Assembly (NCBI RefSeq): GCF_025628965.1
Contig: NZ_JAOTEN010000001.1
Span: 248,001-312,000 of the forward strand
Direction: 5' to 3'
Length of the DNA stretch: 64,000 nucleotides
Origin: Chryseobacterium gilvum
GTDB taxonomy: Bacteria > Bacteroidota > Bacteroidia > Flavobacteriales > Weeksellaceae
Shown piece after piece: positions 1 to 64,000 of this stretch (positions are counted from its first letter, which is position 1; every line of letters starts with the position of its first letter). The position numbers and the translations under genes are program-made. Below the pieces are notes generated by a model. It ran no database searches. It had not been told where the DNA came from and was given only the letters and a program-made list of their open reading frames with translations.

Positions 1-1
1 T

Positions 2-490
2 TTAATCATTACACCCAAAAAAGGAGTTTCACCAAATATTGTGCACGAAGCTTTTTCTTCGGAGCAAATCATTTTAGTTGGCGGAAAAAACGTAGATGCA
101 GAAGATTTTAATGAAGTAGTACAGACCCAAGATTTTAAAAAAATTGAAGAATGGCTGAAACAGGAAAAATGGTACGGAACAACGGGTGATATGGAACATC
201 TTTTCCAGTTTTGGCTGCTCAATTTTGGACATAAACCGAATTTCCGGCCGAATTATATTGTTCCGAATTTAAATTCAATCATCCGCTGTCTGAAAGGCGG
301 AACCGGATTAGCCGTGATTCCTGATTTTTTATGTAAAAATGAAATAGAAACCGGCGATGTAAAAAAGATCTGGGAAGGCAACAAAAAACTGGAAAATACA
401 CTGTATTTTGGATGTCGCAAAAAGACGATGTATCAACAGGAAATTGATCATATTAAAAGTTTGTTCAGGCAGGTAATGGTTAGAATTTAA
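2..490 (+). CDS. LysR-family transcriptional regulator, C-terminal part (5' end outside window)
   Basis: The reading frame is open from base 2 and ends at TAA 488-490, so the gene continues to the left of the window. The internal GTG at 41 is not a credible start because the frame upstream is open and in register. The visible 160 or so residues look like the second half of a LysR-type effector-binding domain. A segment around FRPNYIVPNLNSIIRCLKGG, followed by GLAVIPDFL, is the usual region near the end of that fold ('specific positions checked, then always available to the promoter'). No DNA-binding helix-turn-helix is visible because it would lie in the missing N-terminus. The next gene on the same strand is an aldo/keto reductase 122 bases away, a possible target. 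The ligand is unknown. Confidence 0.75.
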   Translation, partial: LIITPKKGVSPNIVHEAFSSEQIILVGGKNVDAEDFNEVVQTQDFKKIEEWLKQEKWYGTTGDMEHLFQFWLLNFGHKPNFRPNYIVPNLNSIIRCLKGGTGLAVIPDFLCKNEIETGDVKKIWEGNKKLENTLYFGCRKKTMYQQEIDHIKSLFRQVMVRI

Positions 491-612
491 TTAGAAATTA
501 GAGATTAGGAATAAGAACAGATAAATATCATCAATTTTCGGTAAAATGAGAATTAAAAAAATTAAAAATTTTATCGGAAATTTGAATCAAACTAAAATTA
601 AAATAAACAATT

Positions 613-1488
613 ATGCAACAAAAAACATATACAGGACAACCTGTAATCACATTGAATAACGGGGTTGAAATCCCGGCTTTAGGATTTGGAGTCTGGCAAA
701 TGGAGAATCTGCAGGAATGTGAAAGTGCTGTTATTAAAGCCATTGAGACCGGTTACAGAATGATCGATACTGCTTCTATTTATCAAAATGAAACCGCGGT
801 AGGGAATGCCATAAGAAACAGCGGGATAAATAGGGACGAGCTGTTTATCACTTCAAAACTTTGGGTTCAGAGCCACGGATATGAAAATACCAAAAGCGCA
901 TTCCAGAGAACGCTCGACAGGCTGCAGTTGGATGATCTTGATATGTACCTTATTCATTGGCCTTTCGGAGATTTTCTGGGAGCCTGGAAAGCGATGGAAG
1001 AATTGTATCAGGAAGGAAAGATTAAGGCAATTGGGGTTTGTAATTTTACCATTGAAAAGCTGGAGGAATTAAAGGCAAATTCAAACGTACTCCCTGTAAT
1101 AAATCAGATCGAATTGCATCCTTTGTTTCAGCAAAAAGAGCTGCAGGTGTATAACAAAGAAAATAATATCATTACTCAACCATGGAGCCCGCTTGGAAAC
1201 GGCAATGCCGAACTTTTAGAGCAAGAAGATTTAAAAAATATTGCAGAAAAGCATCATAAAACGGTTGCTCAGGTTATTTTAAGATGGCATCTGCAGGAAG
1301 GGTTCTGTGTGATTCCAAAATCGGTAACGCCGTCCAGAATTGAAGAAAATTTTAATGTTTTTGATTTTGAACTTACGGAAGAAGAAATGAATATTGTCCG
1401 TTCATTAGACACCGGAAAGAGATTGTTTTTCGACCCGAAAGATCCGGTTTGGGAACAAAAAATGCTGAATTCTGTGGCAGATATATAA
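613..1488 (+). CDS. Aldo/keto reductase (2,5-diketo-D-gluconate reductase-like)
   Basis: A 291-residue NAD(P)H-dependent oxidoreductase with a TIM-barrel fold, cytosolic, reducing aldehydes or ketones. The catalytic tetrad of the family is visible: Asp52 and Tyr57 in the stretch IDTASIYQNE, Lys82 in ITSKLW, and His115 in LIHWPFG. The family signatures near the N-terminus (GVEIPALGFGVW) and the IGVCNF and QPWSPLG segments are all present. Length is normal for the small monomeric bacterial AKR group (AKR5-like). It lies alone between the LysR fragment and a strong convergent terminator. The physiological substrate cannot be told from sequence; detoxification of reactive aldehydes or sugar metabolism are both plausible. 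Confidence 0.9.
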   Translation: MQQKTYTGQPVITLNNGVEIPALGFGVWQMENLQECESAVIKAIETGYRMIDTASIYQNETAVGNAIRNSGINRDELFITSKLWVQSHGYENTKSAFQRTLDRLQLDDLDMYLIHWPFGDFLGAWKAMEELYQEGKIKAIGVCNFTIEKLEELKANSNVLPVINQIELHPLFQQKELQVYNKENNIITQPWSPLGNGNAELLEQEDLKNIAEKHHKTVAQVILRWHLQEGFCVIPKSVTPSRIEENFNVFDFELTEEEMNIVRSLDTGKRLFFDPKDPVWEQKMLNSVADI

Positions 1489-1504
1489 CGATAGAAACGT
1501 AATT

Positions 1505-1541
1505 TAAAAAGCTCTTTCAGATCATTCTGAAAGAGCTTTTT
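1505..1541. terminator. Bidirectional rho-independent terminator
   Basis: The arms around GCTCTTTCAGA and TCTGAAAGAGC form a perfect stem with a 4-base loop. Flanking A and T runs give a U-tail on both strands. It lies between the convergent aldo/keto reductase (+) and mpl (-). Confidence 0.9.
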
Positions 1542-1547
1542 AAATTA

Positions 1548-2885
1548 TTATTTTGTTAAATCCAATCCTCCGAAATTACCCGAGCTCATCATGAGAAAAA
1601 CACCTTTACTTTTATCTAAAGTTTGCCAATACGCGTGAAGTTCTGCGGCATTGGTGAAGACTTTTAAATTTTCATTTTTAAATTTTTCTTTGATCAGTTC
1701 CGGTGAAATCGCATCCATTCTTTTGATTTTTAAAGCATCTTCAGAATAGAAAACCACTGCTTCATCAAGACCGTCCATGGCATGGTCATATTGTTCTAGA
1801 AATATTGGATTCAGGCTAGAATAGGTATGAAGTTCCAGGAAACCATATTTTTTTTCATTTCTAAACTGCTCATTAAGGGCTTTCACAGCAGCTTTTACTT
1901 TACTAGGAGCATGGGCAAAATCTTTATAAAGCGTTCCATTGTCTTCTCTTTCTACTTTTTCAAGACGTTTTGAAGCCCCTTTGAAACTCATGATCGCTTC
2001 ATAAAAATCTTCATCCATAATTCCCAAAGTATGGCAAATATGTCTTGCTCCTTCCAGATTCAGGAGATTATGAGCGCCGAAAACAGAAAGTGGGATATCA
2101 CCAATCTCTGTTTTAAGATGTACTTTTCCGGAGATGATCTCGTATTCCGGTGTTTTGTAAGGTATCTTTCTGAAATAATTTTCGGCAGATTCCACTACTT
2201 TTACTACTTCAGGATCTTCTTCATTATAGACTAAAACGCCTCCTGCGGTAATGCTTGCCGTAAATTTTCTGAACTGCTCGATATAATCGTCAAATGTTTT
2301 AAAAACATTAATATGATCCCATGCAATTCCGCTCATTAAAGCGATATTCGGCTGATACAGCAAAAATTTTGAGCGCAGATCGATCGGGGAAGAAAGATAT
2401 TCATCTCCTTCCAACACCATAAAATCATTGTCTTCGGTCAATTTGACCATGCAGTCGAAGCCTTCCAGTTGCGCTCCCACCATATAATCAACATCTTTAC
2501 TGTGAAAGTTCAAAACATGAAGAATCATGGAGGTAATGGTGGTTTTCCCGTGAGAACCTGCGATAACCACTCTGGTTTTGTTTTTTGACTGCTCGTAGAG
2601 AAATTCCGGGTAAGAATAAATTTTCAGACCCAATTCTTTTGCTTTTGCCAGCTCGGGATTATCCTGATGTGCGTGCATACCGAGAATGACAGCATCAATT
2701 TCGGAAGTGATTTTTTCCGGGAACCAACCCAGTTCCAGAGGTAAGATTCCTTTATTTTCCAATCTTGATTTTGAGGGTTCAAAGATAGCATCATCTGAGC
2801 CGGAAACTTCATAGCCTTTATCTTTTAAGGCAATAGCAAGGTTGTGCATCGCACTTCCGCCAATGGCAATGAAATGAGTTTTCAA
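1548..2885 (-). CDS. mpl: UDP-N-acetylmuramate:L-Ala-gamma-D-Glu-meso-DAP ligase (murein peptide ligase)
   Basis: A 445-residue Mur-ligase family protein. It starts with a Rossmann-like UDP-binding motif (IAIGGSAMHNLAIAL), carries the ATP-binding loop GSHGKT at residues 110-115, and continues through the central and C-terminal Mur ligase domains. Mpl joins recycled cell-wall tripeptide to UDP-MurNAc in the cytosol, bypassing part of de novo peptidoglycan precursor synthesis. MurC homologues are similar, but the early GGSAMHNLA segment and the length fit Mpl better. It is the last gene of a tight minus-strand group (Nudix, acyltransferase, lipoprotein, mpl), lying 9 bases after the lipoprotein, and ends at the strong convergent terminator. 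Confidence 0.87.
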   Translation of the reverse strand: MKTHFIAIGGSAMHNLAIALKDKGYEVSGSDDAIFEPSKSRLENKGILPLELGWFPEKITSEIDAVILGMHAHQDNPELAKAKELGLKIYSYPEFLYEQSKNKTRVVIAGSHGKTTITSMILHVLNFHSKDVDYMVGAQLEGFDCMVKLTEDNDFMVLEGDEYLSSPIDLRSKFLLYQPNIALMSGIAWDHINVFKTFDDYIEQFRKFTASITAGGVLVYNEEDPEVVKVVESAENYFRKIPYKTPEYEIISGKVHLKTEIGDIPLSVFGAHNLLNLEGARHICHTLGIMDEDFYEAIMSFKGASKRLEKVEREDNGTLYKDFAHAPSKVKAAVKALNEQFRNEKKYGFLELHTYSSLNPIFLEQYDHAMDGLDEAVVFYSEDALKIKRMDAISPELIKEKFKNENLKVFTNAAELHAYWQTLDKSKGVFLMMSSGNFGGLDLTK

Positions 2886-2894
2886 TTGTATGTG

Positions 2895-3332
2895 TTAATT
2901 TTTAATGTTTTTTTGTATGATTTTTTGAAAAGCTTCAACAATATTGTTCCAGTTTTTCCTGTGTTGAGGCATGATAAGACTTGCATCTGTTTTACTGGCG
3001 CTATTTCTGCCTTTTTTAACGGTGATCACAATAGAAACGTGGTCATACAGTTTCTTGTGATCTTCTGCAATCTGCCTGAAATTGTTCTGATTAATGATTT
3101 CATTGAGGTTTTCAAGCTCGTTATCGGTAAGTGTAAAATCAGTTTTAAAAGTTTTTTCCTTATTTTCAAAAGAATAATGAACATGAGTTCCTTTGATGAT
3201 AAGATTTTCATAAACAGGGGCGTAACCACCGCTTTGAGAATAACTGATGTCAAAATCCGAATACGCTTTCTGGCTGCTGCAGGAAACGGTGATTAAGATC
3301 AGTAATACTATTCCTATTAATTTTTTCATCAC
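2895..3332 (-). CDS. Small putative lipoprotein
   Basis: A 145-residue protein with a short signal peptide ending in a lipobox (VSCSS; the Cys is near residue 18), so it is probably lipidated and anchored in a membrane facing the periplasm. The mature part is about 125 residues, rich in Lys and Asn, with alternating beta-type segments such as HVHYSFENKEKTFKTDFTL, and no enzyme motif that I recognise. It sits 4 bases downstream of the acyltransferase and 9 bases upstream of mpl, so it is probably cotranscribed with both. The context of phospholipid and peptidoglycan precursor genes suggests an envelope role, but this is inference only. Confidence 0.7.
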   Translation of the reverse strand: MMKKLIGIVLLILITVSCSSQKAYSDFDISYSQSGGYAPVYENLIIKGTHVHYSFENKEKTFKTDFTLTDNELENLNEIINQNNFRQIAEDHKKLYDHVSIVITVKKGRNSASKTDASLIMPQHRKNWNNIVEAFQKIIQKNIKN

Positions 3333-3336
3333 TATT

Positions 3337-4140
3337 TTAGCTATCCGTTGAGCTGTCTGTTTTTTTTGATTTCAGTTCTTCATCATAGGTATGAAGAATG
3401 TTGAAGTCTTCGGTCTGCTCAATCGCTGTCATTATTTTGAGAAGAATCTGCTGCGCATTTTCTTTATCATAATCAATATCGAGCGGCTTTTTAAATTCCA
3501 TCGTAGGTTTTACACCGGTAACTTTTACCCGAAGCCCTTTTTTGTCAAACGCTCTTCTAAACCCGTTTATTTTAATGGGAATCACGATAGGACGCTGATT
3601 TTTCACCAGTTTTGCGGTTCCTTTTCTTCCCTGTGCGAAAGCTGCCGTTGTACCTTGTGGAAAAGTGGCCACCCAACCGTTATCTAAAGCTTTCATAATA
3701 TTGTCGATCTCATTAAGATCCACCATTCTGTTTACATTTTTCCCTTCTGCTCTCCAGGTTCTTTTTACGGTTACGGCTCCTGCAATTTTAAATATTTTAG
3801 GAAGAATGCCTTTGTTCATGGTTTCCTCAGCGGCAACGTAGTAGAAATCAATTTTCGGATTAAGCAGGTAGATCGGATTCTTAATGGTATTCAGATACCC
3901 GTTATTAACGGCACAAAATGCGTGATACATTGCCGCCACATCTGCAAAGTAGGTTTGATGATTGGAAACGAAAAGCACATTGGAATCCGGAAGATCAACC
4001 AAATTTTCTGTTCCGGTAATTTTAAGTTTATTAAAGCCGTTAAATCTTCTGTATGAAACGATTCCCAGAATGAAAATGATAAACCTCTTTAAAAAATAGG
4101 GGGTACCGAATGAATCAGTAAAAATGTTTTTCTTCGCCAT
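3337..4140 (-). CDS. 1-acyl-sn-glycerol-3-phosphate acyltransferase-like protein (PlsC family)
   Basis: A 267-residue membrane-associated acyltransferase that would add the second acyl chain to lysophosphatidate or a related acceptor. Motif I reads SNHQTYFADV, with five rather than the classical four residues between the His and the Asp. Motif III reads FPQGTTAAFAQG in place of the common FPEGTRS. A later IVIPIKINGF corresponds to the usual VP-containing motif IV. An N-terminal hydrophobic segment (FIIFILGIVSY) fits membrane association. It starts 29 bases after the Nudix stop, in the same transcription unit. The acceptor could be a glycerolipid or an ornithine/glycine-type lipid; the sequence does not decide. 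Confidence 0.78.
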   Translation of the reverse strand: MAKKNIFTDSFGTPYFLKRFIIFILGIVSYRRFNGFNKLKITGTENLVDLPDSNVLFVSNHQTYFADVAAMYHAFCAVNNGYLNTIKNPIYLLNPKIDFYYVAAEETMNKGILPKIFKIAGAVTVKRTWRAEGKNVNRMVDLNEIDNIMKALDNGWVATFPQGTTAAFAQGRKGTAKLVKNQRPIVIPIKINGFRRAFDKKGLRVKVTGVKPTMEFKKPLDIDYDKENAQQILLKIMTAIEQTEDFNILHTYDEELKSKKTDSSTDS

Positions 4141-4169
4141 TTTTCAATTAAACATAATAAAGTGCAAAG

Positions 4170-4799
4170 TTACATTTTTTTAATCAACTGGCTGAATTCG
4201 CTGAGGATCATTGCGGTGGCTCCCCAGATAATGTATCCGTTAAAATTGATAACCGGAACTTCTTTGCCTCCTGCTCCCGGTAAAGCCATGATTTCCGGCC
4301 TGTCCGGAAGGTTTAAAAATGAAGTAATGGGAAATTCAATAACCTCTACAGCTTCACTTTGTTGTAAAACAAATACCGGATTTTTGGATGTGTAAGAAAT
4401 ATAAGGGTACACATAAAAATTGCTGGGCGGGATATAGATGGGGGACATTTCCCGGATGATTCTCACATAATGCTTTTCGAGGCCGATCTCTTCCGATGTT
4501 TCACGAATGGCAGTTTCTGCAAAATTCTGATCTGTTTCTTCACGTTTTCCACCGGGTAAAGAGATTTGACCGCTGTGACGGTCCCGCTCATTTTCTGTCC
4601 GTTGTATGAGTGGAAAATACCATTCATGATCTCTGAGATATAAAACGATGTTTACGGCAGCGAATTTCGGATTTTTTTCTAAAATCTGCTCATGCGTAAG
4701 GACTGCACGATAAGGGGGTGAAAAAATCCCGTGTGCATTGGCTCCTTCTAAGGCCGCTTTCTTGATTTTCGTAAGTAAATCTTTTCCAAAACTTTCCAT
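4170..4799 (-). CDS. Nudix hydrolase, CoA pyrophosphatase-like (NudL/NUDT7 group)
   Basis: A 209-residue Nudix enzyme. The Nudix box is GGKREE...TAIRETSEEIGL, with the spacing seen in coenzyme A diphosphatases. Upstream of it, LIQRTENERDRHSGQISLPG matches the UPF0035/NuCoA motif that marks enzymes cleaving CoA and acyl-CoA to phosphopantetheine and 3',5'-ADP. It is probably cytosolic. It heads the minus-strand group Nudix, PlsC-like acyltransferase, lipoprotein, mpl; a CoA-handling enzyme beside an acyltransferase makes metabolic sense. Its ATG lies only four bases after a consensus -7 box, which suggests a leaderless transcript. Substrate choice is inferred from motif similarity. Confidence 0.83.
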   Translation of the reverse strand: MESFGKDLLTKIKKAALEGANAHGIFSPPYRAVLTHEQILEKNPKFAAVNIVLYLRDHEWYFPLIQRTENERDRHSGQISLPGGKREETDQNFAETAIRETSEEIGLEKHYVRIIREMSPIYIPPSNFYVYPYISYTSKNPVFVLQQSEAVEVIEFPITSFLNLPDRPEIMALPGAGGKEVPVINFNGYIIWGATAMILSEFSQLIKKM

Positions 4800-4803
4800 A
4801 TCT

Positions 4804-4811
4804 CAAATTTA
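4804..4811 (-). promoter_or_regulatory. -7 box TAAATTTG for the Nudix operon
   Basis: Read on the minus strand this is a perfect TAnnTTTG Bacteroidota -7 element. Only four bases separate it from the Nudix ATG, so transcription would begin at or beside the start codon. Confidence 0.55.
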
Positions 4812-4865
4812 GCAATATATCTTTGAGGAAGTATAATTTTGATTTAAAATTAAAGTAATCTTACT

Positions 4866-4890
4866 AAAAAAACCTCCGGAAAACCGGAGG
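4866..4890 (-). terminator. Rho-independent terminator of the RNase E/G gene
   Basis: CCTCCGG and CCGGAGG form a perfect 7-bp GC-rich stem with an AAAA loop (4873-4890). On the minus strand the stem is followed by a run of seven T. It lies just after the stop of the RNase E/G gene. Confidence 0.92.
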
Positions 4891-4903
4891 CTGTGATTTT
4901 GTT

Positions 4904-6463
4904 TTAATTAGAATATCCTGATACTTCTTCTTTTTCAGAATTGTAAATTTTGTATTCTAAATACTTGAAAGAATCCCTTGGAATGATGGTTACCCATTTT
5001 TTATATTTTATAAACCATTTCATCTGGATGCTTTTAATGCCTTTGGTAAGGTACGCTTCCACGAAAGGGTGCACATGAAGATAAAGCTTTCCTTTATCTT
5101 TCTGCATAATATTTCTGATGGTTTCTTCCATCCTTTCCACAATAACAATAGGCGCTACGATTTCTCCGTCTTTGTTAGGGTTTTCTTCTTTGGTGTCGAT
5201 TTGTTTTTCCGGACGGTTTCTCTGTCTTGTAATCTGTATCAGTCCAAATTTACTTGGCGGTAAGATTTTATGACGGGCTTTGTCACGGCTCATTTCGTTT
5301 TTGAAATGTTCGTACAAATCTTTTCTGTGGTCTGGGTTGATCATGTCGATAAAATCTACAACGATGATGCCGCCCATGTCGCGAAGACGAAGCTGTCTTG
5401 CTATTTCTGTCGCTGCCATTTTATTCACATACAGTGCATGTTCTTTGGTGGCAGAATTTCCGTTTGTGATGTTATTTCCGGAATTCACGTCGATTACGTG
5501 TAAGGCTTCTGTGTGCTCAATAACGAGATACGCGCCTTTTGAACTTGGAATATTAACGTGTTTGCCAAAGCTTTGTTTAAGCTGTTTTTCTACGTTGTAA
5601 TATTCCAGAAGAGGAATGTGAGAGTTATAAAACTGTACAATGTTTTTTCTTTCGGGAGCAATGACTTCGATATACATCTTCATTTCTTCTACCATTTGCT
5701 CATCATCACAGAAGATGTTTACAAAATCCTGGTTGAAGTTATCTCTTAAAATAGAGGATGCTTTATCATCTTCGCTCAATACTTTTGAAGGGATTTTATT
5801 CTTCTGAATATTCTTAAAAGTATTTTCCCATTTCTGAACCAGCAGATTCATATCGTTATGAAGGTCTGCTACTTTTTTGCCTTCGGCAACGGTTCTTATT
5901 ATCACTCCGAAGCCTTCCGGCTTGATGCTGTCAATAAGTGTACGAAGCCTTACTTTTTCTTCGGTACTGGCGATTTTTTTAGAAATAGAAACTTTATTAT
6001 CGAAAGGAATTAACACCAAAAAACGGCCGGTTAAAGAGATCTGAGTAGAAATTCTCGGCCCTTTTGTAGAGATGGGTTCTTTGGTAATCTGTAACAGGAT
6101 AATATCGTCTTTTGCGAAGATTTTGTCTACGGTTCCGTTTTTATCGATTTCGGGCTGGATCTCAAAATTCTTTAAGCTCGAGGTGCTTTGTTTTTTTGAA
6201 ATAGAATCTTTTAAAAACTTTTTATACGTAAGAAACTGCGGTCCCAGATCCTGATAATGCAGGAAAGCATCTTTATTGTAGCCGATATTTACAAATGCTG
6301 CATTAAGGTTGGGTGCTATTTTTTTTACTTTTCCGATGAATAAATCTCCGACTACAAAATCATTTTTGTCTTCCTCTTCATGAAGTTCACATAGTCTTCC
6401 GTCTTCCAGCAAAGCAATTTTTGTAAGCTCATCCTCATGAGAAACTATAAGTTCTTTCTTCAT
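4904..6463 (-). CDS. rng: Ribonuclease E/G family endoribonuclease
   Basis: A 519-residue cytosolic endoribonuclease acting in rRNA processing and mRNA turnover. The N-terminal region holds an S1 RNA-binding domain (VGDLFIGKVKKIAPNLNAAFVNIG, with DAFLHYQDL). The catalytic region follows, with the metal-binding aspartates in VIDVNSGN and in the RLRDMGGIIVVDFIDM segment. The C-terminus ends soon after the catalytic core, as in RNase G, with no long E. coli RNase E-type scaffold tail. Upstream in the same direction are a 29-residue basic protein and HU. A GC-rich terminator follows immediately. The start at 6463 gives the usual family beginning MKKELIVS. Confidence 0.92.
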   Translation of the reverse strand: MKKELIVSHEDELTKIALLEDGRLCELHEEEDKNDFVVGDLFIGKVKKIAPNLNAAFVNIGYNKDAFLHYQDLGPQFLTYKKFLKDSISKKQSTSSLKNFEIQPEIDKNGTVDKIFAKDDIILLQITKEPISTKGPRISTQISLTGRFLVLIPFDNKVSISKKIASTEEKVRLRTLIDSIKPEGFGVIIRTVAEGKKVADLHNDMNLLVQKWENTFKNIQKNKIPSKVLSEDDKASSILRDNFNQDFVNIFCDDEQMVEEMKMYIEVIAPERKNIVQFYNSHIPLLEYYNVEKQLKQSFGKHVNIPSSKGAYLVIEHTEALHVIDVNSGNNITNGNSATKEHALYVNKMAATEIARQLRLRDMGGIIVVDFIDMINPDHRKDLYEHFKNEMSRDKARHKILPPSKFGLIQITRQRNRPEKQIDTKEENPNKDGEIVAPIVIVERMEETIRNIMQKDKGKLYLHVHPFVEAYLTKGIKSIQMKWFIKYKKWVTIIPRDSFKYLEYKIYNSEKEEVSGYSN

Positions 6464-6607
6464 TTTGTTAAAGATAAATTTTTTGTAAGATTAGAGAATC
6501 AGATTGGGCGATTAATATCATTTTAAATTTAATAATTAAATCTGTAAAAATGAATAAAATGTGGTACCATGTCTGATTTTTTTTCCATAAATCCTATGGT
6601 AACAAAC

Positions 6608-6650
6608 AAAAATATAGTCGGTGAATTTTAAAATAAAAAACACCAACTAT
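6608..6650 (-). terminator. Probable terminator of the 29-residue protein gene
   Basis: ATAGTTGGTG and CACCGACTAT on the minus strand pair with one G-U wobble across a 17-base AT-rich loop (arms at 6641-6650 and 6614-6623). They are followed by an ATTTTTG tail. The long loop lowers confidence. Confidence 0.5.
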
Positions 6651-6678
6651 ATGATTATATGAAATATCTCCAGTGAGA

Positions 6679-6768
6679 TTATTTTTTCTTATGTCTGTTC
6701 GCTCTTCTTCTTTTCTTTCTCTTGTGAGTTGCAACCTTGTGTCTTTTTCTTTTCTTTCCGCTTGGCAT
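6679..6768 (-). CDS. 29-residue Arg/Lys/His-rich small protein
   Basis: An ORF running from ATG at 6768 to TAA at 6679-6681 encodes 29 residues starting MPSGKKRKRHKVATHKRKKR. About two thirds of the residues are Lys, Arg or His, and it ends in HKKK. There is no hydrophobic segment. Such composition fits a ribosomal or nucleic-acid-binding peptide. Bacteroidota ribosomes carry small lineage-specific basic proteins (bTHX-like proteins; bL38 has been described for Flavobacterium johnsoniae), but I cannot assign it to one of these from memory of sequence. It lies between HU and RNase E/G on the same strand and has its own downstream hairpin. The ORF is short, but its composition and neighbours make it credible. 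Confidence 0.72.
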   Translation of the reverse strand: MPSGKKRKRHKVATHKRKKRRRANRHKKK

Positions 6769-6810
6769 AATGTTAAATTTTTATGTAACTAGTTAATATT
6801 TAATTAATTT

Positions 6811-7101
6811 TTATTTTACTGCAACTTTCGTTTTTACTTTTTCCACAAAAGATTTTGAAGGTTTGAAAGCAGGGATATTGTGAGCTGGGATTTCTATTGC
6901 AGTGTTTTTAGAGATGTTTCTTCCCGTTTTTGCTGCTCTGGTTTTAACAATAAAAGACCCAAAACCTCTTAAGTAAACATTGTCTCCATTATACATAGAA
7001 GTCCTGATCTCCTGCATAAAAGCTTCTACAACTTTCTGTGTTTCATTCTTTTCTGTTCCCAACTTGTTTGAGATGGTGTTTACCAATTCTGCCTTTGTCA
7101 T
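6811..7101 (-). CDS. HU-family DNA-binding protein
   Basis: A 96-residue nucleoid protein of the HU/IHF family that binds and bends DNA as a dimer. The N-terminal helical part (MTKAELVNTISNKLGTEKNE) is followed by the beta-arm region with the family signature GFGSFIVKTRAAKTGRNISK and by IPAHNIPAFKPSKSF, the usual end of the fold. The length is that of canonical HU. It has a near-ideal upstream promoter (TTTG, 21 bases, TAAATTTG) and an AAGGA stretch just before the ATG. The 29-residue basic protein follows 42 bases downstream. Confidence 0.95.
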   Translation of the reverse strand: MTKAELVNTISNKLGTEKNETQKVVEAFMQEIRTSMYNGDNVYLRGFGSFIVKTRAAKTGRNISKNTAIEIPAHNIPAFKPSKSFVEKVKTKVAVK

Positions 7102-7131
7102 TTCCTTTTTAAATTTTAAATTTTAGGTGTG

Positions 7132-7164
7132 CAAATTTAGTTAAAAAAAATGAATTGGTGCAAA
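7132..7164 (-). promoter_or_regulatory. Consensus Bacteroidota promoter of the HU gene
   Basis: On the minus strand, TTTG (7161-7164) is separated by 21 bases from TAAATTTG (7132-7139). This matches the known -33/-7 consensus of Bacteroidota primary sigma factors. The ATG follows about 30 bases downstream. Confidence 0.8.
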
Positions 7165-7239
7165 TTAGTATGAAAAATATTTGGCTTAAACTGCTGAGAA
7201 TTTTATATTTAGTAGGGATACTGTCGCTGTTAATATGAT

Positions 7240-7911
7240 TTACATGCTAGAATTGTAGTAGCCGTTTTCTACACAGAAGCGAATCAGGTGCAGTTTTGTT
7301 TTCAGCCCCAGCTTTTCTGTAAGCCGGTTGATATACGTATCTATGGTTCTGGTACTGAGGTTGAGTTTTTCCCCGATTTCTTTATTGCTGAAGCCTTCAT
7401 AGCAGAATTTCATTAAAATGATCTCGGTAGAAGACAGCTCTTCCTGGCTTTTCTTCTGCCGGTCCATATACTCCTGAACGGCTAAAGGCTGTTCCTGCCA
7501 TTTTTGCGTATAGGCTTGATAATCAAAGGTATTGGATGCGATATTGCCTTTAATGATATCGCGGATGATATGGCTGTTTTTCTGACAATAGTATACATTT
7601 GGGATTTTGGCAATAATCTCTGCCATATCTTCCTGATACGTTCCGGAGTAGGTAATGATGGGGGTTTCTGTGTTGGTTTTACGAATAAATTTTATGGCTT
7701 CTACACCGCTGAGAACGGGCATAAACAGTTCTATAATAAAAACATCTTCCTGTCTTCTGTATATTCTGTTGATCAATTCGTGACCGTTATTGCAGTCATT
7801 CAGAAGCATGTAAAACGGATTTTCCAAGAGCATTTTGATCATTATTTTTTTAAAATAAAAATCACTGTCAGCGATAGAAAAACGAACCATACTGGTTAAT
7901 GTTTTGCTCAT
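7240..7911 (-). CDS. Orphan LuxR/NarL-type response regulator with Glu at the phosphoacceptor site
   Basis: A 223-residue protein with a receiver-like domain (about 1-120) and a LuxR-type helix-turn-helix (about 155-220, GFSNKEIGEKLNLSTRTIDTYINRL). The receiver keeps acidic residues near the start (Asp15, Asp17), a Thr/Ser in ITYSGT and the conserved Lys at 111. At the place of the phosphorylated Asp it reads FIIELFMPVLSG, with Glu61. A Glu there often mimics phosphorylation, so the protein may be active without a kinase, and no kinase gene is adjacent. It is transcribed divergently from tssO, which makes it the likely regulator of this T6SS locus. Its targets are inferred, not shown. Confidence 0.85.
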   Translation of the reverse strand: MSKTLTSMVRFSIADSDFYFKKIMIKMLLENPFYMLLNDCNNGHELINRIYRRQEDVFIIELFMPVLSGVEAIKFIRKTNTETPIITYSGTYQEDMAEIIAKIPNVYYCQKNSHIIRDIIKGNIASNTFDYQAYTQKWQEQPLAVQEYMDRQKKSQEELSSTEIILMKFCYEGFSNKEIGEKLNLSTRTIDTYINRLTEKLGLKTKLHLIRFCVENGYYNSSM

Positions 7912-7950
7912 TCTAATTGTAATTTGGTGTGGTAGAAATAAATTTCGTCA

Positions 7951-8027
7951 CTAAAGTATGAAAATCTTTCTAAAGTGTAAATTAAGTTTACGCAAAAAAT
8001 AGTAAATATGATTATAATTTAATTTTG
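7951..8027. promoter_or_regulatory. Divergent control region between response regulator and tssO
   Basis: A 15-bp dyad GTAAATTAAGTTTAC (7977-7991; 5-bp perfect arms) lies between a near-consensus -7 box for the regulator on the minus strand (TACTTTAG, 7958-7951) and a consensus -7 box TAATTTTG for tssO (8020-8027). CTAAAGT is repeated at 7951-7957 and 7970-7976. The layout suggests shared control or autoregulation. Confidence 0.5.
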
Positions 8028-8076
8028 AGGTAAGTATATTTTTTTATATTTTCACATTTCAAACCAAATCACAATT

Positions 8077-8607
8077 ATGCCTACGAATAGAGAAAAGAAA
8101 TTAAACACTTCTGATGTAAGAATTGGCATCTGGAAATTTATTCTTTCATTCATAATACTGTCTGTGGTATCCTTCTGTGCAGTTTTTTTCTTTTTTAAAA
8201 GCTATGATATTCAGCGAAAAGGCATTCAGAAAGAAATAGATGACTATAGAAATCTGCTGAGCCGCAACGAATTACTAAAAATTCAGGTAGACAGTATTCA
8301 GTACAGAATGACCCTGTTAGACATCAATAAGGTAGATAATGACATTCTTCTCCGCAATTATATCATGGAAAATGTACGCGATGCAAAAAAAATAATGGGT
8401 GCAGACAGCGCTCAGAATTTTAAGCATTATTCTATTCTTTTAAAGAAAATAGAGCCTATGCTGGCTTTAAAATCCCAGATTATCATGGTTTCAAATAAAG
8501 AGCAGACCGCAATACGCGATCTCAATGCCTGTATGGGAAAAGTTGACCGGGTAAATCATCAGCTCCGTGTAGATCCTACCAGAAAATTTACAGGAAGAAG
8601 AAGGTAA
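8077..8607 (+). CDS. tssO: T6SSiii membrane component TssO
   Basis: A 176-residue protein with one N-terminal transmembrane helix (about residues 19-40, FILSFIILSV onward) and a Lys/Asp-rich, probably helical periplasmic part containing heptad-like stretches. It is first in a run of four genes (tssO, P, Q, R) whose order and sizes match the envelope genes unique to Bacteroidota T6SS. In those systems TssN/O/P/Q/R replace the TssJLM membrane complex. The assignment rests on topology, length and gene order; there is no catalytic motif. It is preceded by the divergent promoter region and followed 18 bases later by the next gene. Confidence 0.72.
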   Translation: MPTNREKKLNTSDVRIGIWKFILSFIILSVVSFCAVFFFFKSYDIQRKGIQKEIDDYRNLLSRNELLKIQVDSIQYRMTLLDINKVDNDILLRNYIMENVRDAKKIMGADSAQNFKHYSILLKKIEPMLALKSQIIMVSNKEQTAIRDLNACMGKVDRVNHQLRVDPTRKFTGRRR

Positions 8608-8625
8608 TAGTTAAAAGTAAAATTT

Positions 8626-9144
8626 ATGCAGGGACAAATTACATTATCCAGAAAAGAAAAGCATTATCAGTTTGTTTACCTGATATTGATGCTTATTGCA
8701 GCTATTGTACTTTTGAGTATTATTTTCCTCAAAGGGTTTGAATCTCCATTTTCTTCGGCAGATGTGACTTCTCTTCAGACGCTTGAGCAGAAATCAAAAT
8801 TCGACAATCAGCAGAAGGTGGTTCAGAAGTTATTAGATTCTACGTTTACCAAAATTACCAAGCTTACCGAGGAAGTGCCACAGCCTTTTGAAGAAAACGA
8901 AATCAAATATGGCATTAATGATATTCAGAATTCTTTTGAAAATGCGAATGTCAATGATTTGAGAAAACAGGCATATCCACAGATCGCCCAGTTTTATAAA
9001 ATGTATTTTGATGACAAAAAACGGATCTCTAAAATCACGGAAAATATAAAAAACTTCGAAAAACAGTTTGAAGACTGCTCCATCGGCTTCAAAGAGAAAA
9101 AACAAAATCTGATACAGCGCGAGAATGCATTAAAATTAAGGTAA
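8626..9144 (+). CDS. tssP: T6SSiii membrane component TssP
   Basis: A 172-residue protein with an N-terminal basic stretch, a single transmembrane helix (about residues 16-35) and a periplasmic part that is mostly charged and helical, ending in a probable coiled coil (KNFEKQFEDCSIGFKEKKQN). It resembles the preceding tssO product in layout, so the two may assemble together across the inner membrane and periplasm. The name TssP rests mainly on its place between TssO and a PKD-domain protein in the conserved T6SSiii order. There is no enzymatic motif. Confidence 0.65.
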   Translation: MQGQITLSRKEKHYQFVYLILMLIAAIVLLSIIFLKGFESPFSSADVTSLQTLEQKSKFDNQQKVVQKLLDSTFTKITKLTEEVPQPFEENEIKYGINDIQNSFENANVNDLRKQAYPQIAQFYKMYFDDKKRISKITENIKNFEKQFEDCSIGFKEKKQNLIQRENALKLR

Positions 9145-9182
9145 ATGCAATTCAGCCGCACCACACACCACAAAAATTAACT

Positions 9183-10094
9183 ATGAACTATTTTGAAAAA
9201 AACAAAAAAAACATCATTATCGGTGTCATTGCCACTCTGCTCATTGCCGCTTTGGTCGTATTGTGGCTTCAGAAAAAAGTGATCCATTCCGCAGATGATA
9301 TTGTAGGAGTGGTATATCCCGCTTCTCTTTCGGTAGGAGATACCCTGAACTTCGGGGACAAAACCCAGTTTGCAAAATTCAAAAAATGGGATTTCGGAGA
9401 TGGCACGACTTCAGATAAAGACAAAGGATATCATTTCTACAACAAACCGGGATATTATAACGTAACTTTAATCATTGATAATAAATACTCGAAATCTTTC
9501 CCGATCCTGGTTTCGGCGAGAGGTCTCCCTAAACCGAAAGACAGTATTGTTTCCATTACTACCATTGATGCCCAGACTCAGGCGATGCAGTACGAAAACG
9601 TACAGTTCAGGGCTATTTCTGATGCCAATCAGTTTACATGGAGATTCGGGGAGTCCGGAAATATAGATTCTAAAGATAAACTGGCCATTTATTCCTATAA
9701 AAAACCCGGAAATTATACCATTACCCTATATACGGATAAAGACGCAGAACCCATCATTCACAACATAAAAATCCTTCCGGCTTACGACGCCTTAGATGAT
9801 GAAGAGGTGAGTGTAGACGATGCATACGAAAAGATGGATAATGATTTTAAATATCACCTGCAGCAAATTGCCAACGGAAACAGTTTTAATACCCATTACA
9901 ATTATCTGCTCGGTAAATATCTGTGTAACAATGAAAATACCATCGTACAGGTAAGTGACAGCAAAGTAAATAATTTCTATCTGTATTGTGCAGGTCTTCA
10001 GTTTGATAAAAACAATGTGATTCAGACTGTGAAACTAAATTTTGACGATGCACAGAACTGTGTCACCAAAGTAGACATTAACCAAAGTAAATAA
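9183..10094 (+). CDS. tssQ: T6SSiii PKD-repeat periplasmic component, TssQ-like
   Basis: A 303-residue protein with an N-terminal membrane anchor (about residues 11-29) and two PKD-like beta-sandwich repeats. The first holds WDFGDGTTSDKDKGYHFYNK and the second a diverged WRFGESG with YSYKKPGNYTITLY. A C-terminal alpha/beta domain of about 100 residues follows. PKD folds usually mediate protein-protein contacts outside the cytoplasm, which fits a periplasmic linker in the secretion envelope complex. Gene order (O, P, this, R) supports TssQ. Domain content is seen directly; the letter is inferred, since naming of the small Tss proteins is easy to swap. Confidence 0.62.
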   Translation: MNYFEKNKKNIIIGVIATLLIAALVVLWLQKKVIHSADDIVGVVYPASLSVGDTLNFGDKTQFAKFKKWDFGDGTTSDKDKGYHFYNKPGYYNVTLIIDNKYSKSFPILVSARGLPKPKDSIVSITTIDAQTQAMQYENVQFRAISDANQFTWRFGESGNIDSKDKLAIYSYKKPGNYTITLYTDKDAEPIIHNIKILPAYDALDDEEVSVDDAYEKMDNDFKYHLQQIANGNSFNTHYNYLLGKYLCNNENTIVQVSDSKVNNFYLYCAGLQFDKNNVIQTVKLNFDDAQNCVTKVDINQSK

Positions 10095-10141
10095 TCACAT
10101 CCGGTTTACCTGGAATATTACCAATCATAAAGAAAATTAAG

Positions 10142-12541
10142 ATGAAAAACAAATTTCCTCTCGCGGCATATTACATAGGTTTATCGGTACTGCTTACAAG
10201 CTGTCAGGTAAGGCTGCCTTCAAAAAAAACGCCTGAACCAAAACAGTACGGGCAGATTGATAACGCATCTGTTGTGGATGGTTTTCCTAAAAAATCAGTT
10301 CCGTGGATTGCGATTTCAGACAGATCCAGAAATACGGCTTATTTAGATAAAAGTGATGAAAAATCGTACAAAGAAGTTAAATTTTTAGAACCTTTAATGG
10401 TCTTAAAAAGCAGAGACGGAATGGTTAAAGTAGCCGAATATATTCCTGATGCTTTAATGAAAAAAGTATCTTCAAAATCTATAAAAACCTACGGCTGGAT
10501 TCCGGAATCTGATCTTCTTTTATGGAGCAGCGCTTTAAAAAGCGAGAAGACAGGATATCCTGTAAAGGTAGCCGTAGTGCCGAGTAACAGTGATGTCGTA
10601 AGAAGCGCAGAGAGATATTATAAAAATGATTCGATCATGGTGTTTAATTCTCCAAGCCTGATCGAAGCGGCCGATGTCAAAATTCCCAACGGACAGATGG
10701 TGTATGTCTATAAACAGGCAGAAAATAACAAACGATTTTTGGTGGGTAGAAAGCCAACAATTGATATGGACAGTATCAATTCCGGTTTGTACGGCTGGGT
10801 AAGTTCCAACGTCATTTCAGCATGGGGAGAACGTTCCGCCGTTAAAATGAAAAACACAACCGGTGTTAAAGAAACTTCTCTGGGAATTCATGAAGGTTCT
10901 CCGGGCGGCACAGATGCCGAAAACAGAATAGCAGTGCTTCTTACAGACACCGACAAAAGAACGCCTCTGGAAAATATCTTCCCGGTAAATCTGCCTTTAA
11001 ATGAGCCTGCAACCCCGGATTCTAAAACAAAATACTTCACCAATATTTTAGATTACAGTAAAAATTATGTGTATAACGTTTTAGGAGAGCCTATTTACTT
11101 TGATCGTTACCGTGAGATTACAGAAAAAAATAAAAAAGCCAATATCGTTTTTGTTCTCGATGTAAGTGCTCCAAACGCACCGTATGCACCGATTGTAAAA
11201 TCACTTTTGCAGGATTTGCAGCTTCGTTTTGAAAAGCCTTCTTACTTTAATACTATAAAATACGGAGTAGTGCTTTATAAAAACAATCCGTGCGGAGAAA
11301 ATGTTGCGCCATCACCGTTGAGTACAGATTACAGCAAAATCACCACCTTTATTGATCAGAAAGTCAATGAGATGAATTGCCAGAGTACAGGAGGAAACCA
11401 GCCTGTCAACGAAGGTTTAATGGCTGCCGGAAATATGCTCTCCGAAGTTCCGGATGAAACCAACATCGTCATTACTATTGGGACATCGGCAAACAGAGAC
11501 GGGAATATGTATGGTGTGATCAATTCACTTACACAGGCACAGGCTAGAGTGATCATGTTTCAAACCAGTGCAAGATCTTCAGATACCTACAATGATTTTG
11601 TCTTGATGGCAGAAAATGTAGTGACCAATACTGCAAAAAATGTTGCCGAGCTCAAGAAACAAAAAATCATCAATCAGAATGATGTATTAACAAAAAATAA
11701 TTTTAGCCTTGTGGAAGGCGATGCCGGATTTTACTCACTGGATTTTCCAAAGCAAAGCATGTCTCAGGGATTTGTAATTTTTCCTAAAAAAGGCGATATT
11801 ACTACACCGGGATTCTTAAAAAAATCGGTTGACAGCTTAATTTCTCAGGTAACACTAGATAATACGAGTATCGATCAGTCATTGAATGATTATTTTCACT
11901 CTTCGGTAGGCGCAGGAAGAACTGATGTTGATGTTAAATATAAATATCTGTATCCGGGACTTACAAATCCTGTTCCTGCAGGCATCGCAGCACAGCTGAT
12001 TAATTATGGAAACCCGTTTTTGGTGAAAGGATACATTCCTAAAGAATTGAAAGATTTTAAACCAGGGCTTGAAAAAGGGATCCTGATTTCAGAAACAGAA
12101 TATGACAATCTTAAAGCATTTTATACTGAAGTATATGATAATACAGGTGCTGCGAGAACAGATTTTAATCAGGCAAGAGCAGTTAAAGAATATATTAAGC
12201 TTCTTAAAAAATACAATCCAACCCTGAAATTTTTAGATAAAAGCGATTTATACGAGCAGCCGATGGCATATGCTGTAGGAATCAGTACGGGTTTTGATAA
12301 TTCTGAAGAAGAACTGATGTCAAATTATAAGCTTAAAGGCTGGAAAAAATCTAAAATTATTACTGCCGAAACGGTGCATACGTATTTCCGACATTACAAA
12401 GATTTGGCAGAAAGAATGCTTACCCACAGAAACAATCCTGCAGTAAAAATAAAACAGAACGGGCAGGAATTTTACTGGCTGAATGAATATTTTATGCCGA
12501 CCATGCTTCCGGTAGAAGAACCGGAGTATACTCAACATTAA
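10142..12541 (+). CDS. tssR: T6SSiii outer component TssR (lipoprotein with VWA-like region)
   Basis: A 799-residue protein with a signal peptide ending in the lipobox LTSC, so it is probably a lipoprotein on the periplasmic side of a membrane. Residues of about 340 onward carry a von Willebrand A-like core (NIVFVLDVSAPNAPYAPIVK, where DVSAP resembles the MIDAS start, and later NIVITIGTSANRD). An N-terminal SH3-like region may be present (TYGWIPESDLLLWSS, and again YGWVSSNVISAW). Size and position at the end of tssO-P-Q-R match TssR of Bacteroidota T6SS, thought to be part of the envelope-spanning complex. A 21-bp terminator hairpin follows directly. Confidence 0.8.
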   Translation: MKNKFPLAAYYIGLSVLLTSCQVRLPSKKTPEPKQYGQIDNASVVDGFPKKSVPWIAISDRSRNTAYLDKSDEKSYKEVKFLEPLMVLKSRDGMVKVAEYIPDALMKKVSSKSIKTYGWIPESDLLLWSSALKSEKTGYPVKVAVVPSNSDVVRSAERYYKNDSIMVFNSPSLIEAADVKIPNGQMVYVYKQAENNKRFLVGRKPTIDMDSINSGLYGWVSSNVISAWGERSAVKMKNTTGVKETSLGIHEGSPGGTDAENRIAVLLTDTDKRTPLENIFPVNLPLNEPATPDSKTKYFTNILDYSKNYVYNVLGEPIYFDRYREITEKNKKANIVFVLDVSAPNAPYAPIVKSLLQDLQLRFEKPSYFNTIKYGVVLYKNNPCGENVAPSPLSTDYSKITTFIDQKVNEMNCQSTGGNQPVNEGLMAAGNMLSEVPDETNIVITIGTSANRDGNMYGVINSLTQAQARVIMFQTSARSSDTYNDFVLMAENVVTNTAKNVAELKKQKIINQNDVLTKNNFSLVEGDAGFYSLDFPKQSMSQGFVIFPKKGDITTPGFLKKSVDSLISQVTLDNTSIDQSLNDYFHSSVGAGRTDVDVKYKYLYPGLTNPVPAGIAAQLINYGNPFLVKGYIPKELKDFKPGLEKGILISETEYDNLKAFYTEVYDNTGAARTDFNQARAVKEYIKLLKKYNPTLKFLDKSDLYEQPMAYAVGISTGFDNSEEELMSNYKLKGWKKSKIITAETVHTYFRHYKDLAERMLTHRNNPAVKIKQNGQEFYWLNEYFMPTMLPVEEPEYTQH

Positions 12542-12543
12542 TT

Positions 12544-12595
12544 ACTTACCATAAAAAAAACGGAAAATTTAATCTCCGTTTTTTTTATGGTAAGT
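12544..12595 (+). terminator. Terminator after tssR
   Basis: A perfect 21-bp stem (12544-12564 with 12575-12595) contains an A8/T8 tract, with a 10-base loop. It ends the tssOPQR transcript just before the promoter of the PAAR-like gene. Confidence 0.88.
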
Positions 12596-12606
12596 TACTT
12601 TTTTCC

Positions 12607-12614
12607 TATCTTTG
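12607..12614 (+). promoter_or_regulatory. -7 box TATCTTTG for the PAAR-like/effector operon
   Basis: A perfect TAnnTTTG element lies 19 bases before the PAAR-like ATG and right after the tssR terminator. The same octamer serves both hcp promoters. No GTAG dyads are seen at the corresponding upstream distance here. Confidence 0.6.
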
Positions 12615-12633
12615 AGTACCAAACATCACAAAT

Positions 12634-13137
12634 ATGTCAGATCAATCGTCATCTCATGACGGCAAGCATCTTGTCGTTCAGAAAGGGAAGTGTCAGTGCA
12701 ATCAAGGGAACCAGTTTCCGCAGCACAAAGTTACGACCCATCAGAAACATTACTGGAATGATTCAGATGGCAGTGCAGATTATCTTGCTGTTACAGAAGA
12801 TGATTTGCAGTTTACTCCTCCCGGTCCCAGTTTTGGACAATGCAAATTAAAACCTTCATCAGGAGGATATCTTCCATGTTCGTATGCTCCTGCCGGTAAA
12901 TGGCAAAAAACCTATGAGAAGATAAAAATCATGGGCAAAAGTTGCGTTACCGAAGTTTCTGAGCTTCAGTGTGTTGTAGGTGGAAAAATCACGATCAAAG
13001 ACCACGGTCAGCGTGGTGAAATCAGCAAACAGAATGTAAAAAAAGCAGATCCAAAAAAAATCCGCAACATCAATCCGCTTGTTGATATGAATGACTTTCA
13101 GGAAACCATAATGGAAAGCGAATTAGACGCTTATTAA
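12634..13137 (+). CDS. PAAR-like T6SS spike-tip protein (DUF4280)
   Basis: A 167-residue protein of the DUF4280/PAAR-like type. It would form the sharp conical tip on the VgrG spike and carry an effector. The family-like pattern is visible: an N-terminal VVQKGKCQCNQGNQF segment, PPGPSFGQCKLKPSSGGYLP with Cys before a Pro/Gly-rich loop, and a C-terminal beta-rich part with MGKSCVTEVSELQCVVGGKI. It lacks a signal peptide, as expected for T6SS cargo. The next gene, starting 20 bases downstream, is a very large peptidoglycan hydrolase, so this is probably the loading adaptor for that effector. Confidence 0.8.
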   Translation: MSDQSSSHDGKHLVVQKGKCQCNQGNQFPQHKVTTHQKHYWNDSDGSADYLAVTEDDLQFTPPGPSFGQCKLKPSSGGYLPCSYAPAGKWQKTYEKIKIMGKSCVTEVSELQCVVGGKITIKDHGQRGEISKQNVKKADPKKIRNINPLVDMNDFQETIMESELDAY

Positions 13138-13156
13138 CCCTTAAACAATTTCTGTG

Positions 13157-16100
13157 ATGTCAACAAAAAAAGGAGTTTCAAAAATATCAGGAAATCCTGC
13201 GCCGAAAGTAGGAGAAGAAACCTTATACACCATAACAGACTGGTATTCTGCCACACCGCAAAGTGAGCGAAATCCTGCAGCTGTAACCTGGGAATTATTT
13301 AAAAAGCGCTCAAATGGAAGCTTTACCACCACCAATATCAGAAAAACAGGTTCCGGAAATTTTACTTTCGGAGAAGTGGCGCAAAAACATACCTATCGTT
13401 TGGAAGCTTATCGGTATGATCCCGAAGGAAGCGGCTCAAGTACCATAGATATTACACCTCAACCCACTGCTGTGCCGGTCATCAATAAAGTGGAATTGCG
13501 GTATGTTGACGATTCGCCGGGAACAACATTCAGTTATACGGAAAAACTAAGAGCCAATGCCCAATGTGTACATCTTACAGGAGAAAAATTAACGTTTACG
13601 CTTTGGGAAGATGATGCTGCCGGAGACGGTCACAACGCAAATAATCTAGTCATTGAGAGCAAACAGGCTACCGTAGGATCAAACGGACAGGCCACCGTAG
13701 AATTTGTGCTTTCCAGAGCAATGATGCAGAAGGCAATGCAGGGAGAATCTGATCCGAAACAGCTTGAATTCTACGTAACAGTAGAATATTATCAGAACAG
13801 AAAACATGCAAGTGATAACGTAAATGTTCAGAATCCTTCAGCAGCAAATCATCCTGCTCCTCAAAATACTCCTGCAAACAGACCATCTGCAGCTCCATCT
13901 TCACCGCAGCCGGCTGTAAATAATGTTCCGCCAAGAGCACAAGGTTCGCCTGCCGCTTCAAAGCCTGAGTCTAAAAAAGAAGAAAAAGGAATTGTAGATA
14001 CGGTAACAGATTACCTGAGAGAACTTTGGGACTGGGCAGAATCTAAAGGAACCATAAAACCTGAACAAAAACCGGCCAATCAGCCCGCTGGAGGAAAAAC
14101 AGTAACAACGGTTAATGATTCCGGGGCGGAAGATATTCTGGATGCTTACTTTGCAAAAAAGGAATATACAAAGCAGACCGGCGAAGCAGACGGAACCCAC
14201 GAATATACTTTCGGAGGAAGAAAATCTGGCAATCAAACCGGAACGGCAGCTCAGAAAGAAACGGTAGCCAATACCATTTTAGGCAAGGTTCAGGATGTTT
14301 TAAAAAACAATAAAAAATACACGACAAAAGAAGCCATTATTCAGTCGCTTACAGCAAATGAATACGGTAAAGATACGGCAGATCATAAAAAAGTAACTTT
14401 CCAGACGTTCAAATTAGGTCCGGAATTTAAAAAAGTGAACAGTGCTCCTCTGGAAGCAAAACTGTATCTGGTCGCAAGAACTTCAGGTCTTAACGGAAAG
14501 CAGGCGACATTAATCATCAAAGAAAAAGACGGCTTGATTAAAGGCTCTGCAGGAGCCGTTTTACCGATTTTGGAAATCACAGAGGCTCAAATGGAGCAAA
14601 CCTCCACTTCGGGAGAAGTTCCGGGAACTGAAAAATCACAATTTATAGCGACCATCGAAAACGGATTGGCAAAAGTTCCTATTCATCTAAGACCAAAATC
14701 GGATGATGATCTTAAAAAATGGAAAGAAAAATTAAGCAAAGGAAAAGAAGACGGCGAGTACACTTATAAATTCGGAGGAGCGAATAACATTACTGATGAA
14801 AACAGCAAAAAAACAGTTGCCGAAACCATACTCAGAAATGCTAAAGCGGGAAATGCAGCCAACCCGAAAATTGCGGATGGAAAAACGGCCTACGTAGATG
14901 ACATTATTAAAGCACTCGAGATAAAAAATTATCAGAAAGACGAGACGGTCAAATTTAAGCTGTATAAAAAAGAAAAAGAACTGCTCTTTATTCAAGCAAA
15001 AGCACAGGGAGAAAAGCAGCACGATAAAGAATTCTTAAAATCTGAAGGTGCATATTTCATTATTGGGAAAAACTGTTTCTGCAACCGGGATATTACCTTA
15101 ACCGAATTTGAATCTATTCTCAGAAAATTAAGGGAATCAGAAGGTGTAGCCAATAAAACCGGTGTTTTTTATGCGGATAACTGTCCTTTAACCGATAAAA
15201 CCAATGCAAGTTTCCTGGCTAAACTGAATGAGAAATTTAAAGAGTTTGAAATTAATACCTGTATCCGTAAAATCCATTTTCTGACGCAGGTATACCATGA
15301 AACCGATAAATTCCAGACGACGTTAGAATATGCAAACGGCGTTAAATATGATCCAGGCCATCACGATGATGCGGTCAACAACGGAAATACTGTCGCGGGA
15401 GATGGTGAAAAGTACAAAGGAAAAGGCTTGATGCAGCTTACCTGGAAAAACAATTATTCTAAATACAAAGGATATTCAGGAGAAGATGTGGTAGCAAGTC
15501 CGCTTCGGGTTGCGCAGGAGCTAGATCTCGCCGTAGATTCCGCAGGATGGTTCTGGACACAGGGTAAAGTTCTGAGCGCAGGATCTACCTGGACAGTTCC
15601 AAACACCTCTTACAGTCAGCATGATAATTCTACGGGAAAACAGTTTCCGAAAACACAGATTACCAATGGCACAGTTTCGTATGCCACTATTAATATGAAT
15701 CTGCTTGCCGATAAAGATTACATCGATACTATAAGCTGGCTCGTGAACGGCGGCGGAAACGGAAGACAGGAAAGGAGAGATTATTTGAAAGAAATTAAGA
15801 AAATCTTTAATTATCCTGCAGATTGTGCCAATGCTGGAGGAGCTTCCGGAGGAAACAGTTCGGTAACCATTCATTTTGTGGGAGATACCGCGGTAGAGTC
15901 AGGTATTTCCCAGAGAACCAGAACCATTCTTGAGGAAGTAGGTGCGGCGTCTAAAAACAATGATATTTATATCACAAGTACCGCCAGAACTCCTGCCGAA
16001 CAGGCAAGAATTATGTATGGAAATATCGCAAGAACCGGAGCTGCTGAGCAAAAAGGAATTTATGCGAACGCGGGTGATCAGGTGATTGACGTATACACAG

Positions 16101-16342
16101 CAGGACAGAATGCACATAAAACACAAGCGCAGATTATCCAGGAGATGGAGGCTAAAATTAATGAGCTTGGTCCCTCTTCGGTATCCAAACATTTGGCTGA
16201 TCCCACCGTGATGAATACATTCGATGTATCTATCCAAAGACTCACCAATCCGAATGATTTTAAAACCGAAATGCAGCGCAGAACAGAGCTTCATAAATTA
16301 CTCGATGAAAACGGAGCGTACCATATTGAAATAAACCAGTAA
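13157..16342 (+). CDS. Large T6SS effector with GH19-like and M15-like peptidoglycan hydrolase domains
   Basis: About 1061 residues without a signal peptide; ATG 13157 is chosen over the GTG one codon upstream. An N-terminal region (about 1-230) looks like a T6SS-linked delivery region rich in beta strands. A Pro/Ala linker follows, then two copies of a diverged repeat (around 325-420 and 525-610). About 645-890 resembles a GH19 chitinase/lysozyme: catalytic-type Glu in FLTQVYHETDKF, then KGKGLMQLTWKNNY. The last 150 residues look like an M15 D,D-/L,D-peptidase: ITSTARTPAEQARIMY, SKHLAD with His, FDVS with Asp, and YHIEI with His as likely zinc ligands. It would cut both glycan and peptide parts of a rival's wall. 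The next gene is the likely immunity protein. Confidence 0.78.
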   Translation: MSTKKGVSKISGNPAPKVGEETLYTITDWYSATPQSERNPAAVTWELFKKRSNGSFTTTNIRKTGSGNFTFGEVAQKHTYRLEAYRYDPEGSGSSTIDITPQPTAVPVINKVELRYVDDSPGTTFSYTEKLRANAQCVHLTGEKLTFTLWEDDAAGDGHNANNLVIESKQATVGSNGQATVEFVLSRAMMQKAMQGESDPKQLEFYVTVEYYQNRKHASDNVNVQNPSAANHPAPQNTPANRPSAAPSSPQPAVNNVPPRAQGSPAASKPESKKEEKGIVDTVTDYLRELWDWAESKGTIKPEQKPANQPAGGKTVTTVNDSGAEDILDAYFAKKEYTKQTGEADGTHEYTFGGRKSGNQTGTAAQKETVANTILGKVQDVLKNNKKYTTKEAIIQSLTANEYGKDTADHKKVTFQTFKLGPEFKKVNSAPLEAKLYLVARTSGLNGKQATLIIKEKDGLIKGSAGAVLPILEITEAQMEQTSTSGEVPGTEKSQFIATIENGLAKVPIHLRPKSDDDLKKWKEKLSKGKEDGEYTYKFGGANNITDENSKKTVAETILRNAKAGNAANPKIADGKTAYVDDIIKALEIKNYQKDETVKFKLYKKEKELLFIQAKAQGEKQHDKEFLKSEGAYFIIGKNCFCNRDITLTEFESILRKLRESEGVANKTGVFYADNCPLTDKTNASFLAKLNEKFKEFEINTCIRKIHFLTQVYHETDKFQTTLEYANGVKYDPGHHDDAVNNGNTVAGDGEKYKGKGLMQLTWKNNYSKYKGYSGEDVVASPLRVAQELDLAVDSAGWFWTQGKVLSAGSTWTVPNTSYSQHDNSTGKQFPKTQITNGTVSYATINMNLLADKDYIDTISWLVNGGGNGRQERRDYLKEIKKIFNYPADCANAGGASGGNSSVTIHFVGDTAVESGISQRTRTILEEVGAASKNNDIYITSTARTPAEQARIMYGNIARTGAAEQKGIYANAGDQVIDVYTAGQNAHKTQAQIIQEMEAKINELGPSSVSKHLADPTVMNTFDVSIQRLTNPNDFKTEMQRRTELHKLLDENGAYHIEINQ

Positions 16343-17271
16343 TGAAACACATCCATCATATTTTTTCAGGAGTATTTTTACTTTTCATTCTTAATGTTTC
16401 CTGTAAGGAGCATGCTGTAAAAGCTTCAGCAGCTCCTTTTACAGAAGACAAGATTCCTAATGATACAGTGATTGCGACCTCAGGAATTTATCTGGTTTCC
16501 CCGGACGAGAAAGAAATCAATTCCCTTAAAAAGTCTATGGGGGAAGAGAATTTCTACACTGCCGCAGACGACAGCAATTTTTATATTTCAAAAATCTCAT
16601 CCCGGGTTAAAGAAAGATTAGTGCCGGTCAAATTTCAGAATATCAATTTCAAAGATGAACAGTTTGTATTTGATAAAAAGGCGCAAAAAAATGCATGGCT
16701 GATTATTGATTATAATAAAGGAAATAAACCTCAAACCTATTCACTGACTGATTTTTACAGCCGGCTGGATCAAAAAAATAATATTTCCGAAAAAAATAAT
16801 TCAGGTATTGATGAATATGCCCAAAATAATGAATTTACCTCCTTTACATTTGATATTAATGGTGACGGAAAAGAGGATCAAATCTTTAGCAGCAAACGAA
16901 ACATGGGAGACCGTTTGGTCGTCTTTTTATCAAATCGTAATGGATATTCTGAACAATTGCAATCAACTAATTTCTCTCAGGACGGAGGAAATCAGGTTTC
17001 TAAGATCATGAAAAACGGGAACGGATTTACCATTGAAACTAATTTCCCGCAGGGAACAGATAAATATACCTATTTTGTGAATTATGAAAACAGCCATTTT
17101 ATGGTGAATAAAGTGGTTCACGAAATAAGCTCATGGCAGCAGAAAAATGAAACGGTAAAAGTTTGTGAGTTTAATCCTCACCTTACTCTTCAGCAAGATT
17201 CCGATGAGGTTTTCAATACACTGATTGAAGCGGAAAAGAAGGCTAAATGTGTCACTAAAAAAGCCTATTGA
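16342..17271 (+). CDS. Lipoprotein, candidate immunity protein for the upstream hydrolase
   Basis: A 309-residue protein with a signal peptide and lipobox (LNVSCKEH). Its ATG overlaps the effector stop by one base (TAATG), so the two are translationally coupled. The body contains a FG-GAP/calcium-loop-like stretch, FDINGDGKEDQIF, within beta-rich sequence and ends with Cys-containing segments. It has no enzyme motif. A membrane-anchored periplasmic protein is what one expects to guard kin cells against a peptidoglycan-cutting toxin delivered to the periplasm. That role is inferred from the coupling, location and effector type; I do not recognise the family. An alternative is an accessory or adaptor lipoprotein. 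Confidence 0.65.
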   Translation: MKHIHHIFSGVFLLFILNVSCKEHAVKASAAPFTEDKIPNDTVIATSGIYLVSPDEKEINSLKKSMGEENFYTAADDSNFYISKISSRVKERLVPVKFQNINFKDEQFVFDKKAQKNAWLIIDYNKGNKPQTYSLTDFYSRLDQKNNISEKNNSGIDEYAQNNEFTSFTFDINGDGKEDQIFSSKRNMGDRLVVFLSNRNGYSEQLQSTNFSQDGGNQVSKIMKNGNGFTIETNFPQGTDKYTYFVNYENSHFMVNKVVHEISSWQQKNETVKVCEFNPHLTLQQDSDEVFNTLIEAEKKAKCVTKKAY

Positions 17272-17330
17272 TTCATTTGAAAATAAAATAAATTGATTCA
17301 GTTATCCTAAATTCAAAGAACATTACCTTT

Positions 17331-18296
17331 ATGATGGTTCATTTTATTCTACCGGGAGATACCTTAAAAAGTATTGCAAAGGAAATCAATCTAGAAAATC
17401 CTGTTTATCTTAAAGAATATCACAATCGGTTTTGCGGAAGGGAAGATTATATTGATGATGACCTTATTTCAGGGAAAAAGCTGCTGTTGCCGGATATTTC
17501 GGCTATTCAGAATTACAATGCCAAAAATGACGCGCCCTTTAAAAGCCTGGAGAGAAATCCTGTTATCGGTTTTAAACCCGAAGGGAGCCATAAAAATTAC
17601 CGCATCAGCATTACAGAATCTGCGAAAAGTGAGGATGACATGAAAAACTCTTTCGTTTCTTATACTGCCTCATTGCAGTGGATCAGAAATGAATACAACG
17701 AGCATGTTTTTCATTATTCGAAACACAGTTTTTCTAACCGGCTCGAGACGAAAGTAGGCGATCTTGCAATAGGCTGCATAGAATCTTTGAATCCTCTGGA
17801 AATAAGGCTCAATGCAAAAGGCGAGCTTCTTAGAATCAATATAACGAAAGAAGTGTCTGATCGTTTTGAGGATATTAAAGAAGAATTATATGACCGTTTT
17901 CCGGATCAGTATGCCCGAATGTATATTGATGAATTTGAATTTGTGGTTAAAAATTATGATTTGTTTAATAAAAAAATGAAATCAGACTGGTTTATAAAAG
18001 CCTATTTTGCTCCTATCAGAAATCCCTTTAAAAACGGAAAATCTTTTTTCGACCTTTTTCTGGAAGATCAGAAACTGATGGTAAATATGATACAGGAAGC
18101 CGAATCTTCTGGTGATGATGATGAAATTACGCTGATCCAGACACTGTCTTCAGAATTTAAAAGAGATGCAGTATACAGCGGGAAATATTCGGTTGATGCC
18201 CAATCTGGGATGATTAAAAATATAAACGTGTATTACGGCTACTCAGAATATGATATTCAGTATTCGACGGATCTTATGATAGATGAATTATTATAA
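17331..18296 (+). CDS. LysM-containing T6SS-associated protein of unknown function
   Basis: A 321-residue protein with no signal peptide. The first 55 residues match a LysM fold (VHFILPGDTLKSIAKEINLE, then ISGKKLLLP at the end), which normally binds peptidoglycan. The remaining 260 residues, mostly mixed alpha/beta and strongly charged, are unfamiliar. It lies 59 bases after the lipoprotein and before the first hcp promoter, inside the secretion cluster. Without a signal peptide it could be a cytosolic loader that uses LysM as a protein-contact module, as in some phage tail and T6SS spike-associated proteins, or a cargo. The second in-frame ATG at 17334 is an equally possible start. Confidence 0.6.
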   Translation: MMVHFILPGDTLKSIAKEINLENPVYLKEYHNRFCGREDYIDDDLISGKKLLLPDISAIQNYNAKNDAPFKSLERNPVIGFKPEGSHKNYRISITESAKSEDDMKNSFVSYTASLQWIRNEYNEHVFHYSKHSFSNRLETKVGDLAIGCIESLNPLEIRLNAKGELLRINITKEVSDRFEDIKEELYDRFPDQYARMYIDEFEFVVKNYDLFNKKMKSDWFIKAYFAPIRNPFKNGKSFFDLFLEDQKLMVNMIQEAESSGDDDEITLIQTLSSEFKRDAVYSGKYSVDAQSGMIKNINVYYGYSEYDIQYSTDLMIDELL

Positions 18297-18333
18297 TATC
18301 TGTTTTAATAATTATTTATGTTGTTTGAAAATC

Positions 18334-18424
18334 GTAGAATTACGACACAAAATCGTAGAATTACTACAAAATTAAAGAAATATGGTAATTGGATTGATTG
18401 TTGATTCCTGAGTTATTATCTTTG
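18334..18424 (+). promoter_or_regulatory. hcp1 promoter with two tandem GTAG dyads
   Basis: Two 13-bp elements, GTAGAATTACGAC (18334-18346) and GTAGAATTACTAC (18355-18367), lie exactly 21 bp apart. Downstream are TTG (18394-18396), a 20-base spacer and TATCTTTG (18417-18424), a consensus promoter. The same arrangement recurs before the second hcp at nearly the same distance. Probably paired binding sites for an activator. Confidence 0.75.
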
Positions 18425-18472
18425 ATATAGAAATTACGATCACAAAATATTAACATTTAAAATTCACAGATC

Positions 18473-18877
18473 ATGGCAGCAAATTCAAGAGGAATCTTAA
18501 AATTCAACGGAAGCGAAGGTCAGAAATTATTAAAGCTGAATTACAGCGTATCAAGATCCACAGACGTATCAGGACGTGTGGCTTCAGACCCTTCTAACGC
18601 TATTATCAAATTAACAATCGAGGCAACAGAAAAATCTGACATCCTTGAAAGTTTACTCAACGGGAAGTACAAACCGACAAGCGGTGAAATCACATTCAAC
18701 AAATCTCATGAAGAAGGTACATTGATTACCCTGAACTGGGAAAACGGATATGTCATTCAGCACGAAGTAGACTTTGACGCAGTAGATGACAATTCTATGC
18801 TGATCAGCTTTGTCGTAAGTGCAGAAAAAATCAACTACGGAAATGCAGCATACGAAGGACTTTGGCCGTCTAGCTAG
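18473..18877 (+). CDS. tssD: T6SS tube protein Hcp/TssD, first copy
   Basis: A 134-residue TssD of the Bacteroidota type. Hexamers of this protein stack to form the inner tube expelled by T6SS firing. It begins MAANSRGILKFNGSEGQK and ends AAYEGLWPSS, with the beta-rich core (SGEITFNKSHEEGTLITLNW) typical of the family. The length is standard. A second copy at 26972 differs at only seven residues. Expression is probably strong and controlled: tandem dyads and a good promoter lie upstream and a terminator hairpin follows, making it a single-gene transcript. Confidence 0.9.
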   Translation: MAANSRGILKFNGSEGQKLLKLNYSVSRSTDVSGRVASDPSNAIIKLTIEATEKSDILESLLNGKYKPTSGEITFNKSHEEGTLITLNWENGYVIQHEVDFDAVDDNSMLISFVVSAEKINYGNAAYEGLWPSS

Positions 18878-18907
18878 AATTTTCGCTTATGAAAAAGAAC
18901 AAGATAC

Positions 18908-18939
18908 AAAAAGACTGTCCGTGAAAGACGGTCTTTTTT
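18908..18939 (+). terminator. Terminator after hcp1
   Basis: AAAAAGACTGTC pairs with GACGGTCTTTTT (one G-U pair) over a 7-base loop, followed by T. Confidence 0.85.
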
Positions 18940-19152
18940 GCCTTTGAAGCGCCTTACAGCTAAAAAAATTGAGGCAATTGATCTTCAATAAATTCAAACG
19001 GTTTGCAAACAGCATTGTATTCTTTATCATTTATTATAATGAATAATTAAAATTCAGAATTATTGATGATAAAATTATCATAAAGCTTTATGATTAAGGC
19101 GATTGATTGAATAAAATTTAATAACTTTAGATCACCACACAATCACAAAATT

Positions 19153-21093
19153 ATGTCTATAACATCTGAACAAACACGGAGTTCTGGTTTTCGTCCGTCG
19201 CAAAACGCGGAAGGCGTTTCAGATAGCCATCATACGGGGATCAACCGTCTGGTAAAACTATCTTTGGTTATCGAAGGTAAAGTAATCAGCTATTACAAAC
19301 ATTTTACCTTGAAGCAAAGTGCACAGCGCCATCACGAGTTTACCCTTACGCTGGCTCACGATACATTAGGCGACAGACAAACACATACACTCGAAGAAGC
19401 CAATACGTTTTTAGGAAAAAGATTAACGGCTGTTATTTCATATAAAGATATTGATAAAAGTCCCGAACGTACTTTTGTCGGAGTCATTACCGGAGTGGGA
19501 TTCAGCCAGGAAAAGATGAGTTTGGGAAATATCGTGTTATCAGGATACAGCCCGACTGTTTTGCTGGACGGCGCACCCCATGTACAGAGTTTCGGGGGCA
19601 GCCAGCCGGTGAATATGGGGATCATTGCGGAAGAAGTCATCAGTCAGGGTCTTGATAAGAGCCGTTTTGATATCAGGATCGATACCAATGATTACTCTCA
19701 GATCATTTACAGCAGCCAGTATGATGAGACGCATTACAATTATCTTGCAAGAATGGCAGAGGCGTACGGTGAACAATTCTATTACGATGGCGAAGTCTTA
19801 CACTTCGGAAAACTTCCCCCGCAAAATCAGCCTATTAAGCTTACTTACGGAAGCAGCGCAAATGATATTAAAGTAGAATTAAAAGCAGTTCATACCAAAC
19901 CTCAGTTTTATGGCTACAACAGCAGCAAACATGAGAAGCTTACCTCCGGTGCAACTCCTATTCAGCATGTGGGAGATCTGGCAAAAACTGCATATAAGCA
20001 TAACGAAACCATCTATAAAACACCTTCGTTAAGAGTCGCTCCGATTAAGGCAACTACTCATCTTGATGTAGAATATTCTCAAAAAAGCACGGCAGGAAGC
20101 GAAGCGGTAAATGTTTTCAGTTTATCCGGTTCTACTACCGTTCCGTTTTTGCATCCCGGTTGCAGCGTTGATGTAGAAATGCGGAAACCGGATACTAATG
20201 AAACCTCTTACTTTACCAGAATTATGGTGACGGAGACCGTTCATGAGATTGATACCATTGGTCATTATAAAGGAAGCTTCGAAGGAATTGCTTCTGATAC
20301 GGGCTTTCTTCCTACCCCGGATTTTACGGTTCCCAAAGCTGAACCTCAGTTGGCAACCGTGATTTCTAATGCCGATCCTGAAGGACAAGGAAGGGTACAG
20401 GTTCGATTCGACTGGCAGACCAATGACACCACCCATTTTATAAGAATGATGAGTCCCGATGCGGGAGGCACAGATCAGATTACGCAGAATAGAGGGTATG
20501 TGGCAATTCCTGAAGTGGGAGATCAGGTCATGGTGAATTTTGTACACAGCCATCCGGATCGTCCTTTTGTGATGGGCGGAATGTTTCATGGATTGGTCGG
20601 TTTAGGCGGAGGAATGAATAATCATTTAAAATCAATCCAGACCAGAAGCGGAATCAGGATACTCATGAATGATGCAGAAGGCAGTGTAAACATCATTGAC
20701 CCAAGCGGAAATACCTATCTCATGGACGGAAAAGGAAATATTACCGTAACAGCTCCCAACAACATGACCTTCAATGCCGGTGCAAATTTAGATATCAATG
20801 TAGGACAGAATATGACAACCAATGTCGGGATGAATAAATCTGATACCATCAGTCTAAACCATACTCAAAGCGTGGGTGCAATGAAAATGACTTCCGTTTT
20901 GGGCGATACCAGTATGTATATCACGGGGAAACTGACCGAAATGATCGATGGAGATGTAACAAGTGAGGTAAAACAGGGAAAAACCGTCATTAATGCGGAT
21001 CAGGGTATCGAAACCAATTCGAATGCTTCGATCAATAAGCATGCACAGAATGAGGTTCAGAATAATAGCGGAGAAAAAAGCAAAAACTATTAA
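19153..21093 (+). CDS. tssI: T6SS spike protein VgrG/TssI
   Basis: A 646-residue VgrG. The N-terminal gp27-like half includes the membrane-baseplate hub features (VGVITGVGFSQEKMS, ARMAEAYGEQFYYDG). The middle OB-fold follows with DPEGQGRVQVRFDWQTNDTT and GYVAIPEVGDQVMVNF, and the C-terminal gp5-like beta-helix contains repeats such as GNTYLMDGKGNITVTAPNNM. There is no fused enzymatic extension; it ends with a short polar tail. The metzincin-type effector starts 11 bases after the stop, so this VgrG is the likely carrier for that cargo. No consensus promoter is clear, but the TAACTTTA at 19122 is a weak candidate. Confidence 0.93.
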   Translation: MSITSEQTRSSGFRPSQNAEGVSDSHHTGINRLVKLSLVIEGKVISYYKHFTLKQSAQRHHEFTLTLAHDTLGDRQTHTLEEANTFLGKRLTAVISYKDIDKSPERTFVGVITGVGFSQEKMSLGNIVLSGYSPTVLLDGAPHVQSFGGSQPVNMGIIAEEVISQGLDKSRFDIRIDTNDYSQIIYSSQYDETHYNYLARMAEAYGEQFYYDGEVLHFGKLPPQNQPIKLTYGSSANDIKVELKAVHTKPQFYGYNSSKHEKLTSGATPIQHVGDLAKTAYKHNETIYKTPSLRVAPIKATTHLDVEYSQKSTAGSEAVNVFSLSGSTTVPFLHPGCSVDVEMRKPDTNETSYFTRIMVTETVHEIDTIGHYKGSFEGIASDTGFLPTPDFTVPKAEPQLATVISNADPEGQGRVQVRFDWQTNDTTHFIRMMSPDAGGTDQITQNRGYVAIPEVGDQVMVNFVHSHPDRPFVMGGMFHGLVGLGGGMNNHLKSIQTRSGIRILMNDAEGSVNIIDPSGNTYLMDGKGNITVTAPNNMTFNAGANLDINVGQNMTTNVGMNKSDTISLNHTQSVGAMKMTSVLGDTSMYITGKLTEMIDGDVTSEVKQGKTVINADQGIETNSNASINKHAQNEVQNNSGEKSKNY

Positions 21094-21104
21094 TCCCACG
21101 ATGT

Positions 21105-22436
21105 ATGAGAACCAGAATCGTTAAAGGGAAAATATTCGAGAGTATTGAGAAAGATTACAATCTATACTCTGAGAAAGATATTGTCTTCAATGCTGCAGAA
21201 AGAGTGGAAGAAAAAGGGGGAAGCAAAGGGGTAAGTTACGGAAGTGCTTCAAAACCGCCTCCACCTACCACAAAAGCAAAGTGTGTCATTCATTTCAGGC
21301 CCGATCAGAAGTACAAAGATTCTCCGTCTTTTGGGTTCGACTGGATCAAAGTTGCGGATACAGGATACGCAGGAGACGTTTGGTATTTAAATTACGTCGG
21401 AAAATACAGAAATCCTGCCGATGCTACAAAATTACAGCAGATCTACGATAACGGTGTTTTTAAGAAAAGCGCTGCGGAATTCACCAAAATAAGCAGCACA
21501 TTTGAAAAGCTTTTACTGGAAGCTAAGAAAAATGCCGGAAAGTCTGATTATATGTATTATGTGCCAAAAATGACACTCAGAAAAAATAAAGAGGCCAGTT
21601 TAATCCTGAAAATTAAAATTGACGAATCACCCAAAGAATTGAAATTTGAGTATGATAAAGCCGTTTTTGAAATCATTGATTATAAAAATGACGAGATTCA
21701 CGATAAAAGTAAGGGCAGCAGAACAATACCGATAAAAATTAAATGCAAAGGTGTGTTTAACGTCCAGAAAAGCATTACTATTTTAGCCGATAAGCAGGTT
21801 TGCGGAAAGCTGAATGTGTTGCCTAATAATTTCAGTTACAATATAAAAACCGTTTTCGTCACCATTACCACAAAAATCAATGGTACCGTACAAACCGGAA
21901 CGGTGAGTGCCGCTGAAAAGATAAAACTGAAACAGGTATTGGCGCAGTCGTATGTTGAAAGTACAGCGGAAGAAGACAGTTTAGACTTAACAGGTTTTTT
22001 CACTTCTACATGGTTCAACTGGTGGTTTACACAGAAAGGTCAGGTAAAAACACATGAGCTTCATAAATATCTGAACGAAAAAATACACGCCAAAGACAGT
22101 AAATACAAAAATTATTATAAAGTATATGTTTTTGGATCGGCTTCCGGTGGTCTCAATGGGATTGCGGAAGATGTAGGCCATGTGAAAAGTGCCATTGTTT
22201 TTCCGGGAAGAATTTCCAGCGATCCGAGTATGGGAAGTTCAGTTCACGAGATTTTGCATGCGATAGGATTGTATCATACTTTTGATAATGATTCCGGTTT
22301 TACGTTTGAAAGAGCGGTTTTGGATAATGTGATGGATTATTCTCACTGGAACCATATCAACAGAATATCTACCACCCATTGGCAATGGAAATTGTTGCAG
22401 AATAATTTAAGCGGTTACAAAATACCTGTAAAATAA
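21105..22436 (+). CDS. VgrG-linked metzincin-type metalloprotease effector
   Basis: A 443-residue protein without signal peptide. The C-terminal third holds HEILHAIGLYH at residues 381-391, the extended zinc motif HExxHxxGxxH with Glu382 as catalytic base. A Met-turn candidate follows 19 residues after the last His (VMDY, Met410). These are the two defining features of metzincin peptidases. The N-terminus (MRTRIVKGKIFESIEKDY, then CVIHFRPDQKYKD, FGFDWIKVADTGYAGDVWY) resembles openings that I recall from other Bacteroidota T6SS-linked proteins and may be a delivery domain. It is 11 bases downstream of VgrG and is followed by an overlapping lipoprotein gene. The target protein is unknown. Confidence 0.77.
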   Translation: MRTRIVKGKIFESIEKDYNLYSEKDIVFNAAERVEEKGGSKGVSYGSASKPPPPTTKAKCVIHFRPDQKYKDSPSFGFDWIKVADTGYAGDVWYLNYVGKYRNPADATKLQQIYDNGVFKKSAAEFTKISSTFEKLLLEAKKNAGKSDYMYYVPKMTLRKNKEASLILKIKIDESPKELKFEYDKAVFEIIDYKNDEIHDKSKGSRTIPIKIKCKGVFNVQKSITILADKQVCGKLNVLPNNFSYNIKTVFVTITTKINGTVQTGTVSAAEKIKLKQVLAQSYVESTAEEDSLDLTGFFTSTWFNWWFTQKGQVKTHELHKYLNEKIHAKDSKYKNYYKVYVFGSASGGLNGIAEDVGHVKSAIVFPGRISSDPSMGSSVHEILHAIGLYHTFDNDSGFTFERAVLDNVMDYSHWNHINRISTTHWQWKLLQNNLSGYKIPVK

Positions 22437-23125
22437 TGAATAAACTAATTATAATCATCACCACTTTTTTCCTGATAGGCTGTAACGGTCAGGATAAGAA
22501 TGATTTAAAGAATAAAAACATGAAAACTGCAAATTTTGACATTGCTCAATTTGATAAAGACCGGGAAACGGTATATGACGGCGAAAAAATAGTATCAGGT
22601 TCGGTAACCGATACCGTAAAAGAAGGAACCAGGATCCGGGCATTATTTGATGAAGGATATACGGAAAATGTAGAACCCGAGAACTCTTTTTTCGGAGTGT
22701 ATAAAGAATACTACAAAAGCGGAGTGGTAAAAAAACTGAGAACCAAAAATCTTGTCAGTTATATTGAAGGTTTCGCACCATGGGGAATGGAATATGAATA
22801 CGATAAAAACGGGAAGTTAATTAATGAAACCGACAACGAAAAGTTATACCAGAATGTAAAAGTAAACCCAGATAGGCTTTTCCAGATTTTAGATGAAAAA
22901 AACATATTCAAAATCAATAACCCGGCTAAACACAGGCTTTCGATCTGGTTTCACGATAAGAGTGTAAAATCTAAAGAAATGGTTTGGAATAAACTGAAAT
23001 ACGCGGACGGCGAAAATCCCTTCTGGGAGGTCGTAAAAGACCTGAGAACGCACGATGAGGAGCCGGTAAACGAAAAAGTATATAAAATTGATGCTGTAAC
23101 AGGAACTGTGAGTGAAATTAAATAA
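22436..23125 (+). CDS. Lipoprotein, candidate immunity protein for the metalloprotease effector
   Basis: A 229-residue protein starting MNKLIIIITTFFLIGCNGQD: a signal peptide with lipobox IGC. The ATG overlaps the protease stop codon by one base (TAATG), the same coupling as in the first effector pair. The mature part contains a YKEYYKSGVVKKLRTKN and YEYDKNGKLINETDN segment that resembles MORN-like or toxin-antitoxin antitoxin-type repeats. It has no catalytic motif. If it is immunity, the toxin acts in the periplasm. The family was not recognised. Confidence 0.63.
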   Translation: MNKLIIIITTFFLIGCNGQDKNDLKNKNMKTANFDIAQFDKDRETVYDGEKIVSGSVTDTVKEGTRIRALFDEGYTENVEPENSFFGVYKEYYKSGVVKKLRTKNLVSYIEGFAPWGMEYEYDKNGKLINETDNEKLYQNVKVNPDRLFQILDEKNIFKINNPAKHRLSIWFHDKSVKSKEMVWNKLKYADGENPFWEVVKDLRTHDEEPVNEKVYKIDAVTGTVSEIK

Positions 23126-23128
23126 ATC

Positions 23129-23169
23129 ATATCCGAAAAGTAGTATTTAACAACTTTTACAACGGATAT
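23129..23169. repeat. Interrupted inverted repeat downstream of second immunity gene
   Basis: ATATCCG (23129-23135) and CGGATAT (23163-23169) enclose an inner AAAAGT/ACTTTT pair. It can fold as a two-step hairpin but lacks a clear U-tail, so it may only stabilise the 3' end. Confidence 0.45.
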
Positions 23170-23279
23170 TGCTGTTAACATTACATAATACGATTATTTG
23201 TAAAAAGTACTCTTACATAAAATAAAATCATTATTTTAGTTTAACCAAAAATCACCAAAATAATAATATAAAATAATCC

Positions 23280-25778
23280 ATGGGAGTACTTGTAACCAAC
23301 GAAACAGTCAAACAGCTTTTCCATATAGCGCAGTCTATCGCAAGAGAAAATTACAATGCAACCTATGATGGTCCGCACATTTTGCAGGCTTTAATGCACA
23401 AAGACATCGGGCTGAATGATTTTCTGAAAAATATAGACAAAGATCCGGGTTATTTTTACGAATGGGCAGATGTCCGGATTGAAGATTATCCTAAGACCAC
23501 GCATCTTCCCGATGAAGTAAAGACCGGGGAATCGGTAGACCAGATTCTGGAAGAAGCCGATGATATCCGTCTGAAATTAGGCCTTGATGAGATCACTCCA
23601 ATTTGTATTTTAACAGCTATTGTAAAACCACAGGTTGCATTTACGTTGCAGCAACTCAAATCGTTACCGCTCAGAGAGCACGAAATATTTAATCTGTATC
23701 GAAAAGACACTCCGTTTGCAACTTCTGAAAACGGAGAATTTTCTTCACTTTTTTCAAATAACGGTTCAGATTTTTCAGAAGCATCATTCCCTTCCATCAA
23801 AAATTATTGTGTAGACCGGACTGAACAGGCAAGACAGGGCAAGATTGAAAACATCATCGGAAGAGATAAAGAACTCAGAACTTTGGTCGAAATTCTTTGT
23901 CGCAGAACCAAGCCCAATGTCATTATCATCGGGGAGCCGGGAGTAGGGAAAACAGCTTTGGTAGAAGGTTTTGCGACAGAAATTACCAAAGGCAATGTGC
24001 CTGAAATGCTTAAAAATGCAACGCTTTTAGAGCTTGACACAGGAGCTTTGCTCGCTGGAACTTCTTATAAAGGCGAAATTGAAGACCGCCTGAAAAAAGT
24101 AATCAACGAATGCAAAAAAATAGAAAAAGCCATTTTATTTATTGATGAAATTCACACGCTTTTAGACCCGAAAGGAAGCATCGGAAACATCGGAAATATT
24201 CTGAAACCTGAATTGGCACGAGGCGAAATTACCGTAATCGGGGCCACAACACAGGAAGAGTACAGAAAAATTATAGAGCCGGAACAAGCTTTCAACAGAC
24301 GTTTTGAAGTGTTGACGGTCAACGAACCGGATGACCAGACTTGTGTGAAAATGATTGATGTCCTTCTGGAAGGGTATAAAAAACATCACGGCATTGAAGT
24401 AGAAAAAACGGCGCTTCCGGAGTGTGTGCGTCTGGCAAAAAGATATGCCAAAGGTAAAAAACTGCCCGATGCAGCCATCGATTTGCTAGACAGAACAATG
24501 GCAGCCATTAAAATGCTCGACGAGCTTTCAGAAAAAGAGCTTGAAAGTTGGAAAGAGGGGTACGAAACCATTCTCAAAGATGAATATTTTACGGAAAAAG
24601 ATAAAGCAGACGAACTGATCTGGAATTATAATGTATTGCGGGATAAAATCAGTCCTATTTTATGGGGATCATTGAGTGAGCAGCCGCAAATAGACAATTC
24701 GATGCCTGTTGAGCATATTCAAAAGATCATTGACGATACTTTTGCAGAACTTCAGCAGCATGCCTCAATCAAAAGAGAAAAAGTCGATAGGCTGGAACTG
24801 GCTGCAGTTATGGCGGCTAAAACCAATATCCCGATCGGTAAGATTCAGGCGCAGGAAAAAGAAAAACTTCTCGGAATGGAATCGCTTCTTCTGAAAAGAG
24901 TGGTCGGCCAGGATCATGCACTGAAAATTCTGGCAGATGCAATTGTGGAAAACCGCAGCGGATTAAATAAACCCGGACAACCGATCGGTTCTTTCTTCCT
25001 TTTAGGACCTACCGGAACCGGGAAAACCGAATTGGCAAAATCAATGGCAGAATTGCTTTTCAATGACGAAAAAGCAATGGTCCGTTTTGATATGTCAGAA
25101 TTTAAAGAAGAACATTCTGCGGCACTCTTATATGGTGCTCCTCCGGGATATGTAGGCTATGAAGAAGGCGGAATGCTGGTAAATAAAATTCGTCAGCAAC
25201 CTTATACAGTTGTTTTATTTGATGAAATTGAAAAAGCGCATCATTCGGTTTTTGATGTCTTTTTACAGATTATGGATGAAGGGAAAGTACATGATAAATT
25301 AGGAAAAGAAGGCGATTTCAGCAATGCTTTGATTTTATTTACCTCCAATATCGGAAGCGAAGAAATCGTAAAGCAGTTTGAAGAAGGTACCGTTCCGGAA
25401 TCGAAAGCTTTAATGCAGATCATGTCAAATTCAGGGCGTTTCAGGCCGGAATTCCTAGCCAGGATTACAGAAATTATCCCTTTTGCACCGATTACAGAAT
25501 CCATTGCGGAGCGAATCTTTAATATTCAGTTAAAATCATTGCATAAATCGCTTCAACGATTAGGAATTACACTTTCCATTACAGATGAAGCGGTTAAAAA
25601 TCTTGCTTTGGGAGGCTTCAGCAGTAAATATGGGGCGAGACAGATTTCCGGAGTGATCAGAGCACAGTTGGCAAGACCAATTTCCAAAATGATCGTGAGA
25701 GAAGAGGTGAAATCCGGACAAATCATCAGTGTAGACTGGGATCAGGAAAAAGAACAGCTTACTTGGAACGTAGAATAA
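23280..25778 (+). CDS. tssH: T6SS sheath-recycling ATPase ClpV/TssH
   Basis: An 832-residue AAA+ disaggregase with two nucleotide-binding domains. After the N-terminal domain come Walker A GEPGVGKT near residue 218 and Walker B LFIDEIHT. A coiled-coil middle domain around 400-500 follows, then the second Walker A GPTGTGKT near 577 and Walker B VVLFDEIEKAHHSVFDVFLQ. ClpV takes apart contracted sheath so that it can be reused. The tight association with Hcp and VgrG genes supports TssH over the general ClpB chaperone. It ends in a hairpin that lies 15 bases before the transglycosylase start. Confidence 0.9.
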   Translation: MGVLVTNETVKQLFHIAQSIARENYNATYDGPHILQALMHKDIGLNDFLKNIDKDPGYFYEWADVRIEDYPKTTHLPDEVKTGESVDQILEEADDIRLKLGLDEITPICILTAIVKPQVAFTLQQLKSLPLREHEIFNLYRKDTPFATSENGEFSSLFSNNGSDFSEASFPSIKNYCVDRTEQARQGKIENIIGRDKELRTLVEILCRRTKPNVIIIGEPGVGKTALVEGFATEITKGNVPEMLKNATLLELDTGALLAGTSYKGEIEDRLKKVINECKKIEKAILFIDEIHTLLDPKGSIGNIGNILKPELARGEITVIGATTQEEYRKIIEPEQAFNRRFEVLTVNEPDDQTCVKMIDVLLEGYKKHHGIEVEKTALPECVRLAKRYAKGKKLPDAAIDLLDRTMAAIKMLDELSEKELESWKEGYETILKDEYFTEKDKADELIWNYNVLRDKISPILWGSLSEQPQIDNSMPVEHIQKIIDDTFAELQQHASIKREKVDRLELAAVMAAKTNIPIGKIQAQEKEKLLGMESLLLKRVVGQDHALKILADAIVENRSGLNKPGQPIGSFFLLGPTGTGKTELAKSMAELLFNDEKAMVRFDMSEFKEEHSAALLYGAPPGYVGYEEGGMLVNKIRQQPYTVVLFDEIEKAHHSVFDVFLQIMDEGKVHDKLGKEGDFSNALILFTSNIGSEEIVKQFEEGTVPESKALMQIMSNSGRFRPEFLARITEIIPFAPITESIAERIFNIQLKSLHKSLQRLGITLSITDEAVKNLALGGFSSKYGARQISGVIRAQLARPISKMIVREEVKSGQIISVDWDQEKEQLTWNVE

Positions 25779-25789
25779 TTGAATCAATA

Positions 25790-25824
25790 AAAATAAGAAC
25801 ATTTACTGTAAATGTTCTTATTTT
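25790..25824 (+). terminator. Hairpin with T-rich tail after clpV
   Basis: A perfect 16-bp AT-rich stem (25790-25805 with 25809-25824) has a CTG loop. The next gene starts 15 bases on, so it may act as a partial terminator or expression-setting element within the operon. Confidence 0.68.
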
Positions 25825-25838
25825 ATGAAAACATAGAA

Positions 25839-26723
25839 ATGAAAACGAATATCACAAAAATAGTGTGTTTTGTATGGGTATTGCTCTTCAGTCAGTTTCT
25901 TGATGCACAGTTTCTTTCGGCAACAGACACTTCAGAAAGCAGCGTCAGAAAATATAAAAATATCATCAGTTCAAACCAGGAAATTGTAGATTTTATAGAA
26001 TATTCTCTCGTAAAAAAAGGCCTTCCGAAACACCTGAGAAATTTAGCGTTAATAGAATCTCATTTTGACAGAAACATCACTTCCAATGCGGGTGCTGTAG
26101 GAGTTTGGCAGTTTATGACAGCACATGCCAATCAATACGGCCTTACTGAAGAACGGCGTTCAGATTTATACAGAAGTACGCAGACCGCAGTAGTTTCGCT
26201 GGCCAATTTGTATAAAAAATACAACAACTGGGTCACTGTTGTCGCTGCATACAATTGTGGCGAAGGGAATATTGCCAAAGCCATGCAGTCTGCCAACTCT
26301 TCTCAATATCATATCTTTTCAAAATATTTACCGGAGGAAACGATTAATCATGTTAAAAAATACCTCAACGCGTGTTATGCAACGGGAGAATTGTCGAGCG
26401 TGTTGAGCAATTATAACAATTCACGGATGAATGCGGTATTCGTCACAGGTTCAGGAAGCAGTAAAACGGTAGCCAATGTTTCGGAGACAGAGATCAATGC
26501 GGGTTTTAATCTGAATATTATTGCTGATGAGCTTCATATAGACATCCGTCAGATTCTTGTCTGGAATCCCGGAATTGAAGAAGCATTACAGAGCAGTGGC
26601 GAAAGTGTTTTTTATCTTCCCACCGATCTTATGCCTGATTTTTTACTGAAGAAAAACAAAATACTTTCAAGATCCATAAAGCAGGTAAATAAAAATAACG
26701 CTGAATCATTTAATCAACCGTAA
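25839..26723 (+). CDS. Exported lytic transglycosylase (SLT domain), T6SS-linked
   Basis: About 294 residues from ATG 25839. An earlier in-frame ATG at 25812 lies inside the clpV hairpin and would spoil the signal peptide, so it is rejected. MKTNITKIVCFVWVLLFSQF is a good signal peptide. The SLT fold shows NLALIESHFD with catalytic-type Glu, GVWQFM, and AAYNCGEGN. A C-terminal region (ADELHIDIRQILVWNP) resembles a degenerate LysM-like part. It would cleave glycan strands in the periplasm. In other T6SSs a housekeeping transglycosylase makes room in the wall for the envelope complex; this one lies in the cluster, directly after ClpV, so a dedicated role is likely. Confidence 0.83.
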   Translation: MKTNITKIVCFVWVLLFSQFLDAQFLSATDTSESSVRKYKNIISSNQEIVDFIEYSLVKKGLPKHLRNLALIESHFDRNITSNAGAVGVWQFMTAHANQYGLTEERRSDLYRSTQTAVVSLANLYKKYNNWVTVVAAYNCGEGNIAKAMQSANSSQYHIFSKYLPEETINHVKKYLNACYATGELSSVLSNYNNSRMNAVFVTGSGSSKTVANVSETEINAGFNLNIIADELHIDIRQILVWNPGIEEALQSSGESVFYLPTDLMPDFLLKKNKILSRSIKQVNKNNAESFNQP

Positions 26724-26783
26724 AATATATCCAAGAATATGATATTTCTCAAATGGGTGCAAAATAATTATTGAAATGGCCAT

Positions 26784-26812
26784 AAATCCCTTATATATAA
26801 GGGATTTTTTAT
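26784..26812 (+). terminator. Terminator after the lytic transglycosylase
   Basis: AAATCCCTTA and TAAGGGATTT form a perfect 10-bp stem with a TATA loop, followed by T residues. Confidence 0.88.
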
Positions 26813-26827
26813 GTCTTAGCCTGAAAG

Positions 26828-26920
26828 TAGTAGAACTACTACACAAAATCGTAGTATTACTACAAAATGTCAATTAAGCCTACAAAAACTTTTTATACGT
26901 GGTATATGGCTCTATCTTTG
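26828..26920 (+). promoter_or_regulatory. hcp2 promoter with two tandem GTAG dyads
   Basis: GTAGAACTACTAC (26831-26843, extended upstream to a perfect 7-bp dyad from 26828) and GTAGTATTACTAC (26852-26864, perfect 6-bp arms) lie 21 bp apart. TATCTTTG is at 26913-26920. Distance from second site to -7 box is 61 bases, against 62 at hcp1. Confidence 0.76.
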
Positions 26921-26971
26921 AGATATAAATAACACCAAACCAAACATATTAACAGTTAAAAATTCACTATT

Positions 26972-27376
26972 ATGGCAACAAATTCAAGAGGAATCTTAAA
27001 ATTCAACGGAAGCGAAGGTCAGAAATTATTAAAGCTGAATTACAGCGTTTCAAGATCTACAGATGTATCGGGAAGAGTCGCTTCAGATCCTTCCAATGCA
27101 ATCATTAAACTGACCATAGAAGCTACAGAAAAATCTGAAATCCTGGAAAGTCTGCTGAATGGGAAATATAAGCCGACAAGCGGTGAAATCACATTCAACA
27201 AGTCTCATGAAGAAGGTACATTGATTACCCTGAACTGGGAAAACGGATATGTGATTCAGCACGAAGTAGACTTCGACGCAGTAGATGAAAACAGCATGCT
27301 GATCAGCTTTATCGTAAGCGCAGAAAAAATAAACTACGGAAACGCGGCCTATGAAGGTATATGGCCTGGAAAATAA
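26972..27376 (+). CDS. tssD: T6SS tube protein Hcp/TssD, second copy
   Basis: A 134-residue TssD, differing from the copy at 18473 at seven positions: Ala3 to Thr, two Asp to Glu, Val to Ile, Leu to Ile, and two changes in the last two residues (PSS to PGK). It has the same role as the first copy, building the inner tube. Its own promoter repeats the tandem dyads, and a terminator hairpin follows, so it forms a single-gene transcript. The DNA of the two genes is patchy: nearly identical at the 5' end and in the second half, but with many silent changes in the middle, as after gene conversion. Confidence 0.9.
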   Translation: MATNSRGILKFNGSEGQKLLKLNYSVSRSTDVSGRVASDPSNAIIKLTIEATEKSEILESLLNGKYKPTSGEITFNKSHEEGTLITLNWENGYVIQHEVDFDAVDENSMLISFIVSAEKINYGNAAYEGIWPGK

Positions 27377-27417
27377 ACTAACTCCCTCATTTCAACAGCA
27401 CATTTAAAGTTAGATTA

Positions 27418-27448
27418 TAATAGCATACAGAACGTGTGCTATTTTTTA
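27418..27448 (+). terminator. Terminator after hcp2
   Basis: AATAGCATAC pairs with GTGTGCTATT (one G-U) across a short loop, followed by six T. Confidence 0.8.
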
Positions 27449-27477
27449 ATTATTACTAAATCAAAAAATATAACCTC

Positions 27478-27867
27478 ATGAAAAAAGTTATTTTCACAAT
27501 TCTTTGTTCTGCTATTTCTTTCATTTCCGTACAGGCACAGACCAATATACTCGCAAAAACAACCTGGAAAGTTGAAGACATTAAACAAAACGGGAGTGCC
27601 ATTTTTACCAGAGCAAAAACCATCAAATTTCCATCGGAGCAACCAACGTTTAATTATATTCAGTTTAATGAAGATAAAAAATATTATTCGGGAAGTACCT
27701 GTTTTCAAATGGTAGGAACTTACAGTGTTTACGAAGATAACCAGGTAGAAATAAGTGAGGGGACTGCAGATATGTCCAGCGATTGTAAAGAGCCAAAAAC
27801 ATTTACGGGAACCTACACATTTACCATTGACAAAGACCGTCTTGAGCTGATCCCGGTTAAAAACTAA
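27478..27867 (+). CDS. Small secreted protein, META/lipocalin-like
   Basis: A 129-residue protein with a clear signal peptide (MKKVIFTILCSAISFISVQAQ) and a mature part of about 108 residues in beta strands. The pattern TTWKVEDIKQNG...INFNEDK-like, GTYSVYEDNQVEI and GTYTFTIDKDRLEL resembles META-domain or lipocalin-like small periplasmic proteins common in flavobacteria. Two cysteines (CFQM and CKEP) could form a disulfide. The function is unknown. It lies between the second hcp terminator and polA and has no link to either that the sequence shows. Confidence 0.65.
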   Translation: MKKVIFTILCSAISFISVQAQTNILAKTTWKVEDIKQNGSAIFTRAKTIKFPSEQPTFNYIQFNEDKKYYSGSTCFQMVGTYSVYEDNQVEISEGTADMSSDCKEPKTFTGTYTFTIDKDRLELIPVKN

Positions 27868-27943
27868 AACATTGCTTTCTGAATTTTTTCTTAAATTTTT
27901 ATTCCGGCCCTATCATTTCAGGAAAAAAACATTCCTATTTTCT

Positions 27944-27951
27944 TATATTTG
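27944..27951 (+). promoter_or_regulatory. -7 box TATATTTG of polA
   Basis: A consensus TAnnTTTG element ends 15 bases before the polA ATG at 27967. It overlaps the TTG that would give a longer ORF, which argues against the longer start. Confidence 0.6.
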
Positions 27952-27966
27952 TTCATTATAGAAAAC

Positions 27967-30834
27967 ATGGAGGCAACACAAGATAAAAGGTTATTTCTCA
28001 TCGATGCATATGCGATGATTTTCAGGGGATATTACGCGTTAATCAGAAATCCGCGGCTGACCAGTGCCGGTGTAGATACTTCGGCTATTTTCGGTTTTAC
28101 CAATTCTTTAATCGAATTGATCAGAAGAGAACGGCCTACGCATTTGGCGGTAGTTTTTGATGTGGGAGAAGCCAGTATCAGAACCAATGATTTTGCTGCT
28201 TATAAAGCCAACCGGAGTGAAACGCCTGAAGCCATAAAAGTTGCCATTCCGTATATTCAGAGAATTTTAGATGCGATGCATATTCCGCACTTGGGAGTTC
28301 CGGGATATGAAGCCGATGATGTCATCGGGACGATTGCCTGTAAAGCCGAAAAAGAAGGTTACACCACTTTCATGGTAACACCGGATAAAGACTTTGCACA
28401 GCTGGTTACCGATAAAATTAAAATCTACAAGCCGGGCTTGAAAGGTAGTGATGTTGAGATTTTGGGCGTGGAAGAGGTAAAGGCAAAATATCAGATCCAA
28501 GACCCGAAGCAGGTGATTGATTTTCTAGCCATGATGGGCGATGCGGTAGACAACATTCCCGGATTGGAAGGCGTCGGAGAAAAAACTGCCATGAAATTTC
28601 TTCAGGAGTTCGGAAGTATCGAGAATCTATTGGCCAATACCGATCAACTAAAAGGGAAGCTGAAAGAAAAAGTGGAAGCTTCTGCCGAACGCGGAATTCT
28701 TTCTAAAAAATTAGCCACCATCATTTGTGATGCTCCTATAGAATTTCACCAGGAGCAATATGATCTGGATATTCCGGATTTTGAAAAGGTAAAAGAAGTT
28801 TTTGACGAAATCGAATTCCGGAGATTGTACGAAAACCTTTACCGCGCCTTTGCGCCGGCAGAAATAGCCGTTGTAAAGACCACCGTCGTAGAATCAGACG
28901 GTACCACCATCAGCGAAACCGAAATTTCTATCTCTGAAACACCGCAGCAAAAAGTGGCAAGAAATGTAGGACAGCTCGATCTTTTTGCCAATTTTGAAGA
29001 GCTCGACCAGGCAACTTCTACCAAAGAAACCATTGCGGAAAATGATCATTTGTATCAGTTTGTCGATAATCCTAAAGCGCAGAAAATATTAGTCAGAAAT
29101 CTTCTGCAGCAGAAAGCAGTCTGTTTTGATACGGAAACGACGTCTCTCAACGAAATGGAAGCCGAATTGGTAGGGATGAGTTTTTCTTATAAAAAAGGGC
29201 TTGCTTATTATGTTCCGCTTTCTGAAGATCAGGGTGAAGTTTTGCAGACTCTTGAAATTTTCAGGCCGTTTTTTGAAAAAGAAGACCTTCTGAAAATTGC
29301 CCACAATTTAAAATTCGATTATAAAATCCTTAAACAATATAATATTACGGTAAAAGGCGCCATGTTTGATACCATGATCGCCCATTACCTTCTGAATCCT
29401 GACGGAAGACACGGTATGGATTATCTTTCTGAGGTGTATCTTAATTACAAACCTGTTTCTATAGAAACGATCATTGGTAAGAAAGGAAAAAATCAGGGTA
29501 ATTTCAGGGATGCCGATTTGAGAACGCAGACAGATTATGCTGCGGAAGATGCCGATGTCACGTTTCAGCTGTACGAATTGTTCGCGCCGCAACTGAAAAA
29601 AGAAAACCTCGAAGATTTATTCTACAATATTGAAATGCCGCTTATGGAAGTTCTGGCAAAAATGGAACTGGAAGGGATTTCTCTGGATAAAGAATGGCTC
29701 GCCCAGGAAAGTGTTGATTTAGAAAATGATTTAAGACAGCTGGAAGCGAAGATTTTTGAAATTTCAGGAGAAGAATTCAATATGAATTCACCGAAACAGC
29801 TCGGTGAGATTTTATTTGAAAGAATGCAGCTTGACCCGAAAGCCAAAAAAACAAAAACCGGTCAATATGCCACCTCAGAAGATGTTTTGCAGAAGCTGTC
29901 TTCAAAGCACGAAATTATCCAGCATATTTTAGAATACAGAACCTATCAGAAACTTAAATCTACGTATGTAGATGCGTTGCCTTCACAGATTGATAAAGAT
30001 GATAACCGTGTTCATACCAACTTTTCTCAGACGACAGCAGCGACAGGACGTTTGGCAAGTGTGAATCCCAATCTGCAGAATATTCCGATCCGTACTTTGA
30101 GAGGGCAGCAGATTCGGGGCGCTTTCGTTTCAGGAGAAGGCAAAAAAATTATCTCTGCCGATTATTCCCAGATTGAGCTGCGGCTGATTGCTGAAATTTC
30201 CGGGGAAGACAATATGATCAAAGCGTTTCAGGATGGGGAAGATATTCATGCGTCTACCGCGGCGAAACTGTTTAATATTCCTTTGGAAGAAGTTTCAAAA
30301 ACGCAGCGTGGACAGGCAAAAACCGTGAATTTCGGGATTCTGTATGGTCAAGGTGCTTTTGCACTAGCCGAACAAACCGGTTTATCCAGATCGGAAGCCA
30401 AACAAATGATCGAAGCCTATTATGAGACTTACCCGAAATTGAAAGAATACATGGCGGAACAAGTGAAAAGAGCCCGTGAAATTGGCTATGTAGAAACGAT
30501 TTTAGGAAGAAAGCGTCATTTAAAGGACATCAATTCCGGAAATTTTGTGGTGAGAGCCCATGCTGAAAGAAATGCGGTCAATGCTCCCATTCAGGGAAGT
30601 GCAGCTGATGTGGTAAAAATGGCGATGATTAAAATTGACAAAGAACTGGAAAAAGAGAAGCTGCAGACCAAAATGCTGCTCCAGGTGCACGACGAATTGT
30701 TGTTTGAAGCTCCCATCGAAGAAGTAGAAGTGGCGAAAAATATCATTAAAATGGAAATGGAAAACGCCATTGAAACGCAGGTTCCTTTGCTGGTGGAAGT
30801 AGGAGTGGGGAACAACTGGCTGGAAGCGCATTAA
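27967..30834 (+). CDS. polA: DNA polymerase I
   Basis: 955 residues from ATG 27967. The N-terminal 5'-3' exonuclease domain shows LFLIDAYAMIFRGYYAL, VPGYEADDVIG and the metal-binding aspartates of VTPDKDFAQL and MGDAVDNIPG. The central 3'-5' exonuclease domain keeps its acidic residues (FDTETTSL and AEDADVTFQLYELF), so proofreading is probably active. The polymerase domain includes ATGRLASVNPNLQNIPIR, SADYSQIELRLIAE, the finger helix RGQAKTVNFGILYGQ, and LLQVHDELLFEAP. It fills gaps in repair and removes RNA primers. Length and all three domains are normal for Bacteroidota. It stands alone between its own promoter and a bidirectional terminator. Confidence 0.97.
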   Translation: MEATQDKRLFLIDAYAMIFRGYYALIRNPRLTSAGVDTSAIFGFTNSLIELIRRERPTHLAVVFDVGEASIRTNDFAAYKANRSETPEAIKVAIPYIQRILDAMHIPHLGVPGYEADDVIGTIACKAEKEGYTTFMVTPDKDFAQLVTDKIKIYKPGLKGSDVEILGVEEVKAKYQIQDPKQVIDFLAMMGDAVDNIPGLEGVGEKTAMKFLQEFGSIENLLANTDQLKGKLKEKVEASAERGILSKKLATIICDAPIEFHQEQYDLDIPDFEKVKEVFDEIEFRRLYENLYRAFAPAEIAVVKTTVVESDGTTISETEISISETPQQKVARNVGQLDLFANFEELDQATSTKETIAENDHLYQFVDNPKAQKILVRNLLQQKAVCFDTETTSLNEMEAELVGMSFSYKKGLAYYVPLSEDQGEVLQTLEIFRPFFEKEDLLKIAHNLKFDYKILKQYNITVKGAMFDTMIAHYLLNPDGRHGMDYLSEVYLNYKPVSIETIIGKKGKNQGNFRDADLRTQTDYAAEDADVTFQLYELFAPQLKKENLEDLFYNIEMPLMEVLAKMELEGISLDKEWLAQESVDLENDLRQLEAKIFEISGEEFNMNSPKQLGEILFERMQLDPKAKKTKTGQYATSEDVLQKLSSKHEIIQHILEYRTYQKLKSTYVDALPSQIDKDDNRVHTNFSQTTAATGRLASVNPNLQNIPIRTLRGQQIRGAFVSGEGKKIISADYSQIELRLIAEISGEDNMIKAFQDGEDIHASTAAKLFNIPLEEVSKTQRGQAKTVNFGILYGQGAFALAEQTGLSRSEAKQMIEAYYETYPKLKEYMAEQVKRAREIGYVETILGRKRHLKDINSGNFVVRAHAERNAVNAPIQGSAADVVKMAMIKIDKELEKEKLQTKMLLQVHDELLFEAPIEEVEVAKNIIKMEMENAIETQVPLLVEVGVGNNWLEAH

Positions 30835-30840
30835 CTCATC

Positions 30841-30888
30841 ATATAAATAAATATACTCAAACAATCTGTTGAGTATATTTATTTATAT
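30841..30888. terminator. Bidirectional terminator between polA and the XRE gene
   Basis: A perfect 20-bp AT-rich stem (30841-30860 with 30869-30888) with an 8-base loop separates convergent genes. It touches the stop codon of the XRE gene. Confidence 0.82.
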
Positions 30889-31253
30889 TATTTTTTTAAT
30901 AAGCTTTCGATCAGTTTACTCTGGGACTCTACCAGTTTGGTAATATCCTGCTGGTTTTTCAAAATGCTTTCTATAAGTTCTTCTGAAATAGTATGATTAA
31001 TGGTTACAGCTCCTTCAATATAACCAATTGCTTTATCGTTATTAGTTTGAACAATAGATTTTTCATCTAATAAATCATAGACATCCGTTTCATAAAAATC
31101 TGCAATTTTCATAAGGTTTTCCATAGCGGGTTTAGCTTTATCACTCTCCCATTTATTATAGGCATTCTGAGAAACGTGCAATCTTTCAGCAATCTGAACT
31201 TGTGTAAGATTCCGGTCTGTTCTTAGTCTATTGAGTTTGGTTCCCAAAGTCAT
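30888..31253 (-). CDS. XRE-family transcriptional regulator
   Basis: A 121-residue protein. Residues 1-65 are a Cro/CI-type helix-turn-helix (LNRLRTDRNLTQVQIAERLH, VSQNAYNKWESDKAKP, LMKIADFYETDVYDLLDE). The C-terminal 50 residues are helical, with repeated Ser-Lys-Leu-Ile motifs that could dimerise. It diverges from the JAMM-motif lipoprotein gene at 31434. The shared upstream region carries a 12-bp palindrome and twin 12-bp repeats, one overlying its probable -33 element, so it is probably autoregulated and may control its neighbour. Effector molecule unknown. Confidence 0.87.
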   Translation of the reverse strand: MTLGTKLNRLRTDRNLTQVQIAERLHVSQNAYNKWESDKAKPAMENLMKIADFYETDVYDLLDEKSIVQTNNDKAIGYIEGAVTINHTISEELIESILKNQQDITKLVESQSKLIESLLKK

Positions 31254-31263
31254 GAGCTTAAAT

Positions 31264-31330
31264 TTTTAGCTAAAATAGCTAAAAAAATAAAAAAACAACC
31301 AAAGTTTAGATATATTACAACCAAAGTTGT
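31264..31330. promoter_or_regulatory. Candidate operators between XRE regulator and JAMM lipoprotein
   Basis: TTTTAGCTAAAA (31264-31275) is a perfect palindrome. ACAACCAAAGTT occurs at 31295-31306 and again at 31317-31328, 22 bp apart; the second copy is part of a dyad ACAAC-N4-GTTGT. On the minus strand TTG (31298-31296), 18 bases and TATTTTAG (31277-31270) form a likely XRE promoter. Confidence 0.6.
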
Positions 31331-31433
31331 ATGTACAGATAGAGATTAAAGTGTATTTTTAAAAAATATTAATCACTACAATGGTTATTGAAGAAAATTT
31401 ATATCTTTAACTCTCAAACACAAACACATTTGT

Positions 31434-32933
31434 ATGAAAAACAAATCTCTCAGGCTTTGTCTGATGTTGGCAGTGATGCTGTCGCTTTTTTCCTGCAGGA
31501 ACGATCTCTTTCCTGAAAACAACACCCTTCAAAATCCTAACGCTTCCAGATTCAGAATGGTTAAGCTGAAAGACATCCCGAACATTGAACAATTCATCCA
31601 TCAGCAATCCGGAAGAGCAGATCTTCAGGTGCCTCTAAGTAAAGCTTCCCTTACTGGAAAAGATCTTACTATTGGGACTATAGAAACTTCCACCATTGTA
31701 GAAACAGTCAACGGAAATGAAGGATATTACGTCTTCAAAATAGACAACATGGATTCCGGAGACGCAGTGTACAATCTGGAAGTAAAGCAAGCGGACGGAA
31801 TCCCGGTAACAGCGGAAATTATTGAATACGATCCACAGGATGGAACCACCGTAGACTTTCAGCATTTTACGGGAAGCATCAGTTCATACGGTTTAGACGG
31901 AAAAGCAATTTCTACGGTAAATTATAATGACGGTTTGGGAAACTGTTCTCCTGCAACGGGAGTTCCGGGTGGAAACAATACTTCGGAAGGAGGCGGAATT
32001 AATCCTATTGATCTTCCTCCACCCAACGGAGGATGGTATAACTGGGGAGAAGGTGGCAGTAACAATAACACTGTCCCTTTCAGTAATGTTCCCGGAGACT
32101 GTACTGACATTATCCTGGACAGCCACGGCAATACACAAGGTTGGTATGACCACTGTAACAATAACTATTATCCCAATCCTAATGTTCATAAAACAACGAC
32201 AACAGGAGAAATCCCTAACTTATCGCCGGATTGTAACGGAGAAGGAGCCGGAGTGATTATTACAGATCCTTTAACTCCATGTGAAAGATTAAAACCACTT
32301 TTAGATCCTGCGAAGGCGAATCTTAAACCACTTATTACAAACGGTATGTATTCTTACATAAATAATAGTATAGGTGAAGCGGGTATTTTTATTAAAAAAG
32401 ATTCAGGAGGAAATATAAGTACTCAAGTTGCCCCTCCAAGTGGAGATAATCATTTAAAAATTAAAGTTAATGATAATTATTACTCAGCAGTTCATACACA
32501 TCCAAAAGATACCTATCCTATGTTTTCGTATGACGATATGATGAGTCTATATACTTTAGAGGTTGAAGGAACACCGCATAATTCTGGACAATCATCTTTT
32601 ATATTGGTTTGTGAAGATGATTTTGGAGTAAAACAAACGTATGCAATTGTTTTTGAAAGTAGTGGGCAAATGGTGGAAGAGGTCTGGAATAATCCTGAAA
32701 ATATTGGATGTTCAAAACAAGATTTAATAGATCAGATGAACAAAAACCTTAAAAAGGCATATGATAAAGAATCAGAAAAAAGCAATCCTAACTATGAACG
32801 AGTATTTTTGCAATTTAATTTTGGTACTAATATTGGTCTTTATAAAGCTAATAGTGATTTAACCAATTGGAGCAAACTTATTATCAATGAAAACTCAAAT
32901 ACAGCAGTAGTAACTCCTGTTAATTGTAATTAA
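31434..32933 (+). CDS. Lipoprotein with C-terminal JAMM/JAB-like metalloprotease motif
   Basis: A 499-residue protein with a lipobox signal peptide (LSLFSCRND). The N-terminal 170 residues are beta-rich; a Gly/Asn/Pro-rich low-complexity middle part follows (about 175-270). The C-terminal domain shows an isopeptidase-like metal motif: Glu315 in IGEAGIF, then His354-Thr-His356, eight residues, Ser365-x-x-Asp368. JAMM domains bind zinc and cut isopeptide or peptide bonds. The last third of the gene looks more AT-rich than the first, as if the end had been exchanged. Two small exported genes follow at once. This may be a surface toxin or processing enzyme; no partner is proven. Confidence 0.68.
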   Translation: MKNKSLRLCLMLAVMLSLFSCRNDLFPENNTLQNPNASRFRMVKLKDIPNIEQFIHQQSGRADLQVPLSKASLTGKDLTIGTIETSTIVETVNGNEGYYVFKIDNMDSGDAVYNLEVKQADGIPVTAEIIEYDPQDGTTVDFQHFTGSISSYGLDGKAISTVNYNDGLGNCSPATGVPGGNNTSEGGGINPIDLPPPNGGWYNWGEGGSNNNTVPFSNVPGDCTDIILDSHGNTQGWYDHCNNNYYPNPNVHKTTTTGEIPNLSPDCNGEGAGVIITDPLTPCERLKPLLDPAKANLKPLITNGMYSYINNSIGEAGIFIKKDSGGNISTQVAPPSGDNHLKIKVNDNYYSAVHTHPKDTYPMFSYDDMMSLYTLEVEGTPHNSGQSSFILVCEDDFGVKQTYAIVFESSGQMVEEVWNNPENIGCSKQDLIDQMNKNLKKAYDKESEKSNPNYERVFLQFNFGTNIGLYKANSDLTNWSKLIINENSNTAVVTPVNCN

Positions 32934-32943
32934 AATTAATAAA

Positions 32944-33543
32944 ATGAAAAACATATTTCTAATTATCACTATAACATTAATATCATCTTTATTTAAATCT
33001 CAAAGTGTAGTAATTGATATTAGTGATTCTGAATTAAATCAACCAACTGGATATTATAGCAAAGACATGAACAATGTTCTTAATCAATTTGAAGGCACTT
33101 ACCTATTTACTAATGGAAATACCAGCCTAAAGATCGTCTTAGTAAAAAAAATAAAACAATATAATAATAGTTATTATGAGGATTTGATAATAGGAGAATA
33201 CCAGTATATAGTAAATGGCGTAGAAAAAATTAATACATTATCTAATCTTAATGTTGTATACAATAATCAATTTGCAAAACATGCTATTGCTGGATCATCG
33301 CCAATTAATAATAATAACAGAGAATGGAAATGTCCACAATGTAATCTGAACGAAAAAAGATTGCGAGCAAAAATAATTGATAGGACTACGGATAGACATG
33401 CAACCATTTTAATTCGTAAAACAATAGTAAATGGACAAGAAGTTTTACAGGTAAAAGTAAGAGATGTTTTACCCGATTTTGAAAATGTGAGTCCCCTAGA
33501 ATTTTCTTTGCCAAAAGGAGAATTTACAATGATAAAGCAGTAA
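32944..33543 (+). CDS. DUF6705-like exported protein
   Basis: A 199-residue protein with a signal peptide (MKNIFLIITITLISSLFKSQ) cut near residue 20. It matches the pattern I know for Chryseobacterium DUF6705 proteins: an early GYYSKDMNNVLNQFEGTY segment, then NGNTSLKIVLVKKIK and YYEDLIIGEYQYIVNG. A CPQC pair in the middle could form a disulfide or bind a metal. The function is unknown. It starts 10 bases after the JAMM lipoprotein stop and ends 2 bases before the next gene. All three share a more AT-rich composition than nearby genes, so they probably moved together. Confidence 0.68.
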   Translation: MKNIFLIITITLISSLFKSQSVVIDISDSELNQPTGYYSKDMNNVLNQFEGTYLFTNGNTSLKIVLVKKIKQYNNSYYEDLIIGEYQYIVNGVEKINTLSNLNVVYNNQFAKHAIAGSSPINNNNREWKCPQCNLNEKRLRAKIIDRTTDRHATILIRKTIVNGQEVLQVKVRDVLPDFENVSPLEFSLPKGEFTMIKQ

Positions 33544-33545
33544 AT

Positions 33546-33998
33546 ATGAATATTCGACTTTTTTGCCTATCCATTTTATTTATAGTATCTTCTTGTGCAT
33601 CTCAAAAAAATGAAATCGAATATGTAGAGTTTGAGCATGAATGTTCAATAAGAAAAATAAGCGATAAAATCTTAGTTAGAATTCTTCCTTCTCAGAAAAA
33701 ACGCAACAAAGAAAGAGTTTTTGAATTGACGTATCATGGCAAATCATATATGAGAAAACCTATTAGTGAAGAAGAGTATCAAAATATTATTGATTCTGTT
33801 TTAAAAATAAAGGAAAAAGATAAAGATTCAACAATGGTTTATACAGACGGAGGTTCTAATATAATTGAATATAGAAAAGGACATGTGATTAAAAAATTTT
33901 ATTCCAAAGTTATTAATAAAGATTATAACAGTAGTTTTTATCGTTTATGCGAATTGATCACAAAATCTGCAGGACTTGATATTACAGCTATCAAATAA
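33546..33998 (+). CDS. Small lipoprotein of unknown function
   Basis: A 150-residue protein whose N-terminus (MNIRLFCLSILFIVSSCASQ) is a lipobox signal peptide. The mature part is charged and mixed alpha/beta with TYHGKSYMRKPISEEEYQNI and a Tyr/Lys-rich C-terminus. I do not recognise the family. It begins 2 bases after the DUF6705-like gene and ends at a small terminator hairpin, so the three genes from 31434 form one transcription unit. It could be an immunity or partner protein for the JAMM lipoprotein, but this is only a guess from position. Confidence 0.6.
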   Translation: MNIRLFCLSILFIVSSCASQKNEIEYVEFEHECSIRKISDKILVRILPSQKKRNKERVFELTYHGKSYMRKPISEEEYQNIIDSVLKIKEKDKDSTMVYTDGGSNIIEYRKGHVIKKFYSKVINKDYNSSFYRLCELITKSAGLDITAIK

Positions 33999-34072
33999 AA
34001 CAACAATTTGAAGTATAGAATTCATCCTTTTTCAAAACCATTTTACATTATAATTTTGACAAAGTGATAATA

Positions 34073-34095
34073 TAAAGCCTCTTCGGCTTTTAATT
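34073..34095 (+). terminator. Terminator of the JAMM lipoprotein operon
   Basis: AAAGCC and GGCTTT enclose a TCTTC loop (stem 34074-34090) and are followed by a T-rich tail. The rest of the 328-base gap to 34327 holds only the repeat at 34272. Confidence 0.7.
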
Positions 34096-34271
34096 TAGCA
34101 TAAAATGCCGAAACTTATCAACTAATTTTTAATATACCCTTTTTCAACCGCTACTTTTAATCTCAACTTGTGTTGATTTAATTAAATAGGTTACATTACT
34201 TTCTGGTTTTCAAATAAATAGTAGAAATTAAATGTAAAATTTTCGAATTAATCTGATAGGGTGGTTTCATG

Positions 34272-34295
34272 TGATACTATCATTTGATACTATCA
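34272..34295. repeat. Twin TGATACTATCA repeat
   Basis: The 11-mer TGATACTATCA occurs at 34272-34282 and 34285-34295, followed by a partial third GATACT. Each copy is near-palindromic. It lies between convergent genes; the function is unclear. Confidence 0.55.
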
Positions 34296-34326
34296 AAGAT
34301 ACTGTTTTAAATGATAAAACAAACCA

Positions 34327-34725
34327 TTAATACTCAATTTCAATCCCACCCAAATATACCAGAGAAAACTCCTCATTTTCCACAGAGACAGGTTTAGGAA
34401 TCTGTCCCTGACTTACAAATAATAAAGAATTGATTTCAAACTTCAGATTCATTTCATTGACTTTACTTACCAAAATCGGAAGCCATTGATCTGCAAATGA
34501 ATACTCAGAAAAACTTTCATAAATATTAGGATTTGTATCTTCAAAACCGTACTCTGCAAGATCATGGTCAAACCATACCGTATCCTGTGATTCTGCAAAT
34601 TTTGAAACATAATTGTCATCATCTTCTTCCTGCAGATAATAGTTTTCATCTTCTTCTGCAAACTGGTAAAAATCTTCTTCCGTTTTAAAATTTCCTACCC
34701 AAAAATCTAAAATCTGTGTATTCAT
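34327..34725 (-). CDS. Imm22-family immunity protein
   Basis: A 132-residue cytosolic, very acidic protein (runs of Glu and Asp). It matches the Imm22 pattern: an opening LDFWVGNFKTEEDFYQF, a central VSKFAESQDTVWFDHDLAEY, and a C-terminal aromatic/beta part. Imm22 proteins neutralise polymorphic toxins in their own cell. No cognate nuclease toxin is visible next to it; the JAMM lipoprotein operon lies upstream on the opposite strand. It may be an orphan kept against toxins of relatives. No signal peptide, so a cytosolic target toxin is implied. Confidence 0.68.
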   Translation of the reverse strand: MNTQILDFWVGNFKTEEDFYQFAEEDENYYLQEEDDDNYVSKFAESQDTVWFDHDLAEYGFEDTNPNIYESFSEYSFADQWLPILVSKVNEMNLKFEINSLLFVSQGQIPKPVSVENEEFSLVYLGGIEIEY

Positions 34726-34803
34726 AATACTTTATATTTTAAAATTTTCAAAGGTATGACAATAGTTTTTGCAGGCAAAGATTCAGGAAAAAATTCATGC
34801 TTT

Positions 34804-35367
34804 TTAAACCTTCAGCATTCCACGGAAAGCTCTTGCGGCATAGTAAGAATTGGCGCCGTTGTGGTATACAAAAACCGTGTCGTATCTTCGGTCACAGAAC
34901 AATGCACCTCCCAAAGCTCTGATTTCTGCAGGTGTTTTGATCCAGCTTGAGGTTTTCAGGTCAAACGATCCTAAAGTTTGTAAAAAACGGTATTGTTCTT
35001 CGGTAAGAATATCTATACCCATTTCTGAAGCTACTGTAAAAACGTCGTTTTGCGGTTTGTTTTCTTTCCTTGAATCTAAGGCTTCGCGGTCATAGCAGAA
35101 GCTTCTTCTTCCTTTCGGGCTTTCTGCAGCGCAGTCGAAGAAGATATATTCTCCTGTTTTAGTATCATAATCTATCACATCCGGCTCGCCGCCGGTGATT
35201 TCCATCTCGTGTAAAGACCAGAGCTTTTCAGGATTTGCTTCTAATTTTTCTTCAATTTTCCGCCATTCCAGATTGGGATGACGGTTTATATTTTTCTCAA
35301 AACGGGTTTTAAGAATTTTCAATAACTCTGCTGTCTGTTCGGAAGAGATTTTCTTGTTAGAAGCCAT
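34804..35367 (-). CDS. DUF4256 domain-containing protein
   Basis: A 187-residue cytosolic protein matching the DUF4256 family over its whole length: ELLKILKTRFEKNINRHPNL, LWSLHEMEITGGEPDVIDY, FDCAAESPKGRRSFCYDREA and a C-terminal FCDRRYDTVFVYHNGANSYY. These blocks are well conserved in many bacteria, but no activity is known. It stands alone; the Imm22 gene begins 78 bases downstream on the same strand. No motif suggests catalysis, though the conserved Asp, Glu and Cys residues leave it open. Confidence 0.83.
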   Translation of the reverse strand: MASNKKISSEQTAELLKILKTRFEKNINRHPNLEWRKIEEKLEANPEKLWSLHEMEITGGEPDVIDYDTKTGEYIFFDCAAESPKGRRSFCYDREALDSRKENKPQNDVFTVASEMGIDILTEEQYRFLQTLGSFDLKTSSWIKTPAEIRALGGALFCDRRYDTVFVYHNGANSYYAARAFRGMLKV

Positions 35368-35508
35368 ATGTGTTAATTATTTGATATAGATTAAGAATTA
35401 ATCAAAAATAAGGAGTTTATGTGATATTTTACTTCATTCTCTCTTCTTTTTCACTTTTAGAAATTGTCTTTTTGAATCTTAATCTTTGTGTTTTTTTCTG
35501 TTTCGCAC

Positions 35509-37230
35509 TTACGATTCAGCCAAAGGCAACATGAAATAAAAAGTACTGCCCTGATTGACAGCGCTTTTTACTCCGATTTCTCCGTTTTGTTTTTCAATGA
35601 AATTTTTAGAGATTGCCAAACCCAAACCTGTTCCGTTCTGATGTTCTCCGGGAACCTGAAAATAACGGTCAAAAATCTGGCGGTGGTATTTTTCATCAAT
35701 TCCGGAACCGGTGTCTGTAATGCTGAACTGTATGAAGGAGCTGATTTTTTCAACAGTTACAGTGATATTTTCATCCTGAAAAGAATGTTTAATCGCATTG
35801 CTAAGAAAGTTATTGAGCACCCAAACCGTTTTATCAAAATCTGCCAAAACAGCATCATTGTCATCCAGAATATACGATGTGGTGATGGAGATATTTTTCT
35901 GTTCGGCAAGCTTTTCTACATTTTTGACGGAAGCCTGAAGCAGGTCTTTCGGAAGGCAGCTTTCTATTTTTAATTTGATGTTTCCGCTTTCTACCTGAGA
36001 AAGGTTGAGCAATTCTCCGGTAATATCCAGTAAACGCTGTCCGTCTTCGTTAATGCTTTTCAGGAGCTCTTTCTGTTGCTCATTCAATGCACCGAATTTT
36101 TCATTTTCCATCAGCTGAACGCCCATTTTTATGGCAGCAATAGGGGTTTTAAGTTCGTGGGAAATGGTGGCAATAAAGTTGGTTTTTGCAAAATCAAGCT
36201 CTTTAAAAGGGGTGATATTCCGTAACAAAATCACTTTGCCGATGTATTTTTTTTCTTTTTCGCCTGTTTTTACAATATTGATGGGGACAATCTCCTGCTC
36301 AAAATAATTTTCTTTGTTATCGGCTGCAATTTTAAGTGAGTCTTTCGAAGGATGATCGATATTTTTTAATAATTCTCTGATCAGATCATTGTTTACGGCA
36401 ACTTCGTGCACTGTTTTTCCGATGATTTCTTCCTTGTTGAGGTTGGTGATTTTCAAAGCTTCATCATTGATCATGTAGATAAAATGATTTTCATCCAGGC
36501 CAATTACGGCATCATGCATGTTGTTGACCAGCGTTTCGATTCTTTTTTTATCCATCAGCTGTTTAGAAAGGTTGCTGCTTTCGTATTCTTCGAGTTTTTC
36601 TGCCATGATGTTGAAAGAATTGGCCAGATCATTAAATTCTGCGCTTCCTTTAAAATGCACCCTTTCGTTATAATTTTTATTGGCGATTTGGCGGATGCTG
36701 AACGTGAGCTGGTTGATCGGTTCTGCGATGGTTTGAGGGAGATTAAAAAGTAAAATGAAAGCAATCAGAAAGCAGACCGTTCCTAAACTTACGATCCAGA
36801 ACGTTGCGTTTTCTGCGGTGAGAATGGCGATATCACTTTTCCGTTCAATCCCTTTCATGTTGATAGACATAATCCTGACCAGATCTTCGCGGATGTGTTT
36901 TTCTTTTTCCGTATCGGGAGATTTTAAATAGCTTTCAAAATGAAGGTTAAGGTTTTGGGTGGCTTCTTTTTCTCCAAATTCGGTGAGGTTTTTTTCCTGT
37001 AAAATAGTATTTTTCCTGAAATCCTTAACGGCAATCGCACTGTCGGTTTTTATTTTATCCAAAGCCAGAAGCATATTCTGGGAAAACTCTAAACTGTTGT
37101 AATTGGCAGTAAGAATTTTTTCTGTATCGGTTTTTAACCTGTTGATGTATACCGAACCTATTACGGAAAGTAAAACGATGAGTATAAACAAAATACCTAC
37201 TCCCAATGTGAGTTTAGTTTTGATTTTCAT
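35509..37230 (-). CDS. Membrane histidine kinase of the Kdp locus (separate kinase half)
   Basis: A 573-residue sensor kinase. Two transmembrane helices (about 7-28 and 143-164) enclose a helical periplasmic domain, followed by HAMP, a PAS domain (LVNNMHDAVIGLDENHFIYM), and a kinase core with the H-box ISHELKTP, an N-box FLSNAIKHS, and G-boxes DTGSGI and GTGLGLAI. It begins 2 bases after the KdpD sensor gene stop, so the two are coupled. In most bacteria KdpD is one chain with an N-terminal sensor and a C-terminal kinase; here the halves are separate genes, as seen in Bacteroidota. The likely partner is the sigma54-type regulator at 44908. Confidence 0.85.
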   Translation of the reverse strand: MKIKTKLTLGVGILFILIVLLSVIGSVYINRLKTDTEKILTANYNSLEFSQNMLLALDKIKTDSAIAVKDFRKNTILQEKNLTEFGEKEATQNLNLHFESYLKSPDTEKEKHIREDLVRIMSINMKGIERKSDIAILTAENATFWIVSLGTVCFLIAFILLFNLPQTIAEPINQLTFSIRQIANKNYNERVHFKGSAEFNDLANSFNIMAEKLEEYESSNLSKQLMDKKRIETLVNNMHDAVIGLDENHFIYMINDEALKITNLNKEEIIGKTVHEVAVNNDLIRELLKNIDHPSKDSLKIAADNKENYFEQEIVPINIVKTGEKEKKYIGKVILLRNITPFKELDFAKTNFIATISHELKTPIAAIKMGVQLMENEKFGALNEQQKELLKSINEDGQRLLDITGELLNLSQVESGNIKLKIESCLPKDLLQASVKNVEKLAEQKNISITTSYILDDNDAVLADFDKTVWVLNNFLSNAIKHSFQDENITVTVEKISSFIQFSITDTGSGIDEKYHRQIFDRYFQVPGEHQNGTGLGLAISKNFIEKQNGEIGVKSAVNQGSTFYFMLPLAES

Positions 37231-37232
37231 AT

Positions 37233-38354
37233 TTAAGATAAAATAATAATGTCTATTTGCCTTTCGTTTAATCGGTTCATTAACGTATAAATCCAGCTGT
37301 ATCCGAATATTCCCCGCCAGAATCCGGGATGGGGCTTCCCGATGCAGACGGTGGTGATATGATGTTCGATAACGTATTCCAAAATTCCTTTCTGCAGGCT
37401 GTTTTCTTTTACCCGAATGACTTTGGCTCCCAATTCTTGTGCTAAATTAAAATTATTAATCAAATAACGCTGTTTGTCCAGTGCTATTTTTTCAGGATTT
37501 TCAGAAGGTCTCTGAATATACAAAACCGTCCAAGGACTGTTGTAATAACTCGCCAGTCGTGCCGTTTTCCGGATGATATTTTTCGCTATTTTCTCATTAC
37601 TGCTGATGCAGGCAAGAAATTTTATAGGTTTGAAATGTTCGGTTTTAATTTCTGTTTCTACCTTTTTTTCGACATGAGTGGCCACTTCTTTCAAAGCCAG
37701 TTCGCGAAGCTGCAGAATATGGCCGCTCTGAAAAAAATTGTTCAGGGCGGTCTGTATTTTATCCTTTTTATAGATTTTTCCTTCTTTCAGTCTTGTTAAA
37801 AGCTCATCTGAAGTCAGGTCTATATTCACCACCTCATCTGCAAGGGCAAGAATTTTATCGGGAACCCGTTCTGTAACTTCAATGCCGGTTATTTTTCTTA
37901 CTTCTTCGTTTAAACTCTCAATGTGCTGAATATTCATAGCACTGATAACGTTGATTCCGTTGTCAAGGATTTCTAAAACGTCCTGCCATCTTTTTTTATT
38001 TTTTGAGCCTTCGATATTGGTGTGTGCCAATTCATCTACCAAAACCACTTCAGGATGCGTATTGATAATCGTCTGAAGATCCATTTCCTCCAGGTTTTTA
38101 CCTTTATAAAATGCAGAACGCCTTTCAATTTCAGGAATTCCGTCTACTAATGCGGCTGTTTCTTCACGACCATGCGTTTCGATGTATCCAATTTTTACAT
38201 CCATTCCGTTCCTCAATAATGCATGAGCTTCCTGAAGCATACGAAATGTTTTTCCTACGCCTGCGCTCATTCCGATATAGATTTTAAACTTTCCTTTTCG
38301 GGATTTTTGAATGAGTTCTAAAAAATGTTCAGCTTCTCTTTTCTCGGGCTTCAT
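37233..38354 (-). CDS. kdpD: KdpD sensor domain protein (N-terminal KdpD half with USP domain)
   Basis: 373 residues from ATG 38354; a GTG 27 bases upstream is possible but less typical. It has the KdpD P-loop GMSAGVGKTFRML, the IGYIETHGREET and VLVDELAHTN motifs, then a universal-stress-type domain (about 235-373, LACISSNEKIAKNIIRK, VCIGKPHPGFWRG). No transmembrane or kinase part follows. The family senses potassium shortage or osmotic stress; here it must act through the separate kinase next door. It lies after the porin gene with a repeat element in between. Confidence 0.88.
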   Translation of the reverse strand: MKPEKREAEHFLELIQKSRKGKFKIYIGMSAGVGKTFRMLQEAHALLRNGMDVKIGYIETHGREETAALVDGIPEIERRSAFYKGKNLEEMDLQTIINTHPEVVLVDELAHTNIEGSKNKKRWQDVLEILDNGINVISAMNIQHIESLNEEVRKITGIEVTERVPDKILALADEVVNIDLTSDELLTRLKEGKIYKKDKIQTALNNFFQSGHILQLRELALKEVATHVEKKVETEIKTEHFKPIKFLACISSNEKIAKNIIRKTARLASYYNSPWTVLYIQRPSENPEKIALDKQRYLINNFNLAQELGAKVIRVKENSLQKGILEYVIEHHITTVCIGKPHPGFWRGIFGYSWIYTLMNRLNERQIDIIILS

Positions 38355-38430
38355 TTTTATTTTTTTTAAATGTAAAGTCACAATGAAAGTACTAAATGGT
38401 GTTTTTAAAACATAAAATCTGTTTTAGTTT

Positions 38431-38505
38431 GTCATTCTGACCAAAGCGAAGCGGAATGAGGAATCTAAATTATAATGTTGAAACTCTCCTTGGTCAGATG
38501 ATAAA
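38431..38505. repeat. Dispersed-type imperfect inverted repeat (REP-like)
   Basis: GTCATTCTGACCA at 38431 onward is mirrored by TGGTCAGATGAT ending near 38502, and AAGCGAAGCGGAATGAGGAA lies inside. The core resembles an intergenic repeat I know from flavobacterial genomes. Only one copy is seen in this window. It lies between the porin and the KdpD sensor gene. Confidence 0.5.
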
Positions 38506-38527
38506 CAATAGGGTTTCTTTTTTAAAA

Positions 38528-39898
38528 TTACAATCTAAACATCACTGCCAATGTCACTCTGCTATCCGATTTTCTCAAATCCGGTCTCCAGGAATCAACA
38601 GGTGTGTCCATCCATCCATCCGGACTCGTCGTTCCTTGAGGCCCTGCGAAATAAGGGATATTGCTTTTTCTAAAACCATATTCTAATCTGAACGTTACAA
38701 ATTGATTCGGCATGACATCAACGGTTGCCGTCCCTTGAAGCATTTTAAGTTTCTCACCATTTGCAAGGGCATCATTAAAATCGTTATTCGGAACCGGAGA
38801 TGGAGAGAATGCCAAGTACGCTCCAGGATTTGAGATGGCATCTGCTCGTAAAGACAAAGCAACTTTATTATGATGGAACCAGAGCCTATTGGCGATAGAT
38901 GTTCCGATCATGTAATTGTCTTTTGCTTTAAGGCCACCTCCGCTCTGGAATCCGTAATGGTTGTTGATGCTGAAAGCAGCCTGTGACAATCCGTTGCTTT
39001 CTTTATTATGAAAATATCTCGCTACAATACTGTGATCATGGTGAAAACGACGTACATCAGAATTATTTCTCGTGTCTTTTCCGTTTAAATAGAAATTGGC
39101 CACCAACTGAAGATTTTCATTCGGGCGGTAATAATTGGAAACACCCAAACCGAGACCTTTATTCCAGGAATTATAACTTTGCCAACCGTTTAGTATCCAA
39201 AGTTCAACTTTATATTTTTTTGAAGGATACGCCTGAATTCGGGCTCCCTGAAAATAGAATGGTGTGAAATCGCAGACCAGACTTCTCTGATAATTCCAGT
39301 TTTCACCTAAAACATAGCTTTCCAAACCGATGTAGCTCATAAAAATCCCCGCTTCCACATTTAAGCCATGCATGACGTTAAAATGATAACCTGCCGCAGC
39401 TTCGCGAATGTTTTTTAAATTATCTACACTGGTATTTTTCCCGTGATTTACCGTTCCGTCGAGATCCTGAACAATAGAACCCATTTGCCCATATTGTAGC
39501 CATAAACGTCCGATCATATTTTTGTAATTGGTTTCCAGGCCAATACTTGTCATATTGATAGTAAATTCGTTGGAACGGCCGATCGCTGCTGAAATCGTGT
39601 GAGTATTATCTTTTGGATTCCGGAAATCGTAATTATAGTAAGCATCTACGTAGGTTACCCCTGTTAAAATTGTTTCTCCATCTTTATCTTTTAAGGTTAA
39701 AGGAAAATCTGTCTGGCGGTTTTGGCCATTGATCCAGGTCAGATCATATCCTTCAAACGGAATTTTTGAATCCGTTTTTACTATTAACGAATCTTTTGGT
39801 GATTCTGAGACCGAATCTCTCTTGATTTCCTGAGCATTCATTTGACTTAATGCTGTCAATCCTAAAAAAAATGCAGCCTGAATAGTTGTTGATTTCAT
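38528..39898 (-). CDS. Outer-membrane beta-barrel porin of the Kdp operon
   Basis: A 456-residue protein with signal peptide (cleavage after MNAQ) and a body of amphipathic beta strands rich in aromatic residues, ending in VTLAVMFRL, a typical final barrel strand with a C-terminal hydrophobic residue. It belongs to the barrel family often called putative beta-barrel porin-2. It lies between kdpC and the KdpD gene on the same strand, so it probably helps potassium or other small solutes cross the outer membrane when Kdp is induced. That role is inferred from context. Substrate selectivity is unknown. Confidence 0.83.
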   Translation of the reverse strand: MKSTTIQAAFFLGLTALSQMNAQEIKRDSVSESPKDSLIVKTDSKIPFEGYDLTWINGQNRQTDFPLTLKDKDGETILTGVTYVDAYYNYDFRNPKDNTHTISAAIGRSNEFTINMTSIGLETNYKNMIGRLWLQYGQMGSIVQDLDGTVNHGKNTSVDNLKNIREAAAGYHFNVMHGLNVEAGIFMSYIGLESYVLGENWNYQRSLVCDFTPFYFQGARIQAYPSKKYKVELWILNGWQSYNSWNKGLGLGVSNYYRPNENLQLVANFYLNGKDTRNNSDVRRFHHDHSIVARYFHNKESNGLSQAAFSINNHYGFQSGGGLKAKDNYMIGTSIANRLWFHHNKVALSLRADAISNPGAYLAFSPSPVPNNDFNDALANGEKLKMLQGTATVDVMPNQFVTFRLEYGFRKSNIPYFAGPQGTTSPDGWMDTPVDSWRPDLRKSDSRVTLAVMFRL

Positions 39899-39939
39899 GA
39901 TATAAAATATTGATAGTAATGTTTATTATTTAAAACTTA

Positions 39940-40497
39940 TTATTTGATTTGACCCAAAGCAATATTTAATTTCAAAACATTGACTTTAGAAGGTCCAAAA
40001 AGTCCTAAAAGAGGTTTTTCCGTTTGATTTTCAATTAAATTTTCGATTTTTTCAACAGAAATATTTCTTGCCTTTGCAATTCTTTTGGCTTGGTACAGCG
40101 CGCCTTCCGGAGAAATATCGGGGTCCAATCCGCTTCCGCTTGCGGTAACCAGCTCTACAGGAACTTTTGCATTTTCCATTTCCGGATTTTTCATTTTCAA
40201 CGTATCAATTCTTTTTTGTACGGTTTGCAAATATTCCTGATTGCTCGGTGCTTTATTGCTTCCCGCACTTCCCGCCGCGTTATAATTGACTGCAGAAGGA
40301 CGGCCATGAACATATTTTTCTGCTTTAAAGTCCTGTCCGATATTGACGTAGAATTTCTTCCCGTTATGATTAATAATTTCGGCGTTTCCATGTGTCGGTA
40401 AAATTTTTGAACCTACATAAACGATTCCTAAATAAATTCCGACGATCACCAACATAGCGAATGTTAATCTGAATGCTGATAAAATATGATTTTTCAT
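39940..40497 (-). CDS. kdpC: Potassium-transporting ATPase subunit C
   Basis: A 185-residue subunit with a single N-terminal transmembrane helix (LTFAMLVIVGIYLGIVY) and a periplasmic domain. The family signatures GRPSAVNYNAAGSAGSN and VTASGSGLDPDISPEGALYQ are intact. KdpC stabilises the complex and raises affinity for ATP or coupling. It starts 12 bases after the kdpB stop and is followed 41 bases later by the porin gene. Length is normal. Confidence 0.95.
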   Translation of the reverse strand: MKNHILSAFRLTFAMLVIVGIYLGIVYVGSKILPTHGNAEIINHNGKKFYVNIGQDFKAEKYVHGRPSAVNYNAAGSAGSNKAPSNQEYLQTVQKRIDTLKMKNPEMENAKVPVELVTASGSGLDPDISPEGALYQAKRIAKARNISVEKIENLIENQTEKPLLGLFGPSKVNVLKLNIALGQIK

Positions 40498-40509
40498 TTT
40501 AATTAAATT

Positions 40510-42549
40510 TTAGAATAATAAACTGACACCTAAATCAATAACCTTAATTCCTATAAATGGGGCGATAATACCGCCTAAACCATAAATCAAAAGATTTCTT
40601 CTCAACAGCGCGCTTGCTCCGATCGGCTTGTAGGCAACTCCTTTTAAAGCCAATGGAATTAGGAATGGAATAATCACCGCGTTGAAAATAATGGCTGATA
40701 AAATGGCCGATTCCGGGCTGTGAAGATTCATAATGTTTAGTTTCTGAAGCGCCGGAATAAATGTGATAAACAGTGCCGGAATAATGGCAAAATATTTAGC
40801 AACGTCATTGGCAATACTAAACGTTGTCAATGTTCCACGGGTCATTAATAGCTGCTTCCCGATTTCTACAATCTCGATTAATTTTGTCGGGTCATTATCC
40901 AGGTCGACCATATTCCCGGCTTCTTTTGCGGCTTGAGTTCCGCTGTTCATGGCAACACCCACATCGGCTTGGGCAAGAGCAGGGGCATCATTGGTACCGT
41001 CGCCCATCATTGCTACCAATTTCCCTTCCTGCTGTTCTTTTTTGATATAATTCATCTTATCTTCAGGCTTGGCTTCCGCGATAAAATCTTCTACACCGGC
41101 TTTTTCTGCGATAAATTTTGCAGTTAACGGGTTATCTCCAGTGACCATTACGGTTTTCACACCCATTTTTCTCAGTCGCTGAAAACGTTCCTGAATTCCG
41201 GTTTTGATGATATCCTGAAGCTCAATCACACCCCAAACTTGGTCATTTACAGAAACCATTAAAGGGGTTCCGCCGTTTTCAGATATTTTAGTGGTTGCTT
41301 CCTGGGTTTCTGGTGGAAAAATATTTCCTGCTTTTTCGGTCAATTGTTTAATTGTGTCATAGGCACCTTTTCGGATTTTTTTATTTTCAAAATCAATTCC
41401 TGAAGTCCGGGTTTCAGCCGTAAAATCAATATAAACAGGGTTACTTACCAATAAATCTTCTGATTTTAACTGGCTTAATTCAATAATCGATTTTCCTTCC
41501 GGAGTTTCATCGGCAACAGAACTTAATGCCGAAGCTTTGATAAATTCTTCAAGTTGAATTCCATTTGAAGGATGAAATTGAGTTGCTTTACGGTTTCCGA
41601 TGGTGATGGTTCCTGTTTTATCGAGCAATAAAACATCAATATCTCCTGCAGTTTCAACGGCTTTACCGCTTTTTGTGATAACATTGGCGCGTAATGCTCT
41701 GTCCATTCCTGCGATTCCGATTGCAGAAAGCAGACCGCCGATCGTTGTGGGTATGAGACAAACGAAAAGTGATATTAATGCTGCAATAGTGATCGGCGTC
41801 TGCGAATAATCTGCAAAAGGTTTTAACGTGACGGTAACAATAATAAAGGTAAGCGTAAAGCCTGCTAAAAGTATGGTTAATGCGATTTCGTTGGGTGTTT
41901 TCTGTCTTGAAGCGCCTTCTACAAGAGCAATCATTTTATCAAGAAAAGATTCTCCCGGTTTTGTAGTGACTTTGACTTTTATTCTGTCAGAAAGTACTTT
42001 TGTACCGCCTGTTACGGAACTTTTATCACCTCCGGCTTCTCTTATTACGGGTGCGCTTTCTCCGGTGATAGCAGATTCATCAATAGTTGCCAAACCTTCG
42101 ATAATTTCCCCGTCCATTGGGATCTGATCGCCTGTTTCACAAAGGAAAATATCTCCTAATTTCATATCGGCAGATATTTTAAGTTCTGTTTCTACCTGAA
42201 ATCCGGGTCTGTTATCAATGATCAGTTTTGCCGGAGTTTCTTCACGTGTTTTTCTGAGCGTATTGGCTTGTGCTTTTCCCCTTGCTTCAGCGATGGCTTC
42301 GGCAAAATTGGCAAATAAAACCGTGAAAAAAAGGATGATGAAAACTGAGAAATTATAGGTAAAACTTCCCTGGGATTGACCTCCCGATACGCTGAATATA
42401 CTTACGATAAGCATGACGGCCGTTCCGATTTCTACCAGAAACATGACCGGATTTTTAAACATAATTTTCGGATTCAGCTTGACAAAAGACTGTTTGATCG
42501 CTTCATTTACCAAATCTTTTTGAAACAATGTCTGTGATTGATTTTTCAT
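40510..42549 (-). CDS. kdpB: Potassium-transporting P-type ATPase subunit B
   Basis: A 679-residue catalytic subunit in the inner membrane that uses ATP to drive K+ uptake through KdpA. The phosphorylation motif [12 protein letters not shown], the actuator TGES (AITGESAP), the hinge [10 protein letters not shown] and [10 protein letters not shown] are all present. The order of transmembrane helices, two before the actuator and others after, is normal. It is separated from kdpA by 142 AT-rich bases with no recognisable element, which is a wider gap than in many kdp operons. kdpC follows 12 bases downstream. Confidence 0.97.
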
Positions 42550-42691
42550 TGCTTTGAATGGTTGTATTTTTTATTTGAACTGTTAAAATTTATTTTTAAG
42601 AATTGATATTGAATTAAAAAAGAATTCTCTGAATTTTAAACTTAATATTCTTAATTCCTTAAATAAATCTTAATGGTTTGATTATTTAATT

Positions 42692-44386
42692 TTATTTAGA
42701 AAAATATTGAAGTTGTTCCGCAATTGGCCCTAAAGTAAGCGCAGGAAAAAATGACAATGCTGCGATCAGAAGAATAACGGCCAAAGTCATAAATCCGAAA
42801 GTTGCGGTATCTGTTTTCAAAGTTCCTGAGCTTTCCGGAATGAATTTTTTCTGAGCTAAACAGCCTGCAATCGCAATCGGACCAATAATTGGGATAAATC
42901 TTGAGAATAATAACACAATTCCTGTCGAGATGTTCCACCAAGGCGTATTGTCGCCTAATCCTTCGAATCCTGAACCGTTGTTGGCCGAAGAAGAAGTAAA
43001 TTCATACAAGGTTTCACTAAAACCATGAAATCCGGGATTATTCAGTGTTTTTGCTCCGAATTCAGGGAAATAAGCTGTTAAAGCGGTTCCTACAAGAATT
43101 AAAAACGGGTGGAATAAAGCCACAATCATTGCGATTTTCATTTCTTTGGCTTCAATTTTTTTACCCATGAATTCGGGTGTTCTTCCCACCATTAAACCAC
43201 TCATAAACACCGCGAGAATGATGAAAATGAAATAGTTTAAAATTCCAACTCCACAACCGCCGTAGAAACAGTTGATCATCATCGCAAGCAGTTGATTCAT
43301 ACCAGAAAGTGGCATCATGCTGTCGTGCATCGCATTCACAGAACCGGTAGAAATGACAGTTGTTGCAATACTCCAATATCCTGAAGCTGCGCTTCCGAAG
43401 CGGATTTCTTTGCCTTCCATGGCTCCCAGATGACGGTCGGCTCCCATTTCTGTAATTAATGGATTCCCATTTGTTTCATTTATAATTGTCGGAACAGTTA
43501 ATGCCAGAAAACCAATCGTCATGACGGTAAAAATGGTCCATGAGAGTTTTCTTTTCTTTAGATAAAATCCTAACGCAAAAACCAAAGCAAAAGGAATGGC
43601 CATTTGAGTAACCATTTCGGTTATATTCGTAAGATAGTTCGGATTTTCAAGCGGATGCGCTGAATTGGCTCCAAAAAATCCACCGCCATTTGTTCCTAAA
43701 TGCTTAATCGCTATGAAAGCTGCAGCAGGACCCCTGGAAACATCAACTTTTTGGCCTTCCAAAGTAATGATGTGATCTTTACCTTCAAACGTCATTGGCG
43801 TTCCGTTGGCAGAAAGGATAAAAGCCACAATAATACTGATCGGAATTAAAATTCTGATGACCGATTTCGTAAAAAAATCATAGAAATTTCCTAATTCTGT
43901 TGTGGTCTTTTCTTTAAATGCTTTAAAAAGTACTGCCATAGCTGCCATTCCGGTTGCGGCCGTTACAAACTGCAAAAACATGAGATACAGCTGGTTCAAA
44001 TAGCTCACTCCTGTTTCACCCGAATAGTGCTGCAGATTACAATTCACAAGGAAAGAAATTGCGGTATTAAAGGCAAGATCCGGTGACATATTGGGATTTC
44101 CGTCGGGGTTTAAAGGAAGCCAAAATTGAGTTGATAAGATAACAAACCCGATGATGAACCAAACCAAGTTGATGGTTAACATGGCAAACATATTCTGTTT
44201 CCAGGTCATTTGACGGTTTGGATTGATGCCTGAAATTTTATAAATAAAATTTTCAACCGGCTGAAAAATGGCATCTAAAAAAGTTTTTTTATACCCGTAA
44301 ACATCAGCAATATATTTTCCTAAGAAAATACCCATGACGAGCGTGATTGCGAACATGGCAATAATGCCCAAAATTTCTGTATTCAT
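42692..44386 (-). CDS. kdpA: Potassium-transporting ATPase subunit A
   Basis: A 564-residue channel-like subunit with about ten transmembrane helices. It shows the repeated selectivity-filter-type loops expected of KdpA (SFLVNCNLQHYSGE, AIKHLGTNGGGFFGANSAHP, TGSVNAMHDSMMPL, SSSANNGSGFEGLGDN). It binds K+ and passes it on to KdpB for transport. The ATG follows the kdpF stop by 9 bases. Length and loops are normal, so the transporter is probably functional. Confidence 0.97.
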   Translation of the reverse strand: MNTEILGIIAMFAITLVMGIFLGKYIADVYGYKKTFLDAIFQPVENFIYKISGINPNRQMTWKQNMFAMLTINLVWFIIGFVILSTQFWLPLNPDGNPNMSPDLAFNTAISFLVNCNLQHYSGETGVSYLNQLYLMFLQFVTAATGMAAMAVLFKAFKEKTTTELGNFYDFFTKSVIRILIPISIIVAFILSANGTPMTFEGKDHIITLEGQKVDVSRGPAAAFIAIKHLGTNGGGFFGANSAHPLENPNYLTNITEMVTQMAIPFALVFALGFYLKKRKLSWTIFTVMTIGFLALTVPTIINETNGNPLITEMGADRHLGAMEGKEIRFGSAASGYWSIATTVISTGSVNAMHDSMMPLSGMNQLLAMMINCFYGGCGVGILNYFIFIILAVFMSGLMVGRTPEFMGKKIEAKEMKIAMIVALFHPFLILVGTALTAYFPEFGAKTLNNPGFHGFSETLYEFTSSSANNGSGFEGLGDNTPWWNISTGIVLLFSRFIPIIGPIAIAGCLAQKKFIPESSGTLKTDTATFGFMTLAVILLIAALSFFPALTLGPIAEQLQYFSK

Positions 44387-44395
44387 AGTAACTGA

Positions 44396-44476
44396 TTAAA
44401 ATTTATCAGGTTTTATTAAAACGTAGCAGATGTATACAAAAGCGAGTATCGAAAGCAAAAATAAACTCAACATCAT
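44396..44476 (-). CDS. kdpF: KdpF small membrane subunit
   Basis: A 26-residue single-helix peptide starting MMLSLFLLSILAFVYICYVL and ending IKPDKF, which matches the typical KdpF C-terminus (a Pro-acidic-Lys/Arg-Phe end). KdpF sits in the KdpA-KdpB membrane complex and stabilises it. It lies 9 bases upstream of kdpA. It starts 1 base after the stop of another tiny ORF. The second Met codon (44473) is an alternative start. Confidence 0.85.
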   Translation of the reverse strand: MMLSLFLLSILAFVYICYVLIKPDKF

Positions 44477-44477
44477 T

Positions 44478-44561
44478 TTATAGGGTATCAAAAAATTCAA
44501 CAGATTCATATAAAAGCCAAAACATCGCGGCACAAAGCGGCACTAAAATAATGAACATCAT
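44478..44561 (-). CDS. 27-residue membrane peptide upstream of kdpF
   Basis: MMFIILVPLCAAMFWLLYES, then VEFFDTL and TAA. This is one hydrophobic helix followed by an acidic C-terminus. The ATG overlaps the preceding stop (ATGA) and the stop is 1 base from the kdpF ATG, so translation is tightly coupled. The position suggests an additional small Kdp subunit or a leader. Family unknown. Confidence 0.55.
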   Translation of the reverse strand: MMFIILVPLCAAMFWLLYESVEFFDTL

Positions 44562-44665
44562 ATCGTTGCAATTAATGTTAAAATGGTAAAAATTGTATAG
44601 GATACCATCAGCAGACTAAATTTTGAATGCTCTTGTTTTTTGGATTTTTTTCCTGAAATTGTCAT
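44558..44665 (-). CDS. 35-residue membrane peptide heading the kdp operon
   Basis: A basic N-terminus (MTISGKKSKKQEHSKFS) precedes one hydrophobic helix (LLMVSYTIFTILTLIATI) running to the C-terminus. It is the first cistron after the probable sigma54-type promoter, and its stop overlaps the next ATG. It may be an extra Kdp regulator or subunit. No homologue is known to me. Confidence 0.5.
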   Translation of the reverse strand: MTISGKKSKKQEHSKFSLLMVSYTIFTILTLIATI

Positions 44666-44681
44666 TTTAGAATATTTTATT

Positions 44682-44697
44682 TGAATTCTATATGCCA
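44682..44697 (-). promoter_or_regulatory. Candidate sigma54 promoter of the kdp operon
   Basis: On the minus strand TGGCA (44697-44693) has the -24 GG. Ten bases later the -12 element reads TC in place of GC. It is a weak match, but the nearby regulator carries a sigma54-interaction motif. Confidence 0.35.
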
Positions 44698-44778
44698 AAA
44701 GAAAGTCCGTTTTGAAATTTTTGCTTTTAAATTGTTGAATAATAGTATTTTACAGAATTTCGGGATCATGTCCTAAAA

Positions 44779-44805
44779 GAAAAAAGCCTATCAAAATGAT
44801 AGGCT
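44779..44805 (-). terminator. Terminator of the sigma54-type regulator gene
   Basis: AGCCTATCA and TGATAGGCT form a perfect 9-bp stem with a 3-base loop, followed on the minus strand by six T. It separates the regulator from the kdp transcript. The remaining DNA from 44387 to 44907 holds only the small ORFs and the promoter region described. Confidence 0.88.
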
Positions 44806-44907
44806 CGTTATTGAAATGATAAGGCGTTTTATCAGCAATAGGCTGTAAGCAAATTATAGCATAAAAATTTAAAATTCTCAAACACTATAATTCTCAGACC
44901 TTAATAT

Positions 44908-46233
44908 TTATCGTAATTCATATTCTTCCAATTTGCGATATAGCGTTGCAATACCGATTTCCAGCAATCGTGCCGCTTCAGCTTTATTGCCTTTTGTGTA
45001 TTGAATCACTTTTTGAATGTGCTCTTTTTCTAAAGATCGCATACTTAAAGAATCATTTTCTGCAGTATTTTTTTCAGAATAGTGAGGAAGACTTTCTGTA
45101 TCTAAGATTTGGTCATTCATTAGGATCAGGCTTCTTTCAATTGTATTTCTTAATTCCCGGATATTTCCTTTCCAGTCGTTTTTTTCTAGGGCTTTATAAT
45201 AATCCGAAGAAACGTGAACCGATAATAGGTTGAGTTTTTGAGAAAATATATCAATGAAGTTTTTAGCCAAAATTTTAAGGTCTTCTTTTCTTTCCCGGAG
45301 AGGAGGAAGATGAATGTCGAAAATATTTAACCTGAAATAAAGATCTTCCCGGAAATGACCCTGTTTTATTTCGTCTTCCAGATTTCTGTTGGTGGCAGCA
45401 ATAAGCCTGAAATCTGACTTTGAAACTTTTGTTTCGCCCATTTTGATAAATTCTTTCGTTTCCAATACGCGGAGCAGCTTTGCCTGAAGTTCGATGGGCA
45501 TTTCGCCAATTTCGTCTAAAAATAAGGTTCCTCCATTGGCTTCTTCAATGAGTCCTTTTTTATCTTTTATAGCACCCGTAAAAGAACCTTGCTTGTGCCC
45601 GAAAAGTTCGCTTTCCAGAATCTCTTTGCTGAAAGCAGAACAGTTGATGGCAACAAAATTATTTTTCTTTCGGTCGCTTCCTTCATGAATAGCACTGGCG
45701 AAAACTTCTTTACCGGTTCCGGTTTCACCTGTCAAAAGGACAGTTGCATTGGTTAAAGCCACTCTTTCTGCCAGTTTTTTAGCTTGGAGAATTAAAGGGG
45801 AATTTCCGATAATCTGATTGAATCCTTTCTGAATATTGCTTTTCTGAACGATTTTAGAATGGTTGTCTTTTGATTTTTCCAGTGCTTTATACACGAGCGG
45901 AATAATTTTCTCATTATCATCACCTTTTACCAGATAATCGTATGCTCCGTTTTTCATGGCCTGAACGGCATCCGTGATATTTCCGAACGCGGTCATCAAA
46001 ATGATTTCAAGGTGAGGGTATTTGACCTTGATAGATTTTACCATATCGATTCCGAAGGCATCGGGAAGACGAACGTCGCTTAATACCACATCAAAAGCAT
46101 ATTGTTCCAGCATGGTCATTGCAGAACGCGCAGTGGAGGCTTCTTTTACAGTAAAATTTTCCTGGGAAAGAATCATTCCCAAAAGTTTCAGGAGCTTGAT
46201 CTCGTCATCAATGATCAGAATATTTCCGGACAT
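44908..46233 (-). CDS. NtrC-type sigma54-dependent response regulator, Kdp-linked
   Basis: A 441-residue regulator in three parts. The receiver has an intact phosphoacceptor Asp53 in VVLSDVRLPDAFG. The AAA+ domain has Walker A GETGTGKE (169-176), the sigma54-contact loop GSFTGA, Walker B GGTLFLDEIGEMP and an arginine-rich RLNIFDIHLPPLRER. The Fis-type helix-turn-helix reads KGNKAEAARLLEIGIATLYR. It lies directly upstream of the kdp operon, on the same strand but with its own terminator. It takes the place of the OmpR-type KdpE of other bacteria, so kdp may be run by sigma54 here. Cognate kinase is probably the one at 35509. Confidence 0.87.
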   Translation of the reverse strand: MSGNILIIDDEIKLLKLLGMILSQENFTVKEASTARSAMTMLEQYAFDVVLSDVRLPDAFGIDMVKSIKVKYPHLEIILMTAFGNITDAVQAMKNGAYDYLVKGDDNEKIIPLVYKALEKSKDNHSKIVQKSNIQKGFNQIIGNSPLILQAKKLAERVALTNATVLLTGETGTGKEVFASAIHEGSDRKKNNFVAINCSAFSKEILESELFGHKQGSFTGAIKDKKGLIEEANGGTLFLDEIGEMPIELQAKLLRVLETKEFIKMGETKVSKSDFRLIAATNRNLEDEIKQGHFREDLYFRLNIFDIHLPPLRERKEDLKILAKNFIDIFSQKLNLLSVHVSSDYYKALEKNDWKGNIRELRNTIERSLILMNDQILDTESLPHYSEKNTAENDSLSMRSLEKEHIQKVIQYTKGNKAEAARLLEIGIATLYRKLEEYELR

Positions 46234-46378
46234 AGGTTAGTTTTTTGGAAAACGTAATGCAAACTTAAATAAACTTGATCGTAGAATGAGCATAATTTTT
46301 ATCATTAATTTTAAATAAATAATCATTCTGATAGATTTAATAAGTATAAAATAGTAAAAATGTTCCTTTTTGATTGCT

Positions 46379-46386
46379 TACATTTG
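46379..46386 (+). promoter_or_regulatory. -7 box TACATTTG of the M16 peptidase gene
   Basis: A perfect TAnnTTTG lies 26 bases before ATG 46413. It overlaps the longer TTG-started version of the ORF, which argues against that start. Confidence 0.6.
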
Positions 46387-46412
46387 TAATACATTCTGAT
46401 TCTGAGAATGAA

Positions 46413-49292
46413 ATGAATTTACATATGACAGACAGAAAATATAAGGAAACGATTCATACCGATACCAATAACTATTCATACACCACAGTCACTCATGACG
46501 AGCATAAAGTCAGAATTTATACTTTAAAAAACGGGCTCAAAGTTTTTCTTGCCAAAAACACAGACGCTCCTAGAATTCAGACGTATATCCCGGTGAAAAC
46601 CGGCAGCAATAATGATCCTGCAGACAATACAGGTTTAGCGCATTACCTTGAGCATATGATGTTTAAAGGGACCTCAAAAATGGGGAGCCAGAATTGGGAA
46701 AAAGAAAAGATTCTATTAGATCGGATTTCAGATTTATACGAGCAGCATAAAGCTGAACAGGATCCTGAAAAAAAGAAAGAAATTTACAGAAAAATAGACG
46801 ACGTTTCTCAGGAAGCAAGCCGTTATGCTATTGCTAATGAATATGATAAAGTAATTTCTTCGTTGGGAGCAACCGGGACCAATGCGCATACCTGGTTTGA
46901 TGAGACAGTATATAAAAACAACATTCCGAATAATGAGCTGGAAAAATGGCTGAAAATAGAAAAAGAACGCTTTTCGGAAATTGCTTTACGGCTTTTTCAT
47001 ACGGAACTGGAGTCTGTTTATGAAGAATTCAACCGTGCGCAGGATAATGATTCCCGATTGGTAAATTATGAATTGATGGATGCGCTTTTTCCTACCCATC
47101 CGAATGGTCAGCAAACTACCTTAGGAAAACCCGAACATTTAAAAAACCCTTCTATGAAGGCCATTCATAAATATTTTGATGAATATTATGTTCCTAATAA
47201 TTATGCAATGGTTTTGGTGGGAGATCTGGATTTTGAAGAAACGATCCAGCTTGTAGATCAGTATTTCGGGGTGATTCCTTACAAAGAATTGCCGGTAAAA
47301 ACACCTATTACTGAAAAACCTATTACCGAAATCGTTGAAAGAACTGTAAAAAGCCCTACAACACCACGAGTACAAATTGCCTGGAGAACAGAAAGTTATG
47401 GAACAAAAGAAGCAATGTTGGCTGATATTTTTGCCAATGTTCTGAGCAACAGGGGAGAAGCCGGGTTACTGGATTTAAATATCAATCAAACGCAAAAACT
47501 GCTTTGGGCACAAGCTTTTTCGGTAGGATTAAAAGAGTACGGCTATTTTTCAATCGTGGCCGTTCCCAAAGAAATGCAGACGTTGGAAGAAGCGAAAAAA
47601 ATGGTTTTAGACCAGATAGAACTCGTAAAAAAAGGAGAGTTTCCGGACTGGATGCTTCCTGCCATCATCAACGATTTTAAACTGCAAAGAATGAAAGCGC
47701 TTGACACTGCAGATGGCCTTGCAACCAATCTTTACGACACCTATATCAAAGGCAGATCATGGGCTGAAGAACTGAATGAAATGGATCAGTATGCCGAGTT
47801 TACAAAAGAAGAGGTGATACATTTTGCCAACAGCTTTTTCAACGACAATTATGTGGTGATTAATAAAGAAAAAGGGATTAACGATACTTTATTACGAGTA
47901 GAAAATCCGGGAATTACGCCCATAAAAATTGACCGTGAAGCCCAGTCAGCATTTCTTCAGCAGATCATCGCAGAAAAAACAGATGATATTAAGCCGGAAT
48001 TTATTGATTATCATAAAGAAATCATCACGGATATCATTAAAGACAAAAAAATCAGTTTTGTAAAAAACAAATACAGTGAGATTGCACAAGTGCATTTTAT
48101 CTTTCCTTTCGGAAGCGATCATGACAGAGATTTAGGCATTTCGACACAAGTTCTGCAATATCTGGGAACACAGGATTTATCGCCGGAAGACCTTAAGAAA
48201 GAATTTTTTAAAATAGGAATCAGCAATGATTTTAAAACAACAAATGATCAGCTTCAGATTTCCCTGAGCGGACTTGAAGAACACATCGAAAAAGGCATCA
48301 AGCTGCTTCAGTACTGGATGTTTAATATACAACCTGATCAGGAAATTTACCGCCAGTTTGTAGATACCCTTCTTGAAAACAGAACCGCCGCAAAAAAAGA
48401 CAAAAACAGAATCATGACGGCACTTACCAATTATACAAAACTCGGAAAGTATTCCCGCTTTACGGATATTATATCTAAAGAAGAATTGGAAAGCGCTAAA
48501 GTTGAGGTATTTACCGACAGAATAAAAAAGATATTCACTTTTCCGTATCAGGTATTTTTTTACGGGAAAAATTTCGAAGAATTTAAAAATTATATTCCAA
48601 AATATATAGAAAACCAGACTTCTGAAATTCCTGATCCTAAAAAATATCCGGAACAGGAAACATCTGATCGAGTGTATTTTATCAATTATGATATGGTACA
48701 GATGGAAATGAGCAAAATAGGAAAAGGAAATAAAGTTAATATTTCAAATTTCGGAAAAATTAATGTTTTTAATGAGTATTTCGGCCGAGGATTGTCATCA
48801 ATTGTTTTTCAGGAAATCCGTGAAAGCAAAAGCCTTGCTTATTCTGCCTATGTGTCTTACGCGCCCAATTCAGAGCTTCAGCATCCGGATTATGTGACAA
48901 CGTATATCGGTACACAACCAGATAAGTTACAGATTGCTGTAGATACCATGGATGAACTGATGGCTGAACTTCCTAATGTTCCGATGCAGTTTGAAAATGC
49001 CAGAAATGCCGCTTTAAAACAAATTGCATCCACAAGAATTACCAGAACCAACGTGTTTTTTAATACGTTGAGATTACAAAAATTAGGGCTTGATCATGAT
49101 TTCAGGAAAGATATCTTTAAACAGATCGAAAGCCTGAAATTTGAGGACGTGAAAAGTTTTTACGGTACAGAAATCAAACCGATCCGCTTCAATACTGCGC
49201 TCATCGGTAAGAAAGAAAACCTGAACAGGGAAGCTGTTGATCAGATGGGGTTATTTGAAGAAGTAAGTCTGGAAGATATTTTCGGTTACTGA
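46413..49292 (+). CDS. M16 family zinc metallopeptidase (insulinase/pitrilysin type)
   Basis: About 959 residues from ATG 46413 (ATG 46425 is also possible). The inverted zinc motif HxxEH is in GLAHYLEHMMFKGTSKMGSQ, with the distal Glu in ELESVYEEFNRAQDN. The protein holds two M16 half-domains plus the second pair expected in the long single-chain pitrilysin/insulinase class, with RESKSLAYSAYVSYAPNSEL as the usual late signature. There is no signal peptide, so it is probably cytosolic, degrading peptides. It follows a promoter in the divergent region shared with the regulator at 44908. Confidence 0.9.
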   Translation: MNLHMTDRKYKETIHTDTNNYSYTTVTHDEHKVRIYTLKNGLKVFLAKNTDAPRIQTYIPVKTGSNNDPADNTGLAHYLEHMMFKGTSKMGSQNWEKEKILLDRISDLYEQHKAEQDPEKKKEIYRKIDDVSQEASRYAIANEYDKVISSLGATGTNAHTWFDETVYKNNIPNNELEKWLKIEKERFSEIALRLFHTELESVYEEFNRAQDNDSRLVNYELMDALFPTHPNGQQTTLGKPEHLKNPSMKAIHKYFDEYYVPNNYAMVLVGDLDFEETIQLVDQYFGVIPYKELPVKTPITEKPITEIVERTVKSPTTPRVQIAWRTESYGTKEAMLADIFANVLSNRGEAGLLDLNINQTQKLLWAQAFSVGLKEYGYFSIVAVPKEMQTLEEAKKMVLDQIELVKKGEFPDWMLPAIINDFKLQRMKALDTADGLATNLYDTYIKGRSWAEELNEMDQYAEFTKEEVIHFANSFFNDNYVVINKEKGINDTLLRVENPGITPIKIDREAQSAFLQQIIAEKTDDIKPEFIDYHKEIITDIIKDKKISFVKNKYSEIAQVHFIFPFGSDHDRDLGISTQVLQYLGTQDLSPEDLKKEFFKIGISNDFKTTNDQLQISLSGLEEHIEKGIKLLQYWMFNIQPDQEIYRQFVDTLLENRTAAKKDKNRIMTALTNYTKLGKYSRFTDIISKEELESAKVEVFTDRIKKIFTFPYQVFFYGKNFEEFKNYIPKYIENQTSEIPDPKKYPEQETSDRVYFINYDMVQMEMSKIGKGNKVNISNFGKINVFNEYFGRGLSSIVFQEIRESKSLAYSAYVSYAPNSELQHPDYVTTYIGTQPDKLQIAVDTMDELMAELPNVPMQFENARNAALKQIASTRITRTNVFFNTLRLQKLGLDHDFRKDIFKQIESLKFEDVKSFYGTEIKPIRFNTALIGKKENLNREAVDQMGLFEEVSLEDIFGY

Positions 49293-49316
49293 TCATCATT
49301 GACTGACATTTGGAGC

Positions 49317-49345
49317 AAAAGAGATTTTCTTACAGCCTCTTTTTT
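49317..49345. terminator. Probable terminator after the M16 gene
   Basis: AAAAGAG and CTCTTTT form a 7-bp stem over 13 bases, followed by T on the plus strand. It sits between convergent genes. Confidence 0.55.
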
Positions 49346-49348
49346 GTT

Positions 49349-50428
49349 CTAAGTCATAGCGCAATCGCCGTCGCCGTCCTGATAATCGGGAGTAAAATGC
49401 TGTGGAAGATGGTGTATTAATTCTTTATGAAACAAATACCTTCTTTCGAAATTTTTTTGATACATTTTTCTAAAATTTTTCGCTGAATCTATTTTTTGAT
49501 TCAAATCAGTATGATAGCTGGTTAAGGTTTTAACTTTATTTTTTATGATGAAATCATTAAGAAAACGGACCAATTTATCTGTATCTGCACTCGAAAATAA
49601 ATACGGGATTTTTAAATGGCCGTTACGTAAAAGCAGAAGTGCACAGGTGATCAGAGTATCGTTTTCATTATAAATTTTAATCCAAAAATATTCAAATTGT
49701 TTTGCAAAACCTGAAAAAAGATAATTTTCAACCTCGGTTTTACCTTCCAAAACCCATGGGTTTTCTATCAGCCAGTTAATTTCTTCAGCGTTTCTGTTGC
49801 TTTGAAATTTTGCGATAAATGGGACACTTTCAGAATCTATTTTTTTTAAAATTTCAAATCTGAAATCCGGTTTTTTTGTAAAACTGTTTTTAACCGAAAT
49901 AAAGGAATTAACCACCAAATCTAAAACACTAAAAATAGGTTTAAAACTTTTTGCTGAAGGTTTTTTTAAAGGAATTAAAGTTGCAAGATCAGAACGGAAA
50001 TAATATCTCTTCCCGATTTTAGGTAGAATATACTCAAACATCTCTGTTTTTTGGTACAAGCTTTCAGCTTCTTTGGTAAATTCTGTTATGGCGATATTTC
50101 CTTTGTAATCTTCGAATGCTTTATTTAAAAGCGTCTGAGCAATTCTTTTTCCACGAAATTCATCACTCACGTACAACGTACTTAGCCACGCGTACCTGAA
50201 TATTTTTCCTTCGATCTTAAAATGATCCGGAAAACATCCTAAATATCCCGCTAGTTTTTCGTCATCAAAAGCAAGAAAAAGCAAGGTTTGATCATCATCT
50301 GCTTTTGGATTTTTGATCTGCGAAAGGGCTCTGTGTTTCGTAATAGGCAAAAAACCGTATTTTTCAAAATCGCCGGATGATACAAATTCTTCAAGACCTT
50401 TTCTATCTAATGTTCTAAGATGTATCAT
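49349..50428 (-). CDS. GNAT-family acetyltransferase (two-domain)
   Basis: A 359-residue protein whose first 150 residues are a GNAT domain (LAGYLGCFPDHFKIEGKIFR, LSTLYVSDEFRGKRIAQTLL with the acetyl-CoA loop RGKRIA). A second region of similar size (around 190-320) follows and may be a degenerate GNAT repeat, reminiscent of aminoacyl-transferring FemAB-like proteins. The gene starts inside the stop of the polysaccharide deacetylase gene (ATGA overlap, 50425-50428), so the two are coupled, and together may modify a surface glycan or glycolipid. Acceptor unknown. Confidence 0.72.
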   Translation of the reverse strand: MIHLRTLDRKGLEEFVSSGDFEKYGFLPITKHRALSQIKNPKADDDQTLLFLAFDDEKLAGYLGCFPDHFKIEGKIFRYAWLSTLYVSDEFRGKRIAQTLLNKAFEDYKGNIAITEFTKEAESLYQKTEMFEYILPKIGKRYYFRSDLATLIPLKKPSAKSFKPIFSVLDLVVNSFISVKNSFTKKPDFRFEILKKIDSESVPFIAKFQSNRNAEEINWLIENPWVLEGKTEVENYLFSGFAKQFEYFWIKIYNENDTLITCALLLLRNGHLKIPYLFSSADTDKLVRFLNDFIIKNKVKTLTSYHTDLNQKIDSAKNFRKMYQKNFERRYLFHKELIHHLPQHFTPDYQDGDGDCAMT

Positions 50429-51414
50429 TTTCTTACAATAGTATTTCTGTTAAAAAACTTCTTTAAACTGTAATAGGCAATTTCCTTTTTTAAGATTGTT
50501 TCTGCATTTTCTCTGGTTTCCATTGGGATTCTCTGGAAATTTTTTTTAACAGTGTCTGATTTTATACCTGCGCTGCCAAAGCTGCAAAACAGATCTTCGT
50601 TCTTAAATAACTCGTCAAAGAAATTTTTTTCGACCCCAAAATCCGTAAACGGAAATGCAAAACTATCATATAAAAAATTATTTTCTTTCAAATAATCAAA
50701 TGTTTTTTGTGTGGTTTCCAGCTTTTGGCTTAAAGTCAGCTCATTGTATAAGGGATGATCCCAACTGTGAGATGAAATTCCGAATCCTTTCTGAGTTAGA
50801 ATATTTAAGTGGTCAAAGCTTAAATACGGTTTTTGTTCATTTAAAAATAAATTAAAATTAATTTCAAGAATTTCGGCGAGCTGATCAAGAAGTTGTTTTT
50901 TTGAATAGCTGATTTTTAAAATCTGCTGTTTAAGATTTTCTTTTGATGATAAAATGTTGTAAATCTTGGGATTAATGGTTTTACTTTTCTCAATTTCATT
51001 AATGATCAAACTCGCTTTACAGCGGAACATTAAATCTTGGTTATCAACAAAAGCGGGATTGATAAAATTGATTGCATATATTCCTTTTCTTTCCAAAATA
51101 GGAACCACGAGATCATAAAATTCCCTGAAACCATCATCAAAAGTAAGTAAAGCGATCTTTTTTTTAGGTTTGAAATGCCCTTTTATAAAATCTTTAAATT
51201 CATTCCAGCTTACAAATTGAAAATGCTTTGAAAAACAATCTAAATCTTCTTCAAACTGTTTTGTATTTTTATATTGTATGATTTGATTGAGATGCGGCAG
51301 ATATTCATCAGAAACGCAATGATAAACAGGAAGACAATAATCCAGTGGAAACGTTTCTTTGAAATGTTCCTTTTCAAAATTTGCTAAAAAATGGATAATT
51401 CTGTTTTTGATCAT
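50425..51414 (-). CDS. Polysaccharide deacetylase (NodB/CE4 fold)
   Basis: A 329-residue hydrolase with the CE4 motifs: TFDDG (LLTFDDGFREFYD), a later metal site HSWDH (SSHSWDHPLYNEL), and the FAFPFTDFGV segment. It would remove N-acetyl groups from a glycan. There is no signal peptide, so it acts on a cytosolic or lipid-linked intermediate, or the start of export is not visible. It overlaps the following GNAT gene by four bases, which suggests deacetylation and acylation of the same substrate. Confidence 0.85.
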   Translation of the reverse strand: MIKNRIIHFLANFEKEHFKETFPLDYCLPVYHCVSDEYLPHLNQIIQYKNTKQFEEDLDCFSKHFQFVSWNEFKDFIKGHFKPKKKIALLTFDDGFREFYDLVVPILERKGIYAINFINPAFVDNQDLMFRCKASLIINEIEKSKTINPKIYNILSSKENLKQQILKISYSKKQLLDQLAEILEINFNLFLNEQKPYLSFDHLNILTQKGFGISSHSWDHPLYNELTLSQKLETTQKTFDYLKENNFLYDSFAFPFTDFGVEKNFFDELFKNEDLFCSFGSAGIKSDTVKKNFQRIPMETRENAETILKKEIAYYSLKKFFNRNTIVRK

Positions 51415-51428
51415 TGGTTATTACTATG

Positions 51429-51477
51429 AAAAAATCTATTTAAATTAAACCGGAAAGGCAATTTAAATAGATTTTTT
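51429..51477 (-). terminator. Terminator of the S46 peptidase gene
   Basis: An 18-bp perfect stem (51429-51446 with 51460-51477) of AAAAAATCTATTTAAATT and its complement, with a 13-base loop and U-tails on both strands. It separates the peptidase from the deacetylase. Confidence 0.88.
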
Positions 51478-51496
51478 AAGATTTATTGTTTAAAAA

Positions 51497-53638
51497 TTAT
51501 TTTACCACTTTCATTTCGTCGATCAGCCATTTAGAATCGGCAAATTTATCAATGATAAAAAGAATATATTTGGTATCTACCATGATATTTCTGCTGAAAC
51601 GGGGGTCATAATTAATATCACTCATCGTTCCTTCCCATTGTCTGTCAAAGTTTAACCCTACTAAATTTCCGTTGGCATCCAAAGCCGGGCTTCCGGAATT
51701 TCCGCCGGTGGTGTGATTGGTTGCCGTAAATCCTACAGGAACATCTCCGGTTTTATCTTTATAATTTCCGAAATCTTTTTTGCTGTACAGATCAATCAGC
51801 TTTTTCGGAACATCAAATTCATAATCTCCGGGAACATATTTTTCCATAACGCCGGCTAAATGCGTTTGGTAATCATAAGAAACGGCATCTTTCGGGGTAG
51901 AGCCTTTTATTTTTCCGTAGGTTACACGAAGCGTAGAATTGGCATCCGGAAAGAATTTTCTATTCTTATCGGCAGTCATTTGCTGAGCCATATATTTTTT
52001 CTGCAGGCCGTCAATTTTTGTCTGTAATGAAGTAAATTGAGGATCTGTATTTTTGGTATATGTATCTTTCATGCTCATAAATAGCTGATAAACAGGATCT
52101 TTTTTCAATGTTTTGATCAGTTTGTCCGGATTTGAAAAAGCTTTTTCTATGTCCTGACTAAGAGAAGCACCATTGACTTCTGCTCTGCCTGTAATGATCG
52201 AACTTTTTGAAATCTCTTCCATCTCAGTCATATTCTGAGACTCATTTTTATACTTTTCAAAGCCTGCAGGTAAAAATTGCGGAGCAGTTTTATTAGCATA
52301 AAGAGCTACCAGTTTTGCAGTTACTTTAGCATCCAGCTCGGCGCTGTAATCTTTGTAAAAGGCAGTTAATCTTTCTTTTAAGGCAGACAAAGCTTTGGTG
52401 TCCATTCTGCCGGCTTCTACAGATGCAATATAGTTGGAATAAATATTGGCAAGCATTAAGGTTTCCGCGTTTCTCAATACTTCAGAATAATAAGCATTGT
52501 TTAAAGCATACGGAGCCTGATCTTTATATAATTTGTTTAATTCGTCCAGAGTCGTTTTTAATTCAGGATTTTTAGCCATTAAAGATTGCTCGTACGTGAT
52601 TTTCTTCTGTACTGCGTTTGATTTTTTAAGACCTTCTGCCTCACCGATCCATTTTTTCCAGTAATTGGCTACTGATGCATATTTTGATGCATATTTAATA
52701 CGTGTTGCATCATCTGTCCGCATTTTTTCATCTAATGTTTTCAAAGCGACATCGCGCACGGCAATTCTTGCAGGATCAATCTCGGTCATGATTTTTTCTA
52801 CTGCAATAGCCGGAAGGTATTCTGTCGTTCTTCCCGGAAAGCCGAATACGAACGTAAAATCATTCTCGTTTTTATCTTTGATGGAAACCGGAAGATAATG
52901 CTTCGGAACGTAAGGAATATTATCTTTAGAATATTCTGCAGGCTTATTGTTTTTATCGGCATAAATCCTGAACATCGAAAAATCTCCGGTATGTCTTGGC
53001 CAGACCCAGTTGTCGGTATCACTTCCGAATTTCCCGATACTTTGTGGCGGTGCACCTACGAGACGAACGTCTTTATAGGTTTCGATCACATATGCATAAT
53101 ATTTATTTCCGTAATACATTGATTTTACAGAAACCGATTGATACGGCTGTATTTTCTGAGAATTTTTATAGATCTCGATGTTTGCGGCAATCTTTTTCGA
53201 TAAATCCGGTTCCGTAAGACTTTCTGTACCTTCCAGAATCTGACCGGTTACTTCTTTAATGTCAATAATAAAATCTACCGTCAATCCCGGGTTTGGAAGC
53301 TCGGTGCCCATATTTTTTGCCCAGAAACCATTGGATAACAAGTCATTCTGTACGGTAGAATGTGCCTGAATCTGTCCGTAACCGCAGTGATGGTTGGTTA
53401 AAAGCAGTCCTTTAGGAGAGATGATTTCAGCGGTACATCCTCCGTTGAACTGTACCACGGCATCTTTAATGCTTGGTTTTTGTGTATTGAAGATATCTTT
53501 GGCAGAAATTTTCATTCCCATATCTTTCATTTCCTTTTCATTAAGCTCAGTTGGGATCCACATTCCGCCGTATTGCTGCGCAATTCCCCATGAGAAACAG
53601 AAGAATGCTGAAGCAATTACCATATTACGTTTTATCAT
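51497..53638 (-). CDS. S46 dipeptidyl-peptidase, predicted DPP11 (Asp/Glu-specific)
   Basis: A 713-residue exported serine peptidase with a signal peptide and a chymotrypsin-like catalytic core split by a large helical domain. The triad shows His in TNHHCGYG and Ser648 in GNSGSPALD. Eighteen residues after the Ser stands Arg666 (NFDRQWEG), the position where Porphyromonas gingivalis DPP11 has the Arg that gives Asp/Glu specificity, and DPP7 a Gly. It therefore cuts dipeptides after acidic residues in the periplasm. S46 enzymes occur mainly in Bacteroidota and Pseudomonadota. It stands alone with its own terminator. Confidence 0.88.
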   Translation of the reverse strand: MIKRNMVIASAFFCFSWGIAQQYGGMWIPTELNEKEMKDMGMKISAKDIFNTQKPSIKDAVVQFNGGCTAEIISPKGLLLTNHHCGYGQIQAHSTVQNDLLSNGFWAKNMGTELPNPGLTVDFIIDIKEVTGQILEGTESLTEPDLSKKIAANIEIYKNSQKIQPYQSVSVKSMYYGNKYYAYVIETYKDVRLVGAPPQSIGKFGSDTDNWVWPRHTGDFSMFRIYADKNNKPAEYSKDNIPYVPKHYLPVSIKDKNENDFTFVFGFPGRTTEYLPAIAVEKIMTEIDPARIAVRDVALKTLDEKMRTDDATRIKYASKYASVANYWKKWIGEAEGLKKSNAVQKKITYEQSLMAKNPELKTTLDELNKLYKDQAPYALNNAYYSEVLRNAETLMLANIYSNYIASVEAGRMDTKALSALKERLTAFYKDYSAELDAKVTAKLVALYANKTAPQFLPAGFEKYKNESQNMTEMEEISKSSIITGRAEVNGASLSQDIEKAFSNPDKLIKTLKKDPVYQLFMSMKDTYTKNTDPQFTSLQTKIDGLQKKYMAQQMTADKNRKFFPDANSTLRVTYGKIKGSTPKDAVSYDYQTHLAGVMEKYVPGDYEFDVPKKLIDLYSKKDFGNYKDKTGDVPVGFTATNHTTGGNSGSPALDANGNLVGLNFDRQWEGTMSDINYDPRFSRNIMVDTKYILFIIDKFADSKWLIDEMKVVK

Positions 53639-53837
53639 TACAAAAAATTTTGCCTAAAATACGCAATTAATTTTTTCTTTAAATAAAAATCCCTTCCAAA
53701 ATTTGCATTCTGAAAGGGTGTGGGAATTACGATTCAAATATGAAATTAATTTGACCTTTCAAATTATTTCCATCATTCGGATCTTTTTTGACGCTGCGAA
53801 GTAATGAATTTTCTAAATGTAAAAAAATGAATCTATG

Positions 53838-54416
53838 TTAAGCGTTTTTCCTGATTCTGCTCAATGCCTGTGGCGTAATTCCTAAGTATGAAGCTATATA
53901 TTTCAATGGAATTTCATGGATATATTCCGGATGCTCTTTAAGAAGATTTTGGTATTTTTCTTCAGCCGAATACATCAATAAAGACATTTCACGCTGTGTT
54001 TTTTTTACATACAGCTGCTCTGCCGAAATTCTTCCCAGATAATTTCCGATTGCAGTATTTTCATACAAATATTGCAGGTCATCAAAATGTATTCTGTACA
54101 GAACAGTATGCTTTATGGTTTCTATACTGTACTGACAGGGATCTCTTGTGATGAAAGAGTCGTATGCGCTGCAGAATGTATTTTTTACTGCAAATGAAAA
54201 GGTAATTTCTTTATCGGGTTCTGTAGGGTGCGGCTTCTGCACAAAAAACCGGATAATTCCTTCAGCAATAAAATACAGATAATCTTCTGTTGTGCCTTTA
54301 CGCAGGATGATTGTTTTTTTGGGAACTGTGATTTTTTCAAATCTGCTGGTATGTATTAAAGCTTCTTCTTCAGAAAGCCCGATAATAGATGTGTAAAAGT
54401 ATGATAATTGTTCCAT
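53838..54416 (-). CDS. Crp/Fnr-family transcriptional regulator
   Basis: A 192-residue regulator. The N-terminal cyclic-nucleotide-binding-type barrel (KKTIILRKGTTEDYLYFIAE, IRFFVQ) lacks the usual phosphate-binding Arg-Ser signature of true cAMP binders, as in most Bacteroidota members of the group. The C-terminal helix-turn-helix (IPLKYIASYLGITPQALSRIRK) matches the family. It probably binds DNA as a dimer and responds to an unknown ligand. It lies 96 bases downstream of mgtC on the same strand. Confidence 0.85.
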   Translation of the reverse strand: MEQLSYFYTSIIGLSEEEALIHTSRFEKITVPKKTIILRKGTTEDYLYFIAEGIIRFFVQKPHPTEPDKEITFSFAVKNTFCSAYDSFITRDPCQYSIETIKHTVLYRIHFDDLQYLYENTAIGNYLGRISAEQLYVKKTQREMSLLMYSAEEKYQNLLKEHPEYIHEIPLKYIASYLGITPQALSRIRKNA

Positions 54417-54512
54417 AAAGTGAGAATTATCAAATTTACTTATTTACGACATACCACAAAATATTTTATAAAAAATTTAATATTGATAAAAAATTACCTG
54501 CGGGCTGAAGGT

Positions 54513-55157
54513 CTAAAATTCATAGCTTTTTATTTTGTCATCAATCTGAATGTGCCTGATAAAAGCCTGATGATTTTTGTTTTTACCGGTTAATATCCAC
54601 AAGGTAATGCTGCTTTGACCGCTCAGTTTTTGCTTGATTACAGAGTATTTCAAATGATTGTTTTTAAATAAGTTTTCGCAGTATTCAAGATCCTTAATAT
54701 CGGTTACTTCAATTTTATATTCCCTGATTTTGTGGTTGTTATCGATGATATTCTGTAGATAGGTGAGCGAATTTAGGATCAGTAGAACCAAAACAGTCCC
54801 CAAAACAGAAAGATAAACATATCCCGAACCGACCGCCATTCCTATAGAAGCTGTTGCCCATATCGTAGTCGCGGTAGTGATTCCGTCAATTTTATTATCT
54901 CCTTTAAAAATAACACCTGCACCGAGAAAACCGATTCCGGTAATGATATTGGCGGCAATACGGTCCGGATCATCAACTCCTATTTTTATGGAAAGTATCG
55001 TAAACAGGCATGCTCCGAAACAGACGAGAATAAAAGTTCGTAATCCCGCAGATTTGTTCCGGTATTCTCTTTCGGCGCCAATAAAAAGGCCGAGAATTAC
55101 TGAAAAAAATATAAGCAGCAATTCATTCTGAATCGAATGATCTTTTAAAAAGTCCAT
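54513..55157 (-). CDS. MgtC/SapB-family membrane protein
   Basis: A 214-residue inner-membrane protein. Four hydrophobic helices in the first 130 residues carry the MgtC family motifs (LGLFIGAEREYRNKSAGLRT, ANIITGIGFLGAGVIFKGDN, TTATTIWATASIGMAVGSG), followed by a cytosolic ACT-like C-terminal domain. Family members help survival at low magnesium and in hosts by modulating ATP synthase or ion balance. It does not itself carry Mg2+ as a classical transporter. A Crp-type regulator follows. Confidence 0.88.
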   Translation of the reverse strand: MDFLKDHSIQNELLLIFFSVILGLFIGAEREYRNKSAGLRTFILVCFGACLFTILSIKIGVDDPDRIAANIITGIGFLGAGVIFKGDNKIDGITTATTIWATASIGMAVGSGYVYLSVLGTVLVLLILNSLTYLQNIIDNNHKIREYKIEVTDIKDLEYCENLFKNNHLKYSVIKQKLSGQSSITLWILTGKNKNHQAFIRHIQIDDKIKSYEF

Positions 55158-55218
55158 TTTTTATAATTTATATTTAAAATTACAATAAAATTTTTCAGCG
55201 TCTTATGATTACAGCAAT

Positions 55219-55247
55219 AAAAAAGACCGCCTTTTGTGACAGTCTTT
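55219..55247 (-). terminator. Terminator after the LRR protein gene
   Basis: On the minus strand AAAGAC...GTCTTT with an internal mismatch forms a stem over a short loop, followed by T6. Confidence 0.7.
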
Positions 55248-55268
55248 AATTTTTATCATGTATTCAGA

Positions 55269-57731
55269 TTAATTTTTGATAAACTTCTGTGTGAATATAT
55301 TATCATTTGTAGATAACTTAATAAGGTAATTTCCTTTTGGAAGTTCAGCAACGTTAATCGTATTTCCTTTAACTGATGTAGACATTACAATTCTTCCTGC
55401 AACATCATAAATTTCTGCTTTTACGATTTCATTTTGAGACTGAATATGCAAAATATCTTTTACAGGATTCGGATAGAGAGAAACGTCATTGCTTCCTTTG
55501 CGGATCTCAGAAGTTCCCAATATATTCTGAACAGTTGTGGTATATGTATTCGTAATAATTGGAGCATTATAATCGAAATATATTTTTGCAGTATTGCTGA
55601 AGCTGTCACCAAGATTTAACGTAGATTTTGTTTTGATTTTAAATGAAATATATCCGTCGTTATTTGCATTATCAAAAGGTAGCTGGATATTTTCAAAGAT
55701 AAATTCTACAGAATTTCCGGTGATTTTTGTTACAAAATTGTGACTTCCGTGTAGTGCAACTAAGCTTGATATATCATATTTGGAAGCATCAATATCATCT
55801 TTTACGACTATATTCTGCGCATTTGCTGTTCCTGTATTTTCGAATCGGATTAAATAATGTACATAATCTCCCACTTTCGCCTGCGTAATTGAAGTTCCTT
55901 CAAGACAGGTTTTGTCATTCGGATCAAAAGAATTTACAACGGTTTGGTTTAATACAAGTGTATTGTCCAAAGGGGTATCATCTGTTGCCCCGTTAATTTG
56001 TGCGGTATAGTGAAGTACATCACCACCGTTCAATGGCGTAGTTTGTGTTGGTGTGTTTAATGTAAAGGTTACTGTAATTTCTTTTGTTTCAAATGGAAGT
56101 AGGTTCGTAAAGTTCCAGTTTAGTAATCCAGTGGACTGAGATGCCGGAGTAATTGTGGAATTTACATAATTCATCAAGTCATCATTAAAGTTAAATGACA
56201 ATGTTCCGGATTGAGTTGTGTTTCCCTTATTTTTGTAAACGATTTTATATTTTGCATCAAAACCAGGTCTTGCATTTGTCAGTGGAATAATGATAACTTC
56301 CAGATCATTGTGGATGCCGTTTGCTGTGAGACAGAAGTTTTGCGTTAAAGGGCTTGCTTGTGAAGGGAAATTAACAGCTAAACTTGCCGGTGTAGCATTA
56401 AAGTATCCCGGGTTTTCAAAAAATGGAGTAATAGTATGATTTCCAGCTTGCAGCGGAATGGAGTAATTTCCTGAGTTATTGGCTATCACACTCCCGGAAG
56501 TCGTTCCACTGGTAATATTAAATTTTTGGAATGCTTTACCGAGATCATTAACATCACAGCCGTTATTATTGCTATCATATTTTGTATTTCCCAGAACAGT
56601 ATAGAAAATTCCACCCGGGGTAAATGAACAGTAAGTAGTGGCCTGATAAGTAGAGAAAAAGACAGGAGCACTGTTGATCATATTCTGAATCATGGCCAAT
56701 TCACTTTCATCACAGCAGATTACAAGGTTGGAGTTATAAGTAATGCCTGTTGAATTGTTGAGTTGGTTTTTACCGTTTTTCAGGTTTAGGAAACTCATCC
56801 CGTTAGTGGTACAATTTATTGTATTAAATTCAGGATTTTGGGAAAGATCCAGAGACTGAATAGAATTATTATTACAATATAATGAGTTCAAAAGAGGATA
56901 TATCGAAGTATTCAGGCTTGTAAGTAAATTATAATCACAATAAATGATTCTCATGTCCGGACATCCCGGAGCATACAGATTTGTCAGATGATTTTCCCCG
57001 CAATCTATCATACGAAGTTTGCTCTGGTTCTGAATATTGACAGTTGACAAATTATTCTTGTTGATATCTATTAATTCCATATTGGCATTGGTGAAATTAA
57101 TACTGGATAACAGAGGGTTTTTTCTAAGGTAGAAAGCAAAAACATTCTGCAGATTAGATGCATCAAATGATGTAAGCTGAGTATTTTCCACATCCAGTTC
57201 AATAATCTGGGTAGATCCGGAAACATTTAAGCTTGTAAGAGGAGTATCAAATATATATATGTATTTTAAATTAGGTCTGTTCTGCAAGTCCAGTGAAGTA
57301 ATGGATGTGTTGCTAAGGTAAACCCTGTTTAAATTATTGCAATTGGTAATATTAAGAGAGCTTATGGAAAGTGCGGCATCGAAACTGATTTGCCCCAAAT
57401 TTGTGTTGGAACTTAAGTTTACAGAAGTTACACTGTTTCCTGATATTTCCAGTGTTCCTAAATTTGCAAAAGCAGCAATTCCTGTGATGTCGGATATTCC
57501 TCCTCCATACAATCTTAGATTTCCAACTTGTAACGCTTCCGATACTTCAATTTCGCCATTGTTATTGGTGTCAATTTTCATATTGAAATTACCAGAACTT
57601 GTAGAGGCAATGCTGTTTGTAACGTCTGCAGCAAGCAATTTTGCCTTAAAATTCGCATCCGGAATATTCACAATCTGCGCCTGAAATACGGCAAACATCA
57701 GTAAAAAAGGTATAAAATAAATTTTTTTCAT
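55269..57731 (-). CDS. Leucine-rich-repeat secreted protein with T9SS sorting domain
   Basis: An 820-residue exported protein with signal peptide. Residues about 80-320 are leucine-rich repeats of the bacterial Asn-ladder type (SLDLSQNPEFNTINC and similar). The middle holds DUF11/DUF7619-like beta-sandwich repeats (DPNDKTCLEGTSITQAKVGD, VHYLIRFENTGTANAQNIVVK). The last 70 residues are a type A T9SS sorting domain (LYPNPVKDILHI, then AEIYDVAGRIVM, LPKGNYLIKL). It would be exported across the outer membrane and attached to, or released from, the surface, possibly as an adhesin. It is a single gene, with the terminator downstream. Confidence 0.9.
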   Translation of the reverse strand: MKKIYFIPFLLMFAVFQAQIVNIPDANFKAKLLAADVTNSIASTSSGNFNMKIDTNNNGEIEVSEALQVGNLRLYGGGISDITGIAAFANLGTLEISGNSVTSVNLSSNTNLGQISFDAALSISSLNITNCNNLNRVYLSNTSITSLDLQNRPNLKYIYIFDTPLTSLNVSGSTQIIELDVENTQLTSFDASNLQNVFAFYLRKNPLLSSINFTNANMELIDINKNNLSTVNIQNQSKLRMIDCGENHLTNLYAPGCPDMRIIYCDYNLLTSLNTSIYPLLNSLYCNNNSIQSLDLSQNPEFNTINCTTNGMSFLNLKNGKNQLNNSTGITYNSNLVICCDESELAMIQNMINSAPVFFSTYQATTYCSFTPGGIFYTVLGNTKYDSNNNGCDVNDLGKAFQKFNITSGTTSGSVIANNSGNYSIPLQAGNHTITPFFENPGYFNATPASLAVNFPSQASPLTQNFCLTANGIHNDLEVIIIPLTNARPGFDAKYKIVYKNKGNTTQSGTLSFNFNDDLMNYVNSTITPASQSTGLLNWNFTNLLPFETKEITVTFTLNTPTQTTPLNGGDVLHYTAQINGATDDTPLDNTLVLNQTVVNSFDPNDKTCLEGTSITQAKVGDYVHYLIRFENTGTANAQNIVVKDDIDASKYDISSLVALHGSHNFVTKITGNSVEFIFENIQLPFDNANNDGYISFKIKTKSTLNLGDSFSNTAKIYFDYNAPIITNTYTTTVQNILGTSEIRKGSNDVSLYPNPVKDILHIQSQNEIVKAEIYDVAGRIVMSTSVKGNTINVAELPKGNYLIKLSTNDNIFTQKFIKN

Positions 57732-57758
57732 GGTTATTATTTATCTTTATTTAAAGGG

Positions 57759-57796
57759 CAAAAATAAACCATTGAGAGTAGAATCTAATGGTTTAT
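57759..57796 (-). terminator. Terminator of ligA, overlapping a -7 box
   Basis: ATAAACCATT and AATGGTTTAT form a perfect 10-bp stem on the minus strand with a 13-base loop. The tail contains TATTTTTG, a possible -7 box for the LRR gene. Confidence 0.75.
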
Positions 57797-57817
57797 GATA
57801 TGAATTTTCTTTTATAT

Positions 57818-59935
<2,118 letters not shown>

Positions 59936-59988
59936 TCATTTTTTTTTAAAATTAAAATTGCATTAAACTACAGGTAGAAAAAGATAAA

Positions 59989-59996
59989 TATATTTG
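59989..59996 (+). promoter_or_regulatory. -7 box TATATTTG of the phosphodiesterase gene
   Basis: A TAnnTTTG match 61 bases before the ATG at 60058. No clear -33 TTG at 19-21 bases upstream. Confidence 0.5.
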
Positions 59997-60057
59997 CATG
60001 GATTATCGTTTAATATTAAAGGTTCAACATTGATAGCGATGTACCGCCCATTACAGC

Positions 60058-60801
60058 ATGAAAAATTTTATCGTAGGATTAACCGTTTTAAGCACCATTA
60101 TGATGAAGGCACAAACCCAGGTCATCGCTCACCGAGGATATTGGCAAACGCAGCCGCCCACCACTGAAAACTCTATAAAATCATTGGAAAACGCCCAGAA
60201 TTTGAAGATTTACGGAGCTGAATTTGACGTGAGAATGACGAAAGACGGCGTTTTGGTCATCAACCATGATGAGCATCATGCAAAAATGGAAATTTCTGAA
60301 ACTGATTTCAAAGAATTAGAAAAAGTAAAATTATCAAACGGCGAAAATTTTCCCACTCTAAAAGAGTATTTAAAACAAGGTAAAAAAGATAAATCTTTAA
60401 AACTGATTGTAGAAATTAAGCCCAATAAAACGAAGGAAAAAGAGGATGAACTGACTGCCAAAACCATTAAAATGATAAAAGATATGAAGCTGCAGTCTCA
60501 ATGCGAATTCATTTCTTTCAGTTTGAACATCTGCAAAGAAATTAAAAGGCTTGAACCCGGCTTTAAAGTTCAGTATCTGAAGGGAGAGCTGTCTCCACAG
60601 CAGATTAAAGATGAAGGTTTAGATGGCATCGATTATCATTTCAGCATTTTTCAGAAAAACCCGACATGGATTGCGGAGGCAAAAGCTTTAGGATTAATCA
60701 CCAATGCATGGACAGTGAATGATATTACAGTTTTCAACGAATTAAAGGCGCAGGGAATCGGCTTCATTACCACCAATATTCCGGATCAGTTAAAAAACTA
60801 G
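60058..60801 (+). CDS. Glycerophosphodiester phosphodiesterase family protein
   Basis: A 247-residue exported enzyme with a signal peptide (cleaved near AQTQ) and a TIM-barrel GDPD domain. Catalytic features visible are HRGYWQTQPPTTENSIKSLE, with His-Arg and Glu, YGAEFDVRMTKDGVLVINHD with Glu/Asp and His. It would release glycerol-3-phosphate or an alcohol from phospholipid head-group products in the periplasm. It is a stand-alone gene with its own promoter and terminator. Exact substrate unknown. Confidence 0.9.
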   Translation: MKNFIVGLTVLSTIMMKAQTQVIAHRGYWQTQPPTTENSIKSLENAQNLKIYGAEFDVRMTKDGVLVINHDEHHAKMEISETDFKELEKVKLSNGENFPTLKEYLKQGKKDKSLKLIVEIKPNKTKEKEDELTAKTIKMIKDMKLQSQCEFISFSLNICKEIKRLEPGFKVQYLKGELSPQQIKDEGLDGIDYHFSIFQKNPTWIAEAKALGLITNAWTVNDITVFNELKAQGIGFITTNIPDQLKN

Positions 60802-60823
60802 ATTTAAATACAATCGAGATTAT

Positions 60824-60853
60824 AAAACCTGTCTTTTTAAAGGCAGGTTTTTT
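60824..60853 (+). terminator. Terminator after the phosphodiesterase gene
   Basis: AAAACCTGTC pairs with GGCAGGTTTT (one G-U) followed by T residues. The rest of the gap to 61111 holds a 7-bp inverted repeat (ATAACCA/TGGTTAT near 60980-61002) and the SusC promoter. Confidence 0.85.
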
Positions 60854-61085
60854 ATTTTGAATAAGAATATTATTGTCTTAATTTGATATTTTTAGTATTC
60901 ATCAATGATCAAGCATGTAAAGTTATGCAAATCATAGTACATTTTTATATTAATATTATGTAATGGTTTTAAGCTGCTGATAACCATCTTGATATTGGTT
61001 ATTGTTAAATATAAATTCATATTGCGTTTAATAATCCTTTAATAAAAGTTAAAATCATGTTAAAACCTTAATCATAATGTCGTTC

Positions 61086-61093
61086 TAATTTTG
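61086..61093 (+). promoter_or_regulatory. -7 box TAATTTTG of the SusC gene
   Basis: A consensus TAnnTTTG 17 bases before the ATG at 61111; the region upstream is AT-rich with no obvious -33 TTG. Confidence 0.6.
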
Positions 61094-61110
61094 CGCAAAC
61101 AAAAAAGGAC

Positions 61111-64000
61111 ATGCGTAAAGAAAAACAAAAGCTGTTGGTTTTGGCACTTCTGGGATTAGTCACTGTGAATGTAGCTGCTCAGGAAAAAGCCAAAAAAGAT
61201 ACGATTAAAAATATCGATGAAGTGGTAGTAACCGCTTTAGGGATTAAAAGACAAGACCGGTCTTTAGGATACGTAGCTGAAACCATCAAATCGGAAGAAT
61301 TGCTGAGAACGCAGAATAACAACTGGTCTCAGGCTTTGGAAGGCAAAGTGGCCGGGCTTAAAATTCAGACAGCAGGAGCAGGACCTCTGGGAAGCTCTAT
61401 TATCAAATTGCGTGGAGACATCTCCATGAATGCCGATCAGAATAATGCGCTTATCGTTGTAGATGGGGTTCCTCTGAATAATAATACGACCGGAACAGGT
61501 TTTTCCGCGTACGGGGCAGGAGCCAAAGCAGATTTGCCAATCGATTACGGAAACGGGATCAACACGATTAATCCGGATGATATTGAGTCGATTACGGTAT
61601 TAAAAGGTTCCACCGCATCCGCTTTATACGGATCCAGAGGTGCGGGTGGCGCAATTATGATTACCACAAAATCAGGAAAAAGCAAAAAAGGGAAGGTTCA
61701 GATATCTTTAAATTCTTATTCAAGTTATGATTCGGTACTGAAATGGCCGGACTATCAGTATGAATATGGGCAGGGAACGATGCAGAAAGATACCAACGGA
61801 AACTATTTTTATTCTTATCAGGCTTCACCAGACGGTGTCAATACAGGCGGAACGAGCAGTGCTTTCGGGCCAAGATTCGCAGGGCAGTATTATTTCCAGT
61901 ATGATCCTGCAACGGAAGGGCAGAGTGCAACAAGACAGCTTTGGCGACCTTACAAAGACAATATCAAAGGATTTTGGCAGACCGGAGCTACTTTTTCAAA
62001 CAATATCTCATTAGAAGCTTCAAACGAAAATACGTCATTCAGATCATCTTTAACCTATCTAAAGAATGAATGGATGATGCCAAATACAGGATTTAACAGA
62101 TTCAATGCTGCATTTTCAGTAGATCATAAGCTGAATGAAAAATTGAAAATAGGGATTAAATTCAATTACAATAAGACAAAAAGTGATAATTTACCGGCCA
62201 CCGGTTACAGCAACCAGTCGATCTCCTATTTCATGATCTTCCAGAATCCGAACGTGGATCTTTCGTGGTACGCACCTATCTGGAAAGCGGGAAAAGAACA
62301 GGTTGATCAGATTCATCCGTTCAGCTCATTTATTGATAATCCTTACTTGATTGCATACGAAATGCTAAACGGGGTGGATAAAAACTTCATTACCGGAAAT
62401 GTGAACCTCAACTATAAAATTACCAAAAACTTTGAGGTAATGCTGAGATCCGGAATGGAGTTAACCAACGAAGAGCGTACCCAGAAAAGACCGTGGAGTT
62501 CTGCCAATTATCTTCAGGGGATGTACAGGGAGCAATATATCAGATTGATGGATTTAAATAATGATGTATTATTTACCTATAAAAATCAATTCGGTGATTT
62601 TGATTTCAGTGCATCCGTAGGAGGAAATATCCGATACACAGAATATACCATGAATGATTATTTGGCAGAAGGACTTCTGAAACCAGGACTTTACACAATG
62701 CCAAACGGAATTTCAACCATTATAAAATTTGCCAAACCAAGCGATAAACAGGTAAACAGTACCTATGCATTGGCGACTCTGGGGTACAAAAATGTAGCCT
62801 TTCTGGATGTTACCGCAAGAAATGACTGGAGCAGTACGCTTCCTCAGGAAAACCGCTCGTACTTTTACCCATCGGTGGCAACGTCATTCATTCTTTCTGA
62901 TATTTTTAAATTAACTTCAAATCAATTTAATTACTGGAAACTAAGAGCTTCCTGGTCTATGGTAGGAAATGATACAGATCCTTATCTATTAGAAAAATAC
63001 TATAACAACAGTGATTTTTCAGGCTCTATAGAATCACCGTCATTATATCCGAACCCGAATCTGAAACCAAACATGATTACCAATATCGAAGCCGGGATGG
63101 ATTTCAGTATTCTTAAAAACAGGATCAATTACAGCATCACAGCATATCAGAATAATTCTAAAGACCAGATCGTAAAAATTCCGACACTTTGGGAAACAGG
63201 ATACAGCAACAGAATGATCAATGCAGGAGAAGTACGGAACAGAGGGGTGGAAATGACTTTAAATACCTATCCTGTGAAAAACAAAAACTTCTCATGGAGT
63301 GTTAATGCAAACTGGTCTTTAAACAGAAACAAAATTTTATCACTCCCTGAAGAGTTTCATGGTGAGCCATATACCATGGCAAGTGTAGGAGGTGTAGTGT
63401 ATTACAATGCATTTGTTGGCGGTTCATTAGGTGATATGTACGGATACGGGTTGATGTATTCTCCGGACGGTCAGGTGATTTTCGGCAGCGATGGTTTAAC
63501 GGCTAAACCTACCCAAATGAAAAAAATAGGAAATGCATATCCGGAATGGAGAGCTGGTCTTCAGAATGAATTCAGATATAAAAATATTACAGTAAGTATT
63601 TCATTTGACGGACAATACAAAGGAATGGCATATTCACAATCTCATCATAAAATGACAGAACAGGGAAAACTGGAGCATACTTTGGCAGGAAGAGAAAACG
63701 CCGGTGGGATTATCATAGGAGAAGGAGTGGTGCAAAATCCGGACGGTTCGTTTTCAACCAATACAAAAGGAGTTTTGGTCTCTGCTTACTATGCAGATTA
63801 TTACCGAAGAGCCAATGTGGAAACCAACACGTTTGATACCTCTTTCATCAAACTAAGAGATGCCAGAATTTCATATTCTTTCCCGAAAACAATTACTGAT
63901 GAGCTGAAGATCACCGATCTTACATTAGCCTTATTCGGAAGAAATCTCTGGATGTGGACCAAGTTTCCGCTGTTTGATCCAGAAGCCGCAACCCTGAATG
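61111..64000 (+). CDS. SusC/RagA-family TonB-linked outer membrane transporter (3' end outside window)
   Basis: The frame is open from ATG 61111 to the end of the window (about 963 residues) with no stop. The N-terminal signal peptide (LLVLALLGLVTVNVAAQ) leads straight into a TonB-box-like stretch (IDEVVVTALGIKRQDRSLGY) and the plug (QALEGKVAGLKIQTAGAGPL, VVDGVPLNNN, SITVLKGSTASALYGSRGAG), then the barrel. The carboxypeptidase-like beta-sandwich domain usually found before the plug is absent, so this belongs to the shorter SusC form. It imports a glycan or peptide together with a SusD partner, expected to the right of the window. The substrate is unknown. Confidence 0.93.
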   Translation, partial: MRKEKQKLLVLALLGLVTVNVAAQEKAKKDTIKNIDEVVVTALGIKRQDRSLGYVAETIKSEELLRTQNNNWSQALEGKVAGLKIQTAGAGPLGSSIIKLRGDISMNADQNNALIVVDGVPLNNNTTGTGFSAYGAGAKADLPIDYGNGINTINPDDIESITVLKGSTASALYGSRGAGGAIMITTKSGKSKKGKVQISLNSYSSYDSVLKWPDYQYEYGQGTMQKDTNGNYFYSYQASPDGVNTGGTSSAFGPRFAGQYYFQYDPATEGQSATRQLWRPYKDNIKGFWQTGATFSNNISLEASNENTSFRSSLTYLKNEWMMPNTGFNRFNAAFSVDHKLNEKLKIGIKFNYNKTKSDNLPATGYSNQSISYFMIFQNPNVDLSWYAPIWKAGKEQVDQIHPFSSFIDNPYLIAYEMLNGVDKNFITGNVNLNYKITKNFEVMLRSGMELTNEERTQKRPWSSANYLQGMYREQYIRLMDLNNDVLFTYKNQFGDFDFSASVGGNIRYTEYTMNDYLAEGLLKPGLYTMPNGISTIIKFAKPSDKQVNSTYALATLGYKNVAFLDVTARNDWSSTLPQENRSYFYPSVATSFILSDIFKLTSNQFNYWKLRASWSMVGNDTDPYLLEKYYNNSDFSGSIESPSLYPNPNLKPNMITNIEAGMDFSILKNRINYSITAYQNNSKDQIVKIPTLWETGYSNRMINAGEVRNRGVEMTLNTYPVKNKNFSWSVNANWSLNRNKILSLPEEFHGEPYTMASVGGVVYYNAFVGGSLGDMYGYGLMYSPDGQVIFGSDGLTAKPTQMKKIGNAYPEWRAGLQNEFRYKNITVSISFDGQYKGMAYSQSHHKMTEQGKLEHTLAGRENAGGIIIGEGVVQNPDGSFSTNTKGVLVSAYYADYYRRANVETNTFDTSFIKLRDARISYSFPKTITDELKITDLTLALFGRNLWMWTKFPLFDPEAATLN

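Follow-up and report, generated by a model that had tools for sequence, protein, structure and literature searches.

A candidate T6SS regulator with a predicted pseudo-receiver in Chryseobacterium and related genera

We propose that a gene divergent from the tssO operon of Chryseobacterium gilvum encodes a NarL/FixJ-type transcription factor that is dedicated to the T6SS, carries a pseudo-receiver and works free of a kinase, a reading to which we assign a probability of about 0.6. The gene lies in a window of 64,000 nucleotides (contig NZ_JAOTEN010000001.1, positions 248,001 to 312,000 of the forward strand), and positions given below without a contig are those of this window. The regulator would not be switched by a histidine kinase. 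Its former active site (D15/D17, residue 61, S89 and K111) would form a fixed internal network that keeps the protein able to bind DNA, in line with the proposal made for CmrT of Clostridioides difficile, and its activity would be set by protein amount, autoregulation or a partner. Its targets would be the T6SS transcripts initiated at the tssO promoter and, probably, further ones. The protein is a concrete candidate T6SS regulator common to nine genera, and the natural series of Glu, Asn, Asp and Ser at the acceptor position of an otherwise conserved protein would test the notion that an acceptor Glu means always on.

Results

Features of the locus are collected in Table 1. The open reading frame delimited in a preliminary description of the window stands, and Pfam recovered from its product a Response_reg domain (35.9 bits; cut-off 30.2) followed by a GerE/LuxR helix-turn-helix (HTH) domain (50.4 bits; cut-off 23.5), the order that defines NarL/FixJ-type regulators. 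The solved sequences closest to it are EvgA and other NarL-type regulators (5f64, 8zwn), and the best matches in an NCBIfam search fell far under their cut-offs. In the orthologue alignment, 29 of 66 HTH positions are invariant, as are 35 of 109 in the receiver and five of 39 in the linker (Y134, W138, V145, Y148 and R151). An AlphaFold model of the regulator reached a mean pLDDT of 63, too poor for distance claims, and the internal active-site network is therefore offered as a proposal.

Table 1. Positions in the window of the regulator, its diagnostic codons, neighbouring T6SS genes and leader motifs
Feature	Position	Strand	Basis
NarL/FixJ-type regulator with predicted pseudo-receiver, 223 aa	7240..7911	-	ORF, Pfam, orthologues
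LuxR-type HTH, residues 158-213, most conserved part of the protein	7273..7440	-	Pfam GerE, conservation
Codon of Lys111, invariant	7579..7581	-	Paralogue alignment, orthologue counts
Codon of Ser89, conserved Thr/Ser position, invariant	7645..7647	-	Paralogue alignment, orthologue counts
Codon of Glu61, former phosphoacceptor position (E/N/D/S in orthologues)	7729..7731	-	Alignments, counts
Codons of D15-S16-D17; first acid kept, second lost, D17 invariant	7861..7869	-	Alignments, orthologue counts
Divergent intergenic region between regulator and tssO1, 165 bp	7912..8076	.	
Leader motif before the regulator, degenerate	7919-7928	-	
Leader motif CCAAATCACA before tssO1	8064..8076	+	
tssO-family gene 1 (tssO1)	8077..8607	+	Pfam TssO, 1.3e-18
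tssO-family gene 2	8626..9144	+	Pfam TssO, 1.2e-42
PKD-domain gene, TssP-like (named by position)	9183..10094	+	Pfam PKD
tssR	10142..12541	+	Pfam TssR, TssR_VWA, TssR_C
Leader motif CCAAACATCACA before the DUF4280 gene	12619..12633	+	
DUF4280 (PAAR-like) gene of the T6SS cluster	12634..13137	+	Pfam PF14107

The preliminary description had read a Glu in place of the phosphoacceptor Asp and, around it, an intact acidic pair, a Thr/Ser and Lys111. Glu61 does align with the acceptor Asp, a residue found at the end of strand 3 in canonical receivers, of EvgA, of 4zmr and of canonical paralogues from the same genome. The acidic pair proved only half right: of the two metal-binding acids after strand 1 the first is kept as D15 and the second has given way to Ser16. 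Ser (114) or Asn (13) fills this position in each of the 127 unique orthologue rows that cover it, so the loss is common to the Glu, Asn, Ser and Asp forms. The Lys was correctly called. The conserved Thr/Ser needed correction, alignments to EvgA and to the genome's own paralogues locating it at S89, and both S89 and K111 are present in 127 of 127 unique orthologue rows. Also invariant among orthologues are D17, M64, P65, S68, G69, Y88, C109 and Y108, the aromatic residue three before K111, and the cysteines C40, C109 and C213 occur in 126 of 126. Seven other response regulators were found in the genome, and the six that were readable (all except L008) keep both the acidic pair and the Asp. 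A register in which T87 is the conserved Thr, with the bulky Tyr88 next to it, was rejected on the EvgA and paralogue alignments, which give S89 and a mostly small residue 90; the idea that Tyr88 blocks phosphorylation was dropped with it.

The second acid of true receivers is a direct ligand of the metal ion (PMC12632262), and its family-wide absence would make canonical phosphorylation unlikely even in the orthologues with Asp61. A pseudo-receiver is defined as a receiver by homology without key catalytic residues (PMC12632262), and here the acceptor Asp and the second acid are the ones missing. Because the second acid is always Ser or Asn and the acceptor residue varies, we class the domain, on its sequence, as a predicted pseudo-receiver in which the acceptor drifts and S89, K111, Y108, P65 and G69 stay fixed. 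Receivers without the Asp make up 4%, and Glu accounts for 26% of those replacements (quoted in PMC12548384), so the Glu substitution is in itself ordinary.

The acceptor column reads Glu in 101, Asn in 19, Asp in four and Ser in two of 126 unique orthologues, a set that comprises Chryseobacterium, including its more divergent members, and loci of eight other genera, and that omits the query, its own copy (L001) and one remnant (L156). Within Chryseobacterium 109 of 110 loci have Glu and one has Asp, a count that includes the query's own copy and some duplicates between collections. The residue is nearly fixed in the genus and not in the wider family, and orthologues with a normal Asp, named beforehand as evidence against a permanent phospho-mimic, do exist. 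Asn or Ser occupies the position in 21 further orthologues from genomes that retain the T6SS, which argues against a family-wide need for an acidic acceptor. Mapped on a 128-row tree, the column takes seven changes or more, a minimum valid for that tree, which is a quick one with weak support at many forks and a very long branch to L155; two of the changes are separate Glu-to-Asp reversions within Chryseobacterium (L025, L164). As far as the alignments go, Glu61 is best taken as one of the residues that a decayed site tolerates. These counts weaken the permanent mimic as a leading account; it is possible and not required, since orthologues with Asn or Ser are found at the same T6SS locus.

One genome placed in the same genus (G098) has the locus form of the other genera (L152), with an Asn acceptor, a regulator co-directional with tssO and 65% identity, which suggests a transfer or a misplaced genome.

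The claim that no kinase neighbours the regulator was confirmed: the nearest HATPase_c matches in the genome, C1:227223-227549 and C1:283518-283826, both lie about 28 kb away, and the latter is a kinase in a kdp cluster. The genome holds 28 such matches in total. The earlier view that control is probably not by phosphorylation is supported, as is that of an atypical receiver. We also observed that KdpD appears in the window (35509-38381) as two adjacent open reading frames, one for the KdpD sensor part and the other for a distinct HAMP-PAS-HisKA-HATPase kinase, which adjoin kdpA/C and an NtrC-type regulator gene.

The presence of the regulator tracks the T6SS. Among 246 genomes of the family, regulator and TssR occur together in 118, the regulator only in one, TssR only in none, and neither in 127, with the regulator scored as a match at E 1e-20 or better (119 genomes) and TssR_VWA matches (125 genomes) reduced to 118 by setting aside seven genomes whose sole match was weak (E about 1e-7 to 1e-8). 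The proposed T6SS link is borne out in that an intact regulator and TssR are found in the same 118 genomes. The single exception (G066) carries a decayed remnant, of which the last 86 residues match and which contains two stops. This remnant is part of what appears as a scar of T6SS loss (L156, G066:C22:179000-198900; about 8658-9713), where RNase G and HU genes are left at one flank and a polA-like gene at the opposite flank, with no T6SS gene between. Another orthologue, L155, is on a short contig without T6SS genes.

Outside the family, searches of 296 order genomes (E 1e-30) and of 375 phylum genomes (E 1e-25) recovered no orthologue; both thresholds are strict, and the two sets include family members. 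Three order genomes outside the family have a strong TssR (G466, G458, G318) and eight more an intermediate one (E 1e-10 to 1e-18), the regulator being absent from all of them at E 1e-30. At the loci of the first three (L187, L188, L189), a tssO-like gene directly follows a TssK-like gene with no regulator between, names that rest on resemblance and position. The distribution of the regulator covers nine genera and two gene arrangements around the T6SS, and its close linkage to tssO would help any gene, regulator or not, to co-occur with TssR.

In the first arrangement the regulator is divergent from tssO1, as described for the window and as found in 80 of 80 named Chryseobacterium-type loci (all Chryseobacterium save one MAG titled Weeksellaceae). 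In the second it lies directly upstream of tssO1 on the same strand (23 of 23 loci, from other genera of the family and, in one case, from G098). A TssK-like gene directly precedes the regulator in seven of 17 mapped same-strand loci; this neighbour matches NCBIfam TIGR03353 at 3e-11, under its cut-off, and a Pfam search of it gave no match.

The two tssO-family genes of the window form a tandem pair (8077-9144) in which the first fits the model far less well than the second and may be the TssQ counterpart. Beyond the DUF4280 gene follow Hcp, VgrG-type and ClpB-type genes, the last of which we read as the T6SS ATPase. The cluster also encodes a 1062-aa protein (13154-16342) with stretches that resemble cell-wall hydrolases by eye, likely an antibacterial effector, and a 443-aa protein (21105-22436) with a zinc-protease-like signature, HEILHAIGLYH, seen by eye, possibly an effector.

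An element of the form CCAAA...ATCACA was seen just before the start codon at tssO1, at the regulator and at an unlinked TssG-N-K operon (L205-L216), which consists of a TssG-like gene (sub-threshold in Pfam), TssN (5e-84) and a TssK-like gene. We searched for CCAA-N0-4-ATCAC within 50 nt of the ATG in 1125 leaders from 101 loci, representing 135 protein families. The motif occurred in 59 leaders and in six families, all six being T6SS genes in the sampled Chryseobacterium loci: tssO1 (27/89), DUF4280 (12/31), Hcp (8/56), TssG-like (6/13), TssP (1/46) and the regulator's family (5/143, a cluster that also holds other proteins). The backwards motif occurred in seven leaders and two families, and the complement and reverse complement in none. 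No p-value is attached to this enrichment because three of the six families had served for motif discovery, the loci are T6SS-rich and related species are not independent. In the whole genome, motif plus ATG occurred at 13 sites against one for the backwards control; four of the 13 precede open reading frames of at least 100 aa, two of them T6SS genes and two without a Pfam match above cut-off. Strict matches numbered 0 in 204 leaders of other genera, and the absence of the motif there though the HTH is conserved speaks against the regulator as its binder. We treat the leader motif as a sequence-derived lead for a T6SS regulon.

Three further candidates were rejected. The longer form CCAAACAAATCGCAA gave five matches in the window with up to three mismatches (4.5 expected), and ACCAAATCAC gave four with one mismatch (5.3 expected). 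A direct repeat, TTATGAAA-N3-TTATGAAA, which inspection by eye had picked out in relatives' divergent regions, was set aside: at up to three mismatches it has 11 matches in the window (5.2 expected), none of which falls in 7912-8076.

Discussion

We rank a structural pseudo-receiver controlled by dosage ahead of input from a ligand or partner, and both ahead of a true mimic; the confidences attached to these readings overlap, since a structural lock is compatible with control by a ligand. That a small ligand, oxidation or a T6SS partner, rather than protein amount, acts on the dead receiver or the linker seems possible if doubtful: the invariant cysteines and linker residues would suit such an input, and protein partners as well as direct control have been considered for pseudo-receivers (PMC12632262), yet these residues may be structural and no ligand site or partner was identified in this analysis. 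We consider it unlikely that Glu61 is a true permanent phospho-mimic, which would leave the regulator locked on, the T6SS always activated and control to protein amount only. An acceptor Glu often activates receivers (PMC12632262, PMC12548384), and its near fixation in Chryseobacterium loci with S89, K111 and Y108 kept would fit, but the Asn, Ser and Asp orthologues share the same locus and T6SS, and Asp has returned twice within the genus. Glu mimicry has been disproved in some pseudo-receivers, whose switching is called a mystery (PMC12632262).

Continued phosphorylation, weakly at Glu/Asp61 or at another residue (D17 or Ser89, for instance), through a kinase that is encoded far away or cross-talks, appears very improbable. 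The switch residues S89, Y108 and K111 are conserved, D17 is invariant and the genome's many HATPase_c matches leave room for an unlinked kinase; against this stand the absence of the second metal-binding acid from all orthologues, Asn or Ser acceptors in 21 of 126 and the roughly 27 kb around the gene free of a kinase. Least probable of the readings weighed here is a gene for another function, kept at the locus by linkage and not regulating the T6SS. It draws on the fact that T6SS control is predicted from sequence and gene context, and it has to contend with 118 of 118 co-occurrences across nine genera and two gene arrangements, and with the decay of the regulator once the T6SS is lost.

The preferred reading, a kinase-free pseudo-receiver factor dedicated to the T6SS, can be extended, tentatively, to a joint one. 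The Chryseobacterium T6SS is split over several loci (PMC10781749). One such factor at the tssK-tssO junction might govern the T6SS of a branch of nine genera around Chryseobacterium, its dead active site acting as a structural lock and so leaving the acceptor free to vary, and the leader element CCAA-N0-4-ATCAC might co-control the split Chryseobacterium operons. As a common start-site element ahead of tssO, the TssG-N-K operon, hcp, the DUF4280 gene and the regulator's own gene, it would hold unlinked operons under one control.

A search of the literature on Chryseobacterium, Elizabethkingia, Flavobacterium or Bacteroidota T6SS regulation, in which subscription journals were mostly outside coverage, listed no paper on the regulator, nor on any other T6SS regulator of the group. 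Its neighbour genes belong to the T6SSiii of Bacteroidota with the tssNQOPR membrane complex (PMC10781749), and a regulator at the tssO position is not described in the accessible text of that source.

The most alike system is CmrT of C. difficile, an OmpR-type atypical response regulator that shares with our protein a D-x-D in place of the acidic pair, an acceptor Glu and the retained Thr/Ser and Lys (PMC12548384). CmrT is inferred to be active without phosphorylation, and the proposal is that hydrogen bonds in its dead active site stabilise the active form; E53A by itself had little effect, whereas dimerisation and function were impaired in D9A and K102A (PMC12548384). This mutant pattern agrees with the orthologue family seen here, where the acceptor varies and D17, S89 and K111 are constant. 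The two proteins differ in that the DNA-binding domain of CmrT is OmpR-type and that of our regulator LuxR-type, CmrT is co-transcribed with a normal regulator in a kinase-containing system whereas ours has no nearby kinase, and CmrT is without the Pro at D+4 that P65 provides here.

A further comparison is with AtvR, of Burkholderia. It likewise misses one acid, has an Asp-to-Glu acceptor and keeps the Thr/Ser, the Lys, Tyr at K-3, Pro at D+4 and Gly at D+8 (PMC12548384). AtvR belongs to another organism and regulon, and the likeness is one of description, in which a T6SS link is absent from the accessible text (PMC12548384). EvgA and other NarL-type regulators share the domain order of our protein, but EvgA has Asp at the position aligned with Glu61. 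Kinase-free pseudo-receiver regulators appear to be a known kind and a family dedicated to the T6SS an undescribed one; a Glu acceptor alone is ordinary, and it is the one-to-one link with the T6SS together with the acceptor series that makes this regulator a good test case.

Follow-up and report, generated by a model that had tools for sequence, protein, structure and literature searches.

The window, the whole 64,000-nucleotide stretch of Chryseobacterium gilvum DNA that was analysed, carries on its minus strand a kdp operon headed by three mini-cistrons in the order ORF1, ORF2 and kdpF, followed by kdpA (Table 1). All of the frames set out in the earlier note were present on this strand, with lengths of 35, 27 and 26 residues, an ATGA overlap and a 1-base gap. 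The ATGA at 44558-44561 is common to the ORF1 stop and the ORF2 start, and the ORF2 stop lies 1 base from the first KdpF ATG and 4 bases from a second ATG (44473). This second ATG may be the true KdpF start, giving 25 aa, because KdpF orthologues are 25 aa long. ORF2 ends in a conserved C-terminal tail of the K-S-V-E-F-F-D-K-I type. Farther downstream, the sensor domain of KdpD and a histidine kinase were observed as two separate genes (within 35509-39898, minus strand).

Table 1. Features of the kdp region in the window, with supporting matches.
Feature	Position	Strand	Description
Histidine kinase (separate)	35509-37230	-	HATPase_c/HisKA/PAS/HAMP
KdpD-type sensor domain protein	37233..38381	-	PF02702 E=2e-91
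BBP2-type outer-membrane barrel (beta-barrel porin)	38528-39898	-	between kdpC and the KdpD sensor/kinase genes
kdpC	39940..40497	-	PF02669 E=3.2e-60
kdpB	40510..42549	-	TIGR01497, 1020 bits
kdpA	42692..44386	-	PF03814 E=1.7e-228; TIGR00680
kdpF	44396..44476	-	26 aa as written, MMLSLFLLSILAFVYICYVLIKPDKF
ORF2	44478..44561	-	27 aa, MMFIILVPLCAAMFWLLYESVEFFDTL; one membrane helix; second cistron
ORF1	44558..44665	-	35 aa, MTISGKKSKKQEHSKFSLLMVSYTIFTILTLIATI; basic N-terminus and one membrane helix; first kdp cistron
GG-N10-GGC box	44694..44708	-	possible sigma-54 (-24/-12-like) promoter; conserved
Sigma-54-dependent response regulator	44908..46233	-	PF00158 E=2.2e-70, PF00072, PF02954

For comparison, 80 named Chryseobacterium and Elizabethkingia loci were pulled via KdpA, giving 81 loci with the window. 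The third mini-cistron scored below the cut-offs of both KdpF models (TIGR02115: E=1e-4, 22.2 bits, cut-off 26.85; PF09604: E=0.0022, 18.3 against a cut-off of 21.2). Its identification as KdpF, already made in the earlier note, is supported by the P-E/D-K-F ending and the site before kdpA, which are kept in 81/81 loci. Neither ORF1 nor ORF2 matched these two models; no Pfam match was found for either, and NCBIfam gave YniD at E=0.16 only. Both are similar to KdpF in length (25-35 aa), in having one membrane helix, in their place at the head of the kdp operon and in being kdp-specific, but they are without the Y-x-x-Y-x-L-x-x-P-E-K-F type ending and occur besides KdpF, not instead of it. Comparison of the ORF2 and KdpF profiles gave a probability of 3.4% (E=0.013), and the possibility that ORF2 is a second KdpF was ruled out by the family scans and the profile comparison (2-3% for ORF2-type sets).

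Of 80 loci, 78 have a GG-N10-GGC box no more than 60 nt from the ORF1 start, sitting 23-30 nt before ORF1; with the box of the window, the 5' leader before ORF1 would be ~17 nt. The conserved box just upstream points to ORF1 as the first cistron transcribed. The assignment of the box as a sigma-54 promoter is tentative, because its -12 part has TTGGC in place of TTGC and because the canonical sigma-54 consensus is missing from most loci (found upstream of the operon in only 5 of 64). Judging from its position, the response regulator is likely the activator of the kdp operon. The kdp leader showed no special RNA structure (z-score of the fold, 0.84), nor did it match Rfam above threshold; a structured leader RNA or riboswitch was rejected on these two results. 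A terminator-like hairpin, GCCTATCATTTTGATAGGC, followed by a T run (44780-44804, minus strand), was also observed between the regulator gene and the kdp operon and is conserved in the aligned loci.

Conservation and selection of ORF1 and ORF2 within Bacteroidota

The case made in the earlier note hinged on the frames being kept in related genomes, and they recur in the 81 loci. ORF2 was found in all 81 and ORF1 in 80, the single exception (L011) being a contig that ends before ORF1. Of the 80 loci with both frames, 78 show an overlap of exactly 4 nt. Substitutions favoured third codon positions in both ORF1 (permutation p = 0.0002) and ORF2 (p = 0.0004), and pN/pS was 0.367 for ORF1 and 0.225 for ORF2, compared to 0.091 in KdpF and 0.132 over the first 100 KdpA codons. 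Given this third-position bias and the low pN/pS, both ORFs are coding sequences under purifying selection, which is stronger on ORF2.

We searched an ORF2 profile in 296 genomes spread across Bacteroidota and obtained 30 matches at E<1e-5, with the next best match at E=1.3e-3. Every one of the 30 was located just upstream of kdpA, such that the genetic linkage of strong matches to kdp was exclusive. Some of these 30 genomes had contributed to the profile, while at least nine had not (G755, G584, G572, G801, G813, G726, G525, G469, G497). Weaker hits in three genomes (G761, G708, G696) were also located at kdpF, and most of the kdp loci read from more divergent Bacteroidota showed a one-helix peptide before kdpF. 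The tail consensus in the phylum is F-W-L-F-Y-K-S-I-x-F-F-E-K-I, with F14, F24 and I27 conserved at 90% or more.

Two other kinds of protein were seen around this position. Four loci of one deep Bacteroidota family (L211-L214) carry a rather different one-helix peptide of ~30 aa in the ORF2 position, e.g. MNVYQTLYLGILIFLVIAGLGALAGIIFHL. A soluble protein of ~90-110 aa, or its C-terminal end, was observed upstream of ORF2 in five loci (L115, L117, L133, L157, L160); DUF7674 was the match for the L115 copy (E=7.8e-19). In the window, no such protein was seen in the stretch from the regulator to ORF1.

An ORF1 profile built from 14 sequences was searched in 296 family genomes from 33 genera. Strong matches (E <= 7.7e-11) were found in 116 genomes, one per genome, all within Chryseobacterium and Elizabethkingia, and those compared with the kdpA places lay just upstream of kdpA. 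Elsewhere among the 33 genera only weak matches were obtained, at E of 8e-4 or worse. Sister genera have other short basic one-helix ORFs, either before ORF2 or between kdpF and kdpA; profile comparison of these with ORF1 gave ~2%, and they were treated as analogues, not homologues. One such type is a 36-41 aa one-helix ORF with a basic N-terminus, found between kdpF and kdpA in other Weeksellaceae (L169, L170, L177, L178, L180, L173-L175), e.g. MNRKIIHRIKEWGILIFWISFIIAFLYLVITVKEFALIH, for which there was no Pfam match and no detectable relation to ORF1. The distribution of ORF1 is best explained by a younger, lineage-specific addition to the kdp operon. The earlier note had treated the two ORFs alike and proposed checking both for conservation upstream of kdpF in Bacteroidota. 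Such conservation holds for ORF2, which is wider than was thought (phylum-wide, and probably far beyond), but not for ORF1, which is confined to two genera.

ORF2-like peptides outside Bacteroidota

Plasmid records supplied the non-Bacteroidota kdp loci, and E. coli K-12 served as the reference. A short one-helix ORF ending at the kdpF start, often with an ATGA overlap, was observed in Mycetohabitans, Caballeronia, Rhizobium, Sinorhizobium, Acetobacter, Novosphingobium, Azospirillum, Thalassospira, Haematobacter, Deinococcus, Rhodococcus, Bacillus, Listeria, Niallia and Subdoligranulum. A short one-helix peptide beside kdpF, in addition to KdpF itself, was found both in Bacteroidota and in other phyla. 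These ORF2-type peptides, encoded next to kdpF, are 26-37 aa long; those of other phyla mostly start with M-D or M-x-D, and many have C-D-R/K-L-like ends.

The number of such ORFs was compared with that expected from dinucleotide shuffles, using a fixed hydrophobicity threshold, for 28 kdpF-bearing loci (18 other-phylum plasmid loci, E. coli, 2 Bacteroidales plasmids and 7 deep-branching relatives). A hydrophobic ORF ended at the kdpF start in 18 of the 28 loci versus 0.14 expected, and in 11 of the 19 loci outside Bacteroidota versus 0.11 expected. Listeria, Niallia, Thalassospira and Haematobacter fell just under the threshold. Two types of loci were left out of the test, namely those in which no kdpF could be recognised upstream of kdpA (cyanobacteria, Sphingobium) and those where the peptide comes second to kdpF (Burkholderia stagnalis, Allomeiothermus). 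An ORF2-like peptide follows kdpF in Burkholderia stagnalis and Allomeiothermus silvanus (L200 ~776-858, L201 ~773-853). On the Sphingobium plasmid (L192) the genes run kdpB-kdpA-kdpC, and neither kdpF nor ORF2 was seen before kdpA. The E. coli kdp locus lacks ORF2, and an ORF2-like peptide is apparently missing from the kdp loci of Halobacterium, L. plantarum, Synechocystis and Arsenophonus.

With the Rhizobium peptide as query, 180 plasmid records were matched, 15 of them from Deinococcus, and the D. radiodurans match lay directly upstream of kdpA. Five Rhizobium/Phyllobacterium ORF2-like sequences had a pN/pS of 0.38. Comparison of the Bacteroidota and other-phylum sets by hhalign gave a probability of 61% (E=8e-5) with 16% identity over 25 columns, as against 2-3% for one-helix controls (KdpF, other one-helix ORFs). 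Because of this difference from the controls, homology of the ORF2-type peptides across phyla, judged from very short hydrophobic sequences together with their position, is likely, though short of proven.

The suggestion of the earlier note that these frames are missed by standard gene calling agrees with the annotation of the ORF2-type gene, which is mostly unannotated or misnamed and has no curated family match. Among the matches listed for the Rhizobium peptide, most had no annotated gene, in a PLSDB gene table that is itself incomplete. A specific annotation was seen only for a 34 aa Mycetohabitans peptide (WP_212667346.1), named 'potassium ABC transporter ATPase' in RefSeq, which is the wrong name for a 34 aa peptide. 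This peptide is encoded directly before kdpF with an ATGA overlap and has one helix, as ORF2 does; it carries an N-terminal M-D-L and a C-D-K-L motif, differs from ORF2 in its longer C-terminus, and probably corresponds to ORF2 in proteobacteria. It had no match among the NCBIfam or Pfam models, and a literature search under its RefSeq name found no paper. A Phyllobacterium 'hypothetical protein' of 57 aa in RefSeq (L210:508-681) ends in an ORF2-like peptide, and its annotated start is probably too far upstream. ORF2 itself had only chance-level matches in Pfam, NCBIfam and PDB. In the open-licence literature, beyond which a description could exist, we found none of an extra Kdp small protein; the small-protein literature found had KdpF as an example or in references only.

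Candidate roles at the Kdp pump

We consider it likely that the ORF2 product is a single-span accessory subunit or regulator of Kdp that has been overlooked, with ORF1 as a younger addition, a reading drawn from comparison of sequences. A small protein packing on the pump in the way of KdpF fits the kdp linkage, the gene overlap and the selection on the sequence. Selection and kdp linkage likewise support the 'extra small subunits or regulators' of the earlier note, and we infer their action on the pump. If translated and inserted into the membrane, the ORF2 product would be co-produced with the Kdp pump as a single-span membrane protein. It would most likely bind the pump within the membrane, as KdpF does, and binding would make the assembled complex more stable or adjust its activity. 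In E. coli, KdpF, a one-helix product of the kdp operon, is described as a subunit with a stabilising effect on the complex in vitro (Gassel et al. 1999, cited in PMC12629597). By positive-inside reasoning the ORF2 topology is likely N-out/C-in, which would put the conserved tail at the cytoplasmic side of the membrane, and the basic N-terminus of ORF1, a predicted one-helix protein, is probably cytoplasmic (N-in). The overlap between ORF1 and ORF2 resembles that of translationally coupled genes. Since E. coli Kdp works without ORF2, the pump mechanism does not depend on this peptide. CydX, AcrZ, MgtR and sarcolipin are one-helix peptides that accompany other membrane enzymes. These are like ORF1 and ORF2 in size and in having a single helix, and CydX also in being an operon member, but no sequence relation was found in family scans and the likeness is an analogy only.

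A broader proposal, to which we give slightly less than even weight, is that the Kdp of most bacteria is a five-subunit complex, with E. coli KdpFABC as a reduced form and ORF1 as a sixth protein in Chryseobacterium and Elizabethkingia. In such a complex ORF2 alongside KdpF would change stability, lipid contacts or activity.

It is conceivable, though rather unlikely, that ORF2 and ORF1 are regulatory rather than structural, modulating turnover or shutting the pump when potassium returns, in the manner of sarcolipin, phospholamban and MgtR on other P-type ATPases. Single-span peptides of ORF2-like size do regulate other P-type ATPases, ORF2 is optional, as its absence from E. coli indicates, and ORF1 evolves faster than ORF2 (pN/pS 0.37). 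However, the sequence cannot tell a regulator from a stabilising subunit, and the fixed operon place points to constant co-production with the pump. We think it improbable that the peptides act instead on the KdpD-type protein or the kinase, feeding pump status back to transcription. The sensor genes do lie downstream of the pump genes in the same direction, and bacterial membrane peptides can interact with sensor kinases, as described in PMC3618439. Across differing neighbourhoods, however, ORF2-like peptides adjoin kdpF, not sensor genes.

The remaining two readings deny the peptides a function. The mini-ORFs could be leader cistrons whose translation matters, through coupling or attenuation at kdpF-kdpA; the ATGA overlap in 78/80 loci and the short gaps to kdpF are typical of translational coupling. 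Purifying selection on the amino-acid sequence and a C-terminal tail motif kept phylum-wide argue against functionless peptides, as do the unremarkable leader fold (z=0.84) and the lack of a significant Rfam match, and we regard this explanation as very improbable. AT-rich sequence often contains ORFs of 27-35 codons, and ORF1 and ORF2 might be chance open frames between the promoter and kdpF; this is contradicted by the conservation, selection and kdp-linkage tests, which already refute it and leave it practically no probability.

KdpFABC, a textbook ion pump, is taken to consist of four subunits. Its structures are all from E. coli, whose kdp locus is without ORF2: the KdpA chains in PDB comprise three distinct sequences, each 557 aa long and from work on E. 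coli Kdp, and no Kdp structure from an ORF2-bearing organism was found there. Our analysis places an extra predicted one-helix protein in Bacteroidota and at most of the other bacterial kdp loci sampled, and corrects the annotation of a gene that is usually uncalled or wrongly named. ORF2 appears to be the important part, by which a local curiosity probably grows into an overlooked component of Kdp, and ORF1 appears to be lineage-specific. If this is true, the model organism would be the exception, and Kdp structures and activity measurements would miss a component of the pump.
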